Under the pieces are notes generated by a model, which was not told where the DNA came from, did not search any database, and saw only the letters and a list, made by a program, of their open reading frames with translations. Positions 1-53,791 of a stretch of 53,791 nt of DNA are shown piece by piece (the stretch's first letter is position 1; the number at the start of each line of letters is the position of its first letter). A program made the position numbers and the translations under genes. The stretch covers positions 1-53,791 of the IMG/VR virus record IMGVR_UViG_3300047173_000045; one strand, 5' to 3'. Source of the DNA: a virus.

Positions 1-1324
1 GCTGGCACTGGTTGCGGATCGCCCAGCTTGGGTGCCAAAGAAATTTGAGGAGCTGGCACTGGTTGCGGATTGCCCAGCGTTGTTACCAAAGAAATTTGAG
101 GAGCCGGCACTTGTTGCTTGATATCCAGCGTGGGTGCCAAAGAAATTTGAGGAGTTGGCATTTGTTGCGGATTGCCCAGCGTTGTCACCAAAGAAATTTG
201 AGTATCTGGCGTAGGTTGCTTGATATCCAGCGTGGGTGCCAAAGAAATTTGAGGAGTAGGCGTTAGTTGCGCCTTGCCCAGCTTCGGAACCAAAGAAATT
301 TGAGAATCTGGCACTGGTTGCGCTGAGACCGGCGTGGATACCAAAGAAATTTGAGGAGCTGGCACTTGTTGCTTGATATCCAGCGTTGTTACCAAAGAAA
401 TTTGAGTAGCTGGCACTGGTTGCGCCTTGCCCAGCGTTGTCACCAAAGAAATTTGAGAATCTGGCACTGGTTGCTTGATATCCAGCGTGGTGGCCAAAGA
501 AATTTGAGGAACTGGCATTTGTTGCGCTGAGACCGGCTTGGGTGCCAAAGAAATTTGAGTAGCTGGCGTAGGTTGCGGATTGCCCAGCTTGGGTGCCAAA
601 GAAATTTGAGGAGCCGGCATTTGTTGCGGATTGCCCAGCGTTGTTACCAAAGAAATTTGAGGAGCCGGCACTGGTTGCTTGATATCCAGCTTGGATACCA
701 AAGAAATTTGAGGAGTTGGCGTTAGTTGCTTGATCTCCAGCGTGGGTACCAAAGAAATTTGAGCCGCTGGCACTGGTTGCGCTGAAACCGGCTAGGTTGC
801 CAAAGAAATTTGAGGAGCCGGCATTTGTTGCGCTGAAACCGGCTTGGGGACCAAAGAAATTTGAGTAGCTGGCACTGGTTGCGGATTGCCCAGCTTGGGG
901 ACCAAAGAAATTTGAGGCGCTGGCATTTGTTGCTTGATATCCAGCTTCGGAACCAAAGAAATTTGAGTAGATGGCACTGGTTGCGGATTGCCCAGCTTGG
1001 GGGCCAAAGAAATTTGAGGAGTTGGCGTTAGTTGCGGATTGCCCAGCTTGGACACCAAAGAAATTTGAGGAGCTGGCACTTGTTGCTTGATATCCAGCGT
1101 GGGTACCAAAGAAGTTTGAGGAGCCGGCACTGGTTGCGTATTGCCCAGCTTCGAAACCAAAGAAATTTGAGTAGCTGGCATTTGTTGCGGATTGCCCAGC
1201 GTTTTCACCAAAGAAGTTTGAGGATCTGGCGTAGGTTGCTTGATATCCAGCGTTGTCACCAAAGAAATTTGAGTAGATGGCATTTGTTGCGCTGAAACCG
1301 GCTTGGGTGCCAACAAAGTTTGAA
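1..1324 (-). repeat. 51-bp tandem repeat array, about 26 copies, coding
   Basis: The core aaagaaatttgag recurs every 51 bases from 37 to 1261 (25 copies, some with a g in place of an a), with a diverged copy at 1312. Spacing never leaves frame. Within each unit a few codons vary and the rest are nearly fixed. This is an in-frame protein repeat, not a CRISPR array. Confidence 0.95.
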
Positions 1325-1611
1325 CTCGAAACATTCAGTGCGCCGGAGCCAGCAGAAGTGCCAGAGAAGAAATTATTAATATGAGTAGGGGCAGCATCTG
1401 TCGTATTCGACGACCAAATATTATTATTGCCGTCTATGGAAAAAACGCCACCGCCGCCACCCGTTGATGCAATTGTGATATCACCACCGCTAGGCGAATT
1501 ATCGGTGATAGTAATCCCCGAACCCTCAACGAGCGTCACAGCACCAGTGATGCCGTCGATGGTGGTTACGCCCCCCCCACCGCCGCCTGTAGGTGGGTTA
1601 TAAATACCCAA
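1..1611 (-). CDS. Tail fibre with 17-residue NFFG tandem repeats (5' part; runs off the left edge)
   Basis: Open from a TTG codon at 1611 to the window edge, 537 codons without a stop. The N-terminus is Gly-rich (about residues 7-11), then a beta-rich segment (VTTIDGITGAVTLVEG), then from about residue 95 roughly 26 copies of a 17-residue repeat built on SNFFGxxAGxxATxAxx. TTG was chosen because GGGAGG lies 5 bases upstream and no ATG fits; it directly follows the TAA of the 101-residue gene upstream. The repeats are typical of phage adhesins and probably form a beta-structured shaft. An apparent 180-codon frame at 792-1334 is a shadow in another frame. The C-terminal end is probably the fragment at 53370-53791. 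Fibre role: confident; receptor unknown. Confidence 0.85.
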   Translation of the reverse strand, partial: MGIYNPPTGGGGGGVTTIDGITGAVTLVEGSGITITDNSPSGGDITIASTGGGGGVFSIDGNNNIWSSNTTDAAPTHINNFFSGTSAGSGALNVSSSNFVGTQAGFSATNAIYSNFFGDNAGYQATYARSSNFFGENAGQSATNASYSNFFGFEAGQYATSAGSSNFFGTHAGYQATSASSSNFFGVQAGQSATNANSSNFFGPQAGQSATSAIYSNFFGSEAGYQATNASASNFFGPQAGQSATSASYSNFFGPQAGFSATNAGSSNFFGNLAGFSATSASGSNFFGTHAGDQATNANSSNFFGIQAGYQATSAGSSNFFGNNAGQSATNAGSSNFFGTQAGQSATYASYSNFFGTQAGLSATNASSSNFFGHHAGYQATSARFSNFFGDNAGQGATSASYSNFFGNNAGYQATSASSSNFFGIHAGLSATSARFSNFFGSEAGQGATNAYSSNFFGTHAGYQATYARYSNFFGDNAGQSATNANSSNFFGTHAGYQATSAGSSNFFGNNAGQSATSASSSNFFGTQAGRSATSAS

Positions 1612-1917
1612 TTAAACCTCCCAGACCGTTACGGGATTATTACTGCCGCTTGCTGCGATAACATTAAATCCATTGGTTGCGGCGAAGTTTGCTTCGAAAA
1701 CAATAGAGCCGTTTGGGACAAGCGTAACGGTGCCAGCGGTGCCGATAGCAGCAGCAGTAGGCTGAATTGAGATACCGATATTTACTGAACTTACGTTTTC
1801 AATTATCAGGTAATGCCTGTCAGGATTAGTGGCAATCAACTGAATGGAAGATGTCCCAAGATTTGAAATTGATTTGTCTTTTATAAGTGCGGTCAGTAAT
1901 GGACTTAGGGATGACAT
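1612..1917 (-). CDS. Small fibre-associated protein, function unknown
   Basis: 101 residues, no transmembrane segment, mostly predicted beta (HYLIIENVSSVNIGISIQP). It sits between the collar-domain fibre gene and the repeat fibre gene, and ends in TAA immediately followed, in the same frame, by the TTG start of the repeat fibre. Small beta proteins of this sort are common beside phage fibre genes and may be a baseplate or fibre-attachment component; that role is inferred from position only. Confidence 0.7.
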   Translation of the reverse strand: MSSLSPLLTALIKDKSISNLGTSSIQLIATNPDRHYLIIENVSSVNIGISIQPTAAAIGTAGTVTLVPNGSIVFEANFAATNGFNVIAASGSNNPVTVWEV

Positions 1918-1925
1918 TTATACAC

Positions 1926-2978
1926 CTATGTTTTTATGATTTTTAGAACGACTGCGGAAGGCTGAATATTATTATGAGCGCCGTCACCGCCTGTAGATTG
2001 AGTAGACAATATACTAGTGACTGAACCACTGCTATAGGCATCTACGACACCAGCTTTATTCGATCCACCAGTACTGGAATAAGAAAAATTTTCTATATGA
2101 GTATGAGAAGGAATTTCAGAGGTAATTAATGTGTGTGTTTCTTCACCTCCAAAATTACCAACAGCATTACCAAGCGTTGCCGTTCCTGTTCCGCCTGACC
2201 CGACTGCGACATTGCGTCGGAAATCGGGAAGATTGAATGTCGTCGTGCCATCACCAGCGCCCCAAGTGGTGCCAATCGCTGTGAATAAAGCAGAATAAGT
2301 AATTCTACTAACTGCCGTCCCGTCGCAATTTAAATATCCACTCGGAGCTGTTAATCCACCATAATCAAAAATAAATCCAGGAAGAATGCTTGCCGGTGTG
2401 TTAACCCAAGATGTTCCGCCAGCGCCATCTGCCGATAGAATCTGACCATTGGTCGCAGCGCCGCTACTAATCGTTGTGGTCGTGACATTATTAAGAACCG
2501 CTAGCGCACCCAAACCTAGATTTGTACGCGCATCGGAGGCATCCGTAGCACCAGTTCCTCCGCCAGAAATAGGAAGGGCCGTGGCAAAGGCATTGATGGC
2601 CGGTATAACCGCTGTATTGGCGGAATCAACAAAAACTTGAACGGTGATTCCTTGCGCCACCGTGACGCCGGTGCCCGCAGCTTGAGAAACAATTTCAATG
2701 GTAAAAGCGCCAGTGGTTGCGTTTTCTATAATATATTCAGAGCCGGTATTGGGAACGATGTATTGTATATTCCCAGTCAAAGCACCAGTGAGGCGATGAT
2801 AGATATTTTGAGCATTAGTTGAAGATACCGTAATATTGGAATTGCCAGCCACATTAGCGACAAATAAACCGCCTACGTTTAGATCTATAATTCCAAAGTT
2901 ATTATTGAGCGTTACGCCCCAAGTGCCATTTAAGGAGCCTGTGGTTGGCTGTGCATAGCCTTTGTTCGCTGTAGTCAT
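1926..2978 (-). CDS. Tail fibre with C-terminal phage tail collar domain
   Basis: 350 residues. The last 150 or so residues match the phage tail collar / microcystin-dependent protein pattern: LPGFIFDYGG, PSGYLNCDG, the FNLPDFRRNVAVG core, then a HTHIENF histidine motif and NNIQPSAVVLKIIKT at the end. The N-terminal part (NKGYAQPTTGSLNGTWG) resembles segments that anchor fibres to the tail. It probably binds the host surface or caps a fibre. The 98 bases upstream (2979-3076) hold no gene I can recognise. Confidence 0.85.
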   Translation of the reverse strand: MTTANKGYAQPTTGSLNGTWGVTLNNNFGIIDLNVGGLFVANVAGNSNITVSSTNAQNIYHRLTGALTGNIQYIVPNTGSEYIIENATTGAFTIEIVSQAAGTGVTVAQGITVQVFVDSANTAVIPAINAFATALPISGGGTGATDASDARTNLGLGALAVLNNVTTTTISSGAATNGQILSADGAGGTSWVNTPASILPGFIFDYGGLTAPSGYLNCDGTAVSRITYSALFTAIGTTWGAGDGTTTFNLPDFRRNVAVGSGGTGTATLGNAVGNFGGEETHTLITSEIPSHTHIENFSYSSTGGSNKAGVVDAYSSGSVTSILSTQSTGGDGAHNNIQPSAVVLKIIKT

Positions 2979-3076
2979 GGAACGCCTGTGCGCTTCATGG
3001 CTACCATGCGGCTTGCAGGGCTAGACCATAGGATTATCCCTATCCGGCTCGGACGGGCGGTGAAATCAGTGTAGCA

Positions 3077-5956
3077 CTAACTGACTTTACTATCAAGAAG
3101 ATCATAGACTTCGGACGCAGACCGTGGGCGCACTTTGTCAAAAAACAAATTGCGGTTTGCCCGCACGACATTGGCAGGGAAGATATCCTTGGCTTTTGCG
3201 CCCGTGCCGGTAGCGTTAATCAGCTTTTCCGCGCCATTGGGGCCGAACACATGCGCCATATACACCTCGCCGGGACTGGGATCGCGGCCAAGGTTACTGG
3301 CAAGCTGGTTGGCATTATCGCGGGCATAAAGTGAAGCCATCGTACGTTGTGCGTCCGGGTCGGCTTTATCAGCATATTTTATCCCCGTCGAGTCGCCGTA
3401 TTTATTGACCATATCGCGCCAGGTTTGGTTGGTAAATTGGTATGGGCCGGATGCCGAGGAATTGGGGTTTTTGGCGTCGGGATTTCTTCCTGATTCCGCG
3501 ACTTGCATTTTGTCGAGAAGGTTATTCGGCTGCGTAGGCGCAGGGCCTTCGTCGGCATAGGCGGGGGAAATAATGCCGAGTTTGTTCATTAGGTTTTCGG
3601 AGTGTTGTTGTGGCTGTGAAATTGCAGTAGCTGGTGTAGTCTGATCGCCCGGTTTACTAAGCGTCATCGTGCCGCCCGGTAAAGTATCGTTTAGATATGA
3701 ACCAAGAGATTTTATTAAATTCGTTTTAGCCTGTGGCGTTCCTGCATTTTGAATTTTGTCCAAAAGTGCCTGCCCCCTAGGACTAAACATTACATCCGAT
3801 AGGTTTTGCTGATATTCGGCGGTTTGCGCTTTTGAAAAAATACTCAATACGCCATTGGCGGCCTTTTTAGCCGCGTCTCCTAGGCTGGTCGGTATCTTTC
3901 CTGCATTATCGAGAATGTCTCCGGCGGAGGTACGAATATTTGTTAGGGAGCCTTTACTTGGAATAAAAGATGACCCTTCTTGTGCGGTTCTTAAAGTTCC
4001 CATTAAATCCTGAAACTGACTGTATTTATCCGGCCCAAGCAAGGTTTGCCACTTTGCCGCAACATCAGGTGCGCCAGTTTTAAGTTTTCCTGCAAGTGCC
4101 AGAGGATTTCCTTCGTCAAGATTTCCAACAGTTTGCAAATATTTACCTTTAGCCAAAGCTGTTGAAGCATCCGGCCCAATATTTTCTGCAATGGTTTGAG
4201 TAGCCTGGGGCGTGGCAGAAAATCCCTTATCTATGACCTGCTTTGGATATAAATCAGAATCAGCGAGAGGGCCGAGATATTTTTGTATTTTTGGTAAATC
4301 CTCTTGTGCGTTTCCCGCATAAATAGCTCTTGCTTGCTTATATAAGCCGCCTTCCGGCACTAAACTATTAGGGCCAGCTTTTGCAGTAACATCAGCATTG
4401 TCCAATTCATCTCTTAAATTAGATGCCAAGCCGCTCAAAACTCTTGTTTGGTTTCTATTGCCTGCATTCATGGCCTCGCCAGCCATTCCATCAAGCTCGC
4501 GTTTCACTTGGTCTAAGAATTCAAGTTTTAAGCCTGGTGCGATGCCTTTACCTGTTACGATGCCTGCATCAGCACCCTGTGCTGTGAGCTCAGGATCGGA
4601 AACTCCAACATTTTTCATCTGATTTTGCATCGTAACCAATGCGCGTTGGAAGGCCGTTTGTCCGGCTGGCGTATTTATAATACGATTTATCCCCGGTGTT
4701 TCCATGGCTTTATTTGCTTGGTAAGCTTGCTGATAAAGAGGTGCTGCCTGATCCTGCATATTTTTATATATTTTATTGATAGCATCTTGTGCGCTTCCTC
4801 CAACGACCGTTGAGGCCTCGTCAACACTTGATTCAGGACTGATAGTATCGCCCATGCGTTGAATAGCATTAGAAGCGTTATCCAAACGCCCATTAAAAAA
4901 TGACAGGGCTTGCCCTTTAGTCTGTGGCTTAATCGCCAATTGTCCAGCTTTCGCCATCATATCGGGATCGCCAATTGCTTCGGCAAGAGTTATGGGGATG
5001 CCAGAATTTTGCGCCGCCGCATACCGCGAATTAGCCTGTTGGATTATTTGATCCGCATCCGGTCTGGCGAGAACTTGCTTTACAATATCTGCTTCTGCGG
5101 GATTGTTAGTTTCAATCGTATTGGCAATAGCTGAGGCTCGTTGAGCAATGGGCGAAGTGATGCGATTTCTAACACTGCTAGCTAAAGATGACCCCGCGCC
5201 AATAGCCTCTCCAGCAAGAGTCCCGACAGGGCCAAGAATGCTGCCAATTTCGGCCCCGTGAGTTGCGCCCTGAGCTTCTTGACCGGGAGCAGCATTGCCC
5301 GCCCCATAAATAGCCCCGGTACCGGCACCCACAGCGCTACCTTGCAAGGCTTTGACACCAAGATTGGCTGCTTTTCCGGCAAGAGTTGATGTGTCAATAC
5401 TAGGGCTAAGAAAATCCCCAACCGCTTGCGCGGCTCCGGTGTCAGCGACTTGTCCAAATGTTTTTGCGCCTCCTGCAACATTGGCAAGGAACGATACAAC
5501 TGGGTGCTGTTGATCCAATGCTTTTGCTGGAGCAGAATACATATCTACGCCAGACTTGTAAAGATCACTCCAGCTTGGAGTTGTTTTGTCGGTAAAGGCA
5601 TTGATCGTCCGCAGAACAGGGTCTGCAATAGTTGATCCAACAGCGGAGGCAACTTTAGGGCCTAATCCTAGTGTTCTTCCATTAACAAAAGCTGCGCCGG
5701 TATCAACAAGAGTTTGTGCATCAGATAAAGCTCTTTGTCCACCCGACATGTCCTCATATTTTTGGTCTGGTGCTTGTTGTGCCTTAGCATCATCCGCCGA
5801 AGCCACAACCGGGTCATTATCCCAAGGATTTGCCGGTTGATTTTGATTAGACGGTGCCTGTGAGGCAGGCGCAGGAGAAAGCGCCGAAGTTGCTGACGAC
5901 ACGGGGGCTTGTGTGGCGGGTGCCACTATCGGATCGCTATCCCACGGATCGGCCAT
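3077..5956 (-). CDS. Large virion protein with C-terminal lytic transglycosylase-like domain
   Basis: 959 residues. The N-terminus carries two WDxDPxVA copies in a Pro/Ala-rich linker; the middle is helical, Ala/Gly-rich with small-residue amphipathic stretches. From about residue 805 a lysozyme-superfamily domain appears: LLDKMQVAESGRNP with the presumed catalytic Glu near residue 821, then SASGPYQFTNQTW and YMAHVFGPNGAEK. This layout fits an internal or ejection protein that opens peptidoglycan during DNA entry. Its ATG overlaps the stop of the upstream 1091-residue gene (TAATG), so the pair is probably translated together. Confidence 0.8.
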   Translation of the reverse strand: MADPWDSDPIVAPATQAPVSSATSALSPAPASQAPSNQNQPANPWDNDPVVASADDAKAQQAPDQKYEDMSGGQRALSDAQTLVDTGAAFVNGRTLGLGPKVASAVGSTIADPVLRTINAFTDKTTPSWSDLYKSGVDMYSAPAKALDQQHPVVSFLANVAGGAKTFGQVADTGAAQAVGDFLSPSIDTSTLAGKAANLGVKALQGSAVGAGTGAIYGAGNAAPGQEAQGATHGAEIGSILGPVGTLAGEAIGAGSSLASSVRNRITSPIAQRASAIANTIETNNPAEADIVKQVLARPDADQIIQQANSRYAAAQNSGIPITLAEAIGDPDMMAKAGQLAIKPQTKGQALSFFNGRLDNASNAIQRMGDTISPESSVDEASTVVGGSAQDAINKIYKNMQDQAAPLYQQAYQANKAMETPGINRIINTPAGQTAFQRALVTMQNQMKNVGVSDPELTAQGADAGIVTGKGIAPGLKLEFLDQVKRELDGMAGEAMNAGNRNQTRVLSGLASNLRDELDNADVTAKAGPNSLVPEGGLYKQARAIYAGNAQEDLPKIQKYLGPLADSDLYPKQVIDKGFSATPQATQTIAENIGPDASTALAKGKYLQTVGNLDEGNPLALAGKLKTGAPDVAAKWQTLLGPDKYSQFQDLMGTLRTAQEGSSFIPSKGSLTNIRTSAGDILDNAGKIPTSLGDAAKKAANGVLSIFSKAQTAEYQQNLSDVMFSPRGQALLDKIQNAGTPQAKTNLIKSLGSYLNDTLPGGTMTLSKPGDQTTPATAISQPQQHSENLMNKLGIISPAYADEGPAPTQPNNLLDKMQVAESGRNPDAKNPNSSASGPYQFTNQTWRDMVNKYGDSTGIKYADKADPDAQRTMASLYARDNANQLASNLGRDPSPGEVYMAHVFGPNGAEKLINATGTGAKAKDIFPANVVRANRNLFFDKVRPRSASEVYDLLDSKVS

Positions 5957-8900
5957 TAGGGTTTCGTCCTAAGATTACCATTCGGATCATAGTATGTGGA
6001 GCCAGATTGAAGGTTTTGATAGTCACCTGGGCTAGATATTTTCGGGATTCCCTTGTCTATATCTACGCCCAAGCCCTTTAAGGTTTTTACGGCGGTCGGC
6101 GTATAGAAGCTTTTATCATTAGCAGCTGTACCCATCCCGCGCTGATACTGGTCGTTCAGAGCATCAATTTTTGATTTCAGCAGCGTTGCAATCGTTGTTA
6201 AGCCACCCTTAAATTGATCTGGCGAGGAAGATGCTGGCAAATTGGCAATCTCCCTTTGAATATCGGACTCATTTCCCCCTGAGCCACGATAAGCCTTGGT
6301 CAATTCCTCTGAAACTTTTCCAAGAACGTTATTATAGTTCGTCACTTGGTCCGCCCCAGTATAAACATTGTATTTATTGCCGATAGCGTTAAATAAACGA
6401 ATGTTTCCATTATTCAATGCATCTGCGGCGGTTTGCAAATCTCCTACGTGACCTATGGCAGTATTAAGCGCGTTGATATTTTGCGCGTCCTTACCAGAGG
6501 TAAAGTCATTGCGAACCTTGGCTCTTGCGCCAGGATTAACCGCGTCAAAAGTCGGATCGTACTGCACCGCATTGGATAGCATATTTTGCCAATAAGGCTT
6601 GCTCAATGCAAAGCCGCTGACTTGTGGCAATTTTCCTTCCGCGAACAGCTTGACTTGCGTTGCTTGTGCAGGATCAAGAGTTTTTAGGAAGGCATCGCCG
6701 TGCAAGTTTGGATCGGCTGCTGTTGGTGCGGCAGGCGGGGCGGAATTAGCAGAGGTCGGAGTTGCAGGATTTGACCCCGCAGCAGGTGTAGTTCCACTTA
6801 AAACATTACCGTTGCTATCCACAAGAGTATCGCCATCTTTCAAAACCTTAGAAGCACCTGTCTTGCCAACTGGCGTAAAATTCTGATCCGTCTGTTTGGT
6901 CTCACCAGTCTTGGTATTAAGCAAACCAGTCGTGCCATCCTGATATTGAATCGGTGTCCAGTTGCCAGTTCCGAATTTCTCGGCCATCGTGGCAAGCTGC
7001 TCGGCTTTTTCGTCTGCTGAAACTTGCTGCGCCTTCTGCTCCTGATAATTCTTCAGTCCCGCCTGCGCTCCCTGCCCAACCGCTTGCAGGAATTTCCGCG
7101 ACGGCGATGCAGCCATTGCGAAACCAGCCTCGGACAACGCCAAGCCCGGATCGACTTTGCTCAAATCAAGATTGCTTGTGCCCGTATCGCTATCATCCGA
7201 TGCAGCGGGGCTTGCAGAACTTATATCCGGCGCATCCGGCAAACCGCTTAACCCACCGCTAGGAGCCTGTGGAATGCCGATCCCACTTGCGCCCCCGGAT
7301 TGGCCGTTACCAAGCACACCAGCCAATGGCATGGCTGAATTTAACGCCGCCACGTTATTGGTTGCAGTCGGCATACCGAAAGCCGGTAACGGTTGATTAC
7401 CAGCTAGGTTTTGTTGCTGATTGTTGTTACCATTTAATTGGTTCATGAACATCATTTGCATCATCGGATTCATGGAACCGCCCGGCATACCATTTTCCGC
7501 GCCGTAGTTAGCCGATAAGGGGGCAAATGCACTGGCTGGCGAGCTGCCACCAATATCATAATGAGGAATCTTACCACCACGCGCCAAATCAGTATTATAC
7601 CCACCAGGATCAGCGGCCATCTGCATCTGCATTTCGGTGCTATAGCCAGGAGATTTTGCCAATAACGCGTTAAATTGCGTTTGTGTTAGTGGGTTTGTAC
7701 CGGAAATTTGCGAACTATTTGTTGTTGCTGCGGGAGATCCATTGGGCGTTGCCAGTGACGACAAGCTAAAATCTTTCAACCCGCTATAATTCAATGTATT
7801 CGGAATGGTAGATGAATACCCGTTATTATTACTCGTACCCCCAGGCGACGCAAAACTATACACAGGTACATTGCCGGTCGCGCCTCCGAGGTTGATATAG
7901 GAAGTTGTTGGTGCATTCGGTGTGGTAGCTTTGTTGACAGTTGCGCCGCCACTAGGTGCTGCCGTGCCGCCAGAAGCGTAATAAGGCATGCCGCCATCGG
8001 CTCTTTTAATAATACCACCGCGATTCATATCATCAGGCATCATGCCGACATCGCTGAACATATCAGTATCTGACTCTGCGCCGCCGACAGAATTTTCACC
8101 CGTATCGGTTGGAACGCCGTTGCCAGCAAAGACACCTTTTAGAGCACCTAGTCCAGACGCAATAGGTGCTAAGTTACCCATGCCTCCACTCTGCTGTTGC
8201 GGTATACTTGGCGGGCGCGGAATACCGCTGCCGTTTGCTGATAGACCACCACTAAGGGGAATGAAGTTAACATCAACGTCCGGCACACCGCCGCCGCTAT
8301 CATACTGATTAATTCGTCCGCCTTTATTCGCAAATAATCCGGCAACACCAAGACCCAAGCCAGCAATTTGTGCTGCTGTGTTACCAGTCTGGGATGGTTG
8401 TGTCGTGCTAGACGTACCACCCTGACTACCAGCCGTATTGAGCAACGTTTGCGCCAAGAAGTCTGTGGTTTGGAACGGATAAGCTTGTTGCTGCAAGAAT
8501 TGCTCGTAAGGAATGTTAAGAGCGTTTTGGGCCTGGGCTTGTTGCTGATTACCGGCTTGTAATTGCGCCCCTGCCGCACTTAATTGTCCATTTAATCCCG
8601 TATTGCCGAGATAGCCCTCTACACCAGCGCCCTGCAACGCAAGACCAGCTTGGTTTTGCAGCGCGGACAATTGCGTTTGTTGCTGCGTGTTAAATTCGCT
8701 TTGCGCGTTTTGGAATCCTTGGCTGTTTAATCCTGCCAGCGTGGAATTGTTCGCCATCGCTTGTTGACCGCCAAGCACTCCTTGCGCCACCGCTGCTCTG
8801 TCCCCACCCCATGCGCCAGAAGCAATCGCGTTTCCCGTCAACTGCTGCTGTTGTTGTTGATCCTGCTGATTAGCCTGCGCCATGGTCGCATTAATGACCT

Positions 8901-9231
8901 GCTGCTGGTACGGATTCTGATATTGAGCAATATTCTGTGCGTTGTACTGCGGTAACTGGCTGTAGATATTTTGTGTGCCTTGATTAACCAAATTGCTTGC
9001 TGAATTAAGATACGGTTGCAAGGTGTTTTGGGCATTACCAATATTCGTAAAAGCTTGGTTTTGCGCATCGGTAAAACCAGCGAGTAGCGGGCCGCTATAT
9101 TGCTGCAACGGTGCGCTAGCAGCCTGTTCCGCGAGGCTGCTGATATTATTGTACGCGTTTAAAACAGACGCCGGAGGACTGCTCGTTGTCGTTGCTGTTT
9201 GTGTACTTCCGCCGCCCTTGCCGCCGCACAT
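5956..9231 (-). CDS. Giant virion (ejection or tail) protein, Gln/Asn/Gly-rich
   Basis: 1091 residues with a CGGKGGGS start, a Gln/Asn/Ala-rich helical N-terminal third, then disordered Gly/Ser/Pro stretches broken by short motifs of the form GGRINQYDSGG (about residue 300), GGIIKRADGG (about 400) and GGKIPHYDIGG (about 548). The C-terminal 250 residues look folded and helical. No catalytic domain is recognisable. Position next to the transglycosylase protein suggests a DNA-ejection or internal virion protein. The short repeated GG-I-x-x-x-D-x-GG motifs may bind a common partner. Confidence 0.7.
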   Translation of the reverse strand: MCGGKGGGSTQTATTTSSPPASVLNAYNNISSLAEQAASAPLQQYSGPLLAGFTDAQNQAFTNIGNAQNTLQPYLNSASNLVNQGTQNIYSQLPQYNAQNIAQYQNPYQQQVINATMAQANQQDQQQQQQLTGNAIASGAWGGDRAAVAQGVLGGQQAMANNSTLAGLNSQGFQNAQSEFNTQQQTQLSALQNQAGLALQGAGVEGYLGNTGLNGQLSAAGAQLQAGNQQQAQAQNALNIPYEQFLQQQAYPFQTTDFLAQTLLNTAGSQGGTSSTTQPSQTGNTAAQIAGLGLGVAGLFANKGGRINQYDSGGGVPDVDVNFIPLSGGLSANGSGIPRPPSIPQQQSGGMGNLAPIASGLGALKGVFAGNGVPTDTGENSVGGAESDTDMFSDVGMMPDDMNRGGIIKRADGGMPYYASGGTAAPSGGATVNKATTPNAPTTSYINLGGATGNVPVYSFASPGGTSNNNGYSSTIPNTLNYSGLKDFSLSSLATPNGSPAATTNSSQISGTNPLTQTQFNALLAKSPGYSTEMQMQMAADPGGYNTDLARGGKIPHYDIGGSSPASAFAPLSANYGAENGMPGGSMNPMMQMMFMNQLNGNNNQQQNLAGNQPLPAFGMPTATNNVAALNSAMPLAGVLGNGQSGGASGIGIPQAPSGGLSGLPDAPDISSASPAASDDSDTGTSNLDLSKVDPGLALSEAGFAMAASPSRKFLQAVGQGAQAGLKNYQEQKAQQVSADEKAEQLATMAEKFGTGNWTPIQYQDGTTGLLNTKTGETKQTDQNFTPVGKTGASKVLKDGDTLVDSNGNVLSGTTPAAGSNPATPTSANSAPPAAPTAADPNLHGDAFLKTLDPAQATQVKLFAEGKLPQVSGFALSKPYWQNMLSNAVQYDPTFDAVNPGARAKVRNDFTSGKDAQNINALNTAIGHVGDLQTAADALNNGNIRLFNAIGNKYNVYTGADQVTNYNNVLGKVSEELTKAYRGSGGNESDIQREIANLPASSSPDQFKGGLTTIATLLKSKIDALNDQYQRGMGTAANDKSFYTPTAVKTLKGLGVDIDKGIPKISSPGDYQNLQSGSTYYDPNGNLRTKP

Positions 9232-9735
9232 TTATGCCAGTTCCTTTTCTTTCAAATCTTTTGCCGCCGGACCTTTGCCATTCGGAATGCCGTGCATGAA
9301 ATAAGCACCAACTTGTGTCATGCGTTTTTTGTAAAGAACGATTTTTGCTTCTGTGCGGTGGGTCGTAATGATTCCCATGTTGAGAATTAAATTCATGCTT
9401 TCGGAACACCATTTAGCAAAATCAATAAGATCTTTCGCGTTGTTGCTGCGGCGGTGTTCTGGTGCTACGAAATTCCAGAATTCTTCTACGTGCCATTGAT
9501 CTGTGTACCAGTATTGAGAAAGACCCAGACCTATGCTTGCGACTAAACCATCATCTCCATCAATGACGCCAATAACCCCGCCCTCATTTCTGGTTGCCCG
9601 ACGTATGCAATCTTTGACTTTTTCGGGGTTCATAGAAAACAAGGCGTTTTCATCCCAAAGACGGCAAAGCAAATCAAAGATGGGCTGTTCATCCGATTTC
9701 ATCGCAATCCGTACTGATTTTGGGCGCTCGATCAT
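9232..9735 (-). CDS. GNAT-family acetyltransferase-like protein
   Basis: 167 residues. The fold pattern of GNAT enzymes is visible: an N-terminal helix (SDEQPIFDLLCRLWDEN), a strand (GGVIGVIDGDDGLVASIGL), the central strand and helix (EEFWNFVAPEHRRSNNAKDLIDFAKW) in the acetyl-CoA-binding position, and a late YKKRMTQVG segment. Such genes are frequent in podovirus structural blocks, where substrate and purpose are unknown. The stop overlaps nothing; the next gene upstream overlaps this start by 4 bases. Confidence 0.7.
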   Translation of the reverse strand: MIERPKSVRIAMKSDEQPIFDLLCRLWDENALFSMNPEKVKDCIRRATRNEGGVIGVIDGDDGLVASIGLGLSQYWYTDQWHVEEFWNFVAPEHRRSNNAKDLIDFAKWCSESMNLILNMGIITTHRTEAKIVLYKKRMTQVGAYFMHGIPNGKGPAAKDLKEKELA

Positions 9736-10289
9736 TTCTTCTTTGAACTCCCCTTTGGCGGCGCGAGCCCCTTCATCTTATCGACCGTGCGTTTGCGCAT
9801 TTTGACGACAAATTTATCTAGAATATTGTGCCCCTTATCAATGTCCCCATCACCAATCGCCTTGACTGATTCAGGATGCACCAAATATTCACCGTGGCTG
9901 GCGTAAATCGGCACATACCCCGGCAATTTTGATTGCCCAAAGCCGCCATGCGCCATGTGTCCGCCACCAGCGAACGTACCGGCAGAGGCTAGGCCACCAG
10001 CCGCAGGAACATTCGGCATATGCGGAGGCTTCGGAATGCCAATCCCGCCTGTGTGACCAATCGGCTTTACGCCATAGGGCATGCCGAACATATTGTCTAA
10101 AATCTTTGATCCTGCATCCGTATTACCCTGACCAACTCCACTAACAACATCGGCGGGGATCACATAGGATTTTGCCGGTACGGAAACCGGAACCTTATCG
10201 GCACGGCCAGGCGTTGCGCCTTTGAACAGACCTCCAACGTGGAAGTTTTCGCGCATGATATTCGGGACATGGAATTGTGGAATGGGCAT
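9732..10289 (-). CDS. Conserved virion-block protein with YVIPADVVS motif
   Basis: 185 residues, rich in Gly and Pro with a basic C-terminus (KGSSKKK). Contains GRADKVPVSVPAKSYVIPAD followed by VVSGVGQGNT, and near the end GEYLVHPESVK and GHNILDKFVVKMRKRTV, a combination I recognise from many uncharacterised phage proteins. No enzymatic motif. Overlaps the acetyltransferase by 4 bases and abuts the 73-residue gene through TGATG, so the set is translationally coupled. Likely structural, function unknown. Confidence 0.75.
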   Translation of the reverse strand: MPIPQFHVPNIMRENFHVGGLFKGATPGRADKVPVSVPAKSYVIPADVVSGVGQGNTDAGSKILDNMFGMPYGVKPIGHTGGIGIPKPPHMPNVPAAGGLASAGTFAGGGHMAHGGFGQSKLPGYVPIYASHGEYLVHPESVKAIGDGDIDKGHNILDKFVVKMRKRTVDKMKGLAPPKGSSKKK

Positions 10290-10510
10290 CAGGTGTAATA
10301 CGGCACTTTAACCGTACCCCCCGTAACCGGATTCACCAAACTAAGGAAGCCGACCGGATTGCTTGGGAGCGTTTCTGAGCCGCCCGTAGCGGTCGTGGCC
10401 GTGCCAATAGTCTGCGGAAAGACCTTGGCGACAGTTTGATTGAGCGTATAAACCGCCTGCACAAGGTTCAACAGAACCGCAATGCCAGTCTGATTAGCGT
10501 TGTCTGCCAT
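10289..10510 (-). CDS. Small conserved virion-block protein
   Basis: 73 residues. One helical segment (GIAVLLNLVQAVYTLNQTVAKVF) and a beta-rich tail ending GGTVKVPYYT. First gene after the promoter at 10567-10595 and coupled to the next gene by TGATG. Function unknown. Confidence 0.7.
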   Translation of the reverse strand: MADNANQTGIAVLLNLVQAVYTLNQTVAKVFPQTIGTATTATGGSETLPSNPVGFLSLVNPVTGGTVKVPYYT

Positions 10511-10566
10511 TTAGGGCTTTCGGACGCCAAATTTACTGTGGCGAACCAGCCCCCCCCCGTGGGTAT

Positions 10567-10595
10567 ATTATAAAGGAAAAGTTCGGAAAGGTAAA
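10567..10595 (-). promoter_or_regulatory. Sigma-70-type promoter, leftward
   Basis: On the minus strand TTTACC (10595-10590), 17-base spacer, TATAAT (10572-10567). It faces the genes starting at 10510 and lies in the 86-base gap after the 667-residue gene. The -10 box is a perfect consensus; the -35 has 4 of 6. Confidence 0.6.
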
Positions 10596-10596
10596 G

Positions 10597-12600
10597 CTAT
10601 CTGGAGCCTGCCGAAGACCCACTGTAAATCAGTTTCCCCAATCGCCAAAAGCTGCCCAAATCCTGGCTGCCAATCGTCAAAGAAGCCAGCCGTCCGCGCT
10701 GCCGAATAATTAAATATTCCGTAGCGCTGGTAACGGGATAGGTCTGTGAAGTTGGCGTATCGGCAGGATAATCCTGCACTGAAACCGTAATATATGGGGA
10801 TGCCCCATTGCTGAAAATAAAGTCCGGGATCATGCGCTCCATGAAGATAAACAGGAAGGACTCACTAAGCTGAAAATAGCCGGTTTGGGCATAGGAAACC
10901 ATTGGTGCGCCATTCGCATCATTACTGATTTCGTGTTGTTGAATATAGCCATTGCCGTCAACGCCCATAGGCTGTGGGGGGGTAAATACCGATTGGTCAA
11001 TCCAAGCAGTGCGAACCAAAGATCCAAAGTCCCACAGGTTTTCTAAAGCATTATATTTAACGTATGAGTCTACTTCTCCCGTACCGCTGGCAGAGGGGAA
11101 ATACCATGCCACCTCATTGAATGAGCTATTAACCGCGCAAGTGATTTTCTCAACCTGTTGCTGGTTTAAATTTTGAAAGACAAAATCCCAAACCGTGCAT
11201 GGAACTGGATTAATGCCAGCACCCGTGTAAACAAAAAACCCGTCATGGCCCATCCAGTAAACTTGGTTGGCAAGAATACCCATGGCGCGGGAGGCAATAA
11301 GGCCATATCCATCGCCAAGCTTGTTGAAACCATAAATAAAAGGCGGTTGAATATACTGCATCGTCCAAAGACTGGTATCTGTCCAAATTAAGCCTTGTTG
11401 TGGCCCTTGCAAAGCGCCAACAATGCGGCTGCCGGTCGAAAGCCGGAATGATCCGGCTTGATTTACCGGTGTTGCCGTCCAGTCTGTGTAATCATCAACA
11501 TCACACCAACGCACCAGCAAAGGGTCTTGCGTACCACCGGATTCAGCTCCGACAGCTACAACTTGCTGCTCTGGCATAGCAGTAAAGATTGCTGTCGCTG
11601 CTTGAGGAGCTTGCGTAATAATGGTGGCCGGATTATTAATTAGCCCATCGCCCGCGAGCCATAAATACAATGGGCCATTCGTCGGAGACGAAATCATATC
11701 CTCGCCAAATGGTGCGAAATGCCATTGTCTTGCAGGCGCAGGCTCCGTTCCAGGTGCGCCAAAACCGTATAATCCTAAGCCATATCCTCCCAAACCATAG
11801 CCAGCAGATGGTATTGTGCTGACAGGCCCAGATGGAATTAAATATTGAATTTGAACGTTACCACCATTCTCCGATCCCGTTGTGCTGGATGTGGCATTCG
11901 CGGAAGCGGTGATAAAGAAGTTATTAGCGTTCGTGACAGATGTAATGGTATAAGGGCCAAATAAAGTTACGCCGCCAACGGTTGTTGATACATGAACGGT
12001 AAATGTTTGATTGGCAACATAGCCATGGTTATTAAGCGTTACTTGAACGGATGGCGATGTGTTTGTGGTCGTAAATAGTGCAGTTGCGCCGCCACTAGTG
12101 ACAGACGATGTAGCTGCCGTGGCAATATTTATAACGTAATCGTTTGCATCGGTAATAGATTGAATGGGGTAATAACCTTGGATGACAACCCCATCAATTG
12201 CCGTCGCTGTTTCAATATAAATTCCATCGCCTACCTGTGCGCCATTGCCGACATCATGAACCGTAACTGCTTTTGATGTGTTGGTTGTGGTGAAGGGTGT
12301 GGAAACATTGGTCGTGGCACGCACTGGCGTGATATCATACAAACTCCCTGCTTCGAAGACTTCTAAATTGCTATTGGTGCCAAGCACAAGATATTGATTG
12401 CCTGCCAAATCCTGGTTGGCCATCATGCCACGGCAGACGCCAGTGACGGGTGTGTTGCAGAATGCAGCAAAACCACCGAGTTTCTGTAACATTCCATCTT
12501 TAAAACGAATAAGCTGACAGGCGGAAAAACCCGCCTCGTTTAAAAGTTTCGTCATCTGGGTAGAGACGCCTGGTTTCAAAACCACTGGCTGGGAGGGCAT
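10597..12600 (-). CDS. Tail hub / head-completion-type protein
   Basis: 667 residues. Opens with QPVVLKPGVSTQMTKLLNEA and LIRFKDGMLQKLGGF, a start found in podovirus proteins that close the head or form the tail hub (the role of P22 gp10). Two beta-sandwich-like repeats follow (FTTTNTSKAVTVHDVGNGAQ and FTTTNTSPSVQVTLNNHGY, roughly residues 100-250), then a propeller-like segment with LWLAGDGLIN and MGHDGFFVYTG. Position beside the adaptor genes supports a tail-tube or stopper role. Exact equivalent not certain. Confidence 0.65.
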   Translation of the reverse strand: MPSQPVVLKPGVSTQMTKLLNEAGFSACQLIRFKDGMLQKLGGFAAFCNTPVTGVCRGMMANQDLAGNQYLVLGTNSNLEVFEAGSLYDITPVRATTNVSTPFTTTNTSKAVTVHDVGNGAQVGDGIYIETATAIDGVVIQGYYPIQSITDANDYVINIATAATSSVTSGGATALFTTTNTSPSVQVTLNNHGYVANQTFTVHVSTTVGGVTLFGPYTITSVTNANNFFITASANATSSTTGSENGGNVQIQYLIPSGPVSTIPSAGYGLGGYGLGLYGFGAPGTEPAPARQWHFAPFGEDMISSPTNGPLYLWLAGDGLINNPATIITQAPQAATAIFTAMPEQQVVAVGAESGGTQDPLLVRWCDVDDYTDWTATPVNQAGSFRLSTGSRIVGALQGPQQGLIWTDTSLWTMQYIQPPFIYGFNKLGDGYGLIASRAMGILANQVYWMGHDGFFVYTGAGINPVPCTVWDFVFQNLNQQQVEKITCAVNSSFNEVAWYFPSASGTGEVDSYVKYNALENLWDFGSLVRTAWIDQSVFTPPQPMGVDGNGYIQQHEISNDANGAPMVSYAQTGYFQLSESFLFIFMERMIPDFIFSNGASPYITVSVQDYPADTPTSQTYPVTSATEYLIIRQRGRLASLTIGSQDLGSFWRLGKLIYSGSSAGSR

Positions 12601-12608
12601 GTTTCCTC

Positions 12609-13310
12609 CTAGGTTCTAGGCGTCGATAAAGGAGTCGGTGAGTAGGGAGACCACCCCGTCCCCTGCGTCTTGCGCCGCTGCTCTTCTTCAATCGCCGATT
12701 GTTTGTGCGACTGATAGTGCGCTTCCCACGACATAGCAAGTTGTGGGTCAGAACTTCCCGCACCATAATCTCGTAAATAAGCAGAACCAAAAACCATGCA
12801 AGCCGCCAAGAACAAATCCGGCAAATGATCGCCAAGCCATGTTTCTTGATTGGTTGCGGACATCGGCGGCGGACGGAACGTGCCGGTAAATTCCGCAATG
12901 TAATTATTGTCTGGTGTTGGCGCTACAACGACAATCGTATCCGTCTTCATGGCAAAATATTGCGGAAGTGCCGTAACGCTTTCTGTAGGCCATGTTGAAT
13001 CGATGAAATCCAATGATACTAATTCAAGAACATTTCGTGTCCCTGCCGCTGCTTGCGATCCAACAGGCGTAATGGCAGATAAGCCTTGAATAACAATCGC
13101 AGTCGAGGGCGCATTAATTACACGGCTGCCATTAACAAAGTTTACCGGTGTGCTGTCATAGGTTGTGCGCGTGTAAAGAAAATCCAACTCGCGATAGATT
13201 CTTTGCTCCGCGTCATCAATCAAGGCCGGTAAAATGGCCGCAAAGCTGGGATCACCGGATGGGATGACTAGCAGGGTATTTAAATCTGTTACGAGTTGGT
13301 TATATTGCAT
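12609..13310 (-). CDS. Head-tail adaptor-like protein
   Basis: 233 residues. The N-terminal helix and DDAEQRIYRELDFLYTRT motif followed by a beta domain (SRVINAPSTAIVIQGLSAI) and a C-terminal helix (LFLAACMVFGSAYLRDYG) match the phage adaptor family that docks below the portal. The C-terminal 40 residues are charged and disordered. The neighbouring genes on both sides are also head-tail or fibre components. Confidence 0.7.
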   Translation of the reverse strand: MQYNQLVTDLNTLLVIPSGDPSFAAILPALIDDAEQRIYRELDFLYTRTTYDSTPVNFVNGSRVINAPSTAIVIQGLSAITPVGSQAAAGTRNVLELVSLDFIDSTWPTESVTALPQYFAMKTDTIVVVAPTPDNNYIAEFTGTFRPPPMSATNQETWLGDHLPDLFLAACMVFGSAYLRDYGAGSSDPQLAMSWEAHYQSHKQSAIEEEQRRKTQGTGWSPYSPTPLSTPRT

Positions 13311-13472
13311 TTAATCTCCACCGGGTTGAGGAATCGTACTAAGCTGTCCGATTTGCACCCATGGGTTTACTTGTTGAAGTGTCAGACCTTCCGGTGGCGT
13401 GTATGCGGCAACACCGTCATAGACGATTAAATTTTGGACAGTATTAGTATTATCGACTAAGGCCCATTTCAT
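13311..13472 (-). CDS. Small protein resembling fibre-associated MKWALVD family
   Basis: 53 residues (MKWALVDNTNTVQNLIVYDG). The pattern W-x-L-V-D-x-x-N-x-V-x-N-x-I-V-x-D-G with a later TPPEGLTL is shared by many short phage proteins next to fibre genes. Start overlaps the fibre stop (TAATG) and its stop abuts the start of the adaptor gene. A fibre-assembly or fibre-cap role is inferred from context. Confidence 0.7.
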   Translation of the reverse strand: MKWALVDNTNTVQNLIVYDGVAAYTPPEGLTLQQVNPWVQIGQLSTIPQPGGD

Positions 13473-16324
13473 TAGTAATACTCCGTCACAATAATCATAC
13501 CAGATCCACCAGCACCGCCCGCGTTTGTCCCTGCGGTGCCGCCCGCGCCACCAGCGCCTATGGTGTAACTATAAGAAGTAGATGGAGATGCGATATAAAG
13601 CTCATAATATTCACCAGCGCCGCCGCCGCCGCCGCCTACGCTGCTCGTGGCACCATTGGCACCTTGACCTCCGCATCCGGTATTGGCAGAGGCGGATGTT
13701 CCTGCTCCAGTTGCACTTTGCCCAACTGGGCCAGATAAAGCGGTTCCACCGCCGTACCCACCATAATTTCCGATCCCAGAGGCGCCATTATTACGACCTC
13801 CACCAGGGCCGCCCGACCAGCGCATTGTCGCTGTTCCTGACCCGCCGGTACCGCCAGCGCCGCCCGCAGTAGCCGCTGCAATTCCTTGAGTACCACCACT
13901 ACCGCCAGCAGCATTTATGCTATTGAAAATAGTATCGCCGCCAGCTTGGCCTGCATTCGTGACAGACGCCCCGCCGCCTGCTCCAGCGCCCCATGCTTTG
14001 ACTAGAATAGCCCTACAATTTGCTGGCGTTGTATATGTGCCGCTACTAATTAGATATTGAAAGGTCGTTGCTGATGAACCACTTGGAGTTTGAAACGTAG
14101 GATCATTGCCAGAGCCATTGCTGGTCAGAACCTGACCGCTCGTACCAGTGCCGGTAACATTAACCCCGCTGGTACCCGCACCAATGATCACGCCATGTGC
14201 TGTCAGCGAGGTTTGCCCGGTGCCGCCATTAGCAACACCCAAATCACCAGTGATAGTCGAGGAACCCAATGCAACTGTAAAACCAGAACCTGTTGCGCCG
14301 CCCGTTAATGTTCCGGTGCTGGTTAAGCTTGACGCCGTAACGCCACTAGCAAGCGTTGATCCGGTTAAAGTGCCAGCCGGAGCTATTACAACATTATTCG
14401 ATGCTGCTGTGATAAGACCTTTACCATTGACATTGAAGGAAGGAATAGACGTGGAAGATCCAAAACTTCCAGTATTGCTATTAACCGTGGCAAGGGTGGC
14501 CGCAACAGAACCGGGACCGGAAGCCGTCACATCACCAGTTAAAGCAGTGATATAATTTCCGCTTGCTTGCTTCCCATCAATCTGGGTTTGAATAGCAGAA
14601 GTGACGCCATGCACATAACCAAGTTCTGTAGCTGTTGTACTACTGGATAAAACATTTTTGCTAGCATCGGTAACGAGAGCCGTGCTTGCTGTGGTCGCAC
14701 CAAGTTGTATAGAAGAAGTATTGAAAATTTGCTGTCCAGTCCAGGTATTAGCATTTGCTAAATTAATTCCAGCAACAACGGCACCTGTAGTTGGTGATAT
14801 AGTCAGTGTGCTATCGGAATTTGAAACGGAACCAACAACACCCGGTGGCGTATGCCATGAGCCATCGGCACGCAAATAATTGTTTGTGCCGCCGCCCGAT
14901 GCTGGCGTTAAGCCCTGTAGGGTATTCGAGAATAAATTTAAATCCGCCGTAAGCTGCGTTGATGTGATATCAGCGGCATTGGCTGTCGAACCCGTATTAT
15001 TCCCTTTGTAAGTATGCGCAGCCATTTGCGCCAATTGCGCATTCGTTACGACATTATTGGCTATCGTTGTCGCGAAACTACCTGTTCCACTGCCAGTGAC
15101 GTTTCCAGTTAAAGTGATCGTTTGGTCGCCGGTGTTTGTGCCAGAGACGGTAGCGTTAGATGGAACGGTTAGGGTTGCGCCAGTGGTGCCGCCTTCTATC
15201 TCAAAGCCGTTTGTCTCAGAAGTTAAAGTAAGGCCATTGACTGTTGATGGTGTGATAGCACCAAGCGTTAGGCTAATCGCCGGAGTGGTTGTTGCATTTG
15301 CCACGGTGCCTGACACGCCATTGGCCGTTGTGACTGATACGCTTGTGACGGTTCCACTTCCGCTAACCGCTGTCCAGGATGTTGCGCTTCCGTTAGTGGT
15401 TAGAACTTTACCGCTATTGCCGGTTTGAGAAGGCAATAAATTTGTTAAAGCGTCTGTTGCTGACGTAGCGCCTGTACCACCATTTGCCACAGCTATTGTT
15501 GTACCATTCCAGGTGCCGGTAGTAATGGTGCCAACGGTCGCGATATCAGTTCCCACTAATTTAGATGCTGCAATCGAGCCTGCCAGCATAGTGTTGGTGA
15601 CTTTGCCAGCGCCAATGGCTGTGGTTAAGCTGCCTGCCGTAGTGCTGATATCGCCAGTAAGGGCGGGAAAACGCGAAGCAGATAAAATGCCGGTTGCATT
15701 GGAGCCAGACAGATCAACGGCACCAGCCGTCAGTACCTGGCCGGAAATAGACAGGTAATTTTGTCCTGCCAAAGTCACATCGCCGGTGTTTGTGCCGGAA
15801 ATGCTCAGCATGGTCTGAACTTGTGAAACTGTAAGGTCGGCTGGATTGGCTAAAGAGCCTGTGTTGTTGCCTTTAATTGTGTTGGCCGCCATTTGCGCCA
15901 ATTGCGCATTCGTAACAATATTATTTGCCAAGGTAGTGGCAAAACTGCCTGTGCCAGAGCCAGTAACAGCGCCAGTCAGGGTAATGGTCTGGTCGCCCGT
16001 GTTTGTACCGCTTAGATTGGATGCAGAAATTGTGCCGGTGATTGCCGCATTGCCAGTGGCCGAGAGGCTAGTAAACGCACCACTGGATGGCGTCGTCGCG
16101 CCAACAGAGGTGCCGTTAATCGTGCCACCTGTAATGGTGACATTATTGGCGTTCTGTTGCGCCATTGTGCCAAAGCTGCCGACAAAACCAAAACCAGCAA
16201 GCTCGGTATAGATATTATTAATATCATTGTAAGCGGCCTGAAAGTTGCTTCTTACCGGCGCAGAGGTAAGCGGAGATCCTTCTGGGGGCTGCGTCGGATT
16301 TATTGTGGATTGCTGAACAGTCAT
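13472..16324 (-). CDS. Long tail fibre with glycine-rich C-terminal domain
   Basis: 950 residues. Starts VQQSTINPTQPPEGSPLTSAPV, then long Thr/Ser/Gly-rich beta repeats. The GTNTGDQTITLTG...NAQLAQMAA module occurs twice (about residues 105-165 and 393-445), also visible as near-identical DNA at about 15890-16005 and 15020-15145. From about residue 765 a YTTPANCRAILVKAWGAG start leads into a polyglycine-rich region ending SGMIIVTEYY, the kind of tip that forms a glycine-rich adhesin sandwich. Probable receptor-binding fibre. Confidence 0.85.
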   Translation of the reverse strand: MTVQQSTINPTQPPEGSPLTSAPVRSNFQAAYNDINNIYTELAGFGFVGSFGTMAQQNANNVTITGGTINGTSVGATTPSSGAFTSLSATGNAAITGTISASNLSGTNTGDQTITLTGAVTGSGTGSFATTLANNIVTNAQLAQMAANTIKGNNTGSLANPADLTVSQVQTMLSISGTNTGDVTLAGQNYLSISGQVLTAGAVDLSGSNATGILSASRFPALTGDISTTAGSLTTAIGAGKVTNTMLAGSIAASKLVGTDIATVGTITTGTWNGTTIAVANGGTGATSATDALTNLLPSQTGNSGKVLTTNGSATSWTAVSGSGTVTSVSVTTANGVSGTVANATTTPAISLTLGAITPSTVNGLTLTSETNGFEIEGGTTGATLTVPSNATVSGTNTGDQTITLTGNVTGSGTGSFATTIANNVVTNAQLAQMAAHTYKGNNTGSTANAADITSTQLTADLNLFSNTLQGLTPASGGGTNNYLRADGSWHTPPGVVGSVSNSDSTLTISPTTGAVVAGINLANANTWTGQQIFNTSSIQLGATTASTALVTDASKNVLSSSTTATELGYVHGVTSAIQTQIDGKQASGNYITALTGDVTASGPGSVAATLATVNSNTGSFGSSTSIPSFNVNGKGLITAASNNVVIAPAGTLTGSTLASGVTASSLTSTGTLTGGATGSGFTVALGSSTITGDLGVANGGTGQTSLTAHGVIIGAGTSGVNVTGTGTSGQVLTSNGSGNDPTFQTPSGSSATTFQYLISSGTYTTPANCRAILVKAWGAGAGGGASVTNAGQAGGDTIFNSINAAGGSGGTQGIAAATAGGAGGTGGSGTATMRWSGGPGGGRNNGASGIGNYGGYGGGTALSGPVGQSATGAGTSASANTGCGGQGANGATSSVGGGGGGAGEYYELYIASPSTSYSYTIGAGGAGGTAGTNAGGAGGSGMIIVTEYY

Positions 16325-16675
16325 CTATTCGTCCCATGCGTTATTAGAATTTATTACATCATAATCGACAACTTCTTGATCCCAGTCTGCTGGTGTCGGT
16401 CCATTATTATCAAGCAAGAACGGCTCAAAACGTGGGTTCTCAATCGGCACTGGATCAGGCGGCAGCAGTAGAGGGCGGTTTTGGATGAAGGGGATGTCGA
16501 GGCATTCTGGGCATTTTAAAAATCCAGTTGATAGCAAAGATTGCCCTCTCCATTCTCTCTGAAATTGAAGATTGACACGATTGTATAAAAATCCGCACGA
16601 ATCGCATATTGCAAACGCTCGTGGTTTTCTTGGATCAACTATTGCCCTTCCGGTTGGGTGCCAAGGTCCTGACAT
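16325..16675 (-). CDS. Zinc-ribbon phage protein
   Basis: 116 residues with CDSCGFLYNR (two Cys) and KCPECLD (two Cys), a probable four-cysteine zinc site, then a Pro-rich PPDPVPIENPRFE segment. I know this family from podovirus head-tail blocks, always uncharacterised. Abuts the long fibre gene. Structural accessory role inferred. Confidence 0.7.
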   Translation of the reverse strand: MSGPWHPTGRAIVDPRKPRAFAICDSCGFLYNRVNLQFQREWRGQSLLSTGFLKCPECLDIPFIQNRPLLLPPDPVPIENPRFEPFLLDNNGPTPADWDQEVVDYDVINSNNAWDE

Positions 16676-16683
16676 TTTAATCC

Positions 16684-17352
16684 CTATAAATCACTGTAGT
16701 AATTCCAAACTTGGGGTGAAATCCAGATATCAACCATCTCCCTATTCTCTTCCGCCGCCAGCATCCACGCTTCTTTCGCCTCTTGCTTCATAGCCAAAAA
16801 AATAGGTTGTGCGAATTTCTGTGCCAAGCGTGCGGCCAATCCGGCGCACAAGGCGTCCTGAAATAAATAGGTAATTTCTGGCGTCTGTCCCATTGTCGCT
16901 GCCGCATCCTGTACCTGGTACATGCGGTAGTAAAATAATGTGTATGGCCCAGCACCATCTGGGGCCGTCCAAACCGTAATAGTTGGTGACTCTATTTTAT
17001 CATACCAATAAACTGTGGGCGGTGCTTGCTGCAATTTATTAGGAATCATTGAGTAATCTGTTCGTGATATCGGCAGAATAACGCGGTCTATAGGCTGGCC
17101 TGCTTGGTATTCAGTCTCGATATAAACATCGAGAATATCAACCGTGTTTGCGGGGACTGAATAAGTGACCTGACCCTGAACAAGAGTGATTGACTGAAGG
17201 TCAACCTTCCACAAATTAACGCCGCGATTACTCCAGGATTGTAATTCAAGATTAAGAGACCTTGTAGCCGAGATCATTTGATTTCTTGTGATCTCAGGCT
17301 CACGAATTCCACAACGATCAAACGCTTCTAAGATCGTGTTCGCATTCGACAA
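16684..17352 (-). CDS. Head-tail connector / tail accessory protein, gp4-like
   Basis: 222 residues. The start NANTILEAFDRCGIREPEIT and ARSLN-like helix ATRSLNLELQSWSNRGVNLW followed by a beta domain (TYSVPANTVDILDVYIE) and C-terminal helices resemble podovirus connector accessory proteins. It follows the terminator at 17394-17427 and opens a group with the zinc-ribbon and fibre genes. An AGGAGG ribosome site is present well upstream, beyond the usual distance, so translation start context is unclear. Confidence 0.6.
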   Translation of the reverse strand: MSNANTILEAFDRCGIREPEITRNQMISATRSLNLELQSWSNRGVNLWKVDLQSITLVQGQVTYSVPANTVDILDVYIETEYQAGQPIDRVILPISRTDYSMIPNKLQQAPPTVYWYDKIESPTITVWTAPDGAGPYTLFYYRMYQVQDAAATMGQTPEITYLFQDALCAGLAARLAQKFAQPIFLAMKQEAKEAWMLAAEENREMVDIWISPQVWNYYSDL

Positions 17353-17393
17353 CTGAAAGTTATAGGTGCCACTTGTAGAGATGACCGCCTCCT

Positions 17394-17427
17394 AAAAAAT
17401 TACAGAAGGACGATCATTCGCCCTTCT
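17394..17427 (-). terminator. Rho-independent terminator after the KGG gene
   Basis: Ten-base stem 17418-17427 with 17404-17413 (one G-T pair), 4-base loop, then on the minus strand TAATTTTTT. The loop contains the TGA that closes the -1 reading frame of the KGG protein, so the hairpin sits exactly at the end of the frameshifted product. Confidence 0.75.
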
Positions 17428-17928
17428 GCTTAATGCCTGGAAATTTACGTTTAACCGCAGACCGTACTTTCGCTTTTTCTTCCGGCGTTCCAAATTCGCT
17501 AATACGCGCCAAGGCATTCCGTCCATGGCTGGCATCATTTATTGGAAAACGTCTTCCCGGCAACGCGAAATCGCCGGTTGCTATTTTTTTCTTTTGTCTG
17601 CGGTCAGACGGCCTCCTTTTTTCATGGCAACGTCTTTTTCGCCTTCAACATCTTTTTCGGTCTTGGTCGCGGAAGAAAACGGGCTAGCCGCGCTCATGCC
17701 ATCTGCATACGGGCGTTCACCGCCGCCCATTTTCTCCATTTTGCCACCGGCTTTGCCGCCCATAGCGCGTTTCGGACGATCTAGGCGCTCTTTTGCCTTG
17801 TGGCCTTCAACTTTGCCAACATGCTTGGCTTTTTTAGACGACTTAATCTTGCCGCCTTTTTTCATTTCGACATGGTGTTTAGAAGCATGGTGCTCCTTTT
17901 TCATGTGTTTTCCGTCTTTGCCTTTCAT
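17414..17928 (-). CDS. Basic KGG-repeat protein, probably made by -1 frameshift
   Basis: Zero frame covers 17928-17581 (115 residues; MKKEHHASKHH, several KKGG and MGGK motifs) and stops at TAG. In the -1 frame coding continues to TGA at 17416-17414 with a conserved-looking tail (DFALPGRRFPINDASHGRNA, then LARISEFGTPEEKAKV and a basic end). The codons before the stop are AGA AAA AAA TAG, giving a perfect A AAA AAA slippery heptamer at 17590-17584. Full product about 171 residues. Alternatively one A is missing from the read. Strongly basic, probably DNA-binding or head-associated; function unknown. Confidence 0.7.
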
Positions 17929-17949
17929 ATTATGTTCCTTCCTTAGTTG

Positions 17950-18600
17950 TTAAACGCCAGCTATATATGGCGTGATTACGGTTGCAGTAACACTTCCTGT
18001 CCCTGATGTTACCAACAAACGCAGCATCGTAATAGGGCCGGAAATTATGCCGTTCTGATTGGCAGTTAAAGCAGCAAAACCAGAAGCGGTAAACCATGTT
18101 GGGGCATTATTTGCTAAATCCCATGCGGGGGACAGATCATCATAGGAAATTTGCAAAGAAGCTGTAGCAGTGCCGGTAAATACCATGGCGGCGCTGTAAT
18201 TGGCAGGATTCACAAAACGGTCAATAATAATAGGAGCTGTTGCCCCACCTTCATTAATTCCAGCCTGAACCGTACTGGCAGTTGAGCCGCTAGTGGAGAT
18301 TTTAGTTACTGTCAGGAAATTTTTGTTCGACTGCGCCAGCGCTGTATTGCTGCCAGCAAAGCTATCGGTTTGTGGCATACCATAGCGGTCAGTGCCAACA
18401 ATGGTAAAAGTAATGCCAGTGTCATTACCAGCCGAGGTAATGCCAACAAGCTGAGGGGTGCCAAGATTGGCAACGCCAGCCGTTACCAAGGTTCCGTTAA
18501 GAGTTAAGTTTCCTGCGCCGCTTACCGATTGAGAAGCGGCAATGCCGTCAACATTGGTAACCGGAAGCGTGAGAGTGAGGACGTTTACGTACCCTGTCAT
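17950..18600 (-). CDS. Probable capsid-associated (decoration-type) protein
   Basis: 216 residues, Thr/Ser/Ala-rich and beta throughout, with VGTDRYGMPQTDSFAG and IIIDRFVNPANYSA. No signal peptide or catalytic motif. Located two genes downstream of the major capsid gene, in the same operon. Decoration or head-fibre role is inferred from position and composition. Confidence 0.65.
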   Translation of the reverse strand: MTGYVNVLTLTLPVTNVDGIAASQSVSGAGNLTLNGTLVTAGVANLGTPQLVGITSAGNDTGITFTIVGTDRYGMPQTDSFAGSNTALAQSNKNFLTVTKISTSGSTASTVQAGINEGGATAPIIIDRFVNPANYSAAMVFTGTATASLQISYDDLSPAWDLANNAPTWFTASGFAALTANQNGIISGPITMLRLLVTSGTGSVTATVITPYIAGV

Positions 18601-18619
18601 TGCAGGCCCTCATTCACGG

Positions 18620-19174
18620 TTAGCTGGTGGCAGTAGAGAACGGCGTGGTCGGCGTTGTGCCAGCGGTATAGGTTCCGGTTACGTACCATAGATTGGTGCC
18701 AATATCCTGGAACGTAAATGAATCGCCCTGATTGCCGCCGCTCGGGGTCGTGCCAGCGGATGGCATTTGGATAGAGTGGAAGGTACCGGCTACGGTTGCC
18801 TGAAAAGCGAGCGGTGTATTGGTGTGCTGACCAATCGCGATACCAATGATGTCATCGGAAGATGATGCAGCTAGGATTTTGTGCGAATTGCTGGTGACAG
18901 TCGTGGTTACGATGAAATTATAAACATTGCCTGTACCTGTCGCGGCTGGCAATGTCGCAACCGAACCGGCGGCGGTGTTCAAAAGGAAAGTGCTTCCAGC
19001 ATTTGCCGCTGTAATTGTAGTGGTGGCACCAACAGCGACAGACGGCAAACCAGTTACCGAAGTATAGGTCAATGACCCAGCAATAACGGCATTACCATCC
19101 ACTTGAAGGTTGTTCACCAATTCAAGGTTATTAAGGTGTGTCCAGTTTGCGTCTTGCGTGGTGACAGTAACCAT
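18620..19174 (-). CDS. Probable capsid fibre or decoration protein
   Basis: 184 residues. An N-terminal helix (WTHLNNLELVNNLQVDGNAV) is followed by Thr/Ser-rich beta strands to the end, a helix-then-beta plan seen in trimeric head fibres. It lies directly downstream of the major capsid gene, beyond a strong hairpin (19201-19225). Function inferred. Confidence 0.6.
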   Translation of the reverse strand: MVTVTTQDANWTHLNNLELVNNLQVDGNAVIAGSLTYTSVTGLPSVAVGATTTITAANAGSTFLLNTAAGSVATLPAATGTGNVYNFIVTTTVTSNSHKILAASSSDDIIGIAIGQHTNTPLAFQATVAGTFHSIQMPSAGTTPSGGNQGDSFTFQDIGTNLWYVTGTYTAGTTPTTPFSTATS

Positions 19175-19200
19175 TTTTCGGTTCCTTTTTTAGATTAATA

Positions 19201-19225
19201 GGAGAGCCGAAATAAACGGCTCTCC
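19201..19225 (-). terminator. Strong hairpin behind the major capsid gene
   Basis: Perfect 9-base stem GGAGAGCCG / CGGCTCTCC with a 7-base loop, 9 bases past the capsid stop. No clear U tract follows on the minus strand, so it may stabilise the capsid mRNA 3' end or attenuate rather than stop transcription. Confidence 0.55.
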
Positions 19226-19233
19226 CTAATTAA

Positions 19234-20145
19234 TTACATAGTTGCAAACGATCCCCAAATGGCGCGCGGGTCCCAGTAGCTGAAAGAATATCTTTCATAA
19301 CCTTTAACCAACAAGTTGTCAGTCGCGAAGTCAACGAACATATCCGTCTCATAGGGAACGCGGCTGAAATACTGCAAGCCCGGTTTGTCAGTCTTAATGA
19401 ACCAGGCCGTAGCCGAGGTCAAGAAGTCCATGACCATGTAGCCTTCCGGCAGGCCATTCGAAGCATGCAAGAGAGCGTTGATGTCGTTGTCTGCCGTACC
19501 TACGCGCAGTTCGGTTTTCGTCAAACGAACGGCGACATATTCCAGTTGCAACGGAACAATCAATTTACGACCACGGCTGAACGTTTTCAGGTTCGCGTTA
19601 TCAACAAATTGACGGATCTGAATAAGACCGGAATAGATTGCCGACTCGTTCAGGCTCAATGGCGTGGACGGGGTGTTAGCAAACGTGCCGCCATCGACAG
19701 GGTGATTGGTTGCCATTAAAGCAACGCCGTCGCCGCCGACTTGGGTTTGATAAACGTTACCCGTATTCAGAACGTTTGCGCCGAAGATTTCCTTGGTCTG
19801 GGCGAAAGATTCGACCAAGCCGAGGTTCGACGGGTTAAATTGGGTTTTGTACAGGTTGTCATCAATGGCTTTACGTGTAATGGCATAGCCAAGACCGATT
19901 TCCATGTGTTCTTGGTTGTAAATGTAACGTTCGCCTTCTGCGTTATCAAATACGGTAGCGCCGCCTTCGTTTTTCAGATAGGCAAGGCCCGTATAACGCA
20001 TATCAGCGGTACGCTCGACGGCCATTTTTGAATTGGCTTTGTCGAATACTTTGTCCCATTGCGTCGGGATTTGTTCGTATTTCCCCTTAACGCCAAACAG
20101 ACCGGGGCGGAGGAGATCATAGATTTCATTTAGGGCTATAGCCAT
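19234..20145 (-). CDS. Major capsid protein
   Basis: 303 residues. Features of a phage coat protein: an N-terminal arm (LNEIYDLLRPGLFGVKGKYE), a long E-loop-like segment (YLKNEGGATVFDNAEGERY), a spine helix region with YAITRKAIDDNLY, then the A/P-domain segment ATNHPVDGGTF and a C-terminal TDNLLVKGYERYSFSYWDPR typical of HK97-fold coats. Flanked by scaffold and decoration genes and preceded by a good promoter. The N-terminus shows no cleavage signal. Confidence 0.88.
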   Translation of the reverse strand: MAIALNEIYDLLRPGLFGVKGKYEQIPTQWDKVFDKANSKMAVERTADMRYTGLAYLKNEGGATVFDNAEGERYIYNQEHMEIGLGYAITRKAIDDNLYKTQFNPSNLGLVESFAQTKEIFGANVLNTGNVYQTQVGGDGVALMATNHPVDGGTFANTPSTPLSLNESAIYSGLIQIRQFVDNANLKTFSRGRKLIVPLQLEYVAVRLTKTELRVGTADNDINALLHASNGLPEGYMVMDFLTSATAWFIKTDKPGLQYFSRVPYETDMFVDFATDNLLVKGYERYSFSYWDPRAIWGSFATM

Positions 20146-20156
20146 TTATTTTCTCC

Positions 20157-20726
20157 TTAGCTCTGGCCGGTTAATTGATTCCAACTGGAATCATTCAGGA
20201 TGACTTCGACAATGTTGTACGAGGCCGTATTGTCCACACCAGCTTTTGCGCCCACACCGACAATGCGGAAAGGGAGAGTGTTGGTGGTGGAGGTTGAAGT
20301 AGAGTCCAGTGCCTGTGTGCTTTGACCGGCAATCGTCGGGGTGCCGGTTACAAAGTTGGCATTAAGGCCAATTTGCGAGATGTTTGCGCCCGAAGCCTGA
20401 ACCTCGAATACAGTCTGAACATCGGCAATGACCTTGGCTACCACAGAACCGGTAAGTGCCGTACCCGGTGCATTCCAGATCGGCGTCCAAATTTTGGTTT
20501 TTTGCACGGTGTCATAGTACTCAACACCATCAAAAATACCCAAAACCGGAGCGGTCGTCGTTGCAGCCGCCACAACATTGCCGCCCGAAAGAGCAACAAC
20601 ATCGCCGCGAGCGATGACAGACGTATTCGTGTAAAGCATGGGAAAGTTACGCAGAGCGTAATTAGGAGCAGCGCCATCGAGACGGCGAGCCTGGCTGAAA
20701 CCAAAAGGCGAGTTGTTATTTGCCAT
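20157..20726 (-). CDS. Head structural / decoration protein upstream of capsid
   Basis: 189 residues from the ATG at 20726 (MANNNSPFGF), chosen over an ATG 24 bases upstream because AAGGA lies 7 bases before it. The sequence NSPFGFSQARRLDGAAPNYA followed by a beta barrel (VIARGDVVALSGGNVV, VLGIFDGVEYYD) matches small head proteins encoded next to the coat. First gene after the promoter at 20828-20856. Probably a cement protein; inferred. Confidence 0.7.
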   Translation of the reverse strand: MANNNSPFGFSQARRLDGAAPNYALRNFPMLYTNTSVIARGDVVALSGGNVVAAATTTAPVLGIFDGVEYYDTVQKTKIWTPIWNAPGTALTGSVVAKVIADVQTVFEVQASGANISQIGLNANFVTGTPTIAGQSTQALDSTSTSTTNTLPFRIVGVGAKAGVDNTASYNIVEVILNDSSWNQLTGQS

Positions 20727-20827
20727 TGCAAATTCCTTTGCATGTGACAACTAACAGCGGCTCGCTGAAGGTATGTCGGTGAGTTTGGAGTAGTCCGGCT
20801 TGGGCTACTAAAACTTAATCTTTGACT

Positions 20828-20856
20828 AGTATTTCACAGATTTTATAGAGTGTCAA
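20828..20856 (-). promoter_or_regulatory. Capsid operon promoter
   Basis: On the minus strand a perfect TTGACA (20856-20851), 17-base spacer and AATACT (20833-20828), about 100 bases before the decoration and capsid genes. The plus strand carries an overlapping TTGACT...TATAGA, which faces away from any nearby plus gene and is probably incidental. Confidence 0.7.
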
Positions 20857-20891
20857 ATGGTTATTTAGAAATAATTCCGGCGGTTAAATCA

Positions 20892-20921
20892 GCCCCCTAG
20901 TGTTTTTCGCCACTAGGGGGC
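20892..20921 (-). terminator. Hairpin separating scaffold and capsid transcripts
   Basis: Perfect 11-base stem GCCCCCTAGTG / CACTAGGGGGC with an 8-base loop. It lies downstream of the 174-residue gene and just before the capsid promoter. The U tract is weak, so termination strength is uncertain. The rest of the 230-base gap 20727-20956 holds only the capsid promoter. Confidence 0.6.
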
Positions 20922-20956
20922 CTTAATCAATCGGTCGCGGGGAAGGGGTTGACCGA

Positions 20957-21481
20957 CTAATCAGGAATTTCCATGGCTTCGTAGCTTTTTTTGACCACTT
21001 GCACTTTGCGGTCAAGCTCGCCTTGTTTCGTCATGCCAAGAGATTGCAGCTTGGATTGCACAAGGTTTTTAGCGTTTTGATTGTCCTTGGCTTTTTGACG
21101 GTCGGAAAGTTCTTTCGGGCGAATCATTAACATTTGACCGCCCTGTTCAATAGTTTTGCCGATAAAGCCAGCCGGGCGCATCTTTTTAAAAATAGAAACC
21201 GGAGCCGGAACCCAGCCATTGCGTTGCATTTCCGCTTGATAGGCGGCGTCCAGCTCCATACCCATAACATGCGTAGCCTTCCATTCCGCCGCCCAGCCTT
21301 CCGGAATAAGCTCTGGCGGCACATAGAAAGCATCCTGTTCATTGCTGCCGCGATCAACGGCATTGCGTAGCGATTCTTCGCGCAATGCTTTCAAGACATC
21401 AACTTCCTCGCGTATTTCTTGGCGAATGGGTGGACGGCCCGGGCCGCGTTTTGCAACTACTTCTTCTGCTGGTTCGCTCAT
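20957..21481 (-). CDS. Conserved protein with AT-hook-like start
   Basis: 174 residues. KRGPGRPPIRQEIR near residue 11 resembles an AT-hook (GRP core). The remainder is helical with YVPPELIPEGWAAEWKA and a basic C-terminus. It is coupled to the scaffold gene (ATGA overlap at 21481) and lies before the capsid promoter. Could be a head assembly accessory protein; function unknown. Confidence 0.65.
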   Translation of the reverse strand: MSEPAEEVVAKRGPGRPPIRQEIREEVDVLKALREESLRNAVDRGSNEQDAFYVPPELIPEGWAAEWKATHVMGMELDAAYQAEMQRNGWVPAPVSIFKKMRPAGFIGKTIEQGGQMLMIRPKELSDRQKAKDNQNAKNLVQSKLQSLGMTKQGELDRKVQVVKKSYEAMEIPD

Positions 21482-22356
21482 TATCTTGCTCCTTGTTTTT
21501 TGGTTTGTAAGAGGTACTTTTTGTAATCGTCTTCAGAGACACCGCTAATCTCTGCGGCCTCGCGCTGCGCTGGTGTTAGATCAATGTCTTTCCAGTTTTT
21601 GGTTTTTCCTGTTGCTACGCTATCCCGGCTCGGCGCTGCGGAAGGGATGGGCTGTTTTTTAGTAGTGGAACGGTTCGGCTCTGGTTCTGCATTATTCCCA
21701 TCGCCGAATATTTTTGCCAACCGCGCATCAATGAAATTAAAATAAGCAGGTGTATCAGGTGCATAGCCCTGGTTCTGCGCTGCCGTATCCGCAGCCATCG
21801 CCTCAGCACGGTAAACGGAATTCGTGTTGAATTCAGGGTGGCTATCAATCCATTTTTGAGTTTCCGGGGTGAATTTCGGCGCAGCCTGTTTTGGCTTGGC
21901 CGCTTCATTCTGCTTCCAGATCTCAAAATTAGTTTTGGCCTGTTCGGCATTGGCTAGCGCCAGGCTAGCTTTGGTAAGCTCTTTTTGTTGCGCCACAAGC
22001 TCTTTGATATTGCCCGTCTCTTGGGCTTCCGTCATTTTGCGCTCAATCGTCTCAAGACGAGTATTTTCTATTTCAATCGCTCGCTCGATATTTTGCTCAT
22101 GCGCTTTTATGGCTTGCTCTTGCGCAGTAGCACCGCTGGCAACCGCTTCACCGCGCTCTTTTTCAATACGCGCATTGCGCTCATTGGCAGCTTTTAGCTC
22201 TTCGTCTTTACGGGCTATTTCCGCCTTTAACTTCTCAACCGCCTCTTCTGGGGAAGGCGTATCCTCAACCACCGGCTCTTCTTTTTTGCCGATATCCTGA
22301 ACATCTGGTAATTTCTCAACATCAAAGTTAAGTTCTGGTTCTGCTGTATCTGACAT
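21481..22356 (-). CDS. Capsid scaffold protein
   Basis: 291 residues, acidic N-terminus (DVEKLPDVQDIGKKEEPVVE), a long Glu/Lys/Ala coiled coil from about 38 to 160, then a C-terminal half with TPETQKWIDSHPEFNTN and AYFNFIDARLAKIFGDG, and a basic end. Composition, coiled coil and position between portal and coat all fit a scaffold. No protease motif was seen. Confidence 0.75.
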   Translation of the reverse strand: MSDTAEPELNFDVEKLPDVQDIGKKEEPVVEDTPSPEEAVEKLKAEIARKDEELKAANERNARIEKERGEAVASGATAQEQAIKAHEQNIERAIEIENTRLETIERKMTEAQETGNIKELVAQQKELTKASLALANAEQAKTNFEIWKQNEAAKPKQAAPKFTPETQKWIDSHPEFNTNSVYRAEAMAADTAAQNQGYAPDTPAYFNFIDARLAKIFGDGNNAEPEPNRSTTKKQPIPSAAPSRDSVATGKTKNWKDIDLTPAQREAAEISGVSEDDYKKYLLQTKKQGAR

Positions 22357-22414
22357 CCTTCATTGTTTTCTGCCTTCCCCTATAAGCTGTAATGGCCCCG
22401 CAGCCATCGTTGCT

Positions 22415-22645
22415 TTATTTTCCTGCTAATATGTTAGTAAGAAACTCTTTAGAAGCTCTTGTAATTACACAGCGCCGATCATCAACACCGGCCATTGCCG
22501 CAAGCCTTTGTTTGGCAATCGCCAACAATTCAGGATCACTGTCAATATCGGATGATAATTGCTCAGCCAACGCTGCCGTCTTACCGCTATCAAGACGGTA
22601 AATACTACCAATAGTTTTTTCTAATTGTGCTGCTTTGTCTGACAT
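22415..22645 (-). CDS. Small protein of unknown function
   Basis: 76 residues, helical (AAQLEKTIGSIYRLDSGKTA). The start ATG at 22645 overlaps the stop of the GroES-like gene. No recognisable family. Part of the portal-to-scaffold operon. Confidence 0.6.
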   Translation of the reverse strand: MSDKAAQLEKTIGSIYRLDSGKTAALAEQLSSDIDSDPELLAIAKQRLAAMAGVDDRRCVITRASKEFLTNILAGK

Positions 22646-23046
22646 TAATAAACCATATCGGGGTGATGAACTACCGCACGGATATTAGAGTCATCTAATT
22701 GACGGCAGGCATAACCATTCACCTTTTGCTGCCAACCATCATAAACTTTATACGTGACCCAATCGCCAATTTTAGGAACTACTCGGTCGCCATATAGTTT
22801 TTGCCATTCGCGGTCGAAAGCTTTTTCGCCAGTTTTTAAGATCAAGCCAACTTTACCTTGATACTCATCTTCTTTTTTAGAGGTATCGGACATGATAATA
22901 CTGCCGATCTTTTCGCGAACATAAATGCCAACTAGTACTTGATTGCCAGTTAAATTAAATCCGGTAATATCACCAATGGCTGCAAGAAGATCTTGTTTTG
23001 CTTTTTCGCTATTAACCTGACTATCAATTTTCAACGTCGCCGACAT
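22645..23046 (-). CDS. GroES-like (Cpn10-fold) phage protein
   Basis: 133 residues from the ATG at 23046, preferred over one 15 bases upstream because GGAGGAGA stands 8 bases before it. VLVGIYVREKIGSIIMSDTS and EYQGKVGLILKTGEKAF follow the co-chaperonin pattern (upper strand, mobile loop, VV-x-x-G-x-G-like strand). It could help capsid folding or be a structural domain reuse. Located before the scaffold gene. Family match fairly good, role inferred. Confidence 0.6.
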   Translation of the reverse strand: MSATLKIDSQVNSEKAKQDLLAAIGDITGFNLTGNQVLVGIYVREKIGSIIMSDTSKKEDEYQGKVGLILKTGEKAFDREWQKLYGDRVVPKIGDWVTYKVYDGWQQKVNGYACRQLDDSNIRAVVHHPDMVY

Positions 23047-23257
23047 TAACGTCTCCTCCATTCATGTGATTAGCGATTTCTTTTATTTTCTCTCCGATAT
23101 GCCGGATAGCCCGCAAATATCCCGTGCGGCTGGCATAGTCTTCAAAAGGATTGGGATGATGCAGACAAATACCTTCGGCCAACTGATCGCGGCCTACACG
23201 GTAATGTTCATCAAGGAATTGTTCTAAACGACGCTGGAATTCGGTTTCGGCGGTCAT
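23024..23257 (-). CDS. Small helical protein, unknown
   Basis: 77 residues, charged and helical, with a His-containing segment ICLHHPNPFEDYASRTGYLR. Overlaps the genes on both sides (23 bases downstream, 4 upstream), so it is translated as part of the operon. No family recognised. Confidence 0.6.
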   Translation of the reverse strand: MTAETEFQRRLEQFLDEHYRVGRDQLAEGICLHHPNPFEDYASRTGYLRAIRHIGEKIKEIANHMNGGDVNVGDVEN

Positions 23258-23595
23258 GTTGCAAAACCTTGATTTATAGATGAACGCTTATCAACCAAAA
23301 GGCGCATATAGATTCTATAGCCATCATCACTATCATGAATTTCTGGTTTAATTCTCCAATAAATTATATTAGGACCTTTGGCAAAAAAAACGTCCATAAA
23401 AACATACAAAAATATATACCACGCTATTTCTATAGCTTTTTCTTTATCAGGTGCTGTCGGAGTTAAAATTTCTTTATATTGTTTTCCATTGACCGCGTGG
23501 GCGCTTTGCGTTTCAGGCCCAACATTTACAACATAGTTTTCAATGGAGCTAACAAGCCCGTCTGTAGTTGTCGAAAATTCCGGTACATCTGACAT
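23254..23595 (-). CDS. Conserved protein, unknown
   Basis: 113 residues from the ATG at 23595, which shares its A with the stop of the upstream gene (TGATG); an ATG 9 bases further upstream is less well spaced. The middle holds a hydrophobic IAWYIFLYVFMDVFF stretch and ends DGYRIYMRLLVDKRS. No family recognised. Confidence 0.6.
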   Translation of the reverse strand: MSDVPEFSTTTDGLVSSIENYVVNVGPETQSAHAVNGKQYKEILTPTAPDKEKAIEIAWYIFLYVFMDVFFAKGPNIIYWRIKPEIHDSDDGYRIYMRLLVDKRSSINQGFAT

Positions 23596-23855
23596 CAACG
23601 CCATCCACCTTTGAAATGAAACCTAGAGCCATTGCAAAATGGTGCCGAACATTTCTTACATGATCGAATTGGGTATTGTACAATAGTTGGCCGCACTTGT
23701 TTCCAAGCAGTTAATTGTTTTATGGGGTCTTGAATATGACCGCGATAAACTGTTTGAGAAAATCTACAAATCCTGTGACCCTTTTCACAAGTCACCCATT
23801 CGCCCTTAAGCGCATATATTTTTGGATTTAGTATTTTTGCTAGTCTATAGAACAT
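23595..23855 (-). CDS. Cysteine-containing conserved phage protein
   Basis: 86 residues. VTCEKGHRIC and SCKKCSAPFCNGSRFHF give a likely zinc-binding set (five or six Cys plus His). I recognise the TVYRGHIQDPIKQLTAW segment from other phage genomes but no function is known. Coupled by TGATG to the next gene. Confidence 0.65.
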   Translation of the reverse strand: MFYRLAKILNPKIYALKGEWVTCEKGHRICRFSQTVYRGHIQDPIKQLTAWKQVRPTIVQYPIRSCKKCSAPFCNGSRFHFKGGWR

Positions 23856-23905
23856 TCTCTCTCCGGCTCGGAGTAATTAACTTGCGGCTCGCAAGCTTTG
23901 TCTAT

Positions 23906-24427
23906 TTATTCTGCTTCGTTCTTTGGCTTCTTGGCTTCAATTTTAGCTTTTTCCAAACGGCCAAGACCGCCACCAGCGCCTGCATCCATTTTAGGAGCGC
24001 GGCCACCGTCTGCGCGTTTATGGCGCTTCTTGATAGCGCCGCCTTTTTTCATCGGCCCTTGTGGCGGCATTGCGCCCGGCGGAGGGGGTTCAGTCGGAAT
24101 GCCTGGGGAACCAGAAGGAAGAGCCACTTTAGGACTAACGGGAACCGGCACCGGAACCTTTTGCTGTCCGGGCTGAACCATGACATTTACTTGAGTTTTA
24201 GCTTTTTTACCGGCTTTGCCACCACGTGCCAGTTTATCCAGGCGGGGCTTTACTTCTTTGCCGGTGACTTTGCCGACTTCTTTTTTGGCTTTGCCTTCTT
24301 GCTCTTCTTCTGAAGCAGTTTCTTTAACAGCTCTGTTTTTAGCTTTATAAACTTTTCCACCTTTGGCATAGCTGCATCCTTTCAAGATGTCTTTTGCGGT
24401 CTTTTGTTTTCCCTTGTAATCTTTCAT
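23906..24427 (-). CDS. Basic KGG-rich protein
   Basis: 173 residues, Lys/Gly/Pro-rich. Contains AKGGKVY, MKKGGAIKKRHKRADGGRAP and the C-terminal GAGGGLGRLEKAKIE motif shared with other phages. A Pro-rich centre (VPVPVPVSPK, PPPPGAMPP) suggests disorder. Related in style to the frameshifted protein at 17414-17928. Next to the portal gene, so perhaps head-associated; unknown. Confidence 0.65.
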   Translation of the reverse strand: MKDYKGKQKTAKDILKGCSYAKGGKVYKAKNRAVKETASEEEQEGKAKKEVGKVTGKEVKPRLDKLARGGKAGKKAKTQVNVMVQPGQQKVPVPVPVSPKVALPSGSPGIPTEPPPPGAMPPQGPMKKGGAIKKRHKRADGGRAPKMDAGAGGGLGRLEKAKIEAKKPKNEAE

Positions 24428-24488
24428 TTTTGTCTCCCAGACTTAAATTATTCGCAATTATTGCATGGATTTTAAAATCGCGCAAATA

Positions 24489-24659
24489 CTATTGCGTGAC
24501 TAATTTTGGTTTTACGATAGTTGACTTCGGCGCCTTAACAAAATCAAAAAAAGCCTCGGCTTTCTTGATGGTTGTTTCACCCGGCTCAGTCGTACCCGCC
24601 GTTGCGCATGCTAGCTTCAAGCACTCCATACGGATAATCAATTCATCATTCTGTCCCAT
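24489..24659 (-). CDS. Small conserved protein after the portal gene
   Basis: 56 residues (MGQNDELIIRMECLKLACAT). Overlaps the portal stop by 14 bases; AAGGGGG lies 6 bases upstream of the ATG. Similar short E-LRxECLKLA proteins are common in phages. Function unknown. Confidence 0.65.
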   Translation of the reverse strand: MGQNDELIIRMECLKLACATAGTTEPGETTIKKAEAFFDFVKAPKSTIVKPKLVTQ

Positions 24660-26832
24660 TCAATCCCCCTTGGTTACGTTTCATTAAATTGCTCAAAAAG
24701 CCTACTTTAGTTTTTTGTTGATCGCCAGCCATTTTCATGGTGGCCAGCCGTTCTTTTGCAGCGTTATCTGCCGCTTTTAATTGCGCCGTAGCATTCAACT
24801 CCTGCATTTTAATCTGCCCCTCAACGATATTCTGCTGCAATTCCCGCTGTTGTTCGGCGGCGCGGGTCTGGCCTTTTGCTTGCTCTGCCAATACTTGCGG
24901 CGGTACTTGGGGAGGGGGGGGCATAGCGCCAGGCGTACCGGGCGGAGGCGGCAAGGGATTAAACAAGCTGTCCGGATCTTCAATCCCCAATACTCGCAAG
25001 GCTTTTTCATGTACGGTACGGACGTTATAAAGCTGTGGTGCTTGGCTCGATAACTGCAACAAGGCTTGCGCTTGCATGATCCTGTGGATATGAGAGGGGG
25101 TGTTAGGGTCAGCAGCAGGGACAAGCTCAATGTCCTGAAACTCTTCTGCTTCCTGCCATTTACGTGCCGGGTTCTTGGCAAAGCGCCATAGGGCTGTTGG
25201 ATCTTCTTTAAAAAGATCCCGCATAATCTCAAATTCTTCTTGCTGTGACGTATGATTTCGCTTGTGCACCGCATCAAGAACTTTTGTCGATTGCTCGATC
25301 ATGGCAATCATGGTGCCAACCGGGATATCCGCCGTGCCTTCACCAACCGGCAATTCCGCGCTGCCAGCCAGCCGCATGCCGTCCTGGGCGATAGATTGGC
25401 CTAGTTGCATCAAAACAACAGACGGTTCCTTATAAGGCAACGGCATGGCCACCGCATTAATTGGCAAGCCACCTGTATCAATCTCATGCCCACCGCCGGG
25501 CTGTACGCGGATTTGATTGGTATTCTGCCGCATGCCCATTTTGGAAATGAGAAAGCCAGGGAAGTTTGCGAACTGCCCAGCATCGAGAAGTTGCCGTTCA
25601 ATCGCGGTCAAAGCCCGGGTGGTGTTGCCGAGCAATTGAATATAGCCATAGTCATAGAAGCCAAGGCCCGGAATCATGCCGTACTTAACAAACCGGCGCA
25701 ACGGCTGGAAGTCCTGGTCTTCTTCCTTCCAGTTGCGGCGGATTTCTAAAATCTGCTGGCTGTCTTTGTCAATCGTCACGCGATACGGCAGCGGTATGCC
25801 ATCCTCGCCGGGGAAATCTTTTAAATCCAATTCCACATAGCATTCATAAATCGTATGCCGGTGATCCGCTGGCAATTGCGGCTGCGGCATTAAGCCTTCA
25901 ATACTTTTTATTTTTTGATCGAGTGCCGATATTTGCTCGTTTGGCTGGCCTAAATCTTCGTCTAAATAAACGCCACTGACTTGCATACGGCGCAGTGTTG
26001 AATGCCGCATTTTAACCCGGTGCGTAACCCGGCCCGCGCCATACAAGTCCGTCGCGTCGTTCGAAACAATCAAATCATAAGCCGGAACGAACTCTGAAAC
26101 CGGGCGGCGCTTCAATGGGCAGTGATAAATCTTGCGGAAAGCGCAACCAATTAACGCCATGCTAAATAACATCCGGTCAAAGTCCGGGTAGTATTCCTTG
26201 GCTACAACTGTCAGATAATGGTTAAAATCTTTCTCAAACGCTTCCGCCAACACATCGCGATCTAATCCCGGCCCACCATTATGGCCCATCATGGGATTGG
26301 CTGGTGCGGGGCCAACACCGGGTTGCGGAATACCCGGCTGCATAGGGCCACCCATAACCGGCATAGGCCCTACTGGCTGGTCGTCACGAACTTTTACCGG
26401 ACCATTGGAAGGCAACAGCTCACCCCTCGCATTGGCCTGATAGCGCACAACAGCTTCGAGCAATAGGGGGTGATAAACTTTGGAAATCGTACCGACGCCG
26501 GAAATCTCGCCGGTTGCATCTTCCATTTTAAGGCCAAGCAAATCAACGGCACGGGATGCGGAATTTTCCCAATCTTGGCGCGATTGAATGTCGGCCTCAA
26601 TGCCGCGCAAAAGGTCAGACGCAATACTGCTTAATTCATACTCGCCAATATCAGCCGCAAGGTTCTCATAGAACCCTTCAAACACCTGCTTATTCTGGCT
26701 TGGCGCCTCTAAATCTTCTTCAGCGATTTCTTCATCTTCATCCGGCGGAATAGGCACAGCTTGTGCGGCCTGCCGCAGTCCCGCATGAATATTAACAAAG
26801 TCTGATAAATTGATTGGCCCATCTGCGGTCAC
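24646..26832 (-). CDS. Portal protein
   Basis: 728 residues from a GTG. Portal features: an N-terminal helical region, DWENSASRAVDLLGLKMED, the AVVRYQANARGELLPSNGPV stretch, KEYYPDFDRMLFSMALIGCA, a clip-like FVPAYDLIVSNDATDLYGAG, a stem/wing core, and a long C-terminal Gln/Ala-rich barrel helix (AEQAKGQTRAAEQQRELQQN). Size fits the large podovirus portals. A 22-codon frame (26897-26829) bridges the terminase stop and this GTG with overlaps at both ends and may be a tiny coupled gene. Confidence 0.88.
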   Translation of the reverse strand: MTADGPINLSDFVNIHAGLRQAAQAVPIPPDEDEEIAEEDLEAPSQNKQVFEGFYENLAADIGEYELSSIASDLLRGIEADIQSRQDWENSASRAVDLLGLKMEDATGEISGVGTISKVYHPLLLEAVVRYQANARGELLPSNGPVKVRDDQPVGPMPVMGGPMQPGIPQPGVGPAPANPMMGHNGGPGLDRDVLAEAFEKDFNHYLTVVAKEYYPDFDRMLFSMALIGCAFRKIYHCPLKRRPVSEFVPAYDLIVSNDATDLYGAGRVTHRVKMRHSTLRRMQVSGVYLDEDLGQPNEQISALDQKIKSIEGLMPQPQLPADHRHTIYECYVELDLKDFPGEDGIPLPYRVTIDKDSQQILEIRRNWKEEDQDFQPLRRFVKYGMIPGLGFYDYGYIQLLGNTTRALTAIERQLLDAGQFANFPGFLISKMGMRQNTNQIRVQPGGGHEIDTGGLPINAVAMPLPYKEPSVVLMQLGQSIAQDGMRLAGSAELPVGEGTADIPVGTMIAMIEQSTKVLDAVHKRNHTSQQEEFEIMRDLFKEDPTALWRFAKNPARKWQEAEEFQDIELVPAADPNTPSHIHRIMQAQALLQLSSQAPQLYNVRTVHEKALRVLGIEDPDSLFNPLPPPPGTPGAMPPPPQVPPQVLAEQAKGQTRAAEQQRELQQNIVEGQIKMQELNATAQLKAADNAAKERLATMKMAGDQQKTKVGFLSNLMKRNQGGLNGTE

Positions 26833-26889
26833 GCAGTGTTATCTTTTTCCCTTGCCCCTTCAAGTGCAGACGCCCCCGCAGGCGTAGCT

Positions 26890-29388
26890 TTATACATCGT
26901 ATAGCGCCTCTTGTTTACCACGCGGCGCAAATTCCTCCCGCAGTATAGCATCTTGTTCTTCTTTTCTCAAGGCAAACCCGTTATCGCGCAACCAACGAAT
27001 TGCTTGGCTGGCGGAATCTACCAAATCGTCATGCTTGCCTTTGGGAAAAGCACTAATCTGCGGGATTAAAAGATCGTCTGCCCAACCCTTTTCCGGCGCG
27101 AAAATAATACCCTCTGACCATAAATGCTGTACTGAATAAAGCCGGGCAACCTTATCCTGCGCCCCTGGATTAACCAATTGCACCCCGAATTTCTCCGCAC
27201 CAAACAACCGCCTAATTTCCTGCGCCACGCTATGGCCGGACGCTTTGTTCTCAATCAGCAATCTATCCACCTTAAACTTGACGCAAATCGGCCCGACGCC
27301 CAAGGTGGAATAATTCTCATTGCCGACCGCATAACGTCCATTAGGATCTTTCTTGCCCATGACCAAGCTGTTTATATCCAGCCTATCCTGCCAGGCATAC
27401 ATGCACATGATTTTCGGCATGTTATTCTTGTCGCGAAACACGCCCCAGACAGTCAGCGCGGAATAATCATTCTCTTGCTTTTCGGTATAGGCCGCATCCA
27501 GCGAGGCAACGATAAAATCAAACGGCGGAAATTCCTTGCTGTCCCAAAGTTGCCACCAGTCGCGTTTGATGATACCGCCGCCGCGAGGCTCGGGCCGTTG
27601 TTGCAGCTGACCAGCGGAATTAGATGATGCAAGGCCCCAAACAACATAATTGCCAGTTGTTGTTTCTAGCGCATAAACTGTTTCTTGCCCTCCATATTGT
27701 ATACTAACAACCTCTTCCTCTGAAGATATAAAGTTCGCTGTATATGCCCCATCTATTAATCTCTGTCGCCACTTTACTGGCTGTACTATATGCAAAAACT
27801 TTTGGAAAAGCTGCAGACAGCTTTTTCCACCAGTAGTTAAAATATAATGTCTTCTTTGTTGCCAATGCGAGTACTGAAGCTGCCTTTTAGGGGTCATACA
27901 GCTAAACTCAAAATTAAATTCTCTTAAATATTCTTCCAACTTTTCACAAAGAGGAAGATTCTTTTCTGCTGTTTGATGAAAAGAAATTTGGGCAGAAGAT
28001 TTATAATCCTTTCCATTTGGTCTTTTTTGACCGCGTCTATTACAAAGAGTGACACTTCCTTCTCCGTCAAAAAACCCAGCTAACCACCCTGCTTTTCTTT
28101 CTTGCTCTGGTAAAAGATTAGGTAATTCAGGATCGCATATCCTCATTAATCTTCTACCGATTATTGCGGGCCTATAAAGTGGGTCATCTGGATATTTCCC
28201 CTGCCTTCTCTTGGCCTGTTTTCCTATGTACCATTTGTGGTCTGCCGTGCATCTAATTATTTTTCCGCTGCTTAGTTTTATGTTTGAAACATCGGCATGG
28301 TAAGTATAAATATTTTTAACTATGGATTTTTTTAGTGACCTTCTATTTTTTCTATCGGCTTTCTCCTCAAATCCAACTACCTCATCACCAATTTTTACTT
28401 CTGATATCGGTTTTAAAGATAGGTCGCCCATCAAAACCGGCGATTCTTTCGGGGTACAACCATACGGCCCAAGCGATGCCTTCAAAGACGCCACTTCTCT
28501 TTCACCAACGCGCTCTGGCCATAGCAACTCACCGTCCACTGTGCGGGGGTCTTCAAAGCCAATCGACGTATAACATTTTCGATCCGCCTCAAACTCCATC
28601 GGCAAACAAAGGTGCGTCCAATCACCGTCCATTTTATCTATAATATGACCGGCCAAATCTGCCTCGTTCAATCTTTGCATGGTAACTAAATACACGCCCG
28701 TTTTTGGGTCGTTCAACCTAGTACTCAAACTTTGATCCCACCAATCTATAACACCTTGGCGTACTAATTCTGACTCTGCTTCAATAGAATTGTGACCATC
28801 ATCCACGGCACAAATTAAAGCTCCCTCCCCTGTCAAAGCACCGCCAACCGAAGTGGCAATACGATAACCGCCATGACTATTATCAAACCTGGATTTTGTG
28901 TTTTGATCCCCAGTCAACGAAAACCTATTGCCCCAAAGCTTTTGATAGAATGGACTAGCAATCAAGCGCCTTGCTTTTAGGCTATCTCTGAAGCTCAATG
29001 TCTGCGCATAAGATGCGTAAAGAAAACTTACGTGCGGCCCGCATAAAGCAGATTCATCAGACTGCGCCCAAACCCAAGGCGCATACGCTACTGAAACCGA
29101 AATCGATTTCATTGTTCTTGGGGGTTGATTAATTAATAAATGACGTATTTCGCCACGGGCTTGTGCTTGAAGATGTTCGGAAATGGCGTCGATGTGCCAA
29201 CCGTGCACGTAAGGAGATGGATCAATATAGCGCCATGCGTGTTGAATAAATGCTGACAAGCTCTCTTCACACTCGCCTCGGATATCAATATCCTGCTGCG
29301 TAAGATTACTCGTCTTCTCCAACCGCCTTTCACGCAACGCGTAAAGCTTTTTCAGGCGGATGATTTTATCTTCCCGTGATTCGGTCAT
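26890..29388 (-). CDS. Terminase large subunit containing an intein
   Basis: 832 residues from the ATG at 29388 (an upstream TTG is less likely). ATPase part: Walker A LINQPPRTMKS (about 86-95), Walker B ALICAVDDGHN. Nuclease part after the intein: VASLDAAYTEKQENDYSAL and a late HDDLVDSASQAIRWL. Residues 311-590 (27619-28458) interrupt the conserved GPYG-SAGQLQQRPEPRGGG segment and form an intein; the spliced enzyme would have 552 residues. Packages DNA through the portal encoded just downstream. Splicing must work for the phage to package, since the insert breaks the motor between ATPase and nuclease. Confidence 0.92.
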   Translation of the reverse strand: MTESREDKIIRLKKLYALRERRLEKTSNLTQQDIDIRGECEESLSAFIQHAWRYIDPSPYVHGWHIDAISEHLQAQARGEIRHLLINQPPRTMKSISVSVAYAPWVWAQSDESALCGPHVSFLYASYAQTLSFRDSLKARRLIASPFYQKLWGNRFSLTGDQNTKSRFDNSHGGYRIATSVGGALTGEGALICAVDDGHNSIEAESELVRQGVIDWWDQSLSTRLNDPKTGVYLVTMQRLNEADLAGHIIDKMDGDWTHLCLPMEFEADRKCYTSIGFEDPRTVDGELLWPERVGEREVASLKASLGPYGCTPKESPVLMGDLSLKPISEVKIGDEVVGFEEKADRKNRRSLKKSIVKNIYTYHADVSNIKLSSGKIIRCTADHKWYIGKQAKRRQGKYPDDPLYRPAIIGRRLMRICDPELPNLLPEQERKAGWLAGFFDGEGSVTLCNRRGQKRPNGKDYKSSAQISFHQTAEKNLPLCEKLEEYLREFNFEFSCMTPKRQLQYSHWQQRRHYILTTGGKSCLQLFQKFLHIVQPVKWRQRLIDGAYTANFISSEEEVVSIQYGGQETVYALETTTGNYVVWGLASSNSAGQLQQRPEPRGGGIIKRDWWQLWDSKEFPPFDFIVASLDAAYTEKQENDYSALTVWGVFRDKNNMPKIMCMYAWQDRLDINSLVMGKKDPNGRYAVGNENYSTLGVGPICVKFKVDRLLIENKASGHSVAQEIRRLFGAEKFGVQLVNPGAQDKVARLYSVQHLWSEGIIFAPEKGWADDLLIPQISAFPKGKHDDLVDSASQAIRWLRDNGFALRKEEQDAILREEFAPRGKQEALYDV
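27619..28458 (-). mobile_element. Intein with LAGLIDADG endonuclease in the terminase
   Basis: 280 residues. Starts at Cys311 (CTPKESPVLMGDLSLKPISE, block A), block B CTADHKW with the TxxH pattern, one clear LAGLIDADG motif LAGFFDGEGS near residue 435, block F TVYALETTTGNYVVWGL, and ends Asn590 before Ser. The usual penultimate His is Ser here (SSN-S). The DNA is visibly AT-richer than the flanking terminase, suggesting recent acquisition. Boundaries are supported by the restored terminase motif when it is removed. Confidence 0.9.
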
Positions 29389-29725
29389 GTTCAATGGCTT
29401 GGATGATGCAATAAAGCTCGGCTAAGCATTCGGTCGGCATACCTGTGATTAAAAAACATGGGCCACCGCCCTCATCATCTGGCCGATTAATCCACGCTTG
29501 CCAACCTTTTGAACCGTTTTCATTAACAGAGAAAAAACCATGCGGCCTAATGCCCTTCAAAACATCCCTGCTAGTTGTATAATCAGGGCAACCATCAATG
29601 CGGCTTTCATAGTTAGCGCCGCCGCCTAAGTATTTCCACACCGCGAGATCAATCTCTTCCATTGCCGGTTCATTGGCGGGATCGACGGCTTCGATAAGCT
29701 TTAAAATGTTAAGTGCGTCACTCAT
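29366..29725 (-). CDS. Phage ABA-sandwich-like small protein
   Basis: 119 residues. YTTSRDVLKGI, the Trp-containing strand and CFLITGMPTECLAELYCIIQ near the end resemble the small alpha-beta sandwich proteins common in phages. Overlaps the terminase start by 23 bases and the glycosyltransferase stop by 4. Function unknown. Confidence 0.6.
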   Translation of the reverse strand: MSDALNILKLIEAVDPANEPAMEEIDLAVWKYLGGGANYESRIDGCPDYTTSRDVLKGIRPHGFFSVNENGSKGWQAWINRPDDEGGGPCFLITGMPTECLAELYCIIQAIEHDRITGR

Positions 29726-30333
29726 GCCTTCTCCCTATAAACAAAATCCCCAATATGCCCAATCTGCTGCGACACGTCATGGTCAACCCATAACTTGATA
29801 CCGGCGTGGCGCAGCTTCTCACTAAACATATAATCCTCGCCAAGATACGTCTGCGTATCTTCCAGCCAGACAACTTCAAAATGCGGCCTCTTAATTGCCC
29901 TTACCGCATCCGTCAGTTTCAGCAAGCAACACCCAAGCCCTACCCAGCCAACCTCTTGCAACCCGGTTTTACCCAAAGACGACACCTTTCCACTTTCCGC
30001 TACCGCTGTTGTCTGACCAGTCGGCCCCTTGCTGACATAGTTCGCCGCGACAAACTCAACATCGTGCGCCGCAAGCCGGTCAACCAGATCGCCGGGGAAT
30101 GTCATGTCGTCATCAAGCATCAGCAAGTGCGTGCAGTTGGTCTTAATGGCGTGGTCTAAAGAGTTTTGCCTTGCTGCTGACAGAAGCGATGAGTTAGCCA
30201 ACAAGTGCATCTCCAACTCGCACGGCTGACCATTCACGCCCAGCTTATTTATCCGCAAGACCAAGTTCAGCATTGCCACAAAGAACGATGAGCAGATGGG
30301 GCGGTTTGACGGGCAGGCGATAAGGAGTTTCAC
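29722..30333 (-). CDS. Glycosyltransferase-like protein (GT-A fold)
   Basis: 203 residues. A Rossmann-like start (MKLLIACPSNRPICSSF), SSLLSAARQNSLDHAIKTNC, then the metal-binding HLLMLDDDMTFPGDL with a DxD motif, and a late YLGEDYMFSEKLRHAG segment that would carry the acceptor-side acidic residues. Probably moves a sugar to DNA, a virion protein or a host glycan; the substrate is not visible from sequence. Located between the ABA-sandwich gene and small accessory genes upstream of the terminase. Confidence 0.75.
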   Translation of the reverse strand: MKLLIACPSNRPICSSFFVAMLNLVLRINKLGVNGQPCELEMHLLANSSLLSAARQNSLDHAIKTNCTHLLMLDDDMTFPGDLVDRLAAHDVEFVAANYVSKGPTGQTTAVAESGKVSSLGKTGLQEVGWVGLGCCLLKLTDAVRAIKRPHFEVVWLEDTQTYLGEDYMFSEKLRHAGIKLWVDHDVSQQIGHIGDFVYREKA

Positions 30334-30701
30334 GCCTTATGCAATCCCACCACCTTCATAGCATCGGCAACTTTCTGCGCTTCGGCTCGCGTTGAGTACC
30401 GCGTCGGATTAATATCGCTGTGTATGTGCTGGCCGTTGCCAAGATGCAGGGATTCTTGAAGGCGGAAGATATTGCCGGGGTATTCAATCAGGCGGACTTG
30501 GTGTGACCATGCATCTGGTTCCGGTTGAATGACCGGCAATGATGGCGGAATAGGCGCATGATTGACAATAATCGTCGGGTGCTCCGCTTTGATGACATCA
30601 ACATTAGTAGGCTTGTCACAAGACTTTCTAACAATCGGTTTATCATACTCAAACTCATGTTTGTATACCGGAGCCTTCGCCTTACGCACTCTGAAAAACA
30701 T
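30330..30701 (-). CDS. Small protein, unknown
   Basis: 123 residues. Basic N-terminus, Pro-rich centre, and a C-terminal module (NIFRLQESLHLGNG and TRYSTRAEAQKVADA) of the kind found in many short phage proteins. Coupled to the glycosyltransferase by a 4-base overlap. Confidence 0.55.
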   Translation of the reverse strand: MFFRVRKAKAPVYKHEFEYDKPIVRKSCDKPTNVDVIKAEHPTIIVNHAPIPPSLPVIQPEPDAWSHQVRLIEYPGNIFRLQESLHLGNGQHIHSDINPTRYSTRAEAQKVADAMKVVGLHKA

Positions 30702-30950
30702 CTAATGCCTCGTTTCTGGTTGGTTGAATTGTTTGCTGGCTTGCTGGAATATTTCACTCCACACAAAACACGGCGCTTGGCTTTGCCAGCCCAATGCCGC
30801 CGCATAAGCATAGGCCCAGTTTCTTTGCTCGGCAGTCAATGAGTTCTCAATCTTGCGCAAGCGTTCTTGATACTCGCGTTCTTTGCGGCAGACTTCTTCA
30901 TAAGCCGCTTTGGCAATTGCTAGTTTGCGGCGCTTAATTCCGAACATCAT
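30702..30950 (-). CDS. Small coiled-coil protein, unknown
   Basis: 82 residues with a charged coiled coil (AAYEEVCRKEREYQERLRKI) and a Trp-rich end. Overlaps the HTH gene upstream by 17 bases. No family recognised. Confidence 0.55.
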   Translation of the reverse strand: MMFGIKRRKLAIAKAAYEEVCRKEREYQERLRKIENSLTAEQRNWAYAYAAALGWQSQAPCFVWSEIFQQASKQFNQPETRH

Positions 30951-31125
30951 CCCTCAACAAAACCCTCATCAACCCCTGCACCGGCCCCGATATCCGCGTC
31001 TCGCCTTTCTCATACCGGCGCACGGTGCGCTCGTGCACTGCCAGCATACGCGCAAGCTCTGATTGCTTCAAGCCGAGTTGGTTACGGATACGGGTGAAAG
31101 TTGCGGGGGTCACATCTCCACCCAT
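30934..31125 (-). CDS. HTH (Xre/Cro-like) DNA-binding protein
   Basis: 63 residues, essentially one helix-turn-helix: IRNQLGLKQSELARMLAVHE then RTVRRYEKGETRISGPV. The family regulates transcription from short operators. It lies within the leftward operon, so it may tune middle or late expression. A second similar gene lies at 32103-32330; the two share the ISGPV motif after the recognition helix. Confidence 0.8.
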   Translation of the reverse strand: MGGDVTPATFTRIRNQLGLKQSELARMLAVHERTVRRYEKGETRISGPVQGLMRVLLRDDVRN

Positions 31126-31397
31126 TCCGCCATTCTCTCAATTAAAGTCAGAAGATCCGTTTGCTTAAAAACATCCACCTGGACTGTCGGCGGATAACTC
31201 CCATGCTTGGCTATCACGTAGTCGCGGAAGGTGGGTTTTCTTTTTAAAAAGGATTCGGCTTTTTCAACATAAGCTTGTGCGGTTGTATCCATTGGATTGG
31301 AGAAGTGCTTCATCACATCCTCGTAGCGGACCCAAATTCCCTCGGGATGCTCAAACGTATCGCTAATGCCGTTCACAACTATATTATACCGTTTCAT
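31110..31397 (-). CDS. Small protein, unknown
   Basis: 95 residues from the ATG at 31397 (MKRYNIVVNG), which overlaps the upstream stop as ATGA; a start 9 bases earlier is possible. Mixed alpha-beta with GIWVRYEDVMKHF. No family recognised. Confidence 0.55.
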   Translation of the reverse strand: MKRYNIVVNGISDTFEHPEGIWVRYEDVMKHFSNPMDTTAQAYVEKAESFLKRKPTFRDYVIAKHGSYPPTVQVDVFKQTDLLTLIERMAEWVEM

Positions 31398-31555
31398 TGC
31401 TCCCATACTTCCCAGCCACGCTTCTCAATCTCTTCCAAAGAAATAGAACCATTCATGGCATGCATAGCTAAGCCAAATGGCAAGCCTTTAAAAATGCCGT
31501 TTTGAATGATTGCACCCAATATACCATTGCAATTAACTTTAAATTTATCACTCAT
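31394..31555 (-). CDS. Small protein, unknown
   Basis: 53 residues (MSDKFKVNCNGILGAIIQNG). Its start overlaps the stop of the upstream gene and its stop overlaps the next start (both ATGA), which argues that it is a real operon member. Function unknown. Confidence 0.6.
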   Translation of the reverse strand: MSDKFKVNCNGILGAIIQNGIFKGLPFGLAMHAMNGSISLEEIEKRGWEVWEQ

Positions 31556-31785
31556 CCCGCCTCCACCATCGCCCGCGCGTAGGACAGGCGGAGATCGGCC
31601 AGGGCTTTAAATAACTTGCCCTTGTCTTTAGCGTCATCGTAACTGAGTAAGTCCGCTGCGTCCTGTATCGTAATTGGCGCATGCGCGGCGTAGTATTGCA
31701 GGAGGGTCAGGCCTTCATAACCAGTATTAGTTGGAAAAGCTGGCTCAATGTAAGAAGCTTTTATCGGTGCACCGTCATCACTCAT
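31552..31785 (-). CDS. Small conserved protein, unknown
   Basis: 77 residues with the segment EGLTLLQYYAAHAPITIQDA that recalls the short L-T-x-x-x-Y-A-A-x-A proteins frequent in phages. Coupled by ATGA to the next gene. Function unknown. Confidence 0.6.
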   Translation of the reverse strand: MSDDGAPIKASYIEPAFPTNTGYEGLTLLQYYAAHAPITIQDAADLLSYDDAKDKGKLFKALADLRLSYARAMVEAG

Positions 31786-31791
31786 CTCGGA

Positions 31792-32049
31792 TCACCAAAC
31801 CGCAGCAGGAGGCGGCGGAATACCAATACCTGGCTGTTGTTGGATCGTGCCCTGCGGAATGAAATCAACATCCGGATTCGGCACGTTAGGCGGCGCAACA
31901 GGCGGTGCTTGATAATACTCTTGCGGATCACGACGCCAGGACGGCATCACAAACCGGCCATCGGAACGAACGTAGCCTTGTACGTCCTCTTGAGCGTGGG
32001 CGGTTAGTGGCAAAGTTAGCAATGCGAGTGCGAGTAAAAATGTTTTCAT
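31792..32049 (-). CDS. Small exported Pro-rich protein
   Basis: 85 residues. A clear signal peptide (MKTFLLALALLTLPLTAHAQ, cleavage after AHA), then GYVRSDGRFVMPSWRR, a motif found in short secreted bacterial and phage proteins, and a Pro-rich tail. Would be exported to the periplasm; purpose unknown. Confidence 0.65.
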   Translation of the reverse strand: MKTFLLALALLTLPLTAHAQEDVQGYVRSDGRFVMPSWRRDPQEYYQAPPVAPPNVPNPDVDFIPQGTIQQQPGIGIPPPPAAVW

Positions 32050-32076
32050 GGTGGTTTCCTTTCATGGTTAAGTGAT

Positions 32077-32100
32077 ATTATAAACCGGACTTCCTGTCAA
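32077..32100 (-). promoter_or_regulatory. Possible leftward promoter with short spacer
   Basis: Minus-strand TTGACA (32100-32095) and TATAAT (32082-32077) are both perfect but only 12 bases apart, which is too close for a standard sigma-70 promoter. The pair lies 27 bases before the exported-protein gene. Either box may work with another partner. Confidence 0.35.
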
Positions 32101-32102
32101 TA

Positions 32103-32330
32103 CTAATCTTCATGATACAACATGGCAAAATAATTATTTAGATCATCTAATTCCACCGTCCCGTATTGCTCAAACAATTCCATCAACAGCGACACCGGCC
32201 CGCTGATTGCAATCTCGCCGTACTCAATGCGCCGGATTGTTTTGTCCGACGACAGGCGCAACGCATCCGCCATCTGCTTAGTCGATAGACCAAGCGAAAG
32301 GCGAATGGATTTGAATTGGGATGGGGTCAC
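32103..32330 (-). CDS. HTH (Xre-like) DNA-binding protein
   Basis: 75 residues from a GTG. Helix-turn-helix: FKSIRLSLGLSTKQMADALR then KTIRRIEYGEIAISGPV. The acidic C-terminus (VELDDLNNYFAMLYHED) may dimerise. The GTG overlaps the stop of the upstream 49-residue gene (GTGA). Regulatory target unknown. Confidence 0.75.
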   Translation of the reverse strand: MTPSQFKSIRLSLGLSTKQMADALRLSSDKTIRRIEYGEIAISGPVSLLMELFEQYGTVELDDLNNYFAMLYHED

Positions 32331-32476
32331 GGCTTACCGTTGAGCGATTGCAGCCATTCCATGATCGGCACCACATTGTAAGCTTTTAGATTTACTAACG
32401 CCACAATCTCATGGTTGAACGTTTCAAATACTGCTTGACCAGTGGCGCGGCGAACGACGACGTATGATGCTGGCAT
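32327..32476 (-). CDS. Small protein, unknown
   Basis: 49 residues (MPASYVVVRRATGQAVFETF). Overlaps the HTH start as GTGA. Beta-hairpin followed by a short helix. Function unknown. Confidence 0.6.
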   Translation of the reverse strand: MPASYVVVRRATGQAVFETFNHEIVALVNLKAYNVVPIMEWLQSLNGKP

Positions 32477-32477
32477 G

Positions 32478-32720
32478 TTAATGATACCACTTCGTTGTTT
32501 TGGTGTAGCCGTTTGGCCCGCGCACGGTTAGCCGGTTTTTGGCGTCGATGGGATGCGTTGTATAGCCGCCAGTCGCAAGTGCTACGGCGCACTCACTGTT
32601 ATCATCATTAAAGCCGTTGATGATATATTCCCATTGATAATATTTTTTAAAGCCGCCTTTGCCGTCTGGCTTCTCATAGCAATTGCGTATTTGCTTATAA
32701 CCGTTGTGATTGCGGATCAT
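32478..32720 (-). CDS. Small protein, unknown
   Basis: 80 residues, Asn/Tyr/Lys-rich (GYKQIRNCYEKPDGKGG, VRGPNGYTKTTKWYH). Compact beta protein by appearance. First gene of a stretch that follows the 197-base gap containing a likely promoter. No family recognised. Confidence 0.5.
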   Translation of the reverse strand: MIRNHNGYKQIRNCYEKPDGKGGFKKYYQWEYIINGFNDDNSECAVALATGGYTTHPIDAKNRLTVRGPNGYTKTTKWYH

Positions 32721-32816
32721 GTTCTTCCCTTATGTTGGTCGGCCAATGGCCCGTTGCGTTAAGATCAGTATTGCACTAAAGCGGACACGCTGTCACTAAG
32801 TACATATTCCTATTTT

Positions 32817-32883
32817 ATAATAGCATGCAACTGTCAGGGGGTTTCACCTGAAAGACAAATTGCATACGCTGCATGTGCAATTT
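32817..32883 (-). promoter_or_regulatory. Extended -10 promoter and inverted repeat
   Basis: Minus strand TGC-TATTAT (-10 at 32822-32817), identical to the extended -10 at 35111-35119, without a good -35. Upstream of it an 8-base inverted repeat AAATTGCA / TGCAATTT (32857-32864 and 32876-32883) could be an operator. Both sit in the 197-base gap after the possible small terminase gene. Confidence 0.5.
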
Positions 32884-32917
32884 TACGGGGTTTTTAAAAA
32901 TTCCAAAAACACCGGAT

Positions 32918-33217
32918 TTACTCCTCGTCGCCTTCTTCCTCCACAACGTCAATCGCTTCCAAATCAATCGGCCCCAGTTCGCTCTCAAGCTTGCCGATCA
33001 CCTGGTCGATGTGCTCGATGGTGATATCAAGTTTTTGCTCGGTGCGGTTTAAATCAGGCACAATTTTCTTTAACAAAATATCCGCAGCCTTCACTTGCGT
33101 AGAAGATAGCTCAACTTCACCCTGCACATGCGCCAGAAGCCTTTGCATTAACACGCCCGCCCTTATTCGCTCTTTCCAGTCGTCGGACAAAACAATCCTC
33201 GTTTTACGTGCGGCCAT
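32918..33217 (-). CDS. Possible terminase small subunit
   Basis: 99 residues from the ATG at 33217, which shares bases with the stop of the GIY-YIG gene (TAATG). Helical: RKTRIVLSDDWKERIRAGVL, then ELSSTQVKAADILLKKIVPD and an acidic end. Short helical proteins with an ST-x-QVKAA-x-ILLKK-x-PDL core are annotated as small terminase subunits in related phages. It lies 3.5 kb from the large subunit. Assignment tentative. Confidence 0.5.
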   Translation of the reverse strand: MAARKTRIVLSDDWKERIRAGVLMQRLLAHVQGEVELSSTQVKAADILLKKIVPDLNRTEQKLDITIEHIDQVIGKLESELGPIDLEAIDVVEEEGDEE

Positions 33218-33768
33218 TAAAGACCTACAGTCTTTAGAATTTGAGGTCCCAAAGTAGTGAAAAACCAAGCCCATATCTCAGAAACTGCGTCCTGAAAGCC
33301 TTCTCCGGTTTTTTCCGCTGTAATTTTACTTTTATCATCTCGATATTTGAGACAGTAAGCAAATAGCTTTTTATTTTTTTTGATTAATTCAATTGCATCT
33401 TTCTTGGTGAAAGGCGTGGTTTTTTTAGTTTTAACCTTACTGAAAACCTTTCTTTCCCACAATCTTCTGTCCCAAGCTCTTTGGCCGCCTGGCATGATGT
33501 TAGTCAATGTACCTAAACCATATAATTCAATTCTATCAGTTTCGTGATTGTATGCTTCTTGCTCATCCCAAAAACTAGCAACTTTGTAAACTTTAATTTC
33601 ATAATTTAACTTTCGGATTTTATTGCATTTCTTTGAGCATACCCCTTTGCGTGCTTCCTTGATATGAGCATGCATTCTGTTGGCCGATCCCTTTCCAACA
33701 TAGAATACATTTCCGGCTATATCGGAAAGTTCATAAACGTACCATTTTGCTAAATTTTTAAAGGTCAT
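33217..33768 (-). CDS. GIY-YIG endonuclease (probable homing endonuclease)
   Basis: 183 residues. N-terminal GIY-YIG module: KWYVYELSDIAGNVFYVGKG with the two-strand signature, an Arg/His segment (ANRMHAHI), and NHETDRIELYG carrying the catalytic-type Glu. The C-terminal half is Lys-rich, as in DNA-binding tails. The DNA is AT-rich compared with its neighbours. Sits immediately before the possible small terminase gene, a classic freestanding homing-endonuclease site. Confidence 0.8.
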   Translation of the reverse strand: MTFKNLAKWYVYELSDIAGNVFYVGKGSANRMHAHIKEARKGVCSKKCNKIRKLNYEIKVYKVASFWDEQEAYNHETDRIELYGLGTLTNIMPGGQRAWDRRLWERKVFSKVKTKKTTPFTKKDAIELIKKNKKLFAYCLKYRDDKSKITAEKTGEGFQDAVSEIWAWFFTTLGPQILKTVGL

Positions 33769-33911
33769 TTTTTATCTAATGCCTTTAATCTATGGAATTT
33801 AACTCGACATTTAAGGGAGCAAAATAATTTAGTACCCCTTTGAGACAGGGTTTGTTGGCTACAATTTTTACAAACTATAATTTCTGCTTTAGATTTTATA
33901 TTTGCACTCAT
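33765..33911 (-). CDS. Small zinc-finger protein coupled to the GIY-YIG gene
   Basis: 48 residues. VCKNCSQQTLSQRGTKLFCS then LKCRVKFH gives Cys pairs spaced C-x2-C and C-x3-C. Its stop overlaps the GIY-YIG start (ATGA), so it probably arrived with it. Perhaps a DNA-binding helper. A perfect palindrome TGTAACGTTACA (33914-33925) lies just before its start. Confidence 0.6.
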   Translation of the reverse strand: MSANIKSKAEIIVCKNCSQQTLSQRGTKLFCSLKCRVKFHRLKALDKK

Positions 33912-33947
33912 AATGTAACGTTACACTAAAAATGCTAAAATAGCCAG

Positions 33948-34052
33948 CTAATTTACAGGAGTAATTAACCGCCCCATCTCCCCACACAGCGCCGTCAGGA
34001 CGCATGGGAGGGGTTTGGTGGTGTCTTGGTAGCGGAATTCGGTTTCGGTCAT
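33948..34052 (-). CDS. Very small protein, unknown
   Basis: 34 residues (MTETEFRYQDTTKPLPCVLT). ATGA overlap with the upstream gene stop supports translation. The TTKPLPCVLTALCGEMGRL stretch looks conserved-type. Function unknown. Confidence 0.45.
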   Translation of the reverse strand: MTETEFRYQDTTKPLPCVLTALCGEMGRLITPVN

Positions 34053-34279
34053 GCCGGCGCCTTCTGTAGATCTGCTATTTTTGCTTTCAGCCGCTCGTTC
34101 TCACGCTTAAGCTTTAGATCATACCTACCATGCGCCTCAAGCTTTTCTTTTAGAGAAACACCGTATTTGTCGAAATCTAATAGATTCAGCGTATGTTCAA
34201 TTTCAGCTTGCGGATCAAATCGGATAATTTTGGCAAAATCACGAGCATATGCGTCGAACATTTCTATTGGAGTGCTCAA
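34049..34279 (-). CDS. Small helical protein, unknown
   Basis: 76 residues, ending in a coiled coil (LKRENERLKAKIADLQKAPA). Overlaps both neighbours by 4 bases. No family recognised. Confidence 0.55.
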   Translation of the reverse strand: MSTPIEMFDAYARDFAKIIRFDPQAEIEHTLNLLDFDKYGVSLKEKLEAHGRYDLKLKRENERLKAKIADLQKAPA

Positions 34280-34503
34280 ACAACCCTCCCCATCTCCCCA
34301 CGCCGCGCCGCCAGCTTGCGGTGAATGCCGTCCATCAGCCGGCTGCCGGTATGGATAAATATAAAAGGCATCAGGCCGTGAATGACAATTACCAGCGCCG
34401 TCAGCGTCAGCCCCGCCGAAATCCGCAGCGTGAAAGCCAGATGTTCGAAATAGCTTTCGCCGGTTTCATGCAGGTGATGATTTAAAAAATTATCCTGTTC
34501 CAT
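34276..34503 (-). CDS. DUF6356-like membrane protein
   Basis: 75 residues. HLHETGESYFEHLAFTLRIS followed by one hydrophobic segment (AGLTLTALVIVIHGLMPFIF) and a short basic tail matches the DUF6356 pattern known from Alphaproteobacteria and their phages. One or two membrane passes. Function unknown; its presence is one hint to the host class. Confidence 0.7.
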   Translation of the reverse strand: MEQDNFLNHHLHETGESYFEHLAFTLRISAGLTLTALVIVIHGLMPFIFIHTGSRLMDGIHRKLAARRGEMGRVV

Positions 34504-34566
34504 GGCGGCTATAATACATCCTACCGCATCCTACGGCGCGTTGCAACGGGGATGGGCGGCGATGCA

Positions 34567-35001
34567 TTAGTATCTATCGCGGTTTTTTAAATCCTTTTTC
34601 AGACTTTCGATTTGTTTTTCGAGATCAAGAATGCGCTGGCCTTTCAATTCTTCGCTGGCATGCCTTAAAATTGCTTCCCGAATTACAGGACCATCGAATT
34701 TGTCTGTTAACGCATATCGCTGCAATGCCCAGCCCTTACCAGTCAAGAGAGCCTCAACGCAGTTATCGACCATGCGCCACATTTCACCTTGGATATTGCA
34801 TTCCACATCGGTAAGAATGTAATTCTCCATATCCTTTCTAATGACGTCGGCAAAATTCTCTGAGAATTTCTCCAATAGAGGCTTAAAGTTGTCAGCCTCA
34901 AACTTATCCATGATATTTTGAGCAACGCGTCTGCTATCAAAGTACGCAGGCCCCAAAACCGGACTTTTTTCACTTTCTTGCAAATCTTCAGTGTTAAACA
35001 T
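34567..35001 (-). CDS. Helical protein, unknown
   Basis: 144 residues, acidic and helical, with a C-terminal coiled coil (RILDLEKQIESLKKDLKNRD). First gene after the promoter at 35111-35138. No family recognised. The 63-base gap downstream contains a directly repeated CATCCTAC. Confidence 0.6.
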   Translation of the reverse strand: MFNTEDLQESEKSPVLGPAYFDSRRVAQNIMDKFEADNFKPLLEKFSENFADVIRKDMENYILTDVECNIQGEMWRMVDNCVEALLTGKGWALQRYALTDKFDGPVIREAILRHASEELKGQRILDLEKQIESLKKDLKNRDRY

Positions 35002-35110
35002 TACTTCTTCCCTCCATGGTAAAAAAAATCCCTTGGTAAGAACCCGCTGCTTGCGGCAACGAGTTCATATCAAAGGACACAAAAGGCAATCCGCAAGCTT
35101 GCCTAAAACT

Positions 35111-35138
35111 ATAATAGCAAAATACGGGCAATGGTCAA
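35111..35138 (-). promoter_or_regulatory. Strong leftward promoter
   Basis: Minus-strand TTGACC (35138-35133), 16-base spacer, TATTAT (35116-35111) with an extended TGC before it. It follows directly after the terminator at 35140-35189 and faces the long gene block that leads toward the terminase. Probable start of the middle or late transcript. Confidence 0.75.
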
Positions 35139-35139
35139 C

Positions 35140-35189
35140 AAATAAAAAACCCCGGTTGCATGCCGTGAGGCAGAGACAATACCGGGGTT
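35140..35189 (-). terminator. Rho-independent terminator
   Basis: Nine-base stem AACCCCGGT (35148-35156) with ACCGGGGTT (35181-35189), 24-base loop, then on the minus strand TTTTTATTT. It ends the transcript from the primase end of the genome just before the next promoter. The rest of the 330-base gap 35002-35332 shows no gene. Confidence 0.75.
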
Positions 35190-35332
35190 AATTACGGTTG
35201 CTTACGTAAGGATTCGTAGTCATCAAGATACTACCAGCTATTTCCTGCTGTGTCCATACCGCTATAACCGCTTAGAACTTGGTACATACCCCCCCGCCCG
35301 ATTAATCCGCTCGACGTATTCGCGCCGACTGG

Positions 35333-35902
35333 CTAAAACTCAATCTCATCGCCTTTCTCAAAATCAAACGCCGATTTAACCGCTGTCACTTCCGCACCCG
35401 GCCATAACGCTTTCACTTGCGAGTAAATCTTAAGCTTGTCATCCAGCACCCGCGCAATCTCTTCGAGCGTCCACGTTTCGATACCCTCTTTCAGCACCAT
35501 CGCCGCATCAGTGTTATTTTTGACGATACGCACCCGCCTGTTCGTTTCGGGCAGTTGCACCTCCCAGAATACCGGATCGTATGGAACGCACCCAGCGGCC
35601 AATGCTGCGGCCTCCAGCATGGCATAGCCCCGGATTGTTCCCGGCACCAGCTCCTGTAATTGCGGTAAGTCGGAACTGGTAATCGCAGCACACAGTTTGT
35701 CGTATTGTTTAAACCATTTTTGCCGCAACTCATCCGGCACCAATTCATGCAGCCGATCAGCTCCCCATTTTGCTTCATAGGCGATGACAACCTGATCCAG
35801 ATTTCCGATCAGATTTTGTATTTCGATTTCATGCCGCATCATGGTGCCTTGCTCCAGGAATCCTGCCCGGTGTTGGTGAATGAGTTTCCGAAGGTTTTTC
35901 AT
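35333..35902 (-). CDS. Conserved phage protein, unknown
   Basis: 189 residues, helical N-terminus and a mixed C-terminal half (VPYDPVFWEVQLPETNRRVR, ETWTLEEIARVLDDKLKIY). No catalytic motif. Last gene before the terminator at 35140-35189. Possibly replication- or host-takeover-related from its position, but that is only inference. Confidence 0.6.
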   Translation of the reverse strand: MKNLRKLIHQHRAGFLEQGTMMRHEIEIQNLIGNLDQVVIAYEAKWGADRLHELVPDELRQKWFKQYDKLCAAITSSDLPQLQELVPGTIRGYAMLEAAALAAGCVPYDPVFWEVQLPETNRRVRIVKNNTDAAMVLKEGIETWTLEEIARVLDDKLKIYSQVKALWPGAEVTAVKSAFDFEKGDEIEF

Positions 35903-36159
35903 TTTATATTCCTTGGCAAATCACCAATTCTTAAATTCCATGAAGTTATCTTTTTTACTGATCTTCCTGTTTCTTTACAAAGAATATCCCATAATAGTAA
36001 AAATGTTTCTTCTCCATTTTTACAAACATGCGGCTCAAAACCAATGCATGTAGCCTTGATATTTATTTTATCTATTTCCATTCCTATAAAAAATTTAGGA
36101 TCTGGAAGTCTTATAATCGTATTGAAAGGGGTATGAGATTTCTTAGTCATTTCGCTCAT
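35899..36159 (-). CDS. Small protein, unknown
   Basis: 86 residues, beta-rich (TIIRLPDPKFFIGMEIDKIN). ATG at 36159; an internal ATG 9 bases on is equally possible. Overlaps the next gene by 4 bases. AT-richer than its neighbours. Preceded by a promoter and a CTATAG repeat. Confidence 0.5.
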   Translation of the reverse strand: MSEMTKKSHTPFNTIIRLPDPKFFIGMEIDKINIKATCIGFEPHVCKNGEETFLLLWDILCKETGRSVKKITSWNLRIGDLPRNIK

Positions 36160-36177
36160 CTTCCTATAAAGTTGTCA

Positions 36178-36215
36178 CTATAGGGACTATAGAATTAATT
36201 TAAATTCCAAATCAA
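36178..36215 (-). promoter_or_regulatory. Promoter with CTATAG repeat over its -10
   Basis: Minus-strand TTGATT (36215-36210), 18-base spacer, TATAGT (36191-36186). The self-complementary CTATAG occurs twice (36178-36183 and 36187-36192) three bases apart and covers the -10, a likely operator. Confidence 0.5.
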
Positions 36216-36364
36216 GAGAAAAAATAAGAATTTTTAGCTTGACATCCTCGGAATGTAGCGTTAGGCTCCTCCGGAGCCTTTAACGCCCCACATTCCTCGA
36301 ATGCAGGAATGTCCGGCGAATGAATTCTCTCACATTCCTGTTTCATTCGCTCACATTCCTTCAT
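36212..36364 (-). CDS. Possible small Cys-containing protein
   Basis: 50 codons overlapping the primase 3' end by 14 bases (MKECERMKQECERIHSPDIP). It contains four Cys and passes through a strong hairpin. There is no good ribosome site. It may be chance; listed because nothing else fills the stretch. Confidence 0.3.
   Translation of the reverse strand: MKECERMKQECERIHSPDIPAFEECGALKAPEEPNATFRGCQAKNSYFFS
36250..36296. repeat. Long imperfect hairpin behind the primase gene
   Basis: Nested arms GGAATGT / ACATTCC, GCGTT / AACGC and AGGCTCC / GGAGCCT, 19 paired bases around a 3-base loop. The arm ACATTCC recurs three more times up to 36360. No adjacent U run, though T-rich DNA begins about 15-25 bases further on the minus strand. 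May end or stabilise the primase transcript. Confidence 0.55.
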
Positions 36365-38567
36365 TCTCAGTAAGCCAAATATAGATGCCATTGAAATTAA
36401 TCTTGCCATGTTTTTTGAGTGCAACTCGTGCCGATTGAGTAGCAGATTTAATCTGCTGCGCCGATGATTTTTGTTCTGTTGCCATGATCTCTTTATAGCC
36501 CCTTGCCTCCAAAACATCTTTCATTTCATCATAAGAAATACATTTAACAGAAGGCATATCCTTAACAACAGACCGCATCGTTCCGGTGTCATAAATGCCC
36601 TGTACAATCGCATCATAAACAAATTGCTGAATGGCCGTAAGTTTGGCCTTTTTAGCGATCGGGGCTTCAGCAACCGATATAGCCACACAACTAGAAACTT
36701 CTTTGCCGCGATTATTTTCGCCCAAAACTACCCGCTCAAGCTTGAAATAAGACTCTTCCATCATTTCCATTTCCCGCTGCTTAACCACCCGAACACGGCT
36801 AGGGGAATGCTCATCAACACGGCTGATTTCAATTTCAGTATCCACGGCTGCTCGCAAACTAGAGTGCCCTCTAGCGCCCTTTAAATCGTCTTTACCGCTA
36901 TGATGAATGAATGAGATATGAGCGCCTGTGACCGCCCTAATCATATCGGCATTAATAATCATTGTTCCCATGTCTTGCGAACTGTTCTCATCACCGCCAG
37001 AAATAGCCCTAGCTAGGGTATCAATAACAATTAATTTTATATTTCCAATGCGTTGCTGAGCTTCTTTAATCGCATAAATTAAAGACATGATGTCGCCCTG
37101 CGCATCCATGAAATTCAAATTGTTAGGTACCACCACAAGGTTAGGCGCTTGCTCAATGTTGAAATGCTGCATAAAGGCTGAAATCCGGTTATTGGTGCCG
37201 TTGCCGCCTTCTAGGGCCGCATACAGTACGCCGCCGCCTTGAACCTCTCTATCCCGCCATCTGCGACCAAGCGCAATGTGCATGGCAAGATCAAGCATAA
37301 AGAAGGTTTTCCCGCAATTGGAGGCCCCATAAATAACGCTGAATTGATTTTCGGATAAAAGACCCTCGACGAAATCATTGGTGTGCAGAACGGGCTTTAT
37401 ATCAGAGGCATAGAGCAGAGGTAATTTACGTCCCTCAAAAATAATTTTATCATCAATGAAAGTATTATTTTCAGAAATGAAATTATTATTTGTTTCATCC
37501 AATATTTCGTCCGATTTATCCGATCTTTTATCTGTAAATTCTTCTTCAAAAACTTCGCCGGTTTCAGTATCAAATTCATCGATAGGCGTTTTTGGGCGTT
37601 TTTGGGCGATTTCAGGCGATGCTGATTTACTTGCATTATTAATCGCATTTAATGCAACTCGATTATTGTTGACAGGACGCCAGCCACCTTGTTTGGCGAA
37701 ATGAACCACCGTGCCAATCGTTACTCCTGAATTGCGGAAACTATTCCATTTATGGCCGGGTTCATTCGCAACGTATTTTGAGCCTTTCTTTGACCAGTCA
37801 TCCCACATGCTAAGCGGCATGCCGTAATCTTTAAGGGCCATGCCTACTTGATACCAATCGTCATAGCAGCTATCAGGATTAATATAGCCAAGCATTTCTT
37901 GAATATCAGAGGCACTAAAGTTTTCAGCGATATGTAGGCGCGTTTTAAATTCGGACACATCCCTAGTTATATTTAAGGGTGTTCTGTCCGGTTTATTATC
38001 ACGGGTTACGGCTTCGATTAACCAATCTGGTGCCTGTGCGATTGGCATGAGTGGATGCCACCATTCATATTTACGACCGCTAGAATGGGTTGATCCAGCC
38101 CCCACAACCTGATTTCCGTCGCCGCGAATATCCACCTTTGGCGCTATTTTATTAGAATTTCCTGATACACGCTTACCGGGATGAATAAAAAATAAATGCC
38201 TGCCATTGCCACTAATGGCCGTGAGAGTTTCGGGTAGTTTGCCATGCACAAGTTGCAATTCTTCTAATGATTTCTCACCTTCGGCCCCATCAATATCAAC
38301 AATAAAAATCCCGCTTTCAGCCCCGGTGGCTATGCCGTAATTATATGCATCGCTCAACCCTGCAAATAATTGCTGTATCTTTTCAGGATCTTTTGTGGCG
38401 CGTTTTTGCCACTCATTGCCCACAGGGTGCTTGCCGGGACTTTTGCAATCTTTATTGCCGCAAGTGCAAATGCCGAATTCTAACACACCATTAACAGGTA
38501 TGACGTTAAAGCCATATATTTTGGCTGTAGAAAGTGCATTTTTAAGCGGTAAAATTATTTCTGACAT
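36351..38567 (-). CDS. Prim-Pol primase / AAA+ helicase fusion
   Basis: 738 residues from the ATG at 38567 (AAGGA 10 bases upstream); a longer frame would overlap the divergent regulator. Domain 1: archaeo-eukaryotic Prim-Pol with CTCGNKDCKSPGKHP (34-48), the catalytic FIVDIDG (D91, D93) and SGNGRHLFF. Domain 2: a PriCT-type linker (SCYDDWYQVGMALKDYG, KWNSFRNSGVTIGTVVHFA). Domain 3: RepA-type AAA ATPase with Walker A GASNCGKT (near 411) and Walker B KLIVIDTLARA (near 511), then SFIHHSGKDDLKGARGHSSL. Starts phage DNA replication in place of a separate primase and helicase. Confidence 0.88.
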   Translation of the reverse strand: MSEIILPLKNALSTAKIYGFNVIPVNGVLEFGICTCGNKDCKSPGKHPVGNEWQKRATKDPEKIQQLFAGLSDAYNYGIATGAESGIFIVDIDGAEGEKSLEELQLVHGKLPETLTAISGNGRHLFFIHPGKRVSGNSNKIAPKVDIRGDGNQVVGAGSTHSSGRKYEWWHPLMPIAQAPDWLIEAVTRDNKPDRTPLNITRDVSEFKTRLHIAENFSASDIQEMLGYINPDSCYDDWYQVGMALKDYGMPLSMWDDWSKKGSKYVANEPGHKWNSFRNSGVTIGTVVHFAKQGGWRPVNNNRVALNAINNASKSASPEIAQKRPKTPIDEFDTETGEVFEEEFTDKRSDKSDEILDETNNNFISENNTFIDDKIIFEGRKLPLLYASDIKPVLHTNDFVEGLLSENQFSVIYGASNCGKTFFMLDLAMHIALGRRWRDREVQGGGVLYAALEGGNGTNNRISAFMQHFNIEQAPNLVVVPNNLNFMDAQGDIMSLIYAIKEAQQRIGNIKLIVIDTLARAISGGDENSSQDMGTMIINADMIRAVTGAHISFIHHSGKDDLKGARGHSSLRAAVDTEIEISRVDEHSPSRVRVVKQREMEMMEESYFKLERVVLGENNRGKEVSSCVAISVAEAPIAKKAKLTAIQQFVYDAIVQGIYDTGTMRSVVKDMPSVKCISYDEMKDVLEARGYKEIMATEQKSSAQQIKSATQSARVALKKHGKINFNGIYIWLTENEGM

Positions 38568-38583
38568 TTTTATTTTTTCCTTG

Positions 38584-38640
38584 TTGACAGACACTAGCCT
38601 ATGTATTAGTTCTTGTTGTGTCAACGTACAAAATTTGTAC
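38584..38640. promoter_or_regulatory. Divergent control region with operator palindrome
   Basis: TTGACA occurs on both strands: plus 38584-38589 with weak -10 TAGTTC (38607-38612), minus 38624-38619 with weak -10 TAGGCT (38601-38596), each with a 17-base spacer, so the two promoters overlap face to face. Next to them is the palindrome GTACAAA-a-TTTGTAC (38626-38640), directly before the ribosome site of the ribbon-helix-helix gene. This looks like the switch between the leftward and rightward arms. Confidence 0.65.
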
Positions 38641-38649
38641 AAGGGAAAA

Positions 38650-38805
38650 ATGTCGAAAGAAAATAAAAATCTTATTTTGCACGTTCCTTTAAACAATAAG
38701 GAGCGAAAGGATTTTGCGAGTGCCTTTAAGCATAGCGGATTTCGCACTTATACAGAATTTGTCAGGTTTCTTATCAATCAATACAAATCGGCGGTGATGA
38801 AATGA
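38650..38805 (+). CDS. Ribbon-helix-helix regulator
   Basis: 51 residues. NLILHVPLNNKERKDFASAF then SGFRTYTEFVRFLINQYK has the beta-strand, helix, helix plan of Arc/MetJ-type repressors. AAGGG lies 5 bases before the ATG. It is the first rightward gene and probably binds the adjacent palindrome, controlling its own promoter and perhaps the primase promoter. Overlaps the next gene by 4 bases. Confidence 0.7.
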   Translation: MSKENKNLILHVPLNNKERKDFASAFKHSGFRTYTEFVRFLINQYKSAVMK

Positions 38806-38990
38806 GTGAAAGATATATTGTGGAATTTGATAAATTTATTTCAGGTTATCTCTACGGAAAATTTAACAGCGATAAAAAGCAAATAGAAGTTTGGATTGAA
38901 GAGATCGTGATTAAAAAAATGAGAGAGCTTTGGGCAGAAGATGTAGCAAATTCAAAGGATTTTTATTATGAATGGATGGGAAAAACATAG
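38802..38990 (+). CDS. Small protein, unknown
   Basis: 62 residues, charged (YIVEFDKFISGYLYGKFNSD). ATGA-coupled to the regulator and overlapping the nuclease gene by 23 bases. No family recognised. Confidence 0.55.
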   Translation: MSERYIVEFDKFISGYLYGKFNSDKKQIEVWIEEIVIKKMRELWAEDVANSKDFYYEWMGKT

Positions 38991-39735
38991 CCTTGACCAT
39001 AGTAGCGCTAGCGCCATCAACATGTGGTGCGGCGCACCCGATGCATGGGTGGCAAAGTACCTATTGAAAAAACAATTCTCATTCAGCTTAGCCGCCCGCG
39101 CCGGAACGATTGTTGAGGAAGCTGTTGTTAATGTTCTGGCGCGTGGCTGGACACTTGATGCGGCGATTGCCGAGGCACAAGCGCAGTTCAATAAAGCTTC
39201 AGCATTTGGCGCGTCTGATGCTGACCGTAAACGTGGCGAGGCTGTTCCGGGGATGATAACGTTATTGGTTGAGGAATTAAAGCAATACGGTGAGCCAACT
39301 TTTGACGCCGATTTGTTTAAAGAACATAAGCAAAAGAAGATCGAATTAATGTGTCGTGGCGATGGATGGGATATGCCGATACACGGATATTTAGACCTTT
39401 TTTATCCTCAACACGGATTGGTAATAGATATTAAAAGCACCATGCGCTTGCCGTCCGAAATGTCCGATGAACATTTGCGACAGGGTGCAATTTATCGTGC
39501 TGCGATGGGAAACTGTGGCATGAAATTTATCTATGCAAGTGGTAAAAATATCAAGGTGTATGAAGTTACTGATCATATTCCAATTCTGGCCGAGATTAAA
39601 ACGATACTAAGCCGGCAGGAAAGATTTTTACGACTTGGTGATGCGGCGTTGTTGCAATCAATCGTGCCGCTTAATTGTAATTCTTATTACTGGTCGGAGG
39701 ATGCTGATACCCGCAAAGAAATTTACGGCATCTAG
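38968..39735 (+). CDS. PD-(D/E)XK nuclease (RecB/Cas4-like)
   Basis: 255 residues. SASAINMWCGAPDAWVAKYL at the N-terminus and the core HGYLDLFYPQHGLVIDIKST give the nuclease signature: Asp143, then Asp154-x-Lys156; HLRQGAIYRAA supplies the following QxxxY-like motif (Q-G-A-I-Y). AAAGGA is 8 bases before the ATG. Likely a single-strand or end-processing exonuclease of phage recombination, working with the possible ssDNA-binding protein downstream. No iron-sulfur cysteine cluster is evident. Confidence 0.8.
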   Translation: MNGWEKHSLDHSSASAINMWCGAPDAWVAKYLLKKQFSFSLAARAGTIVEEAVVNVLARGWTLDAAIAEAQAQFNKASAFGASDADRKRGEAVPGMITLLVEELKQYGEPTFDADLFKEHKQKKIELMCRGDGWDMPIHGYLDLFYPQHGLVIDIKSTMRLPSEMSDEHLRQGAIYRAAMGNCGMKFIYASGKNIKVYEVTDHIPILAEIKTILSRQERFLRLGDAALLQSIVPLNCNSYYWSEDADTRKEIYGI

Positions 39736-39801
39736 CCGTTAATCGGTCGCCTGACCGTCTCAGGCATAACGCTAAACGCTAACGAGAAAAGGAAACGCAC
39801 A

Positions 39802-40425
39802 ATGCTAAATATCGGATCAAAGGGTACGGGATCATACGATCCATACGTGAAATACAACGCAAAAGCTGGTAAATGGACAATGAAGGGGCCGGACGGAACG
39901 GAACCTGAAATTCAAAATCCAATCTTTGTTGCGGATTTTGCTAACGTAAAAACCGGCTGGATCAATTTGTTGCCAGGTCAGCCCCCTGATCGTGTTTGGG
40001 ATGAAAGCCTGACTAATCAAGCGGCTCGTCCAACTGAGAAACACAAGCGCGGCTTTATTCTTCGCTTGTATAGCAAAGCTAGCTTCGGTGGTGTTGTTGA
40101 GCTTAGTTCAAGTTCTATGCACCTGTGTGCGGCAATCAATGATTTGTATACTCAGTACGAAGCAGCGAAAGCTAATCACCCAGGACAGTTGCCGGTGGTA
40201 AAATTTACCGGAGCTACCGCTTCCAAGGACAAGATGGGCACGAACTACAAGCCCAATTTCGTCATCGAAAAATGGGTTCCGCGCCCGACTGAACTAGATG
40301 CTGGCGCATCCAATGTTGTTCCTTTGCAGCAACATGCGGCTACACACGCCATCGCCACAGCTACCCCGCAACAGGTCGCCGCAACAATCGCAGCACCTGC
40401 GGCACAAGCTGTTTCGGAGTTCTAG
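39802..40425 (+). CDS. Possible single-strand DNA-binding protein
   Basis: 207 residues. A beta-rich body (SYDPYVKYNAKAGKWTMKGP, KTGWINLLPGQPPDRVWD) and a disordered Ala/Gln/Thr-rich tail ending AVSEF. Phage proteins of this shape sit next to recombination nucleases and are often ssDNA-binding; the short tail with a terminal Phe is compatible. The OB fold is not proven from sequence. The following terminator ends the first early transcript. Confidence 0.5.
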   Translation: MLNIGSKGTGSYDPYVKYNAKAGKWTMKGPDGTEPEIQNPIFVADFANVKTGWINLLPGQPPDRVWDESLTNQAARPTEKHKRGFILRLYSKASFGGVVELSSSSMHLCAAINDLYTQYEAAKANHPGQLPVVKFTGATASKDKMGTNYKPNFVIEKWVPRPTELDAGASNVVPLQQHAATHAIATATPQQVAATIAAPAAQAVSEF

Positions 40426-40434
40426 TCTTAATCG

Positions 40435-40466
40435 CCGGAGGGTTGTGTCGGCCCTCCGGTTTTTAT
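40435..40466 (+). terminator. Rho-independent terminator
   Basis: Perfect 8-base stem CCGGAGGG / CCCTCCGG (40435-40442 and 40452-40459), 9-base loop, then TTTTTAT. Ends the transcript of the first four rightward genes, or attenuates it before the next block. Confidence 0.85.
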
Positions 40467-40478
40467 AGGGAGATGGTG

Positions 40479-40673
40479 ATGAGAAAAGAGCAATATATTG
40501 TAGAAATTGAGCGCCCGGAAGGTGTTTCTGTGGCGGAAATGAAAGAATATATCAGGGATGCGGTGGGCGCTTGGAAAGGTGGCATGCATCCTGAAGATGC
40601 TATTTTTTATTTAGATCATGATAGCATTAAGGTTAAAAAGTTTAACGGGGGTGTCTCTCTTGAACAGGACTAA
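40479..40673 (+). CDS. Small protein, unknown
   Basis: 64 residues from the ATG at 40479 (MRKEQYIVEIERPEGVSVAE), with GGGAG 6 bases upstream. The frame extends further up through the terminator, but that part is unlikely to be translated. Alpha-beta composition. Function unknown. Confidence 0.6.
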   Translation: MRKEQYIVEIERPEGVSVAEMKEYIRDAVGAWKGGMHPEDAIFYLDHDSIKVKKFNGGVSLEQD

Positions 40674-40739
40674 TGTGCAATGCACGGGCGTAGGCGCTAA
40701 GCAGCCTGCGGCCCCCACCAAAGGTACGGAGAGATGATG

Positions 40740-40928
40740 ATGGAACAAGTTGTACATCTTAAAAAGACAAAACCTGAGTTTGAGGGCAAAGTAAAAATTG
40801 CTGTTTATATGAAGCCAAAAAGTTTGGATATGCTTAAGCGCATGGCTGAAAAAAGCGGATTGCCAATTTATAAAGAATGCCTGGAGCTAATGAATGATGG
40901 CCTTAAATATAGGAAAAACAAACAATGA
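40740..40928 (+). CDS. Possible ribbon-helix-helix protein
   Basis: 62 residues from the third of three consecutive ATGs (best spaced from GGAGAG). KVKIAVYMKPKSLDMLKRMA then EKSGLPIYKECLELMNDGL resembles a short ribbon-helix-helix protein. Coupled by ATGA to the resolvase gene. May regulate the early block. Confidence 0.5.
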   Translation: MEQVVHLKKTKPEFEGKVKIAVYMKPKSLDMLKRMAEKSGLPIYKECLELMNDGLKYRKNKQ

Positions 40929-41392
40929 AAACCATTCTCGGCATCGATATCGGCATGTCTGGCGCTCTCGCATTTTATGACGGGGCGGAGTTGATTATTT
41001 ATGATATGCCGGTATTCGAGCGTAATAAAACAAAACGCCTAGATTGCAATGCTATAAAAAACATTCTAACAAACCTACATTTCGATCATGCCTATATTGA
41101 GCAGGTTAATGCTTTTGGCATGGGTGTGTCGTCTGCTTATAATTTTGGGTGGAGTTGCGGTGTAATGGAAATGGCGGTCGCTAGTGTTGGTAAACCATTT
41201 ACCTACGTAACCCCGCAAACGTGGAAAAAAGCCATGCAATGCCCCAAGGACAAAGATGCAGCAAGAATGCGGGCGACGCAATTATTCCCAAATGAGGCGC
41301 ACCAGTGGTCGCTAAAAAAACATGATGGAAGGGCAGAAGCATCATTGATTTGTTGTTTTGGCCGTGCTAAATTGGGGTATGATAGTTTATAA
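40925..41392 (+). CDS. RuvC-like Holliday junction resolvase
   Basis: 155 residues. RuvC/RNase H motifs: GIDIGMSGALA with Asp8, HAYIEQVNAFG with Glu59, the TPQTWKKAM segment, and KKHDGRAEAS with Asp134 (and Glu138). Length matches the short phage members. Resolves branched DNA before packaging. The 3' end overlaps the GIY-YIG gene by 14 bases. Confidence 0.88.
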   Translation: MKTILGIDIGMSGALAFYDGAELIIYDMPVFERNKTKRLDCNAIKNILTNLHFDHAYIEQVNAFGMGVSSAYNFGWSCGVMEMAVASVGKPFTYVTPQTWKKAMQCPKDKDAARMRATQLFPNEAHQWSLKKHDGRAEASLICCFGRAKLGYDSL

Positions 41393-42128
41393 AATAACAA
41401 ATATCCTTAACAAGAAGGGATATGTCGGAATAACAAAAAATTCCCTCGATTGGCGTTGGAAAAAACATCTTGATAGTCTATCAAGAGGGCATGATCAATT
41501 TCTGTACCGGGCTATAAGAAAATATGGAATAGATAATTTTAAAATAAAGAAAATTTCTTCGGCATCTTCAATTGAAGAATTAAATCTTTTGGAGAAGCTC
41601 TACATAAAAAAATATAAAACATACTTTAAACATCATGGATATAACATGACTTTAGGCGGAGATTTATCTGGGTATTGCCCATCAGAAAAAACAAGGAAAA
41701 AATTATCTAAAGCTGCAACCGGAAAAGTGCAATCACAACAAACTAGAGATAAAAGAAGTAAGAGTATAAAAAAGTCCTGGCAAAATAAAGAGATTAGAAA
41801 AAAAAGAATAGAAGCAATGACAATTGCTCAGAATGATCCGGAAAATAAAAGAAAGGCGTCTAAAACGAAAAGAAGGATTTGGAAAAATCCAATATTAATA
41901 GAGAAACATTCTTTTATTATGAAAGCGGTTAGGGCGAGACCAGAGGTTAAAGAAAAATACAAAAAAACACATTGCTTAAGGGGGCATAAATTATCAGGTA
42001 AAAATTTACGAATAAATAAGCAGGGGAGAAAATCTTGCAAAACATGCACGAGAATTAAAAAAATAGAATGGAGATCAAATAATAGAGAAAAAGAAAACGA
42101 ACAGCAAAAACGGAGAAGAAAAAAATAA
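41379..42128 (+). CDS. GIY-YIG homing endonuclease with NUMOD-like repeats
   Basis: 249 residues from ATG 41379 (MIVYKITNILNKKGYVGITK: the GIY-YIG pair). The WRWKKHLDSLSRG segment and LNLLEKLYIKKY (catalytic-type Glu) complete the module. GYCPSEKTRKKLSKAATGK is a NUMOD3-type DNA-binding motif; the C-terminal CLRGHKLSG...CKTCTRIKK is a probable zinc-binding unit. Strongly AT- and Lys-rich, unlike its neighbours, as for an acquired homing gene. It overlaps the resolvase end. Confidence 0.88.
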   Translation: MIVYKITNILNKKGYVGITKNSLDWRWKKHLDSLSRGHDQFLYRAIRKYGIDNFKIKKISSASSIEELNLLEKLYIKKYKTYFKHHGYNMTLGGDLSGYCPSEKTRKKLSKAATGKVQSQQTRDKRSKSIKKSWQNKEIRKKRIEAMTIAQNDPENKRKASKTKRRIWKNPILIEKHSFIMKAVRARPEVKEKYKKTHCLRGHKLSGKNLRINKQGRKSCKTCTRIKKIEWRSNNREKENEQQKRRRKK

Positions 42129-42211
42129 TACTAAACACCCAAAATAAAGCATTGACACGTTTCCGCGCAATAAAATTACCAAACAACGCAACTTTATTTC
42201 ACTCTTCCCCC

Positions 42212-42240
42212 TTGCCTATGCCCTGATAGAAGGGCATACT
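42212..42240 (+). promoter_or_regulatory. Early promoter with embedded hairpin
   Basis: TTGCCT (42212-42217), 17-base spacer, CATACT (42235-42240). The spacer is part of an 8-base inverted repeat TATGCCCT / AGGGCATA. It resembles the promoter at 45467-45495 over the spacer (ATGCCCT...AAGG). Upstream, a TTGACA at 42152-42157 lacks a good -10. Confidence 0.55.
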
Positions 42241-42261
42241 TAAATCATGGAGGACGCAATC

Positions 42262-42504
42262 ATGCAGTATCAATACCACGCAGTAATCGACAATTTAGAC
42301 ACGAACACCCGGATTTATGCGGTCTTTAACAATTATGAAGACACGATGAAATTCTTTGACGAGCGCCAGATACCGGACAGCAAGCGTTCATGGGGTGCCG
42401 AGATGGGCAACCACCCGGTTGGTGCGGAAGTGTTCAAGGTGGACTTTCAGCGGCATTTGGATCAATTCGCCGCCGAGTGTGCGGCGTATGGAACGACGGA
42501 GTAG
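42262..42504 (+). CDS. Small protein, unknown
   Basis: 80 residues from the ATG at 42262 (MQYQYHAVIDNLDTNTRIYA), with GGAGG 8 bases upstream. Alpha-beta. First gene of the small-gene block after the homing endonuclease. Function unknown. Confidence 0.6.
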   Translation: MQYQYHAVIDNLDTNTRIYAVFNNYEDTMKFFDERQIPDSKRSWGAEMGNHPVGAEVFKVDFQRHLDQFAAECAAYGTTE

Positions 42505-42507
42505 AAA

Positions 42508-42738
42508 ATGACACAATATAGAATTGTTGAGCGTGAAAATGGTTTCTTTGAAATACAAGCCAAAGATTTCTTTTTTACATGGTGGCGTAAATTTGGTTTT
42601 ACGGGAGCGTATTATTCTTCATTAAATCAAGCAAAGATAAGTCTTGCAGATTTTACTAAAGGAAATTCTCCGATTAAGAAAGTTCATTGCGGAGTGCGAA
42701 TTTCTGGGGACGACGGAGTAAGCCATGATAACAATTAA
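42508..42738 (+). CDS. Small protein, unknown
   Basis: 76 residues (MTQYRIVERENGFFEIQAKD). The strand-rich start with YRIVER...FEIQ is common in short phage proteins. Overlaps the next gene by 14 bases. Confidence 0.55.
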   Translation: MTQYRIVERENGFFEIQAKDFFFTWWRKFGFTGAYYSSLNQAKISLADFTKGNSPIKKVHCGVRISGDDGVSHDNN

Positions 42739-42907
42739 GCCAGTATACGTTAATGATCCGGCGTTGGTTGGAGCCCTACAAGAATGTGCCGAATACTTTG
42801 AGGGCCGCGCTGACGCAGACTGCGACCAGGATGGGTTTATTCCGAATAAGGAAATGGGGATGCTGCAACTTGTTGAGGAAGCGTTAAAAAAAGCCGGTGC
42901 GCTATGA
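42725..42907 (+). CDS. Small helical protein, unknown
   Basis: 60 residues, helical and acidic (ALVGALQECAEYFEGRADAD). ATGA-coupled to the next gene. Function unknown. Confidence 0.5.
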   Translation: MITIKPVYVNDPALVGALQECAEYFEGRADADCDQDGFIPNKEMGMLQLVEEALKKAGAL

Positions 42908-43077
42908 GCATGGATAGATGCGCCCTCTGCGAACGCTTCGTAGACACCGACGAAGACGGCGATGCCTATGTCGAAGGCGGTGAGTTCGGCCATACTTGCG
43001 TGTGCGAGGCTTGCCGGGAGGAGCATATGGATGAGGATGGGAATTTAACGATTAAGTTTAAGGAAAAAGTAACATGA
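42904..43077 (+). CDS. Small zinc-ribbon protein
   Basis: 57 residues. RCALCERFVDTDEDGDAYVE then TCVCEACREE gives a likely Cys4 zinc site (C-x2-C and C-x-C-x2-C). Very acidic. Coupled by ATGA at both ends. Function unknown. Confidence 0.6.
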   Translation: MSMDRCALCERFVDTDEDGDAYVEGGEFGHTCVCEACREEHMDEDGNLTIKFKEKVT

Positions 43078-43310
43078 AAATCCGCACAATCCCCGATCCG
43101 CAAAAACGCTTGCAGGCTATCGAGCATCTAACCGATATCCTCTGGCAAGCCCGGCATATCGCGGCGGAGGAACTGGATATGATAGACACCGTTGCGGCAA
43201 TCATGAAGATCATCGTGTATGAACTTGATCCAGAGCATCAGTTTATCTGTACGGAGTTTATGCCGCAGGTATTCCCGCAGCATTTTGCCGGGATTGTGAG
43301 GGGGGAGTGA
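43074..43310 (+). CDS. Small helical protein, unknown
   Basis: 78 residues, helical (QAIEHLTDILWQARHIAAEE). Overlaps the next gene as GTGA. No family recognised. Confidence 0.5.
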   Translation: MKIRTIPDPQKRLQAIEHLTDILWQARHIAAEELDMIDTVAAIMKIIVYELDPEHQFICTEFMPQVFPQHFAGIVRGE

Positions 43311-43522
43311 TTGATTGGCAACCGATAGAGACAGTGCCTAAAGACGGTAGACAAGTTCTTTTACACACACGCAATGGAACGATAGCCATTGCTTCATCCA
43401 GTGTTTTAAAGGAAGCCACGCAAGCCGAAAAAATTGCAATGTACAAAAATGACGGTTCATTGCCAAATGCAGGATTTTTACCTACTCACTGGGCATTCCT
43501 AAACCCACCGGAGGAAACATGA
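43307..43522 (+). CDS. DUF551-like small protein
   Basis: 71 residues from a GTG (GAGG 5 bases upstream). The WQPIETVPKDGRQVLLHTRN and HWAFLNPPEE ends are characteristic of short WxPIxxxPxDG phage proteins; two more such genes lie at 46408-46755 and 46934-47395. Function unknown. Confidence 0.65.
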   Translation: MIDWQPIETVPKDGRQVLLHTRNGTIAIASSSVLKEATQAEKIAMYKNDGSLPNAGFLPTHWAFLNPPEET

Positions 43523-43677
43523 AATCCGCAATCATCGCACTGGCCGACATGTTTAATAAAAAAGTTGTTGTCGAAGTCAAAGGCATCAAACTCGAACTTG
43601 ACCCGGAAGAAGCAAGCAAGCTGGCGAATGCGTTGTTTGATGCGAAGTATAAGATTGAGTTGGAGAATATTCCATGA
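43519..43677 (+). CDS. Small protein, unknown
   Basis: 52 residues (MKSAIIALADMFNKKVVVEV). GAGGAAAC precedes the ATG. A strand pair followed by a helix. Function unknown. Confidence 0.55.
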   Translation: MKSAIIALADMFNKKVVVEVKGIKLELDPEEASKLANALFDAKYKIELENIP

Positions 43678-43725
43678 TTACTTCTAAAGCCAGCTGGATT
43701 ACATGGTCCTAAATGTGATGGGCCG

Positions 43726-43872
43726 ATGCAAGAAGAACATACGGTAGATTCTGACGACAAGGTTATTTCTATACTTGTAAAGTGTAGACGAAAATATCCG
43801 GGCCGTAAGAAAAAAGGATGCGGCCATCAATACATTAAATCTGCCATCCCGATGGATACGAAAGGAAAGTAG
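43726..43872 (+). CDS. Possible small zinc-binding protein, start uncertain
   Basis: 48 residues from ATG 43726 (MQEEHTVDSDDKVISILVKC). The same frame is open upstream with PKCDGP, which would add a Cys to pair with KCRRKYPGRKKKGCGHQ, but no start codon is found there, so the gene may be 5'-damaged. Lies just before the first tnpB. Confidence 0.4.
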   Translation: MQEEHTVDSDDKVISILVKCRRKYPGRKKKGCGHQYIKSAIPMDTKGK

Positions 43873-43874
43873 CC

Positions 43875-45062
43875 TTGCACTATAGGACTTTTAAATATAA
43901 ACTTTTGCCAACAAGCACTCAATACGGGGTGCTTGAGAATATACGTGAATCACAAAGGCAGCTTTATAACGCGGCTTTGCAAGAGCGTATTGATTGTTAC
44001 AAGAAAACCGGCAAAGGTCGGTCATATATGGATCAATGTAAGGCGCTTACCGAGTTGCGCGCAGATGTTGAATATTCAGAGGTTCCACTAAACATCCAAC
44101 GATGGACGTTAAAGCGGCTTGATGAGGCGTATAAAAGATTTTTCAAGTTCGGAGGATTCCCAAGATTTCGTAGTTTTCAACGATGGAAATCGTTTGGTTT
44201 CGCTGAATTTTCAGGGTTAACCTTAAAAGATAATTATCTTAAAAGCAGAATAATTCCTGGTAAGTTGCGTTTAAATTTACATCGACCAGTGTCCGGAAAA
44301 ATAAAATCCTGCGTTTTCAAGAAAGACACGAAAGGTTGGTATGTTTTTTTACAGTGCATTATACCGGCTAAAGAACTAACACATGCTGGTCCAGAAATAG
44401 GAATCGATGTTGGTTTAAATAGCCTTGCTACACTATCAAACGGCCACCATGTTGAAAATCCGCGCATAGCCAGAAAATATAAAAAGGAATTACGCCGTAG
44501 ACAGCGCGCTCTTAGTCGCTGCAAGAAAGGCAGCAATGGCCGCCGTAAAGCAAAAATAAGCGTATCTCGATTGCATGATAAAATAAAAAATACTAGACGA
44601 TCATTTCTTCATGAGCATTCCAGCAAACTTGTTCAAGCGTATAGCAAGATAATGGTTGAGGATCTGCAAATAAGGAATATGGCCAAATCGACCTTTGGGC
44701 CGTCAATTCATGATGCGTCGTGGGGAATATTTATTGAGATGCTTGAGTACAAAGTTGCAAATACTGGTTCTCAGGTTATTAAAGTTAATCCGCATCACAC
44801 TTCTCAGGAATGCTGTAACTGTGGGAAGATCGTGCGGAAAACTATTCGTGAAAGAATGCACAGTTGCGATTATTGTGGCACAATTTTAGATCGAGACCAC
44901 AACGCAGCGCTGAACATTCTTTCTAGGGGCGGGATTGTCCCTAGGATGGCTAACGTAGCCCATGAGGGCAAGCGTTCATCCGTAAAAATGTCAATACGCC
45001 GACATAAGTCCCCAAGGAAAGGTGCTGTGATCCCCCACAACGCCGCGCCGATGGAGGATTAG
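43875..45062 (+). CDS. tnpB: TnpB RNA-guided nuclease, operon-embedded
   Basis: 395 residues from TTG 43875 (AAGGAAAG 5 bases upstream). RuvC-type catalytic residues all present: Asp178 in GIDVGLNSLA, Glu262 in IMVEDLQIRNM, Asp341 in DRDHNAALNI. Zinc finger CCNCGK and CDYCG. TnpB cuts DNA guided by an RNA made from the element end. No tnpA and no IS ends are visible; the stop directly abuts the next ATG and the gene end carries that gene's GGAGG. It may be domesticated or transcribed with neighbours. Confidence 0.9.
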   Translation: MHYRTFKYKLLPTSTQYGVLENIRESQRQLYNAALQERIDCYKKTGKGRSYMDQCKALTELRADVEYSEVPLNIQRWTLKRLDEAYKRFFKFGGFPRFRSFQRWKSFGFAEFSGLTLKDNYLKSRIIPGKLRLNLHRPVSGKIKSCVFKKDTKGWYVFLQCIIPAKELTHAGPEIGIDVGLNSLATLSNGHHVENPRIARKYKKELRRRQRALSRCKKGSNGRRKAKISVSRLHDKIKNTRRSFLHEHSSKLVQAYSKIMVEDLQIRNMAKSTFGPSIHDASWGIFIEMLEYKVANTGSQVIKVNPHHTSQECCNCGKIVRKTIRERMHSCDYCGTILDRDHNAALNILSRGGIVPRMANVAHEGKRSSVKMSIRRHKSPRKGAVIPHNAAPMED

Positions 45063-45329
45063 ATGGAAGGAATAACCGGAACTGAAGTTTTAATGAAAGA
45101 TCGTAATGATCGCTATATTCAAACGCAGCTTAAGGCAGCAGCATTCGACAAGTTAATCGCAGACATACGGGCAGGTAAGTGGAAGTTAGTGCCGATGCGC
45201 CCTAGCAAAGAAATGCTGGACGATGCTTATAGAATGGATTCATTGAGCGATTTTGCCTTGAAACGTGCTTATTCCTCAATGTATGAAGCGGCACCAGTAT
45301 ACGAAGGCATAGAGGAATGGCTGAAGTGA
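45063..45329 (+). CDS. Small protein, unknown
   Basis: 88 residues. WKLVPMRPSKEMLDDAYRMD then YSSMYEAAP is a C-terminal module seen in many short phage proteins. Starts immediately after the tnpB stop with GGAGG inside that gene, so it is translated downstream of it. Function unknown. Confidence 0.6.
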   Translation: MEGITGTEVLMKDRNDRYIQTQLKAAAFDKLIADIRAGKWKLVPMRPSKEMLDDAYRMDSLSDFALKRAYSSMYEAAPVYEGIEEWLK

Positions 45330-45463
45330 CCGATATACCCTGGCTAGCCGAAGCCCTACAATGGGCAGAAGAACGGCCCGATCAATTAGAGAATATATTT
45401 TTAGCTGTCTACGTTAAGGGCGCTAAGAATGCAGTTGAGGCTTTGGGTGAATGCAAAAATTAA
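45317..45463 (+). CDS. Small protein, unknown
   Basis: 48 residues (MAEVTDIPWLAEALQWAEER). Overlaps the previous gene by 13 bases; AGAGGA is adjacent. Helical. Function unknown. Confidence 0.5.
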   Translation: MAEVTDIPWLAEALQWAEERPDQLENIFLAVYVKGAKNAVEALGECKN

Positions 45464-45466
45464 CAG

Positions 45467-45495
45467 TTGACAATGCCCTTATATCAAGGCACAAT
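45467..45495 (+). promoter_or_regulatory. Promoter of the HTH gene
   Basis: TTGACA (45467-45472), 17-base spacer, CACAAT (45490-45495). The -10 has 4 of 6. Spacer starts ATGCCCT, as in the promoter at 42212-42240. The HTH gene begins 11 bases beyond, so its leader would be very short. Confidence 0.6.
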
Positions 45496-45505
45496 AGGAA
45501 ACAAG

Positions 45506-45763
45506 ATGGATAAAAAAGAACTCTATAAAATAGGTCAGCAACTATGCCCGGGGCGTAATTGGAAGATCTATGTATCGAATGCAATCGGTGTGGATGTAAA
45601 AACTGTGCAACGTTGGGCTAATGGTGAGTTTAATATCGGTCATAAAGAACAGATGGCGTTGCTGGAATTGCTTAAAGCGCAAACTAAAAATAGCGCGGAG
45701 ATGGTTAGGTCGATGTGTATAAAACTTAAACTCGAACAACAAAGGATGAAGGATAAGACATGA
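45506..45763 (+). CDS. HTH DNA-binding protein
   Basis: 85 residues from ATG 45506 (AGGA 7 bases upstream). YVSNAIGVDVKTVQRWANGE is a helix-turn-helix; the rest is helical and basic. Transcribed from its own promoter, so it may be an early regulator. ATGA-coupled to a small membrane protein. Confidence 0.65.
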   Translation: MDKKELYKIGQQLCPGRNWKIYVSNAIGVDVKTVQRWANGEFNIGHKEQMALLELLKAQTKNSAEMVRSMCIKLKLEQQRMKDKT

Positions 45764-45933
45764 AAAACGCTATAATTGCCCTATCGGTAGCCCTGTTGGC
45801 AGCCTCTTATGTTGGTATTTTTCAAACTGGCATGATGTACCGCGAGCTATTGGATTTCCGCCAACGGGATGCGGTCATGCATATGGCCGCTGGCCTGGTT
45901 ATAGATCAGGGGGATAAGAAACATGTCCATTAA
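45760..45933 (+). CDS. Small membrane or exported protein
   Basis: 57 residues with an N-terminal hydrophobic helix (AIIALSVALLAASYVGIF) and a polar tail. No cleavage site is clear, so a membrane anchor is more likely. Function unknown. Confidence 0.55.
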   Translation: MKNAIIALSVALLAASYVGIFQTGMMYRELLDFRQRDAVMHMAAGLVIDQGDKKHVH

Positions 45934-46006
45934 TGATCTATTAGCCACGATGGCATTTGCACTGTTTGCGGGGGCGTTTATGCTGTTGTGCTGGGTGCTG
46001 CCATGA
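45923..46006 (+). CDS. Tiny membrane peptide
   Basis: 27 residues, nearly all one transmembrane helix (LLATMAFALFAGAFMLLCWV). Overlaps both neighbours. Perhaps translated mainly for coupling; function unknown. Confidence 0.45.
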   Translation: MSINDLLATMAFALFAGAFMLLCWVLP

Positions 46007-46287
46007 CTCCCAAACTGACGCCAGCGGGTGAGGCGCTACAATACGTAATGACAAACGGCTTGGATAGCCCGGCAGAATATACGCTAGTTATCAGGGCCGC
46101 GCTCGAAATTCTCGACCGCATACAGCGCGGGCTTTTGTTGGATATAGAAAAATACGGATTTAACAAACATACGAATGAAAATATGTGCTCAAGCCAGAAG
46201 ATGGGATGGAATGCTGCTATTAAATATTTATCTCCGCCATACCCCGCAACAGAAAACTTAGGTGAAGGAGAGAAGGATGTCGGGTAG
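46003..46287 (+). CDS. Small protein, unknown
   Basis: 94 residues from the ATG at 46003 (MTPKLTPAGEALQYVMTNGL), chosen over an upstream GTG because it overlaps the preceding stop as ATGA. Helical. Function unknown. Confidence 0.55.
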   Translation: MTPKLTPAGEALQYVMTNGLDSPAEYTLVIRAALEILDRIQRGLLLDIEKYGFNKHTNENMCSSQKMGWNAAIKYLSPPYPATENLGEGEKDVG

Positions 46288-46411
46288 AATATTTTTCTCC
46301 TATGGAGATGGGATTTGTGCCGCTTGCATGGGGCGCGGTGTGTTACCAAGTCCGGCCACAACAATTCTTGATCCTTGTCCATGCTGCAATGCTACAGGAG
46401 TTATTCGATGA
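46277..46411 (+). CDS. Small zinc-binding protein (DnaJ-like Cys pairs)
   Basis: 44 residues. ICAACMGRGVLPSPATTILD then PCPCCNATGV follow the CxxCxGxG style of DnaJ zinc ribbons. GAGAAGG precedes the ATG. Coupled to the next gene by ATGA. Function unknown. Confidence 0.55.
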   Translation: MSGRIFFSYGDGICAACMGRGVLPSPATTILDPCPCCNATGVIR

Positions 46412-46755
46412 AAACCACCAGGCCCCCACCTTTGGCCGTGAATATGCCGGATGAGATTTATGCTTGCGATATGGCGTATACGGATGGAATTGTATTTGGT
46501 AAGTGGTCATCAAAGCCCGATGAATATAATCGCACAAAATACGTCCGCACCAATCAGCCAAGCGATGAGTGGATGCCTATTGCCAGTGCGCCGCTTGATG
46601 GAACATATATTTTGGTGGCTATCGCTGGCGCAGAATTTCGCCCTTCGATAGCCCAATATAAGAAAGGTGATCCGTCTTTTTGGATTAACCAAGATGGTAA
46701 GGTGTTGCTTGGAGAATTAACGCATTGGATGCCATTGAAAGAGCCGCCACAATGA
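46408..46755 (+). CDS. DUF551-like protein
   Basis: 115 residues from ATG 46408 (AGGAG 7 bases upstream). The C-terminal half DEWMPIASAPLDGTYILVAI and THWMPLKEPPQ is the same WxPIxxAPxDG module as at 43307-43522. The N-terminal part (DEIYACDMAYTDGIVFGKW) is separate. Function unknown. Confidence 0.65.
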   Translation: MKTTRPPPLAVNMPDEIYACDMAYTDGIVFGKWSSKPDEYNRTKYVRTNQPSDEWMPIASAPLDGTYILVAIAGAEFRPSIAQYKKGDPSFWINQDGKVLLGELTHWMPLKEPPQ

Positions 46756-46937
46756 GCCAGAAATCAAGATCTCCGGTGCGTCGCATGGCCAGAACTTGCC
46801 GGAGCAAGAAAACTTTTGAGACGGTAAAAGATGCAGCTATTCAAATCGCCGCTGACTGGATTAACAACGGCAGGATTGGCCTGTCAACGTATGAATGCGA
46901 AGTTTGCGGCAAGTTTCATAACGGGAGGAAATCATGA
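46752..46937 (+). CDS. Small zinc-binding protein
   Basis: 61 residues from ATG 46752 (overlaps the previous stop as ATGA). Basic start (RSPVRRMARTCRSKKTFET) and YECEVCGKFHNGRKS with a C-x2-C near the end. Function unknown. Confidence 0.5.
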   Translation: MSQKSRSPVRRMARTCRSKKTFETVKDAAIQIAADWINNGRIGLSTYECEVCGKFHNGRKS

Positions 46938-47395
46938 CTAAGGAAAAGTTATCGCCGGATCAGCCAAGCGATGAAAGCCGGGACGATGCCTTAAACGCCC
47001 TTGATCGAATAGATCAATGGGCCGAAGCATACCCTCTCGATATTTTTCCGGAACCTGATTTTAAAAAGGCGAGAGAACTACTTGAGGCCGGAGGCATGAC
47101 AATTGATAGTGTTAGTGCCAGCAACATGCGCCATGTAATCACTTCCGTTAAAACTATATTAGAGCCTGTTCGCCGCGCCCTAGCAGAACAGCCGCAAGCG
47201 GTGCAGGGGTGGAGGACGATGGATAGTGCGCCCCTAAATACTGCATTATTAGCTGGTTGTTTTGACGACAACGGAGAATGGTGGCAAGAAGTTATTACTT
47301 GCTATTATGAAGGTGATGGTACGGTAAACCCTTATGCTGAAATGCATTGTTTTACCCACTGGCAACCACTCCTACCCGCACCGGAGGCAAAATGA
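46934..47395 (+). CDS. DUF551-like protein with helical N-terminus
   Basis: 153 residues. Helical N-terminal half, then GWRTMDSAPLNTALLAGCFD and CFTHWQPLLPAPEAK, the third copy of the WxxxxSAPxxxxxLL...HWxPLPxPP module. Part of the small-gene early block. Function unknown. Confidence 0.6.
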   Translation: MTKEKLSPDQPSDESRDDALNALDRIDQWAEAYPLDIFPEPDFKKARELLEAGGMTIDSVSASNMRHVITSVKTILEPVRRALAEQPQAVQGWRTMDSAPLNTALLAGCFDDNGEWWQEVITCYYEGDGTVNPYAEMHCFTHWQPLLPAPEAK

Positions 47396-47504
47396 GCAAT
47401 AACAGACAAAAACGTCCGCAAGCAAAATGAAACACCAAGGCGTAGAAAGGGTCAGCAAAATGGTGTAAACTCGAAGTGGGTAAAAAGAGCTATCGAGAGG
47501 GAGA

Positions 47505-47696
47505 ATGACGATAGAATCAAAGGCGGCGTTTGAGCTTGCCGCGCAATTACCAGCGGGGGATAAAGTCACGGACCGGGATTTGAAGGTGATAGAAATTGCT
47601 GTTGATGTGTGCCGGAAGCAACGTGCAGAGGATTATGATATTATCGTGCCGCCGGATGTTAGAAAACGCGACAGGGTGCCAACGGTGTTAAGATGA
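47505..47696 (+). CDS. Small protein, unknown
   Basis: 63 residues, helical (ESKAAFELAAQLPAGDKVTD). A GAGAGGGAG ribosome site precedes it. The 109 bases before it hold only 12-13-codon frames. Function unknown. Confidence 0.5.
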   Translation: MTIESKAAFELAAQLPAGDKVTDRDLKVIEIAVDVCRKQRAEDYDIIVPPDVRKRDRVPTVLR

Positions 47697-47785
47697 GTGC
47701 TTGGGAATTGGGTGTAATTACGGGTGCGATTTTAGCAGCAGCGGCCTCTATAGCCCTTGAGTTGCTTTGCCCGTTTGCTATTTGA
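47693..47785 (+). CDS. Tiny membrane peptide
   Basis: 30 residues with one hydrophobic helix (LGVITGAILAAAASIALELL). ATGA-coupled. Function unknown. Confidence 0.4.
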   Translation: MSAWELGVITGAILAAAASIALELLCPFAI

Positions 47786-48147
47786 ATGAAATCTATCGTG
47801 AGCGAAATACGCAAAACGCGGTAGGTTTCACTGAGGTAGCAGCACGGAAGGACGTGCATAGGCTAGATAAATAGAACCGCTGCCATAGAAATGTGGACAA
47901 TGCCTTGACAGTTAATTGCGGGTAAACCTGTCAGCCGGTACTCAAGCCCGGCCTACCTCAACCTATATCGTCGTCGGCGGGAACATCGGCCAGAAGCCCA
48001 TAGCAACGTAACGTTCTTCGTTATTTGTTTTAGCGGCCCTTCCAATCGCGGCAATCGCGAATAGCCGTGTTAGATCTAACTTGCAGACAGCACCCACCTT
48101 TGTTAGAATTTATAGACTATTAACCCCCTACACAGAGGATTATTACT
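47786..48147 (+). other. Gene-poor stretch with palindrome and promoter
   Basis: About 360 bases without a convincing gene. It holds a 12-base palindrome GTTAGATCTAAC (48069-48080), a short inverted pair TGACAG / CTGTCA, and a likely promoter (below). No tRNA fold was found. It may contain an RNA or replication signal, but nothing shows that directly. Confidence 0.5.
48081..48109 (+). promoter_or_regulatory. Promoter before the Ala/Pro-tailed gene
   Basis: TTGCAG (48081-48086), 17-base spacer, TAGAAT (48104-48109). The palindrome GTTAGATCTAAC ends exactly where the -35 begins, suitable for a regulator. Confidence 0.5.
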
Positions 48148-48375
48148 ATGACAGCTTTTTTCCACAATCTCAAAGAAGAAGTTTTAAAACTCGTCGCGGC
48201 GTTTGAAGGCGATATCAAGAAGCTGGAAACAGACATTCACAATCTAATCGATCACAAAGCCGCTGGCCATGTTGTGATTGCCCCAGCTGAGGCCGCCGCA
48301 ACGCCGGTAGCTGTGACCGTTGAAGCTACGGCACCCGCAACGGCTGAGACGGCTCCTAACGCACCTATCGCTTAA
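48148..48375 (+). CDS. Small helical protein with Ala/Pro/Thr tail
   Basis: 75 residues: a coiled coil (FFHNLKEEVLKLVAAFEGDI) and a disordered Ala/Pro/Thr tail. AGAGGATT precedes the ATG. The gene at 49793-49984 has the same plan and similar leader, so the two may be related. Function unknown. The gap to the tnpB element holds a weak hairpin (ACGGCT / AGCCGT). Confidence 0.6.
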   Translation: MTAFFHNLKEEVLKLVAAFEGDIKKLETDIHNLIDHKAAGHVVIAPAEAAATPVAVTVEATAPATAETAPNAPIA

Positions 48376-48506
48376 GTTTACGGCGGCGCAAAGTAGATAG
48401 GCGTTTCTGCACGGCTTTGTGTAGAGCCGTCCTGTTTAGGCAGGTTAGAGTTTCAAGTACTCCGTCGCCACCTTGCCTTACATTAAAAAACTGCGGAAGT
48501 ATGGAG

Positions 48507-48534
48507 TTGACTAAATAAGCAGATACTCTATACT
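48507..48534 (+). promoter_or_regulatory. tnpB promoter inside the left end
   Basis: TTGACT (48507-48512), 16-base spacer, TATACT (48529-48534), overlapping the left inverted repeat. The start point would fall near 48541, so the ATG at 48542 would be leaderless. A 9-base stem AATAAGCAG / CTGCTTATT (48514-48522, 48533-48541) ends at the base before the ATG. Confidence 0.65.
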
Positions 48535-48541
48535 GCTTATT

Positions 48542-49690
48542 ATGCTTCTAGGTTATTCAGTAAAACTCTATCCGAACAAGGCGCAGAAAGAATTGCTAGA
48601 TAAGCATTTCGGCTGCGCTAGGTGGGTTTATAATGAGATGATAAAAATTAACCAGAAGAAATATCATAGAACTGGCAAAGGTTTGTCTGGCTATGATATG
48701 CAATCATATCTTCCAAAGCTGAAAAAACAACATCCGTGGCTTAATGATGTAAATAGCCAGTCTCTTCAAATAGTATGCCACAGCGTTGCTGATGCTTACG
48801 GACGATTTTTCAAGAAACAGGCAAAGTATCCCCGTTTTAAAAAAAAGACGGAAAACGGTAGTTTTACTTCTATAAACAATTCTTATATTACAGATTCGAA
48901 AATACGTCTTCCTAAACTTGGCTTTATTCGGTTCCGTGGCGGAGAAAAACCGGAAGGCAAGATCAGAAGGATTACTGTAAAAAAATTAGCGGGCAAATAT
49001 TATGCTTCTGTTCTGATAGATACGCTTCAGAAAGAAATTCCAGAGAAAACTTTTAATACCATCACAGGAATTGATGTCGGGATAACAGATTTGATCGTAA
49101 CAAGCCATGGAGAATGTGTAAGAGCGCCAAAATACTATCGGAAGGCGCAATTAAAACTAAGGGCAGCGCAAAAGCGTTTGAATAGAGCGAAAAAGGGTAG
49201 CAACAGGCGCAAGAAAGCGCGTCTTGCGGTTGCTTGTATTCATGAAAAAATCAAGAATCAGAGAAAGGATTTCAACCACAAAATTACAAGACAATTAGTG
49301 AACGATGGCGAGAACCAAGCTTTTGCGACCGAAAGTCTTTCCGTTAAGAACATGATGAAAAACAGGAAGCTATCAAAGGCGATAGCGGATTGTGGATGGG
49401 GTCAGTTCAAGACATTTTTAATGTACAAGGCCGCTGCGGTTGGCAAGCCTGTTTTAGAGGTTGGGCGCTTTTTTCCTTCCTCTAAAACATGTTCCGCATG
49501 CGGTCTGGTGCGTTGTGATCTAGTCTTATCAGAGCGAGCGTGGACTTGCGAATGTGGGGCAGCTCACCATCGGGATATCAACGCAGCCCGTAATATTGCG
49601 TTGGAAGCGGCGAGGAACGTCGCGCATGGAGGTGATGTAAGTCCGAGGCTTGCTTCGGTTATTGCCCATGAAGTGCAGATGTGTATATGA
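48542..49690 (+). CDS. tnpB: TnpB RNA-guided nuclease (second copy)
   Basis: 382 residues. Catalytic set intact: Asp178 in GIDVGITDLI, Glu264 in FATESLSVKNMM, Asp345 in HHRDINAARNI. Zinc finger TCSACG and CECG. The N-terminus (YSVKLYPNKAQKELLDKHFG) is typical of TnpB. It differs widely from the copy at 43875, so the two were acquired separately. No ribosome site precedes the ATG. The guide RNA would be expected to overlap the 3' end and right terminus. Confidence 0.92.
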   Translation: MLLGYSVKLYPNKAQKELLDKHFGCARWVYNEMIKINQKKYHRTGKGLSGYDMQSYLPKLKKQHPWLNDVNSQSLQIVCHSVADAYGRFFKKQAKYPRFKKKTENGSFTSINNSYITDSKIRLPKLGFIRFRGGEKPEGKIRRITVKKLAGKYYASVLIDTLQKEIPEKTFNTITGIDVGITDLIVTSHGECVRAPKYYRKAQLKLRAAQKRLNRAKKGSNRRKKARLAVACIHEKIKNQRKDFNHKITRQLVNDGENQAFATESLSVKNMMKNRKLSKAIADCGWGQFKTFLMYKAAAVGKPVLEVGRFFPSSKTCSACGLVRCDLVLSERAWTCECGAAHHRDINAARNIALEAARNVAHGGDVSPRLASVIAHEVQMCI

Positions 49691-49792
49691 TATTTAGTAG
49701 TGTACATACTTCCGAAAAACTGTTATGGTGATTAAATGTTTAGCCTATACGATACCAAACTAATCAACCCACACAAAAGAAAGAGGATTCGC

Positions 49793-49984
49793 ATGTCCGA
49801 TATCGCAGATGCTATTGTTACGTTGACCGCAAAAGTTGACGCTTTAACTACCGCCGTAGCTGCCATTAGCGCCCCTACGGTTGATCTTACGCCTGTTCTT
49901 ACCGCCATTGCAGCGGTTAGCGCCCAACTCGTTCCGACGCCTGCTCCTGCCGCCCAAACCGCAGAAGCACCGGCGACGGCATAA
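49793..49984 (+). CDS. Small coiled-coil protein with Ala/Pro tail
   Basis: 63 residues from ATG 49793 (AGAGG 6 bases upstream). Heptad pattern (MSDIADAIVTLTAKVDALTT) then a Pro/Ala/Thr tail (PTPAPAAQTAEAPATA). Similar plan to 48148-48375. Last rightward gene before the terminator. Confidence 0.6.
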   Translation: MSDIADAIVTLTAKVDALTTAVAAISAPTVDLTPVLTAIAAVSAQLVPTPAPAAQTAEAPATA

Positions 49985-50013
49985 GCCGCTTTGTAACGGC
50001 TGTCAAAAGGAAG

Positions 50014-50041
50014 CGCCCCGTCTTAAGAAGCGGGGCGTTTT
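50014..50041 (+). terminator. Terminator at the meeting point of the two arms
   Basis: Stem CGCCCCG / CGGGGCG (50014-50020, 50031-50037), 10-base loop containing CTTAAG, then TTTTC on the plus strand. The leftward transcript stops here too from the other side (its U tract is weaker). It ends the rightward early block. Confidence 0.8.
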
Positions 50042-50230
50042 CTATTTATCGAAATGCGGCCAGGAAAAGTCTAGATACTGGTTTTTATCGCCCTTAACAA
50101 TCAGGGCGTCCAAATCAAGCCACTCGAACTCATGCTTATAAGCCAGCCGGATAATGCGGCGTAGCTCTTCAATCAATATTCGGTTTGATTCAGGCGGCTG
50201 TGGCAAGTCCAGGTGTTTAATGTCCGCCAT
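50042..50230 (-). CDS. Small protein, unknown (end of late operon)
   Basis: 62 residues from ATG 50230 (MADIKHLDLPQPPESNRILI), 14 bases inside the o-spanin gene; a longer start is possible. Acidic, with YLDFSWPHFDK at the end. Function unknown. Confidence 0.5.
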   Translation of the reverse strand: MADIKHLDLPQPPESNRILIEELRRIIRLAYKHEFEWLDLDALIVKGDKNQYLDFSWPHFDK

Positions 50231-50426
50231 TGGCTTTGTCCGGCGTAATGCCACTAGCCCAGTCGTATAGGGCCTGTTTTGCCGCAGGGCCACACGTAGG
50301 CTCGTCTTTTATGATCGCCTCGTATTCAGCGTTGGTGTAGTGACGGTGAAGATTAGAAGTGCTGCTCGTAGCCGCGCAGCTTGTCAGCCAGAGCATCATC
50401 GGTGCGAGGAGCGTTAACCACTTCAT
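50217..50426 (-). CDS. Small lipoprotein, possible outer-membrane spanin
   Basis: 69 residues. Signal peptide with lipobox (LAPMMLWLTSC, Cys17), then a polar domain. Overlaps in another frame the 54-residue membrane protein gene, as for Rz/Rz1 pairs. Would join the membranes at lysis. Short and without the usual Pro-rich stretch, so tentative. Confidence 0.55.
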   Translation of the reverse strand: MKWLTLLAPMMLWLTSCAATSSTSNLHRHYTNAEYEAIIKDEPTCGPAAKQALYDWASGITPDKANGGH

Positions 50427-50517
50427 TTTCTTGCGCCTGTATTTCCTTAACCTGTTTCTTCCGCACCAAGTTTAGAAGGGCGGCGAAAAACGATAATATC
50501 GCCGCCCAGATTGTCAT
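50353..50517 (-). CDS. Small membrane protein, possible inner-membrane spanin
   Basis: 54 residues. N-terminal transmembrane helix (IWAAILSFFAALLNLV) then a charged coiled coil (KKQVKEIQAQENEVVNAPR). Its 3' half overlaps the lipoprotein gene in another frame, the Rz/Rz1 arrangement. Starts 1 base from the stop of the upstream gene. Confidence 0.5.
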   Translation of the reverse strand: MTIWAAILSFFAALLNLVRKKQVKEIQAQENEVVNAPRTDDALADKLRGYEQHF

Positions 50518-50828
50518 TAGATAGCCAATACGTCGGTAGCTAGAATATGTAACGCATCATCGCCGATAGTCGTTACAACAGTCTTTGCGGTTGCAATGAT
50601 CGCCTTTCCGGCAGCAGTTTTGTCCCCACCTGTCAAAGCTGTTGCAACTTCACCTAACATGGAGGTTTTAGCCGCTTCCAGCGTTGGCAGCGTTTCTTTC
50701 AATAAAGCTGCAATGGAATTTTGCAAAAAACCAATAGCAGTTTTTACGTCCGGATGTAGGGCTTCTTCGCCCTTTACCCAGGCTTCAATGTGTTTCGGAA
50801 TGTCTTCAATGCCTTCTAGAATGCTCAT
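50517..50828 (-). CDS. Helical protein in the lysis block, unknown
   Basis: 103 residues, helical with no strong transmembrane segment (LQNSIAALLKETLPTLEAAK). Abuts the spanin candidate and overlaps the membrane protein upstream by 4 bases. Function unknown. Confidence 0.55.
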   Translation of the reverse strand: MSILEGIEDIPKHIEAWVKGEEALHPDVKTAIGFLQNSIAALLKETLPTLEAAKTSMLGEVATALTGGDKTAAGKAIIATAKTVVTTIGDDALHILATDVLAI

Positions 50829-51103
50829 TTTTTAACTCCTGTTGGTATGTTAAGGGACGATGTGGCCACTTGATTAGATAACGAGTTATTGGTTTTGGCA
50901 AGGGAAGCGATGGTTTTATTTTTCTGTACGTTGTGGTACTGCCCGTACCCAAGGAATGCCAGGCCGACAATGCCCACCAAGGCTTGCGTTAAGAGCGTTC
51001 CTGTTTGATCTGATAGAGGATGTCCGGTTGCTGCAAAACCACCAATGATGAATTGAGCGGCTAACATGCCAGCGCCGCCGCCGATGCCTATAGCTACTTT
51101 CAT
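50825..51103 (-). CDS. Holin-like membrane protein
   Basis: 92 residues with two hydrophobic helices (IGIGGGAGMLAAQFIIGGF and LLTQALVGIVGLAFLGYGQY) and a polar tail. Two membrane passes, position between endolysin and spanins: a holin is plausible. No family match. Confidence 0.55.
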   Translation of the reverse strand: MKVAIGIGGGAGMLAAQFIIGGFAATGHPLSDQTGTLLTQALVGIVGLAFLGYGQYHNVQKNKTIASLAKTNNSLSNQVATSSLNIPTGVKK

Positions 51104-51303
51104 AGATGAAATCCCCCTAATCCAGCGCCAAACGCGCCAGAATAATCAAGAAATGCACATAAGCATATTAGCACGAAAATAACTTTGGCGACAACTACGA
51201 TAGGCGGCGGGAAGCCGAGCAGGCCGAGGACTTGGTTTAAGCACCACCATAAACAGCCAACGATAAGTAAGAAGACGATAAGTGTGATTAGGAGATGGAT
51301 CAT
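51100..51303 (-). CDS. Small two-pass membrane protein
   Basis: 67 residues with two hydrophobic helices (LLITLIVFLLIVGCLWWCLN and IVVVAKVIFVLICLCAFLDY), resembling the Thivi_2564-type family. In the lysis block, so holin or accessory is possible. Overlaps the next gene by 4 bases. Confidence 0.55.
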   Translation of the reverse strand: MIHLLITLIVFLLIVGCLWWCLNQVLGLLGFPPPIVVVAKVIFVLICLCAFLDYSGAFGAGLGGFHL

Positions 51304-51312
51304 TGAGTTTCC

Positions 51313-51813
51313 TTATGTTTCGATTGCATGGCGAAGCGCCGCAATCCTGTTACTCCAACCATCGCCGAAAACATTCCATTCCGGGAGCGTTTGTAGAAAT
51401 GTTAGTCTGCGATCAATTGCCGCATTAGCAATTGTTAATATATCACATGAAATGCACAAGCGCACCGTATTGGGGCCGACAACACCATCAACTATTGTTC
51501 CTAAAGCCCGTTGTAGCCATTTAACGGATTGCTCGGTTCCGCTATTTACCGCCCCATCAAACGTGGCCATTGCAATAGCATTAGGCAATTTATCGCCTAA
51601 AATAATATTCCAATAATTCTGCCGGTAAATATCTTGCGCTTCTTCGAGAGTTAAATCTTGCACATCCTCATTAGAGCATTGTGCGCCGCGATAGGCTGAT
51701 AGGGTGGCTATAGTAATTCCAAAATTAGTTGCGCCGCCAGGATCTGCCACGTTATTTACGTAGCCTCCTTCTTCCCCAATTGTGAAGGCAAATGCTTTGT
51801 TAAAGTCCCCCAT
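51313..51813 (-). CDS. Endolysin (GH108 muramidase)
   Basis: 166 residues from ATG 51813. IGEEGGYVNNVADPGGATNF holds the catalytic Glu15 of the EGGY motif and the strand that follows; NFGIT completes it. The C-terminal half (GTIVDGVVGPNTVRLC) is the small peptidoglycan-binding domain of this family. No signal peptide, so it needs the holin. Cuts host cell wall at lysis. Confidence 0.9.
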   Translation of the reverse strand: MGDFNKAFAFTIGEEGGYVNNVADPGGATNFGITIATLSAYRGAQCSNEDVQDLTLEEAQDIYRQNYWNIILGDKLPNAIAMATFDGAVNSGTEQSVKWLQRALGTIVDGVVGPNTVRLCISCDILTIANAAIDRRLTFLQTLPEWNVFGDGWSNRIAALRHAIET

Positions 51814-51875
51814 ATTCAACTCGCCTTTTGTTAGGCTTTTTTAAATTGTGCCTTAATTGGCCTTAGTTGCCAAGG

Positions 51876-52241
51876 TTAATTCCTCTTCGTAACCCCAAGA
51901 TCTTCAAGGCGCTGAGTAATAATCGCTACAGTCCTGTCCCCTTCGGCTTTAATGAAAGATTTTATCTCGGCTATATTTCTATCATTGCGGTTTTTCTCAT
52001 CGGAAAATTCGCGCCTAGTCGGGACATCGTTTCTTAACTCATGCGTTTTTTCTCTTAAATCTGATACTAGCACGAATAACTCCGCATGGTTTTCCTTGGC
52101 CTCTTCTAACTCTATTTTTGTCGCCGCATTCTTAACATCGACCGATATTTGCCGCACCCAGAACCAAAAGATTGCCCAGCCCACACCAATTAATCCAGTA
52201 ATTATAAAAGCGGCGGCATGTAACCATTCAATGTCGGGCAT
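51876..52241 (-). CDS. Membrane-anchored coiled-coil protein
   Basis: 121 residues: one transmembrane helix (AAAFIITGLIGVGWAIFWFW) then a long coiled coil (KIELEEAKENHAELFVLVSD). Found in phages next to endolysins and often called a holin-associated or DUF2730-like protein. Exact role unknown. Confidence 0.6.
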   Translation of the reverse strand: MPDIEWLHAAAFIITGLIGVGWAIFWFWVRQISVDVKNAATKIELEEAKENHAELFVLVSDLREKTHELRNDVPTRREFSDEKNRNDRNIAEIKSFIKAEGDRTVAIITQRLEDLGVTKRN

Positions 52242-52256
52242 CCATATCCCCTGTTA

Positions 52257-52580
52257 TTAGCCAGCAACACCCACGGTTCCACCTGAGAATTGCGCCAAGC
52301 CAACAAGATAAGCACCTAGCGATGCATCGGTAGCAATCGCCGCCGCTACATCTGCCGCTGGAATGGTAATCTGCATATTGGCTATTGGGCGAAACCCTTG
52401 CGTATCATACCCTGCTTGATCGTAGTATCCCGCAATAGATACGGTTGCATTTGAGCTTAAATTCTCAAGCTGAACATTCGTGACAACCCAGTAAGACACA
52501 TTGATATTGGGGCTAAAGTTTTTAGCCTGACAGTTTTGTAGTGTGGAAGCTTGTATTGCTTTAGTGATAGAGGCAGCCAT
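52257..52580 (-). CDS. Small beta-rich protein, unknown
   Basis: 107 residues (ASTLQNCQAKNFSPNINVSY, then a Ser/Ala-rich body). No membrane segment. Lies between the sulfotransferase and lysis genes. Could be a structural accessory; unknown. Confidence 0.5.
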   Translation of the reverse strand: MAASITKAIQASTLQNCQAKNFSPNINVSYWVVTNVQLENLSSNATVSIAGYYDQAGYDTQGFRPIANMQITIPAADVAAAIATDASLGAYLVGLAQFSGGTVGVAG

Positions 52581-52590
52581 TTTGTTCTCC

Positions 52591-53373
52591 TTAAAAGTTG
52601 ATGTTTACGTCTTTAATGCTGTCACCGATAATTCTTTGCCAATCCGACAAAACCGGCTCAATCTTGCGACGGGTTTTATGTAGATCAACATAACCGAAAA
52701 ACCTATCATCTTCTTGATTTACCGGCTCGACATTATCGAAGTCATGTTTGAAGTACGGCTCTTCCAGAAAATGGTAAATCTCTGTCATTACCTTTTCCGG
52801 TGAAGTCGTTAATTCCTCAAACCGAACAAAGTGCATTCTATCATGAAAACCACGCTGTAGCGCGTCTTTAATATTGTTGACGGCCATACCTAATGGTTGT
52901 TCTGGCTGCGATATAAGTTCTGCGCGGCCTTGCGCGGTTCTGAATTTAAGCGGGTGTTCTCTTTCTAACGGCGTTATACCCAGAGCCGAGGATTTGCGAT
53001 GCAGCTTTTCAAAAGAGGCCATGATGTCGCGCACGTCACGCACGGGAACTAAAATCTTGGCTTTCTTTTCAAACAAAGCTTCGATCATTTCGATGTGGGA
53101 AGTCCATCCACGGCTCTTGTCAAAAATTACGGGGCGATCAATATCGGAGTAAAAGCTTTCCATGATGCCGCGAATAACGTGCTTCTTGGCCGGATTATTT
53201 GGCACAGCTTTAAACGTATCTAGCGTGTCCCAGCCATTGCGAACAGCGACCATGACATCAAGAACACCAGACGTTGATGAACCAAAGAAACGCGGGTTCT
53301 GACATAAAATATTTTGCAGCAAGGTCGATCCTGCACGCGGTAATCCAGACGTGAAATAAAATGTTTTGCTCAT
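52591..53373 (-). CDS. Sulfotransferase-family protein
   Basis: 260 residues. PAPS-binding loop FTSGLPRAGSTLL (residues 7-19), 3'-phosphate site PVRDVRDIMASFEKL near 110-125, and a late VRFEELTTSPEKVM. Sulfotransferases move sulfate from PAPS to a hydroxyl or amine. The gene follows the fibre gene (4-base overlap), so a glycan of the host or a fibre component is a possible target; that is inference. Phage copies are known mainly from marine phages. Confidence 0.85.
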   Translation of the reverse strand: MSKTFYFTSGLPRAGSTLLQNILCQNPRFFGSSTSGVLDVMVAVRNGWDTLDTFKAVPNNPAKKHVIRGIMESFYSDIDRPVIFDKSRGWTSHIEMIEALFEKKAKILVPVRDVRDIMASFEKLHRKSSALGITPLEREHPLKFRTAQGRAELISQPEQPLGMAVNNIKDALQRGFHDRMHFVRFEELTTSPEKVMTEIYHFLEEPYFKHDFDNVEPVNQEDDRFFGYVDLHKTRRKIEPVLSDWQRIIGDSIKDVNINF

Positions 53374-53791
53374 GCGAAGCCTGTTATTATGCCGCCAGTG
53401 AAGGTCAAGGTTTTGCCCACCAAAGATGATGTAGTCATAGTTCCGGTTATACCAGCCGTTCCTGCTTTTCTAAATACGCCACCCGTATTTATATCACCAA
53501 AAGCGTCAATCGTATAGGCCGGTGACTGTACGCCGATACCAAGTTTTCCAGTAGTAATTGCGGTGGCCGATTGCGTATCGCTCGCATAAATTCCATCAAT
53601 GTAGATGACATTACCAATATTAGCTTCGTTTGAAGCGCTATTGATAACGCCGTGGCCGAGGGCGATGCTGTCGGAGAATCCTCCGGTGCCTGATTTACGA
53701 CCGATAGCGATAGAAGTGCCGGAGGATGTATTGTTTACGGTGTCATTATACCCGGCGCTAGTTCCGATGAAAATTGCATCTTTTGCATTTG
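53370..53791 (-). CDS. Tail fibre, 3' part (enters from the right edge)
   Basis: 139 residues visible before the TGA. Reads ANAKDAIFIGTSAGYN at the edge, matching the repeat unit of the fibre at 1-1611 (FFGxxAGxx), then SIAIGRKSGTGGFSDSIALG, a beta segment and a typical fibre end (GKTLTFTGGIITGFA). The stop overlaps the sulfotransferase start. Best read as the C-terminus of the same fibre gene across a circular junction. Confidence 0.75.
   Translation of the reverse strand, partial: NAKDAIFIGTSAGYNDTVNNTSSGTSIAIGRKSGTGGFSDSIALGHGVINSASNEANIGNVIYIDGIYASDTQSATAITTGKLGIGVQSPAYTIDAFGDINTGGVFRKAGTAGITGTMTTSSLVGKTLTFTGGIITGFA

What the first reader, a model, noticed from the sequence alone, without database searches (positions are those of the whole stretch)
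48486..49723. A tnpB-only unit with terminal inverted repeats and an 8-bp duplication
The 1222-bp unit begins CGGAAGTATG and ends with its exact inverse; ACTAAATA also matches at positions 17-24 from both ends. Each end is bordered by the same AAAAACTG. TnpB normally travels in IS200/IS605 or IS607 elements, which lack terminal repeats and do not duplicate the target. Here tnpB seems to be cargo of a transposon moved in trans by another transposase, and its nuclease could favour retention of the unit. I know of no described example, but I cannot search.
Basis: partly seen in the sequence, partly recalled or inferred. Interest (0 to 1): 0.9.

Follow-up and report, generated by a model that had tools for sequence, protein, structure and literature searches.

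The report
Phage TnpB elements with inverted repeats
A phage carries a small mobile unit made of an RNA-guided DNA cutter (TnpB) bounded by inverted repeats and an 8-base target duplication, an arrangement found here in a small family of phage elements and, as far as I could find, described before only for the eukaryotic relatives of TnpB.

Summary
A 1,221-bp unit (48494-49714) with one intact tnpB has 24-nt terminal inverted repeats (TIRs; 19/24, first 10 perfect) and is flanked by AAAAACTG on both sides, far above chance for ends bracketing the gene; control TnpB loci lack it.

It is not unique. Relatives at 48-58% identity, all in uncultivated phage contigs, form one clade (support 1.0). 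Six of eight clade loci plus a tnpB-less miniature copy have TIRs; the two arms agree within a sublineage but differ between sublineages. Three copies show an 8-bp duplication; at two others an empty site shows clean insertion without one. Defined insertions lie just after TTA (once ATA). The right TIR is the 3' end of the guide-RNA scaffold, so the guide starts at the duplication.

Best reading: TnpB and its guide RNA, of IS200/IS605 descent, now ride a non-autonomous TIR element moved in trans by an unidentified transposase with an 8-bp stagger, retained or spread by cutting empty sites. Trans-mobilisation and cutting are inferred; a single-strand Y1 route is not excluded. I found no prokaryotic precedent; Fanzor elements are the closest analogue.

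The parts
48483..48485 (+). TTA immediately 5' of the duplication: putative TAM (transposon-adjacent motif)
   Evidence: TTA also precedes the insertion or duplication in G126 MITE87, G129 and G127; ATA in MITE12. TTAT is a frequent left cleavage site of TnpB elements (PMC9956272).
48486..48493 (+). left copy of 8-bp target site duplication AAAAACTG
48494..48517 (+). left terminal inverted repeat CGGAAGTATGGAGTTGACTAAATA
   Evidence: 19/24 to the right arm; 8-12/24 to arms of other sublineages
48507..48534 (+). possible promoter TTGACT-16 nt-TATACT overlapping the left TIR
   Evidence: read from the sequence; inference, not tested
48514..48541 (+). left-end hairpin AATAAGCAG..CTGCTTATT, next to the tnpB start; TAAATAAGCAGA is shared with L097
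48542..49690 (+). tnpB, 382 aa, intact RuvC D178/E264/D345 and four zinc-finger cysteines
   Evidence: Pfam PF07282, PF01385, PF12323; NCBIfam guided_TnpB; invariant residues
49573..49714 (+). omega-RNA (guide RNA) scaffold region, overlapping the tnpB 3' end and ending at TTCCG
   Evidence: homology to relatives whose scaffold ends hairpin-..TTCAC|; nhmmer model of the family, which includes this sequence; terminal hairpin folds in most members
49680..49708 (+). terminal hairpin of the omega-RNA with TTTAG loop, within the right end
   Evidence: fold; same loop in canonical relatives
49691..49714 (-). right terminal inverted repeat, also the omega-RNA 3' end
49715..49722 (+). right copy of the duplication AAAAACTG = predicted first 8 nt of the guide

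Best explanation
The unit is a non-autonomous TIR transposon whose only gene is an RNA-guided nuclease. A transposase supplied in trans, probably of the DDE kind and not identified, recognises the CGGA...TCCG ends and inserts the unit just 3' of a TTA with an 8-bp stagger, making the duplication. The right TIR is transcribed as the 3' end of the omega-RNA scaffold, so the first guide bases are the duplication and the following flank. The TnpB-guide complex can then recognise TTA + duplication + flank, which is the empty site, and cut it, so that unoccupied sister or competitor genomes are repaired from the occupied one (retention or homing). Shown: TIRs, duplication, scaffold homology, intact active site, a family with the same plan, clean empty sites in relatives. 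Inferred: the transposase and its class, RNA-guided cleavage activity, cutting of empty sites.
For: TIR and duplication well above chance and absent from controls. One clade of phage TnpBs, support 1.0: L139 has a TIR with 23/24 matching from CGGA (24 identical bases from one base further out), L142 a 21/24 TIR, L143 and L140/L141 shorter or gapped ones. LE-RE agreement is within sublineages (WIN 19/24; G126a 23/24; G126b and MITE87 21-22/24) and low between them (mostly 8-14/24). A 195-bp tnpB-less copy (MITE87) with an exact 8-bp duplication TAGCATAC; G129 with TAGTGCTG on the left, the right copy split by 13 nt, and empty alleles GATAGTGCTACC in G127/G128. Right boundary TCCG| matches the junction in the empty-site comparisons of G127 and MITE12. 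TTA directly 5' of the site in four of five defined insertions. No DDE, Y1 or serine recombinase among the scanned ORFs of the window or of most of G126.
Against: The duplication is absent at MITE12 and G127, where empty sites show insertion exactly at the TTA/ATA-target boundary, and is not seen at G126a and G126b. L097, the sister of the window TnpB, and L098 have no clear TIR. No transposase with matching ends was found anywhere. The duplication-free, TAM-adjacent geometry and the end hairpins also fit IS200/IS605 movement.
Confidence: 0.58

Rival explanations
1. It is an IS1341-type (tnpB-only IS200/IS605) element moved in trans by a Y1 TnpA at a TTA TAM. The TIRs are co-evolving subterminal hairpin arms, the eight bases before CGG are part of the left linker, and their match to the right flank is secondary or partly chance.
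For: Right end, hairpin with TTTAG loop and omega-RNA are homologous to canonical IS1341-type ends; a 44-46% relative (L044) sits next to a TnpA-Y1 gene. Insertions directly follow TTA/ATA, two of them without any duplication.
Against: 8/8 duplications at the fixed offset in WIN and MITE87, and a third, target-verified one in G129. The eight bases differ between copies whose remaining left ends are nearly identical. The L139 TIR is long, near perfect and not palindromic. No Y1 gene in the ORFs scanned.
Confidence: 0.22
2. The unit no longer transposes. It is a homing cassette kept in phages only by TnpB cutting plus recombination, and TIR and duplication are relics of one old transposition.
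For: Insertions lie at gene junctions and are present or absent between phages with otherwise homologous flanks. The guide of G127 matches the empty site of G126 at 14/16 with a TTA in front.
Against: Three sublineages have separate matching TIR pairs at unrelated sites, and one phage carries two tnpB copies, two miniature copies and one solitary omega-RNA, so transposition was repeated and not very old.
Confidence: 0.14
3. TIR and direct repeat are coincidences around an ordinary tnpB.
For: A genome-wide simulation reaches the score in 0.6% of windows; the end motif finds no second copy in IMG/VR.
Against: The repeat brackets the gene exactly, ends at the independently defined omega-RNA end, and relatives show the same plan.
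Confidence: 0.03

Closest known systems
IS1341-type (tnpB-only) elements of the IS200/IS605 family
   Same: TnpB of the same subfamily (42-46% identity), omega-RNA at the right end with hairpin and TTTAG loop, insertion 3' of a short TTA-like motif, no tnpA inside
   Different: Those elements have no TIR and no target duplication; here there is a TIR, an 8-bp duplication in three copies, and scaffold end TCCG in place of TCAC
Fanzor1 and Fanzor2* elements in TIR transposons of eukaryotes and their viruses (PMC3627910, PMC10711439)
   Same: Single-gene non-autonomous units with a TnpB homologue, TIRs and target duplications (8 bp in the IS4-like ESvi-1B), transposase in trans or unknown, right TIR inside the guide-RNA scaffold
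   Different: Fanzors are eukaryotic and descend from IS607 TnpBs; there the duplication is reported as part of the scaffold, whereas here the TTA position suggests that it is the start of the guide; here the TnpB is of IS200/IS605 type in phages
MITEs and IS with 8-bp target duplications
   Same: TIRs, 8-bp duplication, miniature copies without the gene
   Different: No cognate transposase or autonomous relative found; the miniature copies carry an omega-RNA
Phage homing endonucleases
   Same: Insertion at gene junctions, polymorphic presence, predicted cutting of the empty allele
   Different: RNA-guided; each insertion acquires a new guide

Membership tests
TnpB (RNA-guided nuclease) | RuvC catalytic residues, zinc finger, HTH, family HMM | tested here: met
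TnpB (RNA-guided nuclease) | RNA-guided DNA cleavage | not testable with these tools
   needs biochemistry
IS200/IS605 (IS1341 type) | right end with omega-RNA and terminal hairpin | tested here: met
IS200/IS605 (IS1341 type) | no terminal inverted repeats | tested here: not met
IS200/IS605 (IS1341 type) | no target site duplication, insertion 3' of a TAM | tested here: inconclusive
   duplication in WIN, MITE87, G129; none at MITE12 and G127; TTA or ATA precedes all five
IS200/IS605 (IS1341 type) | Y1 TnpA in the element, or in trans in the same genome | tested here: not met
   single ORF in the unit; no Y1 in the ORFs scanned in window and relative; hosts not known
IS607 | serine recombinase TnpA | tested here: not met
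   none in the unit or in the ORFs scanned
DDE-type transposon, non-autonomous | TIR plus fixed-length duplication | tested here: met
   8 bp in three copies; not in four others
DDE-type transposon, non-autonomous | autonomous relative with the same ends and a transposase | tested here: not met
   none found; bacterial hosts hardly sampled
Fanzor element | Fanzor protein lineage derived from IS607 TnpB, in eukaryotes | tested here: not met
   best HMM is IS200_TnpB (371.8 bits) against IS607_TnpB (151.3)

The most novel reading that the evidence does not exclude
A phage clade of TnpB has left single-strand IS200/IS605 transposition and been recoupled, in three sublineages with separately matched TIRs, to a cut-and-paste transposase in trans. 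The TIR doubles as the guide-RNA end and each target duplication writes a new guide. Miniature copies without tnpB spread extra guide RNAs, so one phage holds a small scattered guide array served by two TnpBs. This would be a bacterial parallel of the step that made Fanzors.
Probability: 0.45. Interest if true: 0.85.

Novelty: new variant of a known kind. Interest (0 to 1): 0.72.

Why it matters
It would show that TnpB can change transposase class in bacteria too, not only as Fanzor in eukaryotes, and it gives phage examples with empty sites in which guide acquisition at insertion, TAM use and homing can be tested directly. It also suggests that phages hold omega-RNA-only elements that widen the target set of one nuclease.

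Tried and rejected
Exact end pattern in viral and genome contigs: five stretches, then fifteen with a looser pattern, all unpaired chance matches. BLASTN of the unit against named phages and plasmids: none. Empty site of the window itself: no DNA-level relative; portal-gene relatives are at most about 50% identical and lack the flanking gene. Clade in about 1,190 Bacillota, Bacteroidota and Desulfobacterota genomes: only ordinary relatives. L171 and L172 omega-RNA pattern hits: chance, inside coding-like sequence. Related phage for the 114-kb relative among named phages: none. An apparent TIR in L128 lies in the 5' stem of its omega-RNA, not at an end. Second window tnpB (43875-45062): no TIR. 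A proper p-value for ends bracketing the gene was not simulated; the 1e-5 figure is a scaling estimate.

Full report
Check of the observation. The window is an uncultivated virus record of 53,791 bases. The reported unit is real: 48494-49714, 1,221 bp, arms CGGAAGTATGGAGTTGACTAAATA and CGGAAGTATGTACACTACTAAATA (19/24), flanked on both sides by AAAAACTG. Against a second-order Markov model of the window, the best TIR-plus-direct-repeat score was reached in 4 of 645 simulations; for ends bracketing this gene I estimate 1e-5 by scaling. The same scan around eight other TnpB genes gave at most 12 against 19.5.

What the gene is. The 382-aa product matches OrfB_IS605, Cas12f1-like_TNB and HTH_OrfB_IS605, and the NCBI models IS200_TnpB (371.8 bits, under that model's strict cut-off of 425) and guided_TnpB (324 bits, over its cut-off of 100) far better than IS607_TnpB. 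The catalytic D178, E264 and D345 and the four zinc-finger cysteines are conserved.

Right end. In canonical relatives (about 38-47% identity) the region after the last RuvC motif reads GGAGG..GTAAG..stem..ATGAAGC-hairpin(TTTAG loop)-..TTCAC, taken as the scaffold end after which the guide begins (that the scaffold ends at the element boundary in IS200/IS605 is from PMC10711439). The window has the same parts, ending in TTCCG exactly at the unit's right boundary. Relatives L097 and L098 end in TTCCG and ATCCG. So the right TIR is the guide-RNA 3' end, and the guide would read AAAAACTGTTATGGTG..., starting with the duplication.

The family. A profile search of viral contigs gave L097, L098, L139, L140, L141, L142 and L143; with the window TnpB they are one clade, support 1.0 (L141, nearly identical to L140, was not in the tree). 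L139 (copy G126a) and L142 (copy G126b) lie on one 114-kb phage contig (G126), L140 and L141 on G127 and G128, L143 on G129, L097 on G125, L098 on G130. L139, L140, L141, L142 and L143 have TIRs. The arms agree within a sublineage and not between sublineages, as expected if both ends are recognised together. L097 and L098 have none that I could recognise.

Insertion sites. All-against-all BLASTN gave empty sites. G129: TTA|TAGTGCTG|CGGACTT...AAGTCCG|TAG[13 nt]TGCTGCC against GATAGTGCTACC in G127 and G128: an 8-bp duplication with a 13-nt insertion in the right copy. G126 MITE87 (87324-87518, 195 bp, no tnpB): TTA|TAGCATAC|CAAACTTATCCC...AAGTCCG|TAGCATAC. G127 and G128: ATTTA|ATCCGAAATAATCCC...TTCCG|ACCTCGAATC against GTTTA|ACCTCAAATC (G126) and ATTTC|ACCTCAAATC (G129), no duplication. 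G126 MITE12 (12697-12895): GATA|199 bp ending in TCCG|ACCAAATGG against GATA|ACCACATGG in G129, no duplication, left TIR end missing. So the right boundary is firm, insertions follow TTA (ATA in MITE12), and an 8-bp duplication accompanies three copies, counting the window. For G126a and G126b no duplication is seen and no empty allele is held.

Mechanism. TIR plus a fixed 8-bp duplication is the mark of staggered double-strand integration; IS200/IS605 and IS607 make neither. I therefore prefer a DDE-type transposase in trans (0.58). The copies without duplication keep me from a higher figure: either their left junction was rewritten, or a Y1-like route also acts. In the defined cases the geometry is TAM-element-target, so the guide matches the empty site unless it has changed since; for example the G127 guide matches the empty G126 site at 14 of 16 positions behind TTTA. 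Cutting of empty sites and repair from an occupied copy is inferred from what is known of TnpB, not shown.

Guide-only copies. G126 holds MITE87, MITE12 and a solitary omega-RNA (61319-61445, minus strand), each with its own flank as predicted guide. Whether they are expressed is unknown.

Precedent. In the papers held, TIR plus duplication units with a single TnpB-type gene are described for Fanzors (PMC3627910, PMC10711439), with the TIR, and there also the duplication, inside the guide-RNA scaffold. Six searches found no prokaryotic case. The library lacks most subscription journals, so absence is weak evidence.

Limits. The clade is known only from metagenomic phage contigs; hosts are unknown; not every ORF of the window and of G126 was scanned for transposases; G125 was not scanned; Pseudomonadota and cyanobacterial genomes could not be sampled.

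Noticed in passing
window 43875-45062: A second, distantly related tnpB (33% identity) 3.5 kb upstream without TIRs.
   Followed up: partly
window 26890-29394: Terminase large subunit interrupted by about 280 aa with LAGLIDADG/HNH-type endonuclease matches, probably an intein.
   Followed up: no
window 41358-42128: GIY-YIG homing endonuclease gene; with two tnpB genes and the terminase insert this phage carries four selfish nucleases.
   Followed up: no
window 52591-53373: Sulfotransferase-like gene in a phage.
   Followed up: no
L151-L156 (G126) 61319-61445, 12697-12895, 87324-87518: Omega-RNA-only loci with different predicted guides on one phage that also has two tnpB genes.
   Followed up: partly
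L164 (G129) about 4006-4018: A 13-nt insertion 3 nt into the predicted guide of the tnpB element changes it so that it no longer matches the empty site of related phages.
   Followed up: partly
L011 3700-5450: A TnpB-like gene flanked on both sides by CRISPR-like repeat arrays in a viral contig.
   Followed up: no
L128 2363-2401: An inverted copy of the 5' stem of the omega-RNA upstream of a tnpB.
   Followed up: no
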